Positions 1-38,125 of a DNA stretch of 38,125 nucleotides are shown here, piece after piece. The DNA is from Flavobacteriales bacterium (lineage in GTDB: Bacteria > Bacteroidota > Bacteroidia > Flavobacteriales_D > Sanyastnellaceae): the NCBI GenBank assembly GCA_947462725.1, contig CANHPZ010000008.1:1-38125 (forward strand). The letters are read 5' to 3'. Position 1 is the stretch's first letter. Every line of letters starts with the position of its first letter. Position numbers and translations under genes: made by a program. The notes under the pieces were generated by a model, which searched no databases, had not been told where the DNA came from, and saw only the letters and a program-made list of their open reading frames with translations.

Positions 1-608
1 CGGCATAAATCAGCGAGTCCTTGTGTTTTGCTATGCGTTATCGTCACCGTGCAATTGCCTGGATTAGTGTTGCGTTGCAATAAAATGGACATCGGCAGTC
101 CTACAATATGCGATCGGCCAATCACCACGCAATGCTTGCCTTCGGTAGGCACGTTATAGCGTCGAAGGAGTTCAATGATACCCGCGGGTGTGGCTGGCAA
201 ATAACAAGGTAAACCCAGGGCCATGCGGCCTACGTTTTCCGGATGAAAACCATCCACGTCTTTACGAGGATCAATCGCCAGTAAAATCTTATGCTCGTCA
301 ATATGCTTGGGAAGAGGCAGCTGAAGTATATAGCCATCCAGTGTTGCATCGGCATTCAACTCACTCACTAAATCCAACAATTCTTGCTCAGTGATAGATG
401 CCTCTCTGCGCACCAGCGTCGATTTAAAACCAACCTCTTCACATGACTTGACCTTAGATGTCACATAAGTCAAGCTGGCGCCATCCTCACCTACCAGCAC
501 AGCGGCCAGATGCGGTGGTCGCTCACCACGGCCTACCATTTCAGCAACAGCAATTGCTATCTCAGACTTGATTTGCTTGGAGGTGGCTAGGCCGTCTAAC
601 AGGGTCAT
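1..608 (-). CDS. folD: Bifunctional methylenetetrahydrofolate dehydrogenase/cyclohydrolase FolD (partial, C-terminus outside window)
   Basis: My reverse-strand translation starts [24 protein letters not shown] and contains [36 protein letters not shown] and [18 protein letters not shown], which are FolD signatures. Open at the window edge, so absent from the ORF track. Confidence 0.95.
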
Positions 609-677
609 GCGCAGTTGCTTTGGGCAAATATGAAGGATGAATGGCCATTATCAGGCATTCTACAAGCAAAATTCAAA

Positions 678-1628
678 TTACCGTTTCTTTTCCCCCATGT
701 AAAACCGGTAGATGAATCTCAACTGGAAAATCAGACCATCAGCAAAATTGGTATTGAGCCGTGTGCGGTCATCGCCAAACTTAAATGACATCAAGGCCCA
801 ATCAATCCGATCACTTGCGTTGTACAAAGTGTATTTGCGAGCTACAGAATGCCCAAATCGCGATTGAAAAACAAACCCTCGAATCGGTTCGAATTGCAGG
901 TAACAATAACCTTCATTCGTGCTTTTCACCCAATACAAATCCCGATAAGTTGTGATGGCTTCATTCACATAAAAAGACTTCACACCGGACGCGAATGCAA
1001 TCCCGAGTCGGAATTTATAGTTTACCGAATAATTCAAATCGGCTGATACCGGAAGAAAAAAATTCGCCTCCCACTTTAGAGATTCACTTTGCGTGTAAAA
1101 ACCCAAGAGTGGTACGAAGAAGGGACCAAACAATTCCCCATTATACATGGCACCAAACTGCCATGTTAGGCGGGGTGACTTTTTCAATTTATAGATAGCC
1201 ATTGCCCCCAGCTGCAGGTCCTTTCTCGACCAAGCACCGCCATCACCGGAATAACGCGGCAACATCATGCACGTTAGATTCGACCAATCATTGAGTTTAA
1301 TGTTCACGCCAACCTTCAACAAACCATCGGTAGCCTTGATTACTTCAGGCTGACTCTCATCGAGGCGCGTCTCAATGCGGTGGAATATTCCGCCGGTGAG
1401 TAGGTTTAGCCGATCATTCAACCGCAATGGCACCGTTGCGTCTGCAACAATTTCCCGTAATGGGGCTGAAACGTCGCTGCTATCGAAAACATTGGGAGGC
1501 GTTTGCAACGCTGTCAATCGCAACAAATCAACATAATGTTGAGCCGATAAGGTAATGCCGAGGCACATTCCACTGGTGACCAAGAAAATCAGTCTAAGCT
1601 GTTTCAAAAAAGGCAACATGAGGGGCAA
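678..1628 (-). CDS. Predicted outer-membrane beta-barrel protein (DUF6268-like)
   Basis: 316-aa ORF with N-terminal signal peptide (…LGITLSAQ), alternating strand pattern and terminal aromatic-rich FQLRFIYRFYMGEKKR. Family name from memory. Confidence 0.6.
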   Translation of the reverse strand: MPLMLPFLKQLRLIFLVTSGMCLGITLSAQHYVDLLRLTALQTPPNVFDSSDVSAPLREIVADATVPLRLNDRLNLLTGGIFHRIETRLDESQPEVIKATDGLLKVGVNIKLNDWSNLTCMMLPRYSGDGGAWSRKDLQLGAMAIYKLKKSPRLTWQFGAMYNGELFGPFFVPLLGFYTQSESLKWEANFFLPVSADLNYSVNYKFRLGIAFASGVKSFYVNEAITTYRDLYWVKSTNEGYCYLQFEPIRGFVFQSRFGHSVARKYTLYNASDRIDWALMSFKFGDDRTRLNTNFADGLIFQLRFIYRFYMGEKKR

Positions 1629-1728
1629 TATACAAAGAGGGTGAGGGTACTATCTAAAATTGCACGTGCCCATATCTTAACCAATTTTTATATATTCAAT
1701 CCATTTCCGACTCTACTTTTACCGCAGT

Positions 1729-3351
1729 ATGCCCGATATGAAAAAAAGCTTCTCTCTACTACTTATGTGCTCATTGATCTTCGGATGGAATGCATCAGCA
1801 CAAATCAAAAACCCCTCTGAAACAACCGAAAAATTTGCTACCCTGCTCAACTACATCGACCTGATGTATGTAGACACTATTAAAGCGGCAGAGCTCACGG
1901 AAAAGGCCATTGTGCATATGCTCGAAGAGCTCGATCCTCACTCCGTTTACCTATCCAAAGAAGAAGTGCAAAGCGCCAACGAACCTCTGCAAGGAAGCTT
2001 CGACGGTATTGGTGTACAGTTCCAAATTTTACACGACACCATTTTGGTGGTTGAACCGATTCAAGGTGGGCCATCCGAAAAGTTGGGCATTCGCAGTGGC
2101 GACAAAATTGTCAAGATTGATGGCGAAAATGTAGCCGGCATTGGCATCAAGAACAGCGATGTAATGAAAAAGCTCAAAGGTCCGAAAGGAACTAAGGTTA
2201 CCGTAGGAATTGAACGCAACCACGAAGCTGAACTATACTACTACACTATCACCCGGGATAAAATTCCAATCTATTCTTCCGACGCGTCTTATATGGTGGC
2301 ACCTGGAATTGGCTATGTGAAAATTAGCCGATTCGCTCAAACTACAGCAGAAGAAATGCGCAAAGCCATAACCGAATTGCGCGCCGAAGGCATGAAAGAC
2401 CTGGTTCTTGACCTGCAAGGCAATGGTGGAGGCCTATTGGACATCGCAGTGGAGATGTGTGATGAATTCATATCAGGTGATCGTCTTCTCGTGTACACCG
2501 AAGGCAGAGCTTTCCCGCGTGACGAGCGCCGCGCTGATCCCACTAAAAAAGGAATTTTCGAAAAGGGAAGACTCATTGTTCTCATTGATGAATCATCGGC
2601 ATCAGCAAGTGAAATCCTAAGCGGAGCAATCCAAGATTGGGATCGCGGACTCATCATTGGTCGCCGCTCTTTTGGCAAAGGACTGGTGCAACGTCCGGTG
2701 CGCCTGCCCGACGGTAGCATGGTGCGTCTCACCGTGCAGAAATACTTCACACCATCAGGTCGATGCATTCAGAAATCCTATGAAGATGGACTGGCCGAAT
2801 ATGAAAAAGACAAGGAAAAACGTTTTAAAAATGGAGAGCTATTTAGTCTCGACAGTCTCAATCTTCCCGATTCACTAAAATATTACACCAATTTGAAGAA
2901 TCGCACGGTATATGGTGGCGGAGGCATTCTACCTGACATTTTCGTGCCACTCGACACATCTGAAAACAGCAATTACTTCAGCGAAATGCTGCGTACCGGC
3001 ATCAACAATGATTGGGTAATGAATTACACCAATGCTCAGCGCGCTGCGCTTCTAGAAAAATACCCCGACATCAAATCTTTCGTTGCCAATTACAACCTGC
3101 CTGAAAACGCATTACCTGAAATGATTGACATGCTTGCAAAAAAGGACGTGCCATTCAACGAAAGTCAATTCAAAGTTTCAGAGCACGCCATCCGTGTTCG
3201 CACTAAAGCATTGGTTGCGCGTAACCTTTACGACAATGAAGCGTTTTACGTGCTCATTAATGAGCTCAATCCGGCACTAAAAAAAGCGGTAAAAGTTCTT
3301 CAAGATGGCTCGTTTGAAAAAATGAAACTCGCCTATTCTGATTTTAAGTAA
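1729..3351 (+). CDS. S41 family C-terminal processing peptidase (PDZ + tail-specific protease)
   Basis: Signal peptide, PDZ segment (GIGVQFQILHDTILVVEPIQGGPSEKLGIRSGDKIVKIDGENV), and S41 core DLQGNGGGLLDIAVEM / SSASASEILSGAIQDWDRGLIIGRRSFGKGLVQ. Confidence 0.95.
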   Translation: MPDMKKSFSLLLMCSLIFGWNASAQIKNPSETTEKFATLLNYIDLMYVDTIKAAELTEKAIVHMLEELDPHSVYLSKEEVQSANEPLQGSFDGIGVQFQILHDTILVVEPIQGGPSEKLGIRSGDKIVKIDGENVAGIGIKNSDVMKKLKGPKGTKVTVGIERNHEAELYYYTITRDKIPIYSSDASYMVAPGIGYVKISRFAQTTAEEMRKAITELRAEGMKDLVLDLQGNGGGLLDIAVEMCDEFISGDRLLVYTEGRAFPRDERRADPTKKGIFEKGRLIVLIDESSASASEILSGAIQDWDRGLIIGRRSFGKGLVQRPVRLPDGSMVRLTVQKYFTPSGRCIQKSYEDGLAEYEKDKEKRFKNGELFSLDSLNLPDSLKYYTNLKNRTVYGGGGILPDIFVPLDTSENSNYFSEMLRTGINNDWVMNYTNAQRAALLEKYPDIKSFVANYNLPENALPEMIDMLAKKDVPFNESQFKVSEHAIRVRTKALVARNLYDNEAFYVLINELNPALKKAVKVLQDGSFEKMKLAYSDFK

Positions 3352-3398
3352 GAAATATAAATTTGTATATATAAAATTCAAACTAAAAAACGCATACA

Positions 3399-3959
3399 AT
3401 GAGTAATGGATTAAAAGTGGGCATCTTAGTAGTATTGGCAGGAGCCCTCGGTTTTATTGGTTATACGCAATTGAAAAAGGCCTCTGGTGATATTGAATCA
3501 CGTCCGGCTGAAACTTCAGCACCTATCGATGCTTCAGCAAACACCGCTTCAGCAAACGCCGGCAGTCCGGATGGCGCAACAGCTAAGCTTTCTGAGAGCC
3601 GCGCAAAAACAACTATGACCTACGACAAAAAAGAACACGATTTCGGCACCATCAAACAAGGTGAACAAGTAGAATGCGTGTTTAAAGTTACCAATACAGG
3701 TAAAGAACCTCTCATACTCGAAGAAGCACATGGCTCTTGCGGTTGCACCGTTCCTGAATATCCAAAAGATCCAATTCCTGCCGGCGAGTCTCGTGATATC
3801 AAAGTGAAGTTTAACTCAACGGGCAAAAAAGGAGCGCAATCAAAAACTGTAACTATCACCGCTAATACAGAGCCGATTCAATCCATGATTACCATCAAGG
3901 CCAATGTGGATGCACCTGCTGATGCTGCCGGTGCCGACAAGGCAAAAGGTGGTCATTAA
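3399..3959 (+). CDS. DUF1573 domain-containing protein with N-terminal membrane anchor
   Basis: FGTIKQGEQVECVFKVTNTGKEPLILEEAHGSCGCTVPEYPKDPIPAGESRDIKVKFNSTGKKG is a typical DUF1573 core. N-terminal hydrophobic segment followed by an Ala/Ser-rich linker. Confidence 0.9.
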   Translation: MSNGLKVGILVVLAGALGFIGYTQLKKASGDIESRPAETSAPIDASANTASANAGSPDGATAKLSESRAKTTMTYDKKEHDFGTIKQGEQVECVFKVTNTGKEPLILEEAHGSCGCTVPEYPKDPIPAGESRDIKVKFNSTGKKGAQSKTVTITANTEPIQSMITIKANVDAPADAAGADKAKGGH

Positions 3960-3980
3960 TACATGAATCTGAAATAAAAT

Positions 3981-4009
3981 AAAAGGGCTGCTTCGGCAGC
4001 CCTTTTTTA
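3981..4009. terminator. Bidirectional intrinsic terminator between DUF1573 (+) and SDR (-)
   Basis: aaaagggctgc-ttcg-gcagcccttttt, perfect stem with UUCG tetraloop and A/T tracts on both sides. Confidence 0.85.
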
Positions 4010-4813
4010 TTTCACACTGTAACGGCGCATGAGCAAACGCTCAAACCATCGGTCAGGTAGCACAAGCCTCAATAAATTAGCAAAACGCGCCAAAGGCCGA
4101 GCCACACGATAGCGCAACGACGGTTGCCTCATCTCCAAAACACGCACAATCAAACGTGCAATGGCTATAGGATCCGGAGCATTATCCACCTCGCTGTTGA
4201 CCTGCGCTTGAATGCGATCATGCGTTGCCCGATGATGCTCTGAAACACTACTCGCAACGCGTCGATTACCATTGATTGCTGTTTTAAAATCGCCAGGCTC
4301 TATGATTACCACATGGATTCCGCTTCCCCGAACCTCTTGACTCAATGCTTCACTAAACCCCTCCACCGCGAACTTGCTCGAACTGTATATGCCTCGAAAT
4401 GGAAGCGCCATTTGAGCGGCCATAGATGTTATGTTGATGATATAACCACTGCCTTGATTGCGCATGATGGGAACGATGTTGCGGCACACATTCAGCATAC
4501 CGAATAGATTGGTATCAAAAATTTCCCGAGCCTCCGTATCGGTGCAATCCTCCACTGCACCTAGCATACCTAAACCCGCGCTATTTATAACTGCATCAAT
4601 GCGGCCGTGTTGAGCTATAACAGTTTCTAACGCCAGCCTAACATCCGCCTCTTTGCACACATCCATTTGTAAGTGGGTGATGTTCGAAAAGGGAAATTGG
4701 GCCACCGAACGTGATGCGCCATAAACGGTATAACCCACACTTGCCAAGTGAACGGCAACGGATTGACCAATGCCACTGCCCGCACCGGTTACCAGTACAA
4801 CCCCTTTCGCCAT
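4007..4813 (-). CDS. SDR family oxidoreductase
   Basis: TGAGSGIG cofactor motif, NSAG, and YSSSK catalytic motif. Confidence 0.92.
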   Translation of the reverse strand: MAKGVVLVTGAGSGIGQSVAVHLASVGYTVYGASRSVAQFPFSNITHLQMDVCKEADVRLALETVIAQHGRIDAVINSAGLGMLGAVEDCTDTEAREIFDTNLFGMLNVCRNIVPIMRNQGSGYIINITSMAAQMALPFRGIYSSSKFAVEGFSEALSQEVRGSGIHVVIIEPGDFKTAINGNRRVASSVSEHHRATHDRIQAQVNSEVDNAPDPIAIARLIVRVLEMRQPSLRYRVARPLARFANLLRLVLPDRWFERLLMRRYSVK

Positions 4814-4878
4814 ATAGATTTCTATTGAAGTTCAAATGTAACTTTTCAGATTATTCCCGCGCTAAATTGCCCGCTTTA

Positions 4879-5487
4879 ATGATGAACATCAGTGCTATGA
4901 ATGAATGGATTGAAGCTTTCGAAAAAAATGGATTTTATGAGTGGCCCAACTTTCTTGACCAATCATCTGCGCAGGCCATTCGCCTTGAAATCGAAAATCT
5001 AGAAGCGCAAGAAAGATTCAAGCAAGCAGGCATCGGTAAAGATGCCAATGCCCACATCAATAACAGTCAAAGAAGTGATTTCATCCACTGGATTGACCAC
5101 AGACATCCCAATCAGGCTGCTTCAGTCTTTATCGAAAAACTCCAAGAACTCATCACCCAGCTCAATCGAAATTTCTATTTAGGCATCCGCGATTTCGAAT
5201 GCCATTACACCCATTACCCACCGGGCAGTTTCTATAAGCGCCATGTCGACCGACATAAATCCGGTTCATCGCGCATAGTTTCTTTTGTTTTCTATCTCAA
5301 TCAAGAATGGATTGACACCGACGGCGGACAATTGTGCATCTACGCAGAGTCGCAAACCGTGGCGACTATAAATCCACAAATGGGCACGCTAGCGCTATTT
5401 CTAAGCGAGAAGGAACATGAAGTTTTGGTAACACAACGCGACCGGATGAGCATCACAGGATGGATGCTCAACGAGAAAATCCTCTAA
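4879..5487 (+). CDS. 2OG-Fe(II) oxygenase (prolyl 4-hydroxylase-like)
   Basis: ORF 4711..5487, but ATG at 4879 avoids overlap with the divergent SDR. HYTHYPPGSFYKRHVDRHKSGSSRIVSFVFYLN…GGQL…EHEV…R gives the HxD…H…R facial triad layout. Confidence 0.85.
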   Translation: MMNISAMNEWIEAFEKNGFYEWPNFLDQSSAQAIRLEIENLEAQERFKQAGIGKDANAHINNSQRSDFIHWIDHRHPNQAASVFIEKLQELITQLNRNFYLGIRDFECHYTHYPPGSFYKRHVDRHKSGSSRIVSFVFYLNQEWIDTDGGQLCIYAESQTVATINPQMGTLALFLSEKEHEVLVTQRDRMSITGWMLNEKIL

Positions 5488-5490
5488 CGA

Positions 5491-5519
5491 AAAAGGGCCG
5501 CAATTGCGGCCCTTTTTTA
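5491..5519. terminator. Bidirectional intrinsic terminator
   Basis: aaaagggccgc-aatt-gcggcccttttttt between convergent genes. Confidence 0.85.
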
Positions 5520-5535
5520 TCGTCTTCCTTTCGGA

Positions 5536-8310
5536 TTAGTTCTTTACAAAGCGCAGGCTATGAACCTCGCTGCCGATAGCCAAACGAACCTGGTAGATTC
5601 CTGCAGCCGAGCCCATCATATCAACAGACTCAACACGAGTAGCGTTTACGTTGCCGAGCTCTTTGCTCATTACAATGCGACCGCTATTGTCGATGATGCT
5701 GTATGACATCTTCTCGCCTGACAAACCTTCGATGTTCATTACAAATTGACCATTGTTCGGGTTAGGATACATCGAAATTGAGTATTCACGACCCAACTCA
5801 TTCACACCTGTGATGGTCAACGTTTGAGTTGCAATACAACCATTTGCATCGGTTACAGTGAGAATATAGTTACCGGCTTGAGCAGCTGTTGTAAGACCAC
5901 CCAAGTCCTGACCATCGAATGTGAATCCACCCGGACCGCTCCATGCGAATGTAATAGGTGAAGTACCGCCGGCCACAGTGTATGGACTGCTACCACCAGC
6001 ATCCTCATCGATTGGGTTTTCTGTCAAACCATTGATTGAAATTGCCGCTGAAGGCTGAGCAATCACAACTCCTGAAATGTTGAATGAACACTGATTAGCG
6101 TCGTAAACAACTACATCAAATGTACCTGCGCTCAAACCTGTGATCGGATTGTTTGAAGATACAGCGCCATTGTTCACACTAAACGAATATGCACCTGTTC
6201 CGCCTGTTGCTGTGATTTCGATTGACCCGCTGGCATCGCCGAAGCAATTCACGTCAGACGCTACTGCTGTTGCTCCAATCGCAGATGGTTCTACCACTAC
6301 AGATGCTGAAGCAGCTGCATAAGCGCAACCATTTGCATCGACAATGTTCACTGTATATGAGCCGGAAGCCAAATTCGCAAATAACGGATTGGTATCTGTG
6401 TTCATTGGTGTTGCATTCAGTGCATAGGTGAATGGGAAAGTACCGCCCACAGCTTCAACGCTGATAGCACCATCGCCAGAACCATTACAAGAAATATTGG
6501 TCACTGTTGTATTCGCTCCCAAAACTTCAGGCTCAACAACGCTAACTGTTTGTGTTGACTGACATCCGTTTTCATCCTGAACCATTACTTCAACTGAGGC
6601 ATTGCCTAAGCTACCGAGTGAGTTTACAGAAGACAGCGCTTCGCCATTAAAGCTGTACTGAACGGCACCTGTTCCGCCGGTAGTTGCAATAGTTACTGAA
6701 CCGTCAGTATCACCATTACATGAAGGAGCATCAACAGTTGCATTGATTACGATAGCAGGAGCACCCAATACGGTGAAGGTATATTCAGCTGTGCAACCGT
6801 TAGCATCTCGTGCATAGATCGTATGGGCACCAACACCAACTGTAACGATTACGTTTGATGCACCACCCTCAATTGTGTAAGTACCATCATTCACCAATGA
6901 GAAATCAACGTCACCGGTACCACCGAACCAGTTAATAACCTTGGTTACATCTGTTGAATTGTAACATGCGCCAACGCCAGCAGCAGAAGCTTCCATAAAG
7001 ATGGCAGTAGGGCTAGTAATAGTAAAGTTGTTACCTTGAGCTGTGCAGCCATTATCATCCGTAGCAACAAAATGATAAGTACCACCTGTCAATCCACTGT
7101 AATTAGGAGTAGCAACTACAACTGGATCATTATTACCATCTACTACAGCGTTTCCATTGCTATTGAAAAGAGCAAAAGAAAGTGAACCTGTTCCACCACC
7201 ATAGTTAGCAGCAGAAGTAGTCACTGAACCGTTATTCTCACCGGCACAAAGAATCGCGCCGCCTACAGAACCTGAAAGGAATATTGCCGGAGTTTCAATA
7301 GTTACACTTTGAGTAGCCTCACAGCTGATACCGTTCGGGTTAGCCAAAACGTTGTCGAAACGAGTATCGCGAACTGAAATGCTGTATACGCCGTTGTTTA
7401 GTCCTTGGAAATTCTCAGTTCCTGAATCGTTTATACCCTGACTAGCACCATCGAAATAGAACTCGTAAAAACTCTGAGCACCGGTAGCAGAAACTGAAAT
7501 AGAACCATTACCACCATCAGAACAAAGCGGGTTCGTAGAAGCGTCAACATTGATCGTCAAAGCACATGGCAACAAGCACAAACCGTTATCGTATGTCGCG
7601 CTTGGATTATAGTTCAGCGCAGTTGGCTGAGTGCAACCGGGCACACAGCCGGGGTTGCTTGAGAATTGAAATGTCTGGTTGGTTGAAGCTGAACCTGCAC
7701 CTGCATAGTTTGGGAAAACCTGCAAGTTGAAAATACCGCAGATATCACCATCCGTCGTGATTTGACCGAGCAACACTTTGTTGTCTGATCCGGCCTCACT
7801 GTTTGGGTTATCGGTAAGCACGAACCAAGCTCCACCAATTGGAGAGTTTACCACGAAGGTACCGTTACCATGAGGAGTGGTTACGAAGGCCTGATTCTGC
7901 CATGGTTGGTTTGAATCTTCAGCCTTGTAAACCGGGTTGGCTGCTCCATCTCCATTGCAAGAAATACCGATTGTCATGTATGAATCATACTCGGCCAATG
8001 GCTGACTGCCATAAATCAAACAAGAAGCAGCATCACCCGTTGCTCCACCAACTTGGTAGTTCCAAATACCTGCACCACCTACAGAAAGTGAAAGCGGGTT
8101 GTTCGCATCACCGGAAACCGTTGTAACACGGTCAGTTGTGTTTGTAGTGTTCGCATAGATACGGTATGTGTTGTGATTGGCCGGGTAGTTTGTCACTGAA
8201 GGCGTAGCTCCTCCCGAATAAAACGTTTCCACCGTAATGCTTGTTACTTGCGCATTAGCAGCAGAAAAACCGCCAATAATCGCAGCAATAAAAAGTAATA
8301 CTCTCTTCAT
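5536..8310 (-). CDS. T9SS type A sorting domain-containing protein with SprB-like repeats
   Basis: Signal peptide MKRVLLFIAAIIGGFSAANAQ; repeats such as PSCNGDTDGSVTIATTGGTGAVQYSFNG and ISCNGSGDGAISVEAVGGTFPFTYALN; C-terminal YPNPNNGQFVMNIEG…GIYQVRLAIGSEVHSLRFVKN type A CTD. Confidence 0.9.
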   Translation of the reverse strand: MKRVLLFIAAIIGGFSAANAQVTSITVETFYSGGATPSVTNYPANHNTYRIYANTTNTTDRVTTVSGDANNPLSLSVGGAGIWNYQVGGATGDAASCLIYGSQPLAEYDSYMTIGISCNGDGAANPVYKAEDSNQPWQNQAFVTTPHGNGTFVVNSPIGGAWFVLTDNPNSEAGSDNKVLLGQITTDGDICGIFNLQVFPNYAGAGSASTNQTFQFSSNPGCVPGCTQPTALNYNPSATYDNGLCLLPCALTINVDASTNPLCSDGGNGSISVSATGAQSFYEFYFDGASQGINDSGTENFQGLNNGVYSISVRDTRFDNVLANPNGISCEATQSVTIETPAIFLSGSVGGAILCAGENNGSVTTSAANYGGGTGSLSFALFNSNGNAVVDGNNDPVVVATPNYSGLTGGTYHFVATDDNGCTAQGNNFTITSPTAIFMEASAAGVGACYNSTDVTKVINWFGGTGDVDFSLVNDGTYTIEGGASNVIVTVGVGAHTIYARDANGCTAEYTFTVLGAPAIVINATVDAPSCNGDTDGSVTIATTGGTGAVQYSFNGEALSSVNSLGSLGNASVEVMVQDENGCQSTQTVSVVEPEVLGANTTVTNISCNGSGDGAISVEAVGGTFPFTYALNATPMNTDTNPLFANLASGSYTVNIVDANGCAYAAASASVVVEPSAIGATAVASDVNCFGDASGSIEITATGGTGAYSFSVNNGAVSSNNPITGLSAGTFDVVVYDANQCSFNISGVVIAQPSAAISINGLTENPIDEDAGGSSPYTVAGGTSPITFAWSGPGGFTFDGQDLGGLTTAAQAGNYILTVTDANGCIATQTLTITGVNELGREYSISMYPNPNNGQFVMNIEGLSGEKMSYSIIDNSGRIVMSKELGNVNATRVESVDMMGSAAGIYQVRLAIGSEVHSLRFVKN

Positions 8311-8354
8311 GAGTTGTTATGGTTTGGATACAGATTAATGTTTGTTTCAACCGC

Positions 8355-8362
8355 CAAATATA
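8355..8362 (-). promoter_or_regulatory. Candidate Bacteroidota -7 element TATATTTG upstream of the T9SS gene 5536..8310
   Basis: Plus-strand caaatata = minus-strand TATATTTG (TAnnTTTG), about 45 nt upstream of the start. No clear -33 TTG at usual spacing. Confidence 0.4.
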
Positions 8363-8410
8363 GTCGGTACTCGCGGTCTAAAAAATTTTTATTTCCACAT
8401 TGTTGAAATG

Positions 8411-8438
8411 AAAACGGCCCCGGAAAATCCGAGGCCGC
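8411..8438 (-). terminator. Candidate terminator of the 8478..10211 T9SS gene
   Basis: cggccccgga-aaa-tccgaggccg stem (one mismatch) followed by a short T run on the minus strand. Confidence 0.6.
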
Positions 8439-8477
8439 TTCTATACTTTCAAAGCTTGCTTTTCAGCTTCTGTTGAT

Positions 8478-10211
8478 TTACTTAATTACCACGTTCACAA
8501 CTTGTGTTTGTGCACCATTGGTAAGGGTAAGGGCATACATACCACTGGCCAAATCCGAAGTGTTCAGGCTGATCAATTTCTGGCCTGAAACAACGCCAAG
8601 GTTTTCTTCTACAACCACCTGGCCGAGAGTGTTGGTCAAACGCAACATCATGCGCTCAGCGCCATTCACAGCAAACTGAACGTTTAGCTGCTCTTCTGCT
8701 GGAACCGGGTAAACGCGAATATTCGAAGCCACTTGGTTGTTTTCATCAACACCTACAGAGCATGCCTCGCAAGTGTCGAACGTCCAGCAAACCGTTACAG
8801 GATTGCCATCTGTGCGAACCATCAAACGGTTGTCGCTGAAGGTGCCATTGTCTACACCGCAACCTCCAATCGCCGAGAAATCAGCAGTTTCTTCCGTAAA
8901 ATCAGTTCCACCTGGAGTGCCTACACGGTATTTGTAGAACATTGATCCGATACAAACCTGAGGAACAGTAACAGTCCAAGTGCCATCGCCGTCGCTATCT
9001 GACATTTGCAATGCACCATCCTGCCAGTTGGGCTGTGTGAAGTCACCCATCACCCACATTACTTGACCTGCCGCCATTTGAACAGCACCCGGACGGGCTT
9101 GGAATGTAACATCTGCAGGAGGAACTACAGAACCGCACGGTTCAGCAGAGTTGAAGCAAACTGCAGGAAGATCCTGAGGAGTATCAGCAACTACAGCCAA
9201 CTGACGGTTACCAATACCTTCCCAACCACCTGCTCCAATACGGAACTTGTACTCATAGCTGCCAGCAGAAAGATTAAGTGTAACAGTCCAAATCCCATCA
9301 CCATCGGCATCACTCATCGGAGTGCCATTGGCCCAATCCGTTACAGTGCCCATCAAATTAACTCCATTTGATACATCAGCGCATGAGGCGTTCATATCCA
9401 CACTGAAAGTTATAGCTACAGGCTGTGAGCAGGGATCACATGAATTCCAGCAATAGACAGGAAGAACTGTGCTAACATCAGCAATGGTTAAAGCGCGGTT
9501 TCCAGCGCCATCACCACAAGCACCATTGATGCTCTCGTTTGGAAAATCCCAAGATGGACCATTGATGTATTTGTACTGTAGGGGTTCTGCGCTATTGAGC
9601 ACCATCAAACCTTCCCAAACTTTATTACCGTCCCAATCCTGCATAGGAGAGAATGTAGTCCATGTTGCATAGCTACCATTCACGTGCACACCATCTGGAT
9701 GGATGTCATCGTTTGGCTCTCCGCCGATACCATCAGCATCCAAATCAACGGTGCTCATATCCACACGTAAACGCACTGAATATTGACCGCAGTCTGCACA
9801 TTCACCATAACAAACATTGTACGTTACAGCATCTGCTCCAACCATAATTTGACGATTGGCATTTCCATTTACCTCTACAGCGCAAGCTTGAGGAACAGTT
9901 TCTGCATAAGGCCAATCGTTACCATTCACAAATTTGAATTCGTAGCGACCAGGCTGAAGCATAAGCGTGGCAGTGTAGACAAAGTCCATGTCAATATCAG
10001 TCATAAGACCCGATGCTGCGTTGGGAGTCCAGTTCTGATAATCCGGGTTTTCCGGTGTGTTATCATAATTCGGATCCTGGAAATTACCAACCACGTGCAA
10101 ACTGTCCGATGCTCCGATAGGAAGCATGCTCACATTGAAGGTCACCGCTGTCTGTGCCGACAAGCCCGTCATAACCATCAAGCTCAAGAAACTCAAGTAG
10201 ATTTTTTTCAT
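8478..10211 (-). CDS. T9SS type A sorting domain protein with repeated starch/glycogen-binding-like (CBM20/CBM48/SusE-F-like) modules
   Basis: Start moved to MKKIYLSFLSLMVMTGLSAQ (residue 25 of the listed ORF). Repeated units like VTFNVSM…LHVVGNFQDPNY…YTATLMLQPGRYEFKFVNG and ITFSVDMN…NLMGTVTDWANGTPMSDADGDGIWTVTLNLSAGSYEYKFRIG. C-terminal RVYPVPAEEQLNV…GMYALTLTNGAQTQVVNVVIK. Confidence 0.8.
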   Translation of the reverse strand: MKKIYLSFLSLMVMTGLSAQTAVTFNVSMLPIGASDSLHVVGNFQDPNYDNTPENPDYQNWTPNAASGLMTDIDMDFVYTATLMLQPGRYEFKFVNGNDWPYAETVPQACAVEVNGNANRQIMVGADAVTYNVCYGECADCGQYSVRLRVDMSTVDLDADGIGGEPNDDIHPDGVHVNGSYATWTTFSPMQDWDGNKVWEGLMVLNSAEPLQYKYINGPSWDFPNESINGACGDGAGNRALTIADVSTVLPVYCWNSCDPCSQPVAITFSVDMNASCADVSNGVNLMGTVTDWANGTPMSDADGDGIWTVTLNLSAGSYEYKFRIGAGGWEGIGNRQLAVVADTPQDLPAVCFNSAEPCGSVVPPADVTFQARPGAVQMAAGQVMWVMGDFTQPNWQDGALQMSDSDGDGTWTVTVPQVCIGSMFYKYRVGTPGGTDFTEETADFSAIGGCGVDNGTFSDNRLMVRTDGNPVTVCWTFDTCEACSVGVDENNQVASNIRVYPVPAEEQLNVQFAVNGAERMMLRLTNTLGQVVVEENLGVVSGQKLISLNTSDLASGMYALTLTNGAQTQVVNVVIK

Positions 10212-10258
10212 TGTAATTGTTTTATTTGGATACTTCGTGTACTTTAAACACTTTGTGC

Positions 10259-10266
10259 CAAATGTA
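10259..10266 (-). promoter_or_regulatory. Candidate -7 element TACATTTG upstream of 8478..10211
   Basis: Plus-strand caaatgta. Its position supports initiation at 10211 rather than at the ORF-track start 10283, which lies upstream of this motif. Confidence 0.4.
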
Positions 10267-10306
10267 ATTACTTTCGCTATCACCTCGAGATACGATATAT
10301 ATTTTT

Positions 10307-12157
10307 ATGACCCGATATTTTCCACATGCATTTCTGACGCTGCTTGCGATTGTTTCGATATTTCAAACCTCCGCAAAAGCTCAATCTGTGGTAAGAGCAG
10401 ACCCGCCCAACTGGTGGGCCGGCATGGTGCACAACCGCGTTGAAATACTGTTTCAAGCCAAGAATATCAGAAACTGTAACGCCTCTTTACAATCTAAGCA
10501 TTGCAGAATTATAAACACCACAACACTGCCCAATGTCGACTATTTACTCGTTGAGATTGAAATCGACAAATCGTGCCCTGCGGGAGATCTTAAGTTTCAA
10601 TTTGCGTCATCACGTGACACCTATAATTTTGAATTCCCTATCGAAAAAAAGGAGCCCGTTTCCAGCCATGGCCTCGACGGTTCGGATTTAATCTACCTCA
10701 TATTTCCCGACCGCTTTTCCAATGGTGATCCTGCCAACGACAATAACGCAGCCCTATTAGAACCAAACTCCGATCGAAAGGGTCTTAAATCAAGACATGG
10801 CGGCGACATTCAGGGTATTTCTAATCACCTCGACCATTTCGCCCAGTTGGGAGTAACTGCTCTTTGGCTCAATCCCGTTCTCATCAACGACCAGGCATAT
10901 GAAAGCTACCACGGATATGCGGCTACTGACCTATACCGCATTGACCCACGATTCGGAAGCAACGAAAACTATCGATCATTTGTTAAGCAATGCCACCAGC
11001 GCGGCTTGAAGGTAATCTGGGACGTCGTCTACAACCACTGGGGAAGCGAGCACCATCTCTATAAAAACCTGCCCGACAGCAATTGGATCCATCACTTCAA
11101 TCAATTCACGCGCACCACATATCGCGCTGAAACATTGATGGACCCTTATGCTAGCGATGCCGACCGCAATTTGATGTCCAACGCGTGGTTTGATAAGCAC
11201 ATGCCCGATCTCAACCAACAAGACCCACACTTGGCTCGCTATCTCATTCAAAACTCCCTTTGGTGGGTTGAATACGCGGGCATAGATGCATTCCGCATCG
11301 ACACTTACGCATACCCCGACCAGCGATTCATGAAGCAACTCGATGAGGCCATGCGCCTGGAGTATCCCGACTTCTTTTTATTTGGCGAAACCTGGGTGCA
11401 GGGATCACCGGTGCAAGCCTGGTTCACCGAAAATGCGGCAGTGAAAAAGGATTTCAACTCATCGCTGCAATCGGTCACCGACTTTCAACTCTACTTCGCG
11501 ATCACCAAAGGTCTCAAAGAAAACTTTGGGTGGGAAGAAGGATTCCGCAGAATACAACTCACACTAGGTCACGACATTCTTTACAACAATCCTAACGAGC
11601 TCGTCACCTTCCTCGACAATCACGACTTGAGTCGCTTCTACAGCATGATGGGCGAAGACTTCAGCAAATTCAAAATGGGCATGACCATGCTTTACACGCT
11701 GCGCGGTATCCCATCCATCTATTACGGAACCGAAATCTTGATGAAGAATTTCTCTGACCCGGATGCCAAAGTGCGAGAAGACTTTCCGGGTGGATGGCCG
11801 GGTGATGCTGCCGATAAATTCTCTGTAAGCGGCAGAACAAAACCAGAGCAGGATGCCTTCGACTTCTGCGCCACATTGGGAACATGGCGCAAAGCCAATC
11901 CATGGCTAGGGAATTCCAAACTAATGCAATTCGTTCCCGAAGAAAACACGTATGTCTATTTCCGATACGACGATAAACACACCGTGATGTGTGTGTATAA
12001 TGGCAACGACAAGCCGCATACGTTGAAGCTGAATCGTTTTGCTGAGCGCATCGGGAATGCGAAAGTGGGCCGCGATATCATTGGCCGCAGAGAAATTGCG
12101 TTGGGAAAAGAGATAATACTAGAGCCGAGGTCGGTTATGGTAATGGATGTGAGGTAA
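10307..12157 (+). CDS. GH13 alpha-amylase family protein (neopullulanase/cyclomaltodextrinase-like, secreted)
   Basis: Signal peptide; cyclomaltodextrinase-like N-domain (PPNWWAGMVHNRVEILFQAKNI); catalytic motifs DAFRIDTYAY, FLFGETW, FLDNHDLSRF. Confidence 0.92.
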   Translation: MTRYFPHAFLTLLAIVSIFQTSAKAQSVVRADPPNWWAGMVHNRVEILFQAKNIRNCNASLQSKHCRIINTTTLPNVDYLLVEIEIDKSCPAGDLKFQFASSRDTYNFEFPIEKKEPVSSHGLDGSDLIYLIFPDRFSNGDPANDNNAALLEPNSDRKGLKSRHGGDIQGISNHLDHFAQLGVTALWLNPVLINDQAYESYHGYAATDLYRIDPRFGSNENYRSFVKQCHQRGLKVIWDVVYNHWGSEHHLYKNLPDSNWIHHFNQFTRTTYRAETLMDPYASDADRNLMSNAWFDKHMPDLNQQDPHLARYLIQNSLWWVEYAGIDAFRIDTYAYPDQRFMKQLDEAMRLEYPDFFLFGETWVQGSPVQAWFTENAAVKKDFNSSLQSVTDFQLYFAITKGLKENFGWEEGFRRIQLTLGHDILYNNPNELVTFLDNHDLSRFYSMMGEDFSKFKMGMTMLYTLRGIPSIYYGTEILMKNFSDPDAKVREDFPGGWPGDAADKFSVSGRTKPEQDAFDFCATLGTWRKANPWLGNSKLMQFVPEENTYVYFRYDDKHTVMCVYNGNDKPHTLKLNRFAERIGNAKVGRDIIGRREIALGKEIILEPRSVMVMDVR

Positions 12158-12189
12158 AGCAAGTGTTATGGATCTGAACGAGTCTCTTT

Positions 12190-12246
12190 CTATCCACTAT
12201 TTCACTATTCACCACTTCACTATTTCACTATTTCATCATTTCACTC
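12190..12246. repeat. Imperfect short tandem repeat of a ttcactat-type unit
   Basis: tatccactatttcactattcaccacttcactatttcactatttcatcatttcactc, running into the 3' end of the thioesterase gene. Confidence 0.8.
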
Positions 12247-12626
12247 AACAACGATCTCCACCTTTCAGGCACCTCCATCGTATGTCGCTCCTCATAGTCG
12301 AAGCATACGAGCACTGATGCTCCCGTAGCGCAAAGTTGCTCTCCACGTATGTAGCGATAGCCCAACGTGTAACTCTTGTTGCCGATGTGCTTACAGTAGA
12401 TATGAATGTCTACCTTATCGTTGAAGTGAATGGGCTGGAGATAGTCCATTTCGTTGCGGGCTACAAGAATGCCTTGCTTGTTCCAATTCCACTCGTCGCC
12501 TACAAGTTGATGAAAGAAATAAATACGCGCTTGTTCGGCGTATGTGAAGTAAGTGGCATTGTTGACATGCCCCATCACGTCGATATCAGAAAATCGAATG
12601 TCGATTCGATACGGCTTCAGTTCCAT
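12228..12626 (-). CDS. Acyl-CoA thioesterase (4HBT/YbgC-like hotdog)
   Basis: RFSDIDVMGHVNNATYFTYAEQARIYFFHQL is the hotdog thioesterase signature. Confidence 0.88.
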   Translation of the reverse strand: MELKPYRIDIRFSDIDVMGHVNNATYFTYAEQARIYFFHQLVGDEWNWNKQGILVARNEMDYLQPIHFNDKVDIHIYCKHIGNKSYTLGYRYIRGEQLCATGASVLVCFDYEERHTMEVPERWRSLLSEMMK

Positions 12627-12627
12627 G

Positions 12628-13809
12628 TTATTCTACTTCGATAACGAGTCCTTTCAAGTATTCTCCTTCGGGGTGATAGATGCTCACCGGGTGATCGGCC
12701 GGCTGATGCAGTTGATGTAACACACGCACCTTGCGCCCTGCGTTTATACTCGCCGCCATGATAGAGTCACGGAAGAGTTTCTTATCAATAACCTGCGAAC
12801 AGGAAAACGTGAAGATGATACCGCCGGGTTTAATCTGCTTGATGGCAGCTTCGTTGATGCGGATGTAGCCCTGCACAGCTTTGTGACGTGCACTGAGGTG
12901 CTTAGCAAACGCCGGCGGATCGAGCACAATGATGTCGTAATCCTCCTTCAACTGCTTCATGTATTCTACCGCATCGGCTTTGATTACATCGTGCACGGGC
13001 GCTTCGAACCCGTTGAGCTTTGCGTTGATTACGGCTAAATCGAGTGCCTTCTGACTGCTATCGAGACTATGCACCAACGATGCACCAGCCTTGAGCGCAT
13101 ACACCGAAAAACCGCCGGTGTAGCAAAACGTATTGAGCACCTTTTTGCCTTTAGCAAAATCGCCAAGTAATTTTCTATTCTCGCGCTGATCAATGAAGAA
13201 GCCTGTTTTTTGTCCACCTTCCCAATCCACATCAAAGCGACAACCGTGCTCGAGCGCAATGGTTTCATGCTTGCTTCCGAGCAGATATTCGCCCTGAGTA
13301 CCGGTGCCCTTCCCTCCTACTTTCTCGTCGCCGCGATCATAGATAGCGGAGATCATATCACCATAAATTTTCGCAATGGCATCGGCAATAATTTGACGCT
13401 GTTCGAACATACCGGCACTATGCGTTTGAATCACTGCAGTGCTGCCATAGATGTCGACAATGAGACCCGGCAGGCCATCGCCTTCGCCGTGTATCAAACG
13501 ATAAATAGTCGTGTTGGAGTTATCTGTAAATCCAAGCAACTTGCGCAAACGATAGGCATTGCTGATTTTTTCTACCCAGAAATCGGCCGAGCCATCAAAT
13601 CCATCGAATGAAAAAATCCGCACTGCAATAGAACCTTCCGAGCAATGCCCAGTGGCCAGATATTGACCTTTGCTATCGCACACTTCAACGATATCGCCAT
13701 CGTGTGCGGCACCTTCTGCGCGTTGAATTGCACCGCTGAACACCCACGGATGAAAACGCTTAATGGATTGTTCTTTGCCTGGTTTAAGGATGAGTTTGGA
13801 TAATGACAT
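12628..13809 (-). CDS. Class I SAM-dependent rRNA methyltransferase (RlmI-like, PUA + methyltransferase)
   Basis: N-terminal PUA (LKPGKEQSIKRFHPWVFSGAI), GQKTGFFIDQRENR, LNTFCYTGGFSVYALKAGA, IVLDPPAFAK. Confidence 0.9.
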   Translation of the reverse strand: MSLSKLILKPGKEQSIKRFHPWVFSGAIQRAEGAAHDGDIVEVCDSKGQYLATGHCSEGSIAVRIFSFDGFDGSADFWVEKISNAYRLRKLLGFTDNSNTTIYRLIHGEGDGLPGLIVDIYGSTAVIQTHSAGMFEQRQIIADAIAKIYGDMISAIYDRGDEKVGGKGTGTQGEYLLGSKHETIALEHGCRFDVDWEGGQKTGFFIDQRENRKLLGDFAKGKKVLNTFCYTGGFSVYALKAGASLVHSLDSSQKALDLAVINAKLNGFEAPVHDVIKADAVEYMKQLKEDYDIIVLDPPAFAKHLSARHKAVQGYIRINEAAIKQIKPGGIIFTFSCSQVIDKKLFRDSIMAASINAGRKVRVLHQLHQPADHPVSIYHPEGEYLKGLVIEVE

Positions 13810-13849
13810 GCGGCAAAGCTACCGCTATTCAATGATTCAGACACCATGT

Positions 13850-15754
13850 CTACCCCGGCAATCGCAACTTCAACCCATCATCCATCACTAGCTCCTGCAA
13901 ATCCAGTTTTCTGCGGATAAATTCAACAACGGTGTGTGATTCATATTCATTGAGCATTGCCACCGCCATTTCAACTGTGGGCGACTGAGTCAAAACCAAT
14001 TTCAGCAATGCATCTTCTAGCGCATGGAATGATTTAGACGATGATATCACACGCTTCTCACGCCGACACACGTCACATTGTCCGCAAGGATCCGGAAACT
14101 TGTCACCAAAGTATTGCAGCAGCTGAATGCTCCGGCATTGCTCACGCTGCAGATATTTCTCCATCGCATGCCAACGTTGTTCGTCGCTCTGCTTGCGCAT
14201 CTCATACACCGACTCCGGGATGCGCACGTCTTCTTCGCGCTGGCGATCCAGCAAAAAGGTCACGCGTGGCTGATCAGTTTGAGGCTCATAATCGAGCACT
14301 TCCATTTGCTTGAGTCGCTCGAGTGACGAAATAACTTGTTGATGGGTTGTCTTCAATTGTGTCGCGATCTCCGATTCCCGAATTGTAACATACTGCTCAA
14401 ACATGCCACCATACATGCGCAACAGCAATCGAAGCAGCGGATCCAAGTCGGGATGCCCAACTTGAAAACTATACAAGGCCTGTCGGTCCATTGTAATATT
14501 TAACCGCGCAGGAGAATAGCTGCCTTCATCATAATTCAAATAACCCGACAGACTCAATAACTGCAATGAGGCGTGCACTTCCGCCGGCTTCTTGCCAAGC
14601 AATGAAGCAAGGGCGTGCAAATCAATCGGAAATATCTGATCCTTTCCTGAACCTATCGCCAACTGCAGCAAGCTACCCAGTGCGCGATAAACGTCGCGCA
14701 CTTCACTCTTGGGAGGAAATTTGATGGCGTGATTTTTTTTTGCCCTATCCAAATCGCCCTCATTCCAAAGCAAAACGGCATGTGCGAGTTTGCCGTCACG
14801 ACCGGCCCGACCAGCCTCTTGAAAATAGGCTTCAGGTTGTGTGGGCACATCGGCATGCAACACCAAACGCACATCAGGCTTATCGATGCCCATACCAAAT
14901 GCATTTGTTGCGCATACCACCCGCATCTTGCCTGACATCCAAAGTTTAAATGCATCTGCACGCTGCGCATGCGTGAGTCCGGCATGATATACACCGGATG
15001 CGATTCCCTGCTTCCAGATATAATCCGCAATGGCATGCGTGCGCTGACGAGTGGCACAATACACGATAGCACAACCGGGCATCTTATTGAGAATCTCAAT
15101 CAGCTTACCTTCCTTGTTCTCCGTATGAAAAACATTGTATGAAAGATTTTCGCGTGCGAAACTTCCACCAATAACATGCTCCTTATGAAATAGCAGCTGT
15201 TTTTGAATATCGCAAACAACCTCTGGTGTTGCACTAGCCGTTAGCGCCAGTATGGGTGCCGCGGGAAAAAGACTGCGCAGCTCACCTATGCGCAAATAGT
15301 CGGGTCGAAAATCATAGCCCCACTGCGAAATACAATGAGCCTCATCTACAGCAATCAATGACACTTTCATTTTCTTGACGCGTGCCTGGAACATTTCATT
15401 GCTCAAACGCTCAGGCGACACATATAAAAACTTCACCGAACCATAGACACAGTTGTCGAGCACACGATCTACCTCATGATAACGCATAGATGAATGGACC
15501 GTTCGAGCCTCAATTCCCCGCTTGCGCAAAGCCACAACTTGATCTTGCATAAGTGCCATCAGTGGTGAAACGACAATACAAATCCCCTCGACACACATAG
15601 CAGGAATTTGAAAACAAAGCGACTTTCCGCCACCTGTGGGCAATAAGGCCAGCGTATCCTTTCCATCAAGTACCGACTGCACCACATCTTCCTGGGAAGG
15701 TCGAAACTTGTCGAACCCCCAGTACTTTTTCAGTATGTCGTGTTGAATCGCCAT
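13850..15754 (-). CDS. recQ: RecQ family ATP-dependent DNA helicase
   Basis: ALLPTGGGKSLCFQIPA (Walker A), DEAH box (VDEAHCISQWGYDFRPDY), YHAGL, GRAGRDG, and zinc-binding CRSIQLLQYFGDKFPDPCGQCDVC. Confidence 0.92.
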   Translation of the reverse strand: MAIQHDILKKYWGFDKFRPSQEDVVQSVLDGKDTLALLPTGGGKSLCFQIPAMCVEGICIVVSPLMALMQDQVVALRKRGIEARTVHSSMRYHEVDRVLDNCVYGSVKFLYVSPERLSNEMFQARVKKMKVSLIAVDEAHCISQWGYDFRPDYLRIGELRSLFPAAPILALTASATPEVVCDIQKQLLFHKEHVIGGSFARENLSYNVFHTENKEGKLIEILNKMPGCAIVYCATRQRTHAIADYIWKQGIASGVYHAGLTHAQRADAFKLWMSGKMRVVCATNAFGMGIDKPDVRLVLHADVPTQPEAYFQEAGRAGRDGKLAHAVLLWNEGDLDRAKKNHAIKFPPKSEVRDVYRALGSLLQLAIGSGKDQIFPIDLHALASLLGKKPAEVHASLQLLSLSGYLNYDEGSYSPARLNITMDRQALYSFQVGHPDLDPLLRLLLRMYGGMFEQYVTIRESEIATQLKTTHQQVISSLERLKQMEVLDYEPQTDQPRVTFLLDRQREEDVRIPESVYEMRKQSDEQRWHAMEKYLQREQCRSIQLLQYFGDKFPDPCGQCDVCRREKRVISSSKSFHALEDALLKLVLTQSPTVEMAVAMLNEYESHTVVEFIRRKLDLQELVMDDGLKLRLPG

Positions 15755-15785
15755 GAAGTGGTAAAAATGCGAAGAATATTTTAGT

Positions 15786-15852
15786 AATGATTAGTGATTA
15801 GTGACTCGTGAGTGTCTATGGCGGCATCACTAGTCATTAGTCATTAGTCATT
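15786..15852 (+). repeat. Inverted heptamer-repeat hairpin (25-nt arms) in the recQ-pdxH intergenic region
   Basis: Arm 1 15786-15810 aatgattagtgattagtgactcgtg; arm 2 15828-15852 cactagtcattagtcattagtcatt. As plus-strand RNA, 20 Watson-Crick pairs, 4 G:U and 1 mismatch. Confidence 0.7.
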
Positions 15853-15897
15853 CCTTAACACCCTTTCACAAATAAATCCACATCTCCTTCCGTTACC

Positions 15898-15914
15898 TGG
15901 CACAGTGATTGGCA
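15898..15914 (+). promoter_or_regulatory. Sigma-54-like -24/-12 element (near consensus)
   Basis: TGGCACAGTGATTGGCA versus consensus TGGCACRNNNNTTGCW: full -24 match, 10-nt GG-to-G spacing, but the -12 GC dinucleotide reads GG. Confidence 0.4.
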
Positions 15915-15973
15915 ACGCCCAATCGTCTAGAAAAACTTCTCGCAAGTTTGGTTTTGGTTAAGGTTAATGAAAT

Positions 15974-16000
15974 ACCCCCGGAAACGTTCGGGGGTTTTTC
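15974..16000 (+). terminator. Intrinsic terminator with no annotated upstream plus-strand gene
   Basis: acccccg-gaaacgtt-cgggggt followed by ttttcgtttttt. The nearest upstream CDS (recQ) is on the opposite strand. Confidence 0.75.
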
Positions 16001-16198
16001 GTTTTTTATGTGACCAATTCAAAAAAAATTAAGACGAATTCTTTAAAAACGAAACCTCTGCTCTTCTCGGTCCGTTATAAGACCATATTGAAACACTTTA
16101 AACTATCAATAAGTGACATGCACATACTACAGCAGTGCATTCGCCATATGGAAGATTACGGAACTCAAGGAAAAACTACCTAACCTAACTTTAAATGT

Positions 16199-16345
16199 AT
16201 GCTGGAGTATTACAAGGCAGTATTGGGCAATGTTACGTTTGATACAATGCTCTTTCGAAAAGAACTCCGCAAAGCAATGCGCGAACTTATAGCCGACGAC
16301 AGAGTGCGGCTTAGAGACTGGCTCAAGCAATGCGGACACGTATGA
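16199..16345 (+). CDS. Small 48-aa hypothetical protein (below ORF-track cutoff)
   Basis: My translation MLEYYKAVLGNVTFDTMLFRKELRKAMRELIADDRVRLRDWLKQCGHV: charged and helix-like, followed by a terminator. Resembles short MLxYYK…VSFD…F.KEL.KA proteins I recall from Bacteroidota (unverified). Confidence 0.65.
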   Translation: MLEYYKAVLGNVTFDTMLFRKELRKAMRELIADDRVRLRDWLKQCGHV

Positions 16346-16375
16346 AAAACTAAATAACTTAAACGAGTTCTAATG

Positions 16376-16402
16376 AAAAGGTCGCCTTTGGGCGACTTTT
16401 TT
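16376..16402. terminator. Bidirectional terminator between the 48-aa ORF (+) and pdxH (-)
   Basis: gaaaag-gtcgcc-ttt-g-ggcgac-ttttttc hairpin. Confidence 0.8.
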
Positions 16403-16410
16403 CATTTCGC

Positions 16411-17064
16411 TCAAGGTGCCAAACGATAGATGTACCACTCGAAATCTTGATTCACTCGATAGATCAGGCGATCGTGCAATCGACTCAAGCGCCCTTGCCA
16501 AAACTCAAAGTAATGAGGAACTATACTGTAACCTCCCCAAAACGGAGGCCGTTCCACAGGCTTTCCGGCGAACTGATTCGTATAATGCGTGACAGCTTCT
16601 TCCAATTGTTCGCGTGAACGCATTTCCATGCTTTGCATAGAAGCCCAAGCCGCAATTTGACTTTCACGCGGGCGTGTGGCAAAATAGGCATCACTTTCCT
16701 CCTCGCTTACCCTGCGCGCTATTCCATAAATACGCACTTGACGCTCGAGTGTATTCCAATAAAAGTTGAGACAAACCTTTTCCGAGTGATCCAATTGCTG
16801 ACCTTTCGCGCTCGTGTAGTTGGTAAAGAATGTCAAGCCTGATCGATCAAACTTGCGCAACAGCACAATCCTAGCATTTGGAAAACCATCAGCGCCAATA
16901 GTAGACAAACTGAATGCATTGTAATCCTTGATGCCTTCATCCTCGGCCTCTTTCAACCAAATTCCAAATTGATCAAATGGATTGCGTTCAGCTGAAGTCT
17001 CAAGCAAAATGCTCCGGTTATAATCGTAACGTGATTGCTCAATATTGGCTTTGTAGTCGTACAT
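16411..17064 (-). CDS. pdxH: Pyridoxamine 5'-phosphate oxidase
   Basis: Start taken at MYDYKANIEQSRYDYNRS. NPFDQFGIWLKEAEDEGIKDYNAFSLSTIGADGFPNARIVLLR and WGGYSIVPHYFEFWQGRLSRLHDRLIY…WYIYRLAP are PdxH hallmarks. Confidence 0.95.
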   Translation of the reverse strand: MYDYKANIEQSRYDYNRSILLETSAERNPFDQFGIWLKEAEDEGIKDYNAFSLSTIGADGFPNARIVLLRKFDRSGLTFFTNYTSAKGQQLDHSEKVCLNFYWNTLERQVRIYGIARRVSEEESDAYFATRPRESQIAAWASMQSMEMRSREQLEEAVTHYTNQFAGKPVERPPFWGGYSIVPHYFEFWQGRLSRLHDRLIYRVNQDFEWYIYRLAP

Positions 17065-17126
17065 AGATTTCTGCTTTGGTTGATGTTTCAAAATTATATG
17101 CTTCTGTGTTTCATCTTTGCTGCACT

Positions 17127-18818
17127 ATGAAAATTGTATCTGATTGTTATCAGCAAACAAGCACACGATTCAAACTCACGTGGTGTTTCATCTGCTGGCT
17201 CATCCAAATAACAGCCATGCAAGCCCAAAACGATTTACCCAACCGCGCCGACACACTCAGAGGAACGTTGAGTCATTATCGCACATGCTTCGATGTGACA
17301 CATTATGATTTAATGGTGAGTGTTGACACATTGTCGCAAACCATTTGGGGCGAGAATACCATCACATTTCTGAGTGTTGAAGATTTTACCACCTTGCAAA
17401 TCGACCTATTCGATAATATGGTTGTTTCGATTATCAGCTGCGAAAACCACACACTTTCCTACCACAGAGAGTTCAACGCCATCTTCATCGATATGCATCG
17501 ACCTGTTCAATCCGGAGAAAGGTTGAAGCTTACCATTAAATATTTCGGCAAACCCATCATTGCCAATAACCCTCCTTGGGATGGTGGTTTCGTGTGGACC
17601 AGAAGCAGCAATAACCAACCTTGGATTACCGTATCATGCCAAGGAATCGGCGCAAGTCTTTGGTGGCCATGTAAGGATCATCTTAGCGATGAACCCGATA
17701 GCATGGACATCCATTGCCAGGTGCCTAAGGAATTAATGTGTGTTGCCAATGGTCAAGACCGAGGTATCGACTACGACACAGAAGGCAGAAAGATTTGCCA
17801 TTGGCATGTTTCGTATCCCATCAACAATTACAATGTGAGCTTGAACATAGGTGACTATGTTCACTTTTCTGACACCTATACTTCACCCGACGGATCGCAC
17901 CTTCCGCTTGACTACTATGTTATCAGAGGAAATGAGCACAAGGCAGAAAAGCAATTCAAGCAAGTAAAACCCATGCTTAAATGCTATGAAGAGTTTCTGG
18001 GGAAATACCCATTTTGGAACGACGGTTATGCTTTGGTGGAAACACCGTATGCAGGCATGGAGCATCAAGGTGCAATTGCCTATGGAAATAAATACAAAAC
18101 AGGATATCTCGGCAGTGATATGTCGGGCCAAAATTTAAAATTCGACTACATCATTATTCACGAAACGGGACACGAGTGGTGGGGCAATAGCGTTTCGGCC
18201 GCCGATATCGCCGATATGTGGATTCACGAAAGCTTTTGCACCTACTCCGAAGCCATATACGTGGAATGCATGCATGGATACGACACAGCCATGACCTACG
18301 TAAATGCATTGCGCGGCCGCGTGCAAAACAAAGCCGCAATCATGGGCCCATATGGCATCAATCGCGAAGGGCACTATGACATGTACGTGAAAGGAATGCT
18401 CTTCCTAAACACATTGCGCCATGTGGTCAACAACGACTCCATTTGGTGGCCAACCATAAAATCGATGTGCGACACTACATTCAAATACAGCACTACTGAT
18501 TACAAAAACGTGGTGGCTTTTTTCAACCAAAAAACAGGACTTACACTAGACCCTATTTTCGAGCAGTACGTCAAGCATTACAAACTTCCGACACTGGAAT
18601 ACAACATCAAAAAAACGAAAAGAGGAACATCAACACTTCTGCGCTGGAAGGCGGACACCGAGAGTTTTAATATGCCCATCATTTGCATAGTTGATGGCAT
18701 CCCTCATCACATGAATATTTCTGATCAATGGATTAGAGTAAAATCGAATGCTCCTCTGGAATTTGACTCAAAGCATTTCTACTACGATTTGAGAAAAGTA
18801 AAGCGCACAAGAAACTGA
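17127..18818 (+). CDS. M1 family metallopeptidase (short, secreted)
   Basis: Start taken at MKIVSDCYQQ. GxMEN-like TPYAGMEHQGAIAYGN, HETGHEWWGNSVSAADIADMWIHESFCTYSE = HExxH-18-E gluzincin motif. Confidence 0.92.
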   Translation: MKIVSDCYQQTSTRFKLTWCFICWLIQITAMQAQNDLPNRADTLRGTLSHYRTCFDVTHYDLMVSVDTLSQTIWGENTITFLSVEDFTTLQIDLFDNMVVSIISCENHTLSYHREFNAIFIDMHRPVQSGERLKLTIKYFGKPIIANNPPWDGGFVWTRSSNNQPWITVSCQGIGASLWWPCKDHLSDEPDSMDIHCQVPKELMCVANGQDRGIDYDTEGRKICHWHVSYPINNYNVSLNIGDYVHFSDTYTSPDGSHLPLDYYVIRGNEHKAEKQFKQVKPMLKCYEEFLGKYPFWNDGYALVETPYAGMEHQGAIAYGNKYKTGYLGSDMSGQNLKFDYIIIHETGHEWWGNSVSAADIADMWIHESFCTYSEAIYVECMHGYDTAMTYVNALRGRVQNKAAIMGPYGINREGHYDMYVKGMLFLNTLRHVVNNDSIWWPTIKSMCDTTFKYSTTDYKNVVAFFNQKTGLTLDPIFEQYVKHYKLPTLEYNIKKTKRGTSTLLRWKADTESFNMPIICIVDGIPHHMNISDQWIRVKSNAPLEFDSKHFYYDLRKVKRTRN

Positions 18819-18824
18819 GTGATA

Positions 18825-21800
18825 TTATCGAATGATAAACATGCTTCCTTCTTCTAGCGCCTCCTGACCATCGTGCTTCACGTATTTCATACGATAGAAA
18901 TAGAGACCATCTTCTACATAGGTGTCGCTGCCATTGAAACCGCCGGTCCAGACCGGATTCAACTCGGTTGATTCAAACACAACCTCTCCCCAGCGATTCA
19001 TCACCTGAACTTGAAGCGACAGTATGTTACGTGTAACAATTTGCCAAACGTCATTGACTCCATCATGATCCGGGGTGAAGCAATTCGGAGTGTATACCGC
19101 ACTTTCGCAATCTTCAAACACCACATCAATGGCAGCTGCCACGGATCCACACACATTGCTAACTGTAGCCCAATAACGGCCTGGCTGGTCAACTATCGTA
19201 TAGGTCATGTGATCACCTGTGCTCCACACATAAGTAGCGTTTGGCAATCCTATCAACTCAATAGTATATGGTTGTCCCATACAAGCGAACTGGGTGGTTG
19301 CCGCATCTACATAGGGCAAAGGAATAATTGTAACAGCCAACTCATCTGCCACTGAGCAACCATCGAGTGTATATGTAAATCCGTAGGCCCCCTCTGTAGT
19401 AACTGTGAGCGCATCGCTAACGAATCCGTTCGACCATTGCCCTACATAACCGGTGGTAATCACGTCAGATTCACCTTGGCAAAAAGTTACGTCAGGTCCG
19501 AGATTGATAACAGGCAATACCACACGTTGAACGAATAATGTATCAGATATGGTGCATCCATCTTGTGTAACCGCTACCGAATAATCGCCCTCACTGCCGA
19601 CGGATATATTGGATTGCGTCTGTCCGTTCGACCAAAGCACTGCATCCCAAGGACCGCCCACCGACAAATCTGTTGCGGCACCCGGGCAGAAAGTCATCGT
19701 ATCAGGCAAATTCACATTGGCATAGAATACCTCGTCAATATAAACGTAATCAGAGTAAGCGCATTGAAGCGGAGAGGTTATCGTAATTCCATAATTGCCT
19801 TGGGCATTGGCCACAATGCTCGCACCGTTGGTTAAACCAAGAATAGATCCATCCGCAGTAGACCAACTTAGCTGTGCATTGACCCCACTAATTGCTGCAA
19901 CCACAGTAATCTCACCTCCTTCACAAAAGAAAGTATCAGTTCCCGCATTCACAGCATAATCTTCCTCAACCGGCACAGCCACAGATTCCGACAACTGCAC
20001 GCCGCAATTGTCAGTCAAGGTTACCGTGTAATTCATAGAAACTGTTGGGTTAGCGACTACGGTTGTACCTGCAGTTGTATTTAAACTCGTTGCGGGAGAC
20101 CAGGTATACGTACCAGTCGAACCAGTAGCAGTAAGTGTGACATTTACACCAGGGCAAATGATTGCCACATCGTTGGCGGTAAGTGATGGGGCCGGAAACA
20201 ATGTCAATTGAATAGATGTGGTATCTGTACATCCATTATCATCAGCACCAATAACAGTATAGGTTGCCGGAGCATTAATAGTTACTTGAGGATTGGCAAT
20301 ACTTGCATTGTTCAATCCAACGGCAGGTGACCAGGTATAGGTCGAGGCACCACTAGCATTCAATGAAAAAGCTTGATTCTGACAAATGGTAGTATTTGAT
20401 CCTGCGGATACCGTTGGCAATGGTGCCTGAACAATAACAACATCGTCGCTATAGTTGCAGCCCAGCGGAGAGACTATAGTAATCTCATATTGACCGCCTT
20501 CGTTTATGACTAAATTCGGCTGGTTGCCCGCTCCTGCAACAACTCCATCGGCACTCGTCCATTGCACACTAGGACTTGCTCCATCCACTGTCGCCATGAT
20601 TTCATAAGACTGTCCCAAACAGAATAAATCATCATTGCCGGCATTCACGTCATAGCCACTTTCTACAGGCACAGCAATAGTATAATCCGCCTGATTACCG
20701 CAGTTGTCTGTCAATTGAACAGTATAGTCAGTGCTTATAAGAGGTGAAATATCGATGCTTTGCGTAGTTCCGATTTCTAATCCGGTAGGCAACTGCCAGC
20801 TCCAAACACCAGTGCCCCCTAGAGCACTCAGTGTAATCAAATCACCAGGACATATTGTCGAAACAGGATCTACGCTCACCACAGGTAAATCAGGAACCGT
20901 GAGGGTAATATCCGCGAACGACTCACATCCAAAAACGCTAGTGCCGATTAATGAGAAAGTAGTAGTTACAGCTATCACCGCAATTGGATTCGCTACTGTT
21001 GCATCAGTCAAATCACCTGCCGGTGACCAAGCATAAAAATCAGCTCCGGAAGCAATTATCTGATAGGCATCACCAGAACAAACATCGGTACTAGCTGGCA
21101 GTATTAATTCCGGCAATGGATTCACAGCAATGGATTCAACAAGCGTCAGCGGGCAAGTGGTATTGGTCACAAATGACACATCATGGCTACCCACGCCGGC
21201 CAGTGCTGGGTCAAACAGGCCTGTTGCAGCGTCTATAATTCCATCCCCGAAATAACTTCCGGCCAATGAAGATGTCGTGAGCAAGAATTCAGGCGCATCA
21301 ACACAAACATTGTCATCGAAGTTTACGGTCAAATTCGGGAGCACCCCAACCTCCAAAGAAATTGTGCTAGGCAAAATACAAGGATCCGTAAACGTGTAGT
21401 TCACATCGAAAAAACCCTCCCCTGTTGCCATTGGATCAAATTGACCTGCCACCGGATCAATGATTCCTGGACCGGACCACTCGCCACCGGGCACATCGGC
21501 AGTCAACTGCACAATGCCATTATCAGCGCAAATGGGACTCATTGGAGTAATGACTGTTGGTGTTAGCGGAATATTCACGTAGGTCTCTGTGTCACTCTGA
21601 TTACCGCCAAAGCAATCATTCTCTGAAGCCAGTTCATCACAACTGATGGTGATGTCCAACGTAAAATCAACATTCTGCCATGGCATTGGATTTCCCTGGG
21701 CGTCAACCAAACTATTGAGGGTGATATTCAAAGAAGATGTTGAGTCGGCGATATAGACGTATGGATCACTGCTCCATTCATAACCAAAGGTGCAATTGAG

Positions 21801-22835
21801 CGTGCTCGGCGAAATGGCCGGCGAAACCACAAAACTAGAAGCAGAGGCCGAGGAGCATGAATTATCCGCAATGTAAGAACTATAACCCGGCGGCGTAGTG
21901 TAGCTCACATTCTGATTAACACCACACAAGTCAGTTCCGCTAAACGTTATGGTTGCATCCGTTAATGATCCCGAATCACCGCCAATACAATCGAATATCT
22001 GTACTGTCCAGCCCCCATTCATGGCATCACAACCATAGATTCCCGACCAATTGATGGGGATTTGAGTGTTGCCATAACTTCCATACGTACCGGAGAGACC
22101 TCCCGTGGAGCTTGCACATACATTGATGTTGTTCGTAGACTCAGTTGAAAAACAAAAATTATTGATGTTGTCGCTACTGTTGCAAACGGCTCCCTGACCA
22201 ATTGCTCCGGGATTGGCCATCAACAAAATATCGGGGCTGCCACACGTGGCTGGTCCTTTCAAGTGAAAAGCCAAGTCGCTAACCCAAGTATGAGAGCCTG
22301 AAAAGCAAACACTGACTTGAGTATTTGCATCTATGACCAATTGAGACTCCGGCAAATTGCTAATTGGAGTTATTTGTCCTGGTGTAAACGTTGCCGACAA
22401 ATTAACCGGTCCAACACAATTGGAGGGAATTGGCAGTACGTCGACCGAAGGCTCCTGTATCACTTGGGAGATCCAAGCTCGATAGCAGCCAACAATAGTA
22501 TTCGAAGTATTTCGAATTGAAACAAAATAAGCACCTGGCTGCAATCCTGTAATGGTAGATGAGGCTTGGTTATTTTGAGTGGTGTAAGCCGACCAATTGC
22601 TGCTGCCTGGCACAAAACGGGACCAAACGAAATTGAACGAGGAGCCCGCTATGGCAGGAACTACAGTCAAATCACCCAACTGCCCATTCGGAAAATAGAA
22701 AATCGGATCATCGGGTTGGCCGTTAGTGTAAGTGGTTAATCCCTCACAACCTGAAGAGGTCAATTGACTATAGCCAAGGCTGCTGCAGCACAAAGCAGCA
22801 ACAAAACTCAAACTAAATATGACCCATACTCTCAT
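18825..22835 (-). CDS. T9SS type B / gliding motility-associated C-terminal domain protein with P-domain-like and Ig-like repeats
   Basis: Signal peptide MRVWVIFSLSFVAALCCSSLGYSQ; C-terminal CFTPDHDGVNDVWQIVTRNILSLQVQVMNRWGEVVFESTELNPVWTGGFNGSDTYVEDGLYFYRMKYV…GSMFIIR. Confidence 0.92.
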   Translation of the reverse strand: MRVWVIFSLSFVAALCCSSLGYSQLTSSGCEGLTTYTNGQPDDPIFYFPNGQLGDLTVVPAIAGSSFNFVWSRFVPGSSNWSAYTTQNNQASSTITGLQPGAYFVSIRNTSNTIVGCYRAWISQVIQEPSVDVLPIPSNCVGPVNLSATFTPGQITPISNLPESQLVIDANTQVSVCFSGSHTWVSDLAFHLKGPATCGSPDILLMANPGAIGQGAVCNSSDNINNFCFSTESTNNINVCASSTGGLSGTYGSYGNTQIPINWSGIYGCDAMNGGWTVQIFDCIGGDSGSLTDATITFSGTDLCGVNQNVSYTTPPGYSSYIADNSCSSASASSFVVSPAISPSTLNCTFGYEWSSDPYVYIADSTSSLNITLNSLVDAQGNPMPWQNVDFTLDITISCDELASENDCFGGNQSDTETYVNIPLTPTVITPMSPICADNGIVQLTADVPGGEWSGPGIIDPVAGQFDPMATGEGFFDVNYTFTDPCILPSTISLEVGVLPNLTVNFDDNVCVDAPEFLLTTSSLAGSYFGDGIIDAATGLFDPALAGVGSHDVSFVTNTTCPLTLVESIAVNPLPELILPASTDVCSGDAYQIIASGADFYAWSPAGDLTDATVANPIAVIAVTTTFSLIGTSVFGCESFADITLTVPDLPVVSVDPVSTICPGDLITLSALGGTGVWSWQLPTGLEIGTTQSIDISPLISTDYTVQLTDNCGNQADYTIAVPVESGYDVNAGNDDLFCLGQSYEIMATVDGASPSVQWTSADGVVAGAGNQPNLVINEGGQYEITIVSPLGCNYSDDVVIVQAPLPTVSAGSNTTICQNQAFSLNASGASTYTWSPAVGLNNASIANPQVTINAPATYTVIGADDNGCTDTTSIQLTLFPAPSLTANDVAIICPGVNVTLTATGSTGTYTWSPATSLNTTAGTTVVANPTVSMNYTVTLTDNCGVQLSESVAVPVEEDYAVNAGTDTFFCEGGEITVVAAISGVNAQLSWSTADGSILGLTNGASIVANAQGNYGITITSPLQCAYSDYVYIDEVFYANVNLPDTMTFCPGAATDLSVGGPWDAVLWSNGQTQSNISVGSEGDYSVAVTQDGCTISDTLFVQRVVLPVINLGPDVTFCQGESDVITTGYVGQWSNGFVSDALTVTTEGAYGFTYTLDGCSVADELAVTIIPLPYVDAATTQFACMGQPYTIELIGLPNATYVWSTGDHMTYTIVDQPGRYWATVSNVCGSVAAAIDVVFEDCESAVYTPNCFTPDHDGVNDVWQIVTRNILSLQVQVMNRWGEVVFESTELNPVWTGGFNGSDTYVEDGLYFYRMKYVKHDGQEALEEGSMFIIR

Positions 22836-22912
22836 AGAATCCGCGTAGATTTGGCAATCGTCCTTGTAAAGGATGTGCAAAATAATTCAACTTCTGCAAA
22901 CAACCTCTATTC

Positions 22913-24235
22913 ATGAACACCAGCCGCATCCATTACACTCTAGTAGTCGCATTTATTGCCCTAACGGTTGCTTGTAAGGGGCAACTTACACATACATTAG
23001 GTCATGTCGGTATGCGATCAGCTCGTATTTGGGTTGGATCTGACCAAGAAGAGGCTGTGGCTATTGCTGTTGGAATTGAGGGCAGCAGAGCCCCTGAGCG
23101 CATTTTCAGATCTCACACAATCCAACGAGAAGGATTTTCCTGCATAATCGACATTGATGGATTGGAGCCCGGCACAGCATACTACTACAAGCCATTTATT
23201 GATGTCGCGTCAGGATACGCTTCTACAAAAAACTACACCTTCAAAACACAAGAATTGTGGCAATTCAGAAAGGACGCGCCCGATTTCACGATGGCTTTGG
23301 GTAGTTGCACTTTTGTGAATGAGCCCGAATACGACAGACCAGGTGAGCCCTATGGCGGAGAGTTCCACATTTTCGATACTATCGTTAAGAAAAATCCGGA
23401 CCTGATGCTTTGGTTGGGCGACAATATTTACCTACGCGAGGTTGATTTTGATTCTTACGGAAGTATAGTCCATCGCTACAAGCACACCCGTTCGCAACGC
23501 GAAATTCAAAACCTTTTGAAGTTCTGTCCCAACATTGCTATTTGGGATGATCACGACTTTGGTCCAAATGATTCGAATGGATCCTTCGTTCACAAAGACT
23601 GGACGCTTTCTGCTTTCAAAGCATTTTGGCCCAATCCGTCATTTGGCATTCCCAATTCGGATGCGGAACAAGGAATCACATCTCAACTCCTTTTTTCTGA
23701 TATTGAAATTTTCCTGTTAGACAATCGCTATCACCGCACATCGAAAGACACACTTGGTTCCGACTTACCTACAATACTCGGCCATGACCAATTGCAGTGG
23801 TTGCTGCAGGCTCTCAAACAAAGTCAGGCGCCATTCAAATTGATTGCGGTTGGTGGACAATTTCTCAATTCGGCGCAGGTATTCGAGAATTTTTCTAACT
23901 ACCCACAAGAGCGACAACTGATCATCAACGAAATAGAAAAGCAAGATATTCGGGGTGTTGTTTTCTTGACCGGTGATCGCCATTGCGGTGAGCTTTCCAT
24001 GCTGAATTTATCCAATAACAACAAAATTTACGACCTTACAATTTCCCCCTTAACGAGCAGGGCCTACGACATGTCAAAAGAAACCAATGAATACAGAATT
24101 GAAGGAACAATTACAGGCGTTCGTCATTTCTCCACGTTGCAATTCACAGGCAAGAAAAAACACCGTGTACTTACCATGAATGTTTTCGACTCGTTCGGGA
24201 AATTACTCTGGACCCGTGACGTGCCCCAGTGGTAG
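22913..24235 (+). CDS. PhoD-like alkaline phosphatase / metallophosphatase
   Basis: Fn3-like N-domain (GLEPGTAYYYKPFID), MALGSCTFV, DLMLWLGDNIYLREVDF, IAIWDDHDFGPND, LTGDRHCGE. Confidence 0.88.
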   Translation: MNTSRIHYTLVVAFIALTVACKGQLTHTLGHVGMRSARIWVGSDQEEAVAIAVGIEGSRAPERIFRSHTIQREGFSCIIDIDGLEPGTAYYYKPFIDVASGYASTKNYTFKTQELWQFRKDAPDFTMALGSCTFVNEPEYDRPGEPYGGEFHIFDTIVKKNPDLMLWLGDNIYLREVDFDSYGSIVHRYKHTRSQREIQNLLKFCPNIAIWDDHDFGPNDSNGSFVHKDWTLSAFKAFWPNPSFGIPNSDAEQGITSQLLFSDIEIFLLDNRYHRTSKDTLGSDLPTILGHDQLQWLLQALKQSQAPFKLIAVGGQFLNSAQVFENFSNYPQERQLIINEIEKQDIRGVVFLTGDRHCGELSMLNLSNNNKIYDLTISPLTSRAYDMSKETNEYRIEGTITGVRHFSTLQFTGKKKHRVLTMNVFDSFGKLLWTRDVPQW

Positions 24236-24240
24236 ATGAC

Positions 24241-24537
24241 TTAACCAATACGTTCCTTCATGCGAAAGAGGAAATCTTCCTCGAAATACTCACTACCACC
24301 AAAATCAAGTAACTTATAGTTTGTCTCAATATTTATTGCGACCTCCACTCGTTGATCCTCAGTAAAAATTTTGACTTCAATTGCACGTGGTGGTGAAAGA
24401 AAGCGCCATCCTCGCTGAGCACAAATCACACTCTGCGCATCATTAACAGATGATTCTCGCAACTTCATTTCGCGAAGCACATCCTGAGCCATTTGCATCG
24501 CACGTTGTCTAGAACAATAAAACACTTTAGAAGTCAT
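24241..24537 (-). CDS. Hypothetical protein (~98 aa)
   Basis: Start taken at MTSKVFYCSRQRAMQMAQDVLREMKLRESS; compact alpha+beta-looking sequence, no recognised domain. Confidence 0.6.
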   Translation of the reverse strand: MTSKVFYCSRQRAMQMAQDVLREMKLRESSVNDAQSVICAQRGWRFLSPPRAIEVKIFTEDQRVEVAINIETNYKLLDFGGSEYFEEDFLFRMKERIG

Positions 24538-24646
24538 AGAACGGTGGTTTAAGGAAATGTAAATATGAAGCAAACCCCTCTTAAACAAAAACTAAACCTC
24601 CGTTCAATCAGCAAATTAGCAAATTACAATGACAACTTATGTCAAT

Positions 24647-25966
24647 TCATCCACCGATTTCTAAACGAATCGCATTGTACTTTGACTGCACCTCTAAAGG
24701 CGGATTAAAATAGCCATAAGCCAAGTGAGGAAACTCCTCGCGAATCAGACGCATCATGTTGCGAATACCCATACCAGGTTCTAGCTCTGTAACACCTAGT
24801 TTGCCCAAATACCAGTCGGGATCAATATTGAAATTGCGCCATTGAATCATCGATAAATCACTATATCGAATCCAATCCCGTAATGCATCAAACTCTTCCT
24901 GCTGGTCGGTCATTCCCGGAAAAGTAAAGTAGTTCACGCTAGCCCAACCGCCGTGTTTCCTCACAATTTTAGCACTCTCTCGTATGTCTTCAAAAGCGTA
25001 ATTATTGGGTAAATAATATGCTTCGTAGGTAGCCTTACGCGCGGAGTTCGTGCTCACTCGAATAGAATTTAGCCCGGCCTTCATCAGTTCCTCCACCGCC
25101 TTTGGCTTACTTCCATTGGTATTGAGATTAATAATCCCTCGTGATGTACGCTTGCGAATTTCAATAATAACATCACGCATCAGCTGCCAAACCAACAAGG
25201 GCTCGCCTTCACAGCCCTGTCCAAAACTTACTATGGGGCGTTCAGCCGTTTCCAAATGTGGAACTGTAAACTCCACGATTTCTTCAACGCTTGGAATAAA
25301 CGTGAGTCGATCCTGTGGCGAAGTCAGCTCATGCTCTTCGGGCTGAAATGAAATACAACCCAGGCAATTGCTGTTGCAAGCCGGTGAAACCGGAATCGGA
25401 CATTCCCAGCGGCCCATGAAAAAATTTCTTGCCGCCGGACAACTATAGCGAATACTGCAATTGTTTCCCAGATGCTGTATCAGCCTATTTTCGGGATGAA
25501 GCTTCAGACGCTCCTTTGTTTCTTCAATGATGAGCTCGCGATCAAAATTCTCTAAATCCTGGCGTTCATCGGTATCAATGCGGACCGCAGTAGTATAGAA
25601 TTTACCATCGAGCCAGCCTACAACTGTGTAACAATACAGCGGAAGTGTTGGCGCTCCTTCCTCTTCTGTTCCGAAAGCAGCCATATACAATTGTGTATAC
25701 GCTGGAGCATTCAAAGCCGCCACAGCCTGTACATCTTCACGCACATCAAACTCTCCTGAATCGATATTCAGACCATAAGGTCGGCGACCAGGCAATGTAA
25801 ACAAATCACTCCCGGTTGGAAGTTCAATAAAATCTTCTGGTGTCAGCGGATACACATCATAGCCACTTCGTCCCACCGCCTGGTATCGAAGGTCTTCGAA
25901 AATATTACCCTCTTCATCGGCATATACCATGAAGGGAACTTGACGTGGATGAGCAAGAGATTTCAT
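24647..25966 (-). CDS. Radical SAM protein with ~190-aa N-terminal extension
   Basis: CNSNCLGC = CX3CX2C 4Fe-4S motif, QGCEGEPLL (GGEP-like), NLNTNGS; further Cys in NNCSIRYSCPAARNFFMGRWEC just upstream. Confidence 0.88.
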   Translation of the reverse strand: MKSLAHPRQVPFMVYADEEGNIFEDLRYQAVGRSGYDVYPLTPEDFIELPTGSDLFTLPGRRPYGLNIDSGEFDVREDVQAVAALNAPAYTQLYMAAFGTEEEGAPTLPLYCYTVVGWLDGKFYTTAVRIDTDERQDLENFDRELIIEETKERLKLHPENRLIQHLGNNCSIRYSCPAARNFFMGRWECPIPVSPACNSNCLGCISFQPEEHELTSPQDRLTFIPSVEEIVEFTVPHLETAERPIVSFGQGCEGEPLLVWQLMRDVIIEIRKRTSRGIINLNTNGSKPKAVEELMKAGLNSIRVSTNSARKATYEAYYLPNNYAFEDIRESAKIVRKHGGWASVNYFTFPGMTDQQEEFDALRDWIRYSDLSMIQWRNFNIDPDWYLGKLGVTELEPGMGIRNMMRLIREEFPHLAYGYFNPPLEVQSKYNAIRLEIGG

Positions 25967-25980
25967 GCAGGACTTTGGCT

Positions 25981-26502
25981 TTATTTTATAACTCCCTTCT
26001 CGCGCATTATAGCTGTAATCTTTTCAACCATAACCAATGTCGCCGGACAGCGTGTCATGTTAGGAATGAATACCTCCTCCACCTGATCCGCGAAATCCTT
26101 GCGATGAAAATGTGGAAACTCAGCGCAATCAGAAGGACGTATTTCGTATATAGTACACAAGCCCTTCTTTTTGTCAAAATGCTGACAAGGAGTGCTATCG
26201 TTCATGATGTCGCCGGTCTTTTCCTCTGTGTACAGGTACTTCTCGTAGTATTCGGCCGGGGTCATCCCGAAGTGGGCTGCGACACGTTTGATTTCAGTTT
26301 TCTTCCATGTTGGCGTCATCTCCATGCAGCAATGACCGCATGCCACACAGCTCACTTCCTGCCAAGTTTGTTCTGTAGCCGATTTTACATCCGAAAGAAA
26401 ACCCCTTGGTTTATTCTTCACTACCTTACGTAGGTCGGCTGAAAGTGATTTTTTTTTCGCTCTGGCGCGACGCGTATAGAACGCTACATCAATTTTTTTC
26501 AT
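25981..26502 (-). CDS. YkgJ family cysteine cluster protein
   Basis: CVACGHCCMEMTPTWKKTEI…CQHFDKKKGLCTIYEIRPSDCAEFP, the zinc/iron-chelating Cys-cluster pattern. Confidence 0.88.
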   Translation of the reverse strand: MKKIDVAFYTRRARAKKKSLSADLRKVVKNKPRGFLSDVKSATEQTWQEVSCVACGHCCMEMTPTWKKTEIKRVAAHFGMTPAEYYEKYLYTEEKTGDIMNDSTPCQHFDKKKGLCTIYEIRPSDCAEFPHFHRKDFADQVEEVFIPNMTRCPATLVMVEKITAIMREKGVIK

Positions 26503-26611
26503 CGGATAGTATAAAACGAATGCCGAATGTACACGCTTAACCTCAGTTCATTCGACGCAGAAAAACCGAATTATCGCCCTTTACTTGTTAATCAGAATTT
26601 AGGGCATAAAA

Positions 26612-26713
26612 AAAAGGCAAGCCCCTTTTATCGCACCGCTACAACCGTCTGCCTTTGCTGCCTTCCGGCCCTGGAGGATTTGACAGGAGCTGGTCGTAAA
26701 AGACTTGCCCTTT
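26612..26713 (-). ncRNA. ffs: Bacterial small signal recognition particle RNA (4.5S-like)
   Basis: Minus strand reads gggcaagtcttttacgaccagctcctgtcaaatcctccagggccggaaggcagcaaaggcagacggttgtagcggtgcgataaaaggggcttgccttttttt. It has the conserved CAGG-CCGGAAGG-AGCA apical core, terminal pairing GGCAAG/CUUGCC and a 3' T tract. Confidence 0.92.
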
Positions 26714-26718
26714 GCCGG

Positions 26719-26747
26719 CAAAAATACATTGCTTTCAACAATACCAA
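26719..26747 (-). promoter_or_regulatory. Bacteroidota sigma-ABfr-type promoter for the SRP RNA
   Basis: Minus strand TTG-(18 nt)-TATTTTTG directly upstream of the RNA 5' end, matching the -33 TTG / -7 TAnnTTTG architecture. Confidence 0.7.
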
Positions 26748-26793
26748 GTAGGTTTTTTATAGAGAATGTCGAAAATTCCCTTTCGTGTTAGTT

Positions 26794-26801
26794 TACTTTT
26801 G
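26794..26801 (+). promoter_or_regulatory. Candidate -7 element TACTTTTG upstream of the DUF4199 gene
   Basis: TAnnTTTG match 22 nt before the ATG at 26824. No clear -33 TTG. Confidence 0.45.
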
Positions 26802-26823
26802 GCAAAAAGGTCAATTTACACCT

Positions 26824-27357
26824 ATGATTAACAAGCTTATTTCTAACGGGGTCATAACCGGCATAGCCATCACAATATACATGGCGCTCCTTTATGCCGC
26901 CGGACTCGAATACCTTTCCAACTGGTGGCTCACAGTATTGATGTACCCTATAGCCATAGGGCTTCTGTGCTACTTTACCATTCAAATGCGCAACCTCTAT
27001 GCTGCGGTGCCTTTTGACTTCAAGAAAACTTTTATTGTTTTCTTATCGATGGCCATGATTGCCACGCTAGTCTCCACCATTTGGAACATCTTTTTGTTTA
27101 ATGTCATTGATAAATCCTTGGCTAAAGAGCTTTCAGATTTAATCCTTGAGCAGACGCGAGAAATGATGGAAAAGTGGGGGGCTCCGGATGAAACCATCGT
27201 GAAAACCATGAAGGAAATGAAGGATCTGCCTACGCAATTCAAGCCACTCTATCAATTGAAAAGCTGGCTAAGTGGCGGTATTTTTTTAGTTATTGTTAGC
27301 GCAATTTGCGCTGCTTTTCTTAAAAGAAAGAATGAGTCTCCCTTCAAAGCAGCATGA
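26824..27357 (+). CDS. DUF4199 domain-containing membrane protein
   Basis: Start at MINKLISNGVITGIAITIYMALLY. TM topology and the long soluble loop before the last TM match DUF4199. Confidence 0.85.
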   Translation: MINKLISNGVITGIAITIYMALLYAAGLEYLSNWWLTVLMYPIAIGLLCYFTIQMRNLYAAVPFDFKKTFIVFLSMAMIATLVSTIWNIFLFNVIDKSLAKELSDLILEQTREMMEKWGAPDETIVKTMKEMKDLPTQFKPLYQLKSWLSGGIFLVIVSAICAAFLKRKNESPFKAA

Positions 27358-28313
27358 AAGACCTATCCCTCGTAATACCTCTGCTCAATGAAGCAGAATC
27401 GTTGCCCGAATTGCATGCCTGGATAAAACGGGTTTGCGACAATCATCGGTTGAGCTACGAGATTCTCTTTATTGATGATGGATCTAAGGATCAATCCTGG
27501 GAAGTGATTTCCACATTGCGAGCGCAAAATCCTGAAGTATTGGGAATACGTTTTCAGCGTAATTACGGCAAGAGCGCAGCATTGCACATCGGATTTGAAG
27601 CAGCACAGGGCAAGGTAGTGATCACGATGGATGCCGACTTGCAAGACTCCCCTGATGAGATTCCGGAACTCTATCGCATGATTACGGAAGAGGGATTTGA
27701 CCTCGTGAGCGGATGGAAAAAGAAAAGATATGATCCAATTACGAAAACAATACCGACCAAATTATACAACTGGGCCACACGCAGAATGAGCGGTATATAT
27801 CTGCATGATTTCAATTGTGGATTAAAGGCCTACTCCAACGAGGTCATCAAGAGCATTGAAATATTTGGTGAAATGCACCGGTACATTCCTGTGATTGCTC
27901 ACCGCGAAGGCTTCAAAAAAATCGGCGAAAAGATTGTCGAACATCGCTCAAGAAAGTATGGCACTACCAAATTCGGACTGGAGCGTTTTATCAATGGCCC
28001 ACTCGATTTGCTCACCATTATTTTTATTTCTAAATTCGGAAAGAGACCAATGCACATATTTGGCACGGTAGGCGCGAGCATGTTCTTCATAGGATTGGGG
28101 CTCACGGCTTATCTGATCATCATGAAGTTTATGCATCTGAATGTTTGGAATACTAAAGCGCCATTGGTCGCAGATCAAGCTGTTTTCTATATTTCACTTA
28201 CCGCCATGATTATTGGCACACAACTATTCCTAGCCGGTTTTGTTGGCGAGCTTATCACACGCAACTCAGCCACTCGAAATCAATACAAGATTCGCGAGAG
28301 ACTTCTGAACTAA
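27354..28313 (+). CDS. Glycosyltransferase family 2 (dolichyl-phosphate mannosyltransferase-like, two C-terminal TM helices)
   Basis: SLVIPLLNEAESLPELHAWI, LFIDDGSKDQSWEVI, MDADLQDSPDEIPEL. ATGA overlap with the DUF4199 gene. Confidence 0.93.
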   Translation: MKDLSLVIPLLNEAESLPELHAWIKRVCDNHRLSYEILFIDDGSKDQSWEVISTLRAQNPEVLGIRFQRNYGKSAALHIGFEAAQGKVVITMDADLQDSPDEIPELYRMITEEGFDLVSGWKKKRYDPITKTIPTKLYNWATRRMSGIYLHDFNCGLKAYSNEVIKSIEIFGEMHRYIPVIAHREGFKKIGEKIVEHRSRKYGTTKFGLERFINGPLDLLTIIFISKFGKRPMHIFGTVGASMFFIGLGLTAYLIIMKFMHLNVWNTKAPLVADQAVFYISLTAMIIGTQLFLAGFVGELITRNSATRNQYKIRERLLN

Positions 28314-28334
28314 CACATCAGTATTGGGTAAAAA

Positions 28335-28364
28335 AAAAGGGCTGCTTTGTGAAGCAGCCCTTTT
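28335..28364. terminator. Bidirectional terminator between GT2 (+) and T9SS gene (-)
   Basis: aaaagggctgctt-tgt-gaagcagccctttt. Confidence 0.85.
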
Positions 28365-28380
28365 CATTTATTTCAATTTC

Positions 28381-30675
28381 TTATTGCTTAATCAATGGCT
28401 TCACTTGAGATGAAGTTCCATTTACCAATTGCACGAGGTAGTAACCTGCAGGCAATTCACTGAGGTCGGCTGCAATTTGCATGGTTGAACCAGACACGTT
28501 GTAGCTCAGTGAGTGAACCAAGCGCCCTTCGGCACCATAAACATTCAATGTCAATGTTTTTTGGATATCCAATGCATTTGCATTCACAATGATTCCTCCG
28601 TTGGTTGGGTTTGGATAGAGAGAGAAGTCTACTTCGAGACCATTGTTAATACCCAATCCCTGACCTGCGTTGAAGACGCATGAACCATCATCGTAGTTAG
28701 CTTGAGGATTGTAGTTAAGCGCTGCTGCATCCATGCAACCGGCAATCATGCCACAAGTTGAATTCACTCCAATCAAATCAGAACCATTAGCTCCGTAGAA
28801 AAGTGAACCTTCGGCGTACATGGTGTTTGATGAAATCATGTAATAAGCACCATTCCAACCATCGCCCCATGAATCATTCATAACAACCTCGTAGCAACCG
28901 TCTGGAACGCAAACACTCGTATTGTACCAACCCCAGCTAGAGTAGCCAGAACCACTGCTGTATGTAACACTATCCTCTCCTACAAGGCTCCAGCTGATTT
29001 CTGAACCCCAATTGCCGGTTGTAACAGTCACGCTGAGCAAATTTTGATTGCAATCCAAAGGATATTGGCAAGAACCATCATCATCAGTTGCCATAGGATT
29101 GTAGTTCAATGCGAGTGCATCTGTGCAACCTAAAACGACTGGAGCACAACCTTCTGCATTAACTCCAAAATAAGCTGTACCAAAGTTTCCGCTCGCTAGG
29201 TTGTAAGAACCCGAAAGTGCTCCATTCATGTATACTTCCATATAGCCCGTGCCGTCCCATCCGTCACCAAATGAATCGAACATTTGAATGGTATAGCAAC
29301 CATCGGCCATGCAAGCATAAGAAGAGGCCACTCCAGTTACGGAAGCCGCAACGACAGCGCCTGACGCGTCAACCACTATATAAGATGCTTCATTTACAAA
29401 CGTTCCAGGATAGAGAATGAACTGAGCAACACTTCCAGCGCAGTCGTTCATATATATGCAAGAGCCATTGTCTTGAGCTGCCAGCGGATCATAATTCACA
29501 GCAGTAGAGTCCGTGCAGCCAATGGTAGGATAAACGCATGAGTTATCACTCAAGTTGGCTTCCACATTGTAATTTAGTGCAGTCGGGTCGGTGCAACCGA
29601 ATATTGGACCACATGTACCGTCGATGCTGAATGGTGCACTCTCGAATTGAGCAGTTACTGATGGATGAGCATTAATTACCTGCACACCATTCACATTCAC
29701 CCAGAAATAACCATTGTACCAGCCTAATGGACCTGTGTTGTTAATCATATTCGCCGTGTAACACACACCGGGGCGCAAGCATATTTGAGCGTTGACAATT
29801 GAACCACTGTTCAAACCGGTGGCATAATAAACTTCATTTCCGGCGTCGTCTACAATTTGTAATTCAACTTGATTACCATTTGAGAACGTGCATATGTAAA
29901 GAGCTGCCATTACGCTACCGGCACCATTGCAATATTGACAAGAACCATTATCGATGGTTGCAAGTGCGTTATAGTTAGCAGCAGTCGCATCCATACAACC
30001 TTCGATGATGCATGAGCCATTATCTGAATTGGCCGCAGAATCATAATTCGCAGCTGCAGGATTGGTGCATCCAAACACCCAAGCCATGCATGATCCATCA
30101 TCGATGGTTGCCATCGGATTGTAGTTCATTGCTATCGAATCTGTGCAACCGGCGTAAACGCAAGTCCCGTTATCGAAAATAGCAGTAGGATTGAAGTTTA
30201 CCGCTGAAGCATTTGTGCAGCCTTCTGTATTCGCGCCACAAGCAACTGTCATGGTGTATAGGCCCTCTTGAATTGAAAAGCCACCGCAACGAATCAAGTA
30301 AGATTCGCCAGCAGTTACGCTAAAAATTACGCGACTTTGAAATGCGCAATAGTCATCGTTCTCGGCCAAACAAATTAGGCCATCGCATGTGCCTGAGTAA
30401 ATATGAAGGCGAGTATCAAAGCTGCTACCGCAAGTTGAAACGGCCGCTGCCCCTGTTTCAGAGGCCGTGTAGCTGTACCAAATCTGACCGCCCGTTCCTT
30501 CGTTGGCGCATAAGCTTGATCCTGATGTAGGAACACCAACAGTAGAACCCGTGTAAGAAAGTCCACATTCCACCGGAATCGCAGAATCACACGTTGCACC
30601 AGGAATGTTTTGAGCATTAATCGATGCTGAAAAACCAAAGGCAATCGTAATTAGACATGCGTAAATAAATCTCAT
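28381..30675 (-). CDS. T9SS type A sorting domain protein with GCTxxxAxNYxxxAxxDxGSC repeats and DSxGDGWxG modules
   Basis: Signal peptide MRFIYACLITIAFGFSASINAQ; eight Cys-bounded repeats; FDSFGDGWDG and NDSWGDGWNG; C-terminal SLYPNPTNGGIIVNANA…AGYYLVQLVNGTSSQVKPLIKQ. Confidence 0.92.
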   Translation of the reverse strand: MRFIYACLITIAFGFSASINAQNIPGATCDSAIPVECGLSYTGSTVGVPTSGSSLCANEGTGGQIWYSYTASETGAAAVSTCGSSFDTRLHIYSGTCDGLICLAENDDYCAFQSRVIFSVTAGESYLIRCGGFSIQEGLYTMTVACGANTEGCTNASAVNFNPTAIFDNGTCVYAGCTDSIAMNYNPMATIDDGSCMAWVFGCTNPAAANYDSAANSDNGSCIIEGCMDATAANYNALATIDNGSCQYCNGAGSVMAALYICTFSNGNQVELQIVDDAGNEVYYATGLNSGSIVNAQICLRPGVCYTANMINNTGPLGWYNGYFWVNVNGVQVINAHPSVTAQFESAPFSIDGTCGPIFGCTDPTALNYNVEANLSDNSCVYPTIGCTDSTAVNYDPLAAQDNGSCIYMNDCAGSVAQFILYPGTFVNEASYIVVDASGAVVAASVTGVASSYACMADGCYTIQMFDSFGDGWDGTGYMEVYMNGALSGSYNLASGNFGTAYFGVNAEGCAPVVLGCTDALALNYNPMATDDDGSCQYPLDCNQNLLSVTVTTGNWGSEISWSLVGEDSVTYSSGSGYSSWGWYNTSVCVPDGCYEVVMNDSWGDGWNGAYYMISSNTMYAEGSLFYGANGSDLIGVNSTCGMIAGCMDAAALNYNPQANYDDGSCVFNAGQGLGINNGLEVDFSLYPNPTNGGIIVNANALDIQKTLTLNVYGAEGRLVHSLSYNVSGSTMQIAADLSELPAGYYLVQLVNGTSSQVKPLIKQ

Positions 30676-30791
30676 CTTTTATTTTTTTATTTGGTTAAGG
30701 ATGACTTTTTTAAAAAATGTTGATACAATAGTAAAGAAGGTCAGTTGAATTGAAGTCTTTAAAATTATTTAAATGGTTGCATTCCTAGTTT

Positions 30792-31976
30792 TCAACCAGC
30801 AATAACACCGCTACCGATTAATTCATCGCCATCATACCATGCCACAAACTGTCCCGCGGCTATACCTCGCTGCGCCTCTTCGAAAATCACATACAAAGCC
30901 GTTTCAGTGCAAACAAGTCGGCAAGCGCATAATTGCTGGCGGTAGCGAATTCGCGCCATATACTGACGATCTTGCCCAAACTTCAGAGCCAGATCGGAGC
31001 GCACCCAATGAACATCAGGTGTTTCTACCTTCAAGCCAAATCGCAAGAGTGCCCAGTGATTTTCACCCTGACCGACATAAACCACATTGTTGACAGCATC
31101 AGTTTCTAAAATGAATAAAGGCAGTGCCTTACCTCCCACTCCAAGGCCTTTGCGCTGTCCCACCGTATAAAAGTGCGCCCCTTGATGCTCCCCAATAACT
31201 TTTCCCATCGACGGCTGAAAAACGAATGGCCTTGTCTGTTCCTCCAATTCAAGTTGATTCATCGGATCTTTTACAAACAGCGATTTATCATCCACGATTT
31301 CAATTATAACTCCTGCCTTTGGCTCAAGTTGCTGCTGCAGAAAAATTGGAAGCTTTACTTTACCAATGAAACACAGTCCTTGAGAGTCTTTCTTATCGGC
31401 GTTTCCAAGCCCAATTTTTCGGGCTATTTCTCTCACTTCTGATTTTTGTAAGTGACCGATGGGAAATAGCGCTTTGGACAATTGCATTTGACTGAGTTGA
31501 CACAAGAAATAGCTCTGGTCCTTATTTTCATCCATTCCGGCCAGCAATCTATAAACCTCATTTCCCTCTGAATCAATAAAACTTTCCTTGCGGCAGTAAT
31601 GACCAGTTGCAACAAAATCCGCCTTCAATGCAATGGCAGCCTGTAGAAATAAATCAAATTTCACTTCTCGATTGCATAACACATCAGGGTTTGGCGTTCT
31701 CCCGGCTTGATATTCCCGAAACATGTAGTCGACAATCCGCTCCTTGTATTCCTTGCTCAGATCGAGCACCTGGAATGGTATCCCCAGAGACTCGGCAGCC
31801 ATAATGGCATCATTACTATCATCAATCCACGGACACTCATTATTGATAATAACCGACTCATCATGCCAATTGCGCATGAAAATTCCAACCACATCGTAGC
31901 CCTGCTCCTGAAGCAAATATGCCGCAACACTGGAATCAACTCCACCGGAAAGACCAACAACCACTCTGGAAGACAT
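30792..31976 (-). CDS. mnmA: tRNA-specific 2-thiouridylase MnmA
   Basis: [31 protein letters not shown] (PP-loop), [57 protein letters not shown]. Confidence 0.97.
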
Positions 31977-32114
31977 AGGCCAAAATTACTATGGAAATTA
32001 TGGTTTATCCAGAATACCAATTATCTTTATCCTTCACAATTTCAATTTTGATTGCCATATTTAAGTATTTGCTGGCAACCATTTAACATTGTATTCGTCT
32101 AATCAATAACCCTT

Positions 32115-32696
32115 GTGCCTGAAACCAAGCAATTGCAAGCATTGATCGATGGCTGTCTCAAAGGAGACAGACGATCGCAGCAAGCGGTCCATAAATTATT
32201 TTATGGAAAAATGAAGGCCGTATGTATGCGTTACACAAGGGACTCCGATCAAGCCATGGACGTGCTACAAGAAGGATTTCTCAAGGTTTTCAATAACCTG
32301 GACAAATTCACAGGTGTAGGCACTTTCGAAGGTTGGATACGGAGAATTATGGTGAATTTATCGATTGATCGATTCCGCAAACTCAAACATGATTTTGTTT
32401 TGCTTTCTGACCAAGATAGCATAGAACGTTACGAGGGTGATGTGAATGAAGATTACGAAGAATCGAACGAGTTAGAGGAGATATACTCGATAACTCCGGA
32501 GCAAATCATAGATGCTATGCAACAACTGACTCCGGCATATCGAACTGTTTTTAACCTCTATGTTTATGAAGATTACACGCATCAGGATATTGCTGAAGCG
32601 TTGGGAATTAGCGTAGGAACTTCTAAAAGTAACTACGCTAAGGCCAAAAAAAATATGAAGAAATTGCTTATTAAGAATTTGCATCAGTTGAAATGA
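32115..32696 (+). CDS. ECF-type sigma-70 family RNA polymerase sigma factor
   Basis: MDVLQEGFLKVFNNLDKFTGVGTFEGWIRRIMVNLSIDRFRKLK (region 2) and LTPAYRTVFNLYVYEDYTHQDIAEALGISVGTSKSNYAKAKKNMKKLL (region 4). GTG start. Confidence 0.94.
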   Translation: MPETKQLQALIDGCLKGDRRSQQAVHKLFYGKMKAVCMRYTRDSDQAMDVLQEGFLKVFNNLDKFTGVGTFEGWIRRIMVNLSIDRFRKLKHDFVLLSDQDSIERYEGDVNEDYEESNELEEIYSITPEQIIDAMQQLTPAYRTVFNLYVYEDYTHQDIAEALGISVGTSKSNYAKAKKNMKKLLIKNLHQLK

Positions 32697-33967
32697 AAAA
32701 GAACTTTACTCCTTTCGAACACAGTTTAAAGGACAAAATGGAGAAATTCGAGTTCCCTTACGAACAGGGATCATGGACTCTTCTGCAACGTCAGATGGGC
32801 ATGGCCAAAACAGGTGGCACTGTTTGGATTTTTTCTTTGGTATCAACAATACTTGTCTTATCCGGTGGAGCTGTTGCTCTTTATCGCAGTCAGCACGTTC
32901 CTTCTACAGCAAAAAAGGCTTCAACCCAAGAACACTGCGCGATATCATCGTTGTCAATTACACGCGGAGCTTCTCATGATAATTCGATTGGATTTGTACC
33001 CCAAACCGACAACTCGCTGTTACAATCAACAGTCAGCCAAAGCCATTCTTCCATTCTTAATTCATCTGAACCTAGTTCTAAGGCACCTAATCAAACTTTT
33101 GTATCAACTACAGATGCTTCGGTTATTGATGTGAATACCAATTTCAATGCGAACGCCGGATTAACGGCACCTTCTTCGAATCCAAGTATCAAGGCAGATA
33201 ATGTGATCGCGTTTCAGTGCAACGTTCGTCGCGCATGTCAGGGAGAGGAAGTTGAATTCCAAACCACCAACGGTCCCAAAACAGGTAGTTACTTGTGGAA
33301 CTTTGGCGATGGTCACTTCAGCGATGATGTAAATCCAAAGCACAAATTTGCAAAGGCCGGAAAATATGATGTTTCACTCTCAATCACTAGCGACAATGGG
33401 CAAATCAACACTACTGTCGTAAATGACATGATAATGATTGAAGCCGCACCAGATGCCGATTTCGTATGGCAATTCATCAACTCCGATCCAAATTCTCCGG
33501 AAGTACGCATTGTCAATCGCAGCGAAGGTGGAAATAACTATGAATGGAGTAACGGTAATCAATCAGTGGTTGATGCTTCTGGAACCGTTTTCAAACTGAA
33601 GTCCTCAGGACGCCAAATGATTGCGCTCAACGCCAAGAACGAAGCAGGTTGTTCAGACGGATCCGTTAAGCACATTTCCATCAACACTGATTTCACCCTA
33701 GATGCCCCTCAATCATGGTCTTTTGCGAAAGGAGCCTTCATGCCTGCCGGGCTCAAGAAAAGTAAAGTCGACTTCACAATGACTCTCATCGATTCATTTG
33801 GAAACAATGTATTTGAAACCTCCTCGCGTGTGAAAGGATGGGATGGAAAATTACCGAATGGCTCATCTGCCAAGGTCGGTGATGTGTACTCCTATATTAT
33901 CATTATCACCAATGACCTCACAGAAGAGCAGAAATACTTCAATGGAATATTAACAGTTTCTCCTTAA
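32693..33967 (+). CDS. Single-TM PKD-domain protein with degenerate gliding-motility/type-B-like C-terminal domain; candidate anti-sigma or sensor partner
   Basis: No signal peptide: cytoplasmic MKKNFTPFEHSLKDKMEKFEFPYEQGSWTLLQRQM, TM TVWIFSLVSTILVLSGGAVALY, PKD YLWNFGDGHFSDDVNPKHKFAKAGKYDVSLSI, C-term FTMTLIDSFGNNVFETSSRVKGWDGKLPNG…YSYIIIITNDLTEEQKYFNGILTVSP. ATGA overlap with the sigma gene. Confidence 0.8.
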   Translation: MKKNFTPFEHSLKDKMEKFEFPYEQGSWTLLQRQMGMAKTGGTVWIFSLVSTILVLSGGAVALYRSQHVPSTAKKASTQEHCAISSLSITRGASHDNSIGFVPQTDNSLLQSTVSQSHSSILNSSEPSSKAPNQTFVSTTDASVIDVNTNFNANAGLTAPSSNPSIKADNVIAFQCNVRRACQGEEVEFQTTNGPKTGSYLWNFGDGHFSDDVNPKHKFAKAGKYDVSLSITSDNGQINTTVVNDMIMIEAAPDADFVWQFINSDPNSPEVRIVNRSEGGNNYEWSNGNQSVVDASGTVFKLKSSGRQMIALNAKNEAGCSDGSVKHISINTDFTLDAPQSWSFAKGAFMPAGLKKSKVDFTMTLIDSFGNNVFETSSRVKGWDGKLPNGSSAKVGDVYSYIIIITNDLTEEQKYFNGILTVSP

Positions 33968-34000
33968 CCAAAACTAAACTGCACACTGAGTTTAGAGAGA

Positions 34001-34028
34001 ACCGTAACGTATGTTACGGTTTTTTTTT
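34001..34028 (+). terminator. Intrinsic terminator after the sigma/PKD operon
   Basis: accgtaac-gtat-gttacggt followed by tttttttt. Confidence 0.88.
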
Positions 34029-34105
34029 GCTTATCAAATCGGTTTGGGGGAGAACTATATATTGCTTTCGTCGTAGAAATTAACAATTCCATCCTGAAAG
34101 GCGAT

Positions 34106-34113
34106 TATTTTTG
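34106..34113 (+). promoter_or_regulatory. Candidate -7 element TATTTTTG upstream of the giant T9SS type B gene
   Basis: TAnnTTTG match 14-31 nt before the two possible GTG starts. No clear -33 TTG. Confidence 0.4.
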
Positions 34114-34126
34114 CCCAACTTAAACT

Positions 34127-37100
34127 GTGTATTCGAGAACTGGCGTGAATTGGTATAAACTAATCATATCATCGTTGTTGCTTGTATGCGTGCATAACGC
34201 ATATGCACAATTTTCTGTAACTGCATCATCCGCCGATGCTTGCCAATGCACGGGCGTTTTAAACTACACGCCGAGCAATTTAAGTGCGACCTACAGCTAT
34301 CAACTTTTCGATGCGAATGATGCACTAATCGACCAAGGATTTAACCTTACAGGTAATCTAAACCTTGGTGGTTTATGCCCAACCGTATTTCACATCGCAG
34401 TTACGGAAGCAACCGGAATTAGCCAGGATCATTACTTCAATGTTCCGGCGGGTTCTACAAATATTGGCGAAGCCCATAAAACAAACGTATGCTTAGAGCA
34501 ATACCCCAACATTGCCACAACCTATGATTTGACGCCAGAATTATCGTCGTTTAATGCAAGCGGAATTTGGAATACTCCTGAAAACTATATCATTCCCAAT
34601 TCTGACCTTTCATCTATCGCTATCTGGCAAGTGAATCCTGCAAATCCAAATGAAACGGTCTTGTCATTCGAAAATGGTTGGTATACCTATACTGAAAGTA
34701 TAGGCGGCTGTGATGTAACCTCTGGGATTTACATCCAAACCAACGATGTAGGCTTAACCACGACCTATGTGATTTGTGAAACTTACGAGCCATTCAACAT
34801 GACGGATTTCCTTCAAGGAACCCCAGATACCATCGGACAATGGTTCGATGCCAATAATAATATTGTGCCCGGCGGTATTTTCGATCCGTCAACCATGAAC
34901 GAGGCTTTGTTCACCTATGTGATCAGCAATTTATCAGGATGTAATCCTGTGTTCAGGAGCATGTATGTAGATGAACAAACGCAACGCAATGCCGGCGAGG
35001 ATGCAGAGGTACTGGTTTGTGCCGGTAGCAGCAACTTTAACATGCTACAGCTATTGGGCGGAACTCCTGATGATGACGCTCCCAATGCAGTCAGCGACGG
35101 ATATTGGATACATCCAGGGGGGGGCAATTTGATGCCAATGGGGAATGACATATTTTCTCCCTCTACCATGGTTGATGGTATATATACCTATATCACAAAC
35201 TCCGCAGCCCCCTGTTCAACTAATTCAGCAACACTGACAATTACATTTACCAGCGTCAACCCTTCGGGTATTGGAGCAGTCGTGCAATTGTGCTCGAGCG
35301 ATGGGCCACTCAATATGCTCAACGCGCTTGAAGGCAATCCAATGCCCGGAGGTACTTGGACAAACAGTTTAGGCGCTGAGGTAGACGGCACTTTCAATCC
35401 ATTATCTGAACCCGCCGGCAACTATGCGTATTACTACCCCAACGTGGGATGCACTTCAAGTGGAGCCGTTTTGAGCCTTAGCGTTGAGGCTCCAAAAAAT
35501 GCGGGTAATGACCACACAGAGACAATCTGTCAAAGCGATGCCAATATCAACTTAGGCACTCTGTTAAGCAGCAATGCCTCATCTGGTGGAATATGGACCT
35601 TAGGCAGTAATGCTGTGAGTAACATTTATGATCCCTTAAACGCTGGGGTTTTCAACTTTGAATATACAGTGCAAGGAATTGAATGCCCCGATGATGCTGC
35701 GAATATTACCGTTTATGTGCAACCCTCCGTTGCAGAACCTATCACTCAATCGGTCTTTTTATGCAGTCTGCAAGATCCGGTAAATTTGACTGACTATTTT
35801 CCAAGTTTAGCCGATGTGTACTTCGAAGATTTCAGCGGAGCATTAATAAGTTCTGCATTCGATCCCGCATTGCAATCCACCACAACGATTAATGTCATCA
35901 ATCCTTCCGGTAACGCTTGCCCTGATCAAGAAGGACAACTCACAGTCCATGTTGTATACCCCGCAATCCAGAACGGAACGACAACTATAGAAGTTTGCCG
36001 TAGCTCTGATTTTTATAACCTCAACAGCGCTTTACCAATTTCTTCTGTTGGCCTTGGTTCATGGGCAGATGTAAATGGAAACCCTATAGTTAATCTCGTA
36101 TCTACCAATTTCATCGGCACTCAAACCTATTACTATGACGTCATACAACAAATTCAATGCGGCGGCAACCATCTTCAAATAGACTTAGTGAGCTTTACCC
36201 CAAATGATGCCGGGGCAGATGAAGCCGAAATATTTTGCTATACCGACGGTCCTGAATTACTTAGCACGCTGCTGCCTGTATCGGCAACCTCTCAAGGACA
36301 ATGGTTCTATAATGGTGCTGCTTTCAATTCGGCTCTTTTCGATCCAGGCAACAACTTATCGGGAAATTACATTTTTCGTATACCCGACAATGGACCTTGC
36401 CCTGCTGATGAAGCAAATCTTCAACTTACTGTCCAACAGGGAATCAATTACACTGCAGGCAATGACGTTCATGTTTGTGCGGGAAGTCCATTTCAGTCGA
36501 TAGGTTTTCCGTCATCCATCGGCACTAGTTATGTGTGGACACCGGCATCCGGACTGAGCAACCCTAATTCTGCTCAACCCACTGTAGACATTCCAGCCTC
36601 TGTTTTGCAAACAAGCACAGTAACCTATTCTGTATTTGCTGACGATGGAGTATGTACATTAACAGATTATGTTGACGTAACAACTGAGCCCAATCCCATT
36701 GTTAATTTACAGGAGTCATACGCAATCTGTTTCGGTGAATTCCTTACATTGACCAATCCCTCGGAAGCCACTTACCAATGGACTCCAGTTAATTTGTTCG
36801 ATAATCCGAACACACCAAATACAACAATTCAACCCTCAGCATCAGTCTACATTGGCGTTGAAGCCACAAGTGATTTTGGATGCACAACCTTGGCGCAAAG
36901 TCGTGTTGTGGTCAATCCACTTCCAATTCTTGTCCTAGATCCAGCGCCAGTAACAGGGTGTCCCCCTTTTGATTTCAATTTATCTCCTGATACAGCTAGT
37001 GCCAACATAGATCAAATAGTTTGGAATGTCGCCGGTCTAGGAACTTTCATTACTGACACTTTAAGCGTTGTGCTTACGCAGCCTGGCAATTACGATATTC

Positions 37101-37711
37101 ATGCTACTGCAATTTCAGCAGATAATTGCAATAGCACCTATTTCTTCGAAGAAATTGCTGAAGTATTCCCTAGGCCGGTAGCAAGTTTTACATCCACGCC
37201 ATACGAGTTAAGCACACTGGATCCTGAAGCAGAGTTTTTCAATCACTCCGTTGGCGCGTTGAATTACACTTGGCAATTCGACACTTATGGAGTAAGTGAA
37301 GAAAGTAATCCCATTTTCTCTTTCCCCAATGAAGCAAGCGATAACTTCCGCGTTTGCCTCACTGCTGAGAATCAATTTGGCTGCATGGATACAACGTGTC
37401 GCAATATCTACATGAACGCTGAGTACGCCATTTTTGCCCCTAATGCGTTTACTCCCAATAACGATGGTGACAATGATGTATGGAAACCCATCCTGCGAGG
37501 ATATAGCGCCGACGGGTATGATTTAACCATCTTTAATCGATGGGGTGAAGCAGTCTTTCAGTCCAATGACTCGAACTTGCCTTGGACGGGAGAAATTCGC
37601 AACGGTGATTACTTTGGCACCAATGAGGTTTACAATTGGCAATTGCAGTTGCGTCAGGAATTCTCCGCTAAAGAAATTGTTTTCAAAGGCAGTGTACTGC
37701 TCATGCGATAA
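34127..37711 (+). CDS. T9SS type B / gliding motility-associated C-terminal domain protein with tandem Cys-bounded repeats and a PKD-like domain
   Basis: Signal peptide …WYKLIISSLLLVCVHNAYAQ; about seven 65-80 aa repeats; C-terminal FAPNAFTPNNDGDNDVWKPILRGYSADGYDLTIFNRWGEAVFQSNDSNLPWTGE…FKGSVLLMR. Start may be GTG 34145. Confidence 0.9.
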   Translation: MYSRTGVNWYKLIISSLLLVCVHNAYAQFSVTASSADACQCTGVLNYTPSNLSATYSYQLFDANDALIDQGFNLTGNLNLGGLCPTVFHIAVTEATGISQDHYFNVPAGSTNIGEAHKTNVCLEQYPNIATTYDLTPELSSFNASGIWNTPENYIIPNSDLSSIAIWQVNPANPNETVLSFENGWYTYTESIGGCDVTSGIYIQTNDVGLTTTYVICETYEPFNMTDFLQGTPDTIGQWFDANNNIVPGGIFDPSTMNEALFTYVISNLSGCNPVFRSMYVDEQTQRNAGEDAEVLVCAGSSNFNMLQLLGGTPDDDAPNAVSDGYWIHPGGGNLMPMGNDIFSPSTMVDGIYTYITNSAAPCSTNSATLTITFTSVNPSGIGAVVQLCSSDGPLNMLNALEGNPMPGGTWTNSLGAEVDGTFNPLSEPAGNYAYYYPNVGCTSSGAVLSLSVEAPKNAGNDHTETICQSDANINLGTLLSSNASSGGIWTLGSNAVSNIYDPLNAGVFNFEYTVQGIECPDDAANITVYVQPSVAEPITQSVFLCSLQDPVNLTDYFPSLADVYFEDFSGALISSAFDPALQSTTTINVINPSGNACPDQEGQLTVHVVYPAIQNGTTTIEVCRSSDFYNLNSALPISSVGLGSWADVNGNPIVNLVSTNFIGTQTYYYDVIQQIQCGGNHLQIDLVSFTPNDAGADEAEIFCYTDGPELLSTLLPVSATSQGQWFYNGAAFNSALFDPGNNLSGNYIFRIPDNGPCPADEANLQLTVQQGINYTAGNDVHVCAGSPFQSIGFPSSIGTSYVWTPASGLSNPNSAQPTVDIPASVLQTSTVTYSVFADDGVCTLTDYVDVTTEPNPIVNLQESYAICFGEFLTLTNPSEATYQWTPVNLFDNPNTPNTTIQPSASVYIGVEATSDFGCTTLAQSRVVVNPLPILVLDPAPVTGCPPFDFNLSPDTASANIDQIVWNVAGLGTFITDTLSVVLTQPGNYDIHATAISADNCNSTYFFEEIAEVFPRPVASFTSTPYELSTLDPEAEFFNHSVGALNYTWQFDTYGVSEESNPIFSFPNEASDNFRVCLTAENQFGCMDTTCRNIYMNAEYAIFAPNAFTPNNDGDNDVWKPILRGYSADGYDLTIFNRWGEAVFQSNDSNLPWTGEIRNGDYFGTNEVYNWQLQLRQEFSAKEIVFKGSVLLMR

Positions 37712-37771
37712 ACATCACAACATGTAACCTTGTGCCGATTGCTCGAGTAAAACAGTCGTTTATCGGCAATC

Positions 37772-38125
37772 ATGAATTTCCAACAGAAGCCTAACATATT
37801 TCGCCTATTCACCCTTTTGGGTCTTACGGCATTGGCGTTAGTTGCTTCAGGTTTGAGTCGCTGCCAAGCACAAGTAACTCAAGACAGCACAAAAATTATT
37901 GTTTTCATACAGGAGCATCTTTCCTTTTGCCCCGACAATGTGCAAATAGTAAAGCCCGACAGTATCAAGGGGGGCCAACCTCCCTACACCCTCTTCTGGA
38001 CATTGCCATCAGAAAACACCATCATAGCCGACTCTCTGCTTTGGGATAGTGCCGACTCTGCGCACATACAAATTCGAGTCACCGATGCCGAAGGCAGAAC
38101 CGCGATCGCAAACACCTTCCTAGAA
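37772..38125 (+). CDS. Partial secreted protein (N-terminus only, continues past window)
   Basis: My translation MNFQQKPNIFRLFTLLGLTALALVASGLSRCQAQVTQDSTKIIVFIQEHLSFCPDNVQIVKPDSIKGGQPPYTLFWTLPSENT…, open to the last base. Signal-peptide-like start, and GGQPPYTLFW resembles SprB/gliding-type repeats. Confidence 0.7.
   Translation, partial: MNFQQKPNIFRLFTLLGLTALALVASGLSRCQAQVTQDSTKIIVFIQEHLSFCPDNVQIVKPDSIKGGQPPYTLFWTLPSENTIIADSLLWDSADSAHIQIRVTDAEGRTAIANTFLE

Follow-up and report, generated by a model that had tools for sequence, protein, structure and literature searches.

The Dma anti-sigma factors of Bacteroides consist of a sigma-binding segment, a transmembrane (TM) helix, a disordered tether and an envelope domain (PMC13088901). 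In the PorA-PorXY-SigP pathway of Porphyromonas gingivalis, genes of the type IX secretion system (T9SS) are controlled by an ECF sigma factor. Upstream of it acts PorA, a surface-located protein that carries a signal peptide and a C-terminal domain (CTD) and works through a two-component route (PMC7712824, PMC4800418). The SM6 (sigma-ECF) regulon of Flavobacterium psychrophilum comprises an ECF sigma/anti-sigma pair, the small RNA (sRNA) Rfp11, band-7 proteins and T9SS genes; its sigma factor is unassigned, and no CTD-like anti-sigma factor is described for it (PMC9723704). T9SS cargo proteins with a type-B CTD are anchored by PorP/SprF (PMC9143113), and RsgI of Clostridium thermocellum and the FecR-type anti-sigma factors combine a cytoplasmic inhibitor, a TM helix and an extracytoplasmic sensor (PMC12203970, PMC9249621).

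The window analysed here, a 38,125-nt stretch of DNA from a Flavobacteriales bacterium (contig CANHPZ010000008.1), contains an ECF sigma factor gene followed by the gene for a membrane partner. The pair is best read as resembling the Dma family, in which a mock T9SS cargo tail on a tether would take the place of the outer-membrane barrel. Like the Dma proteins, which also come from the Bacteroidota, the partner is predicted to have an N-terminal segment, a TM helix, a long disordered tether and a C-terminal envelope domain, and its gene adjoins that of an ECF sigma factor. The Dma proteins end in an outer-membrane beta-barrel, whereas the partner ends in PKD-Ig-CTD beta-sandwiches, the comparison being one of layout and not of sequence. 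If a T9SS link holds here, the locus also shares with the PorA pathway a CTD protein upstream of a T9SS-controlling ECF sigma factor, the difference being that in this locus the CTD forms part of the sigma factor's own membrane partner. CGT-box ECF promoters at an ECF pair and at an sRNA recall the SM6 regulon (PMC9723704), the sRNA being likened to Rfp11 by regulon context only. The partner shares the PKD-Ig-CTD tail and the CHU_C fold with type-B cargos, but it is predicted to lack a signal peptide and to be anchored in the inner membrane, has lost the NRWG motif and scores below the family cut-offs. RsgI and the FecR-type anti-sigma factors share the general topology and differ from the partner in their sensor domains. 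RsgI senses polysaccharides, and FecR senses a TonB-dependent receptor.

Sigma factor gene and domain organization of the membrane partner

The sigma factor gene (32115..32696, forward strand, as are all features below unless indicated) starts with GTG and encodes a 193-aa product that matches Sigma70_r2 (3e-15), r4_2 (2e-16) and TIGR02937 (94.5 bits; cut-off, 42.9). Regions sigma2 and sigma4 are present and sigma3 and 1.1 are absent, which assigns the product to the ECF class. The stop codon overlaps the start codon of the partner gene (32693..33967, 424 aa) as ATGA at positions 32693-32696; the two open reading frames and their overlap lie where the initial annotation had placed them.

An AlphaFold2 (AF2) model of the partner was built on 49 orthologues. 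As had been proposed, the protein is predicted to lack a cleavable signal and to have one TM helix (residues 44-67; 32822..32893), which is preceded by 43 residues with two predicted helices (residues 7-18 and 25-34). On the basis of the model and of a conserved pattern (F-E..L....E-x-P.....W), these helices (residues 7-34; 32711..32794) are proposed to be a cytoplasmic sigma-binding segment. Profile searches of the N-terminus returned no match to an anti-sigma domain, and the N-terminus is weakly similar to those of other sigma partners of the same genome. Downstream of the TM helix, low pLDDT values (<50 at residues 76-163 and 165-167) and low conservation mark a disordered tether of ~90 residues (76-167; 32918..33193), which, when extended, would be long enough to approach the outer membrane. 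The tether leads to the PKD domain (residues 170-250; 33200..33442; PKD_4 match at 178-243, 4e-15). The initial annotation had recognized this domain but counted it as the only one, whereas the model contains a second Ig/PKD-like domain (residues 251-331; 33443..33685), which gives a 98.1% profile match to the first, and a type-B CTD (CHU_C)-like domain that has lost the PNxDG motif (residues 332-424; 33686..33964). All three beta-domains are modelled confidently (pLDDT about 90-98; 90-97 for the CTD-like domain). Translational coupling, this topology and the conserved autoregulatory promoter described below strengthen the anti-sigma role that we infer for the partner.

Homology of the C-terminal domain to type-B cargo tails

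The C-terminus of the partner and the T9SS type-B sorting domain are genuinely homologous. A resemblance to the CTD of the neighbouring cargo had been noted before and turned out to be stronger than claimed: partner residues 201-418 are co-linear with cargo residues 965-1188 (23% identity; BLAST E-value, 2e-14), and residues 332-424 match the cargo CTDs with a probability of 99.8% over 94 columns (hhalign E-value, 5e-30), compared with <2% for the negative controls, which were the PKD and Ig domains of the partner itself. The combination of a confident AF2 beta-domain and this profile-profile match identifies the C-terminus as a CTD homologue. Because the co-linear alignment with the neighbour's tail extends over all of residues 201-418, the sensor is the counterpart of a cargo tail rather than of a lone CTD. 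A Foldseek search against PDB was too unspecific to establish CTD identity, as GhpA grappling-hook domains ranked at the top, followed by many Ig-like proteins.

In the window's partner, CHU_C matches residues 359-414 (3.6e-4), although its 21 bits fall short of the cut-off (27), and TIGR04131 gives no match, and among the other members of the anti-sigma family the two profiles match 34/49 and 28/49, respectively, at E<0.01. The sequence FMPAGL had been taken as a substitute for the type-B motif FTPNNDGDND. This is not the case: the F-M/L-P element is conserved in nearly all relatives of the partner, and the motif has been shortened away just upstream of it. The degeneracy of the motif is thus real in this lineage but not family-wide, since PNxDGxxD is retained in 41 of the 79 members. 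The NRWG motif is found in only 2/79 anti-sigma family members versus 47/66 cargos, and the last residue of the anti-sigma tails is often P in place of R/K. Because NRWG has been lost, the tail may no longer be recognized by T9SS parts.

Conservation and origin of the gene pair

Co-occurrence of the sigma gene with a PKD-CTD partner in related genomes is order-wide, as a survey of genomic neighbourhoods revealed. Full-length homologues of the partner were found in at least about 90 of the 114 genomes of the family and in at least 41 of the 185 other genomes of the order; the sigma gene adjoins the partner gene in nearly all loci within the family and in 20/20 loci examined outside it. The start of the partner gene overlaps the sigma gene in many genera, and the genes are coupled or nearly coupled in relatives. 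Among the sampled genomes of the phylum outside the order, no full-length homologue was detected at E<=1e-35, the matches being cargo tails only. A phylogeny of 70 tails places every anti-sigma tail on one side of a branch with an SH-aLRT value of 100; the sensor domains have a single origin and form one clade apart from the cargo tails. The group codes f1, f2, f4, f8 and f9 are used here for families (the relatives are labelled Flavobacteriales, and one Crocinitomicaceae); the labels of metagenome-assembled genomes are unreliable.

The gene order mnmA (reverse strand), sigma, partner and giant cargo recurs across genera within the family, and the divergent neighbour is a malate dehydrogenase gene in the two loci outside the family in which it was identified. 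In many loci of the family, mnmA also adjoins a gene whose product is rich in repeats and has a type-A T9SS tail (764 aa; 28381-30675, reverse strand, in the window). The window additionally contains a Bacteroidales small SRP RNA (26611-26717, reverse strand; RF04183, 98.6 bits).

Neighbouring cargo gene and T9SS components

An intrinsic terminator (34000..34028; hairpin and T9 run, fold z -5.8) separates the pair from the gene for a T9SS type-B cargo, a giant surface protein of 1194 aa (34127..37711; TIGR04131, 40.8 bits) that is homologous to the sensor domains of the partner. Wherever a family-f1 locus extends far enough, such a cargo gene lies 3' of the pair; in locus L061 (6557-10348, genome G082), it is split over several reading frames. 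In loci of other families, a cargo is sometimes absent near the pair and an adjacent one is often missing, which shows that the pair is not tied to the neighbouring adhesin. The cargo gene was considered as a direct target of the sigma factor and rejected: GCAACC-N17-CGTC precedes it in only three loci and, given also the strong terminator in the window, sigma control of the cargo is unsupported by sequence. The genome itself encodes SprA and nine PorP/SprF proteins and contains 36 CHU_C matches above the cut-off. No PorP gene was identified in the conserved neighbourhood of the pair.

Promoter, small RNA and regulon

The sigma gene is preceded by an ECF-type promoter (32074..32102), in which a -35 element GGCAACC (32074-32080) and a -10 element CGTCTAA (32096-32102) are separated by 15 nt. 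The promoter (GGCAACC-N15-CGTC) lies ~40 bp 5' of the start codon, a distance that is constant within the genus, and the pattern matches once in the window (0.20 expected). The element GCAACC-N14-17-CGT is present at an equivalent position upstream of the sigma genes of 67/67 relatives, 49 of which have the strict form and 18 of which were read by eye from the sequences; the strict form occurred in 0/1340 shuffled sequences. By eye, the full element is missing from nine further sigma genes of the window's genome, and the nearest paralogue (locus L158) has GCAACC and a GTC box. These results indicate that the sigma factor probably autoregulates its expression through an AAC/CGT promoter.

The strict pattern gave 2-4 matches in each of eight genomes from the genus, versus 0-2 for a reversed control. 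The matches comprise the sigma gene, an sRNA (8/8 genomes) and a gene for a DUF5684 membrane protein (4/8; loci L196, L198, L205 and L207), and include no T9SS genes. At one further match (locus L189, genome G031), no clear gene follows, and another small RNA may be located there. A looser scan for GCAACC-N15-17-CGTC in the window's own genome was uninformative (12 matches versus 23 in the reversed control).

The sRNA (11668-11763 of contig C3 in the window's own genome, locus L212; also L177) is ~95 nt long and conserved, has the ECF promoter upstream and ends in a terminator. An initial covariance model was derived from nothing but the transcript and was thus blind to the promoter; it matched throughout the family and also in f2, f4 and f8. 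The strict promoter lies directly upstream of 50 of its 70 matches, and at least a looser one upstream of 64. In helices 1 and 3, changes occur on both sides at every pair and 97.3% of cells are paired, in an alignment that was fitted to the structure and hence favours covariation (slid controls fall to 46-61%); none of 500 shuffles reached as good a covariation score. An improved model found the sRNA in 115 of the 299 genomes of the order (102 among the 114 of the family, the others in f2, f4 and f8). This model (R2) had no match in f9 at E<=1e-4, and a match of the first model (R1) in one f9 genome (G295, locus L259) lacks the promoter and was judged false. Tandem second copies are present at loci L238, L255, L272 and L275. 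The sRNA stretch matches no Rfam family at gathering score, all listed matches being below it. Judged from its promoter, the sRNA appears to belong to the regulon of the sigma factor. In a search for sRNA targets, the conserved core had six matches in the window, slightly more than shuffled cores (mean of 1.2), but none convincingly at a gene start.

Paralogous systems in the same genome

The three sigma factors of this genome nearest to that of the window (P0001; 34-41% identity) all have TM partners; one of these carries a PKD domain, and another weakly matches an outer-membrane barrel. At L158 (891-2001), the partner of the closest paralogue (41%) is 186 aa long, probably has a single TM segment and contains no known domain. 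The ECF sigma gene at L164 (189-2019) is paired with a gene for a 424-aa TM partner whose C-terminus is weakly barrel-like (E-value, 0.04), as in Dma. In a second system, located behind a CHU_C cargo (L160, 1159-2395, contig C111), an ECF sigma gene overlaps the gene for a protein with a TM segment, a linker and a PKD domain, which is cut by the contig end.

Proposed mechanism and alternative interpretations

We assign a probability of about 0.6 to the interpretation that the pair is an autoregulated ECF sigma/anti-sigma switch whose anti-sigma factor carries a mock T9SS cargo tail probed by T9SS parts. The N-terminal helical segment would hold the sigma factor in the cytoplasm, from the inner membrane, and the TM helix and the ~90-residue tether would cross into the periplasm, where the PKD-Ig-CTD module, descended from a complete type-B cargo tail, would reach towards the outer membrane. 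There it would be probed by the handlers of real type-B tails, i.e. PorP/SprF-type barrels or the SprA translocon. Because type-B cargos bind PorP-like barrels (PMC9143113) and the genome encodes PorP/SprF and SprA, the tail has candidate partners. When traffic or anchoring changes, the tail may be released, occupied or pulled and the anti-sigma factor would let go of or lose the sigma factor; in the direction of response that we infer, the freed sigma factor would then transcribe its own operon, the ~95-nt sRNA and a few membrane genes. A link of the pair to T9SS or adhesin status, as the initial annotation had suggested, is plausible because the sensor derives from a cargo tail and a giant CTD cargo lies downstream in family f1.

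The same switch could operate with the tail as a generic periplasmic sensor of a ligand, envelope stress or the cell-wall state, its T9SS ancestry being merely historical. The near-complete loss of NRWG, the loss of PNxDG in about half of the members, the frequent C-terminal P, the lack of an identified PorP gene in the conserved neighbourhood and the restriction of strict promoter matches beyond the sigma gene to the sRNA and DUF5684 genes all fit such a sensor, but we consider it rather doubtful in view of the retention of the complete three-domain tail, CTD fold included, over many families and of the giant CTD cargo that follows the pair in every sufficiently long f1 locus.

If the tail were exported or inserted via the T9SS with its N-terminus remaining in the inner membrane, export itself would report a working translocon, loosely as FlgM export does in flagellar assembly; this would account for the long tether, the three-domain tail of a real cargo and the PNxDG motif kept by half of the family. 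A substrate anchored in the inner membrane would block the channel, however, and the window's copy falls below every cut-off, which makes this route improbable. It is more improbable still that the partner is no anti-sigma factor but a standard T9SS surface protein whose N-terminus is odd and long and whose gene is co-transcribed with the sigma gene by chance: the annotated domains are indeed confined to its C-terminal half, but it has a conserved cytoplasmic segment and no cleavable signal, its start overlaps the sigma gene in many genera, and its tail belongs to a clade separate from all cargo tails.

Biological implications

Building on the mock-tail switch, we tentatively propose that the order may monitor its T9SS by means of a membrane-tethered mock cargo that competes with real cargo for PorP/SprF or SprA, the sigma factor answering with a dedicated sRNA in what would be a T9SS counterpart of the sigma-E/RybB envelope response. 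The defined promoter and an sRNA family without an Rfam match offer ready readouts. A sigma partner bearing a cargo tail would provide a concrete, testable route from T9SS status to transcription beyond PorA-PorXY-SigP, and would widen the theme of tethered anti-sigma factors represented by Dma from barrels to secretion-tail domains.
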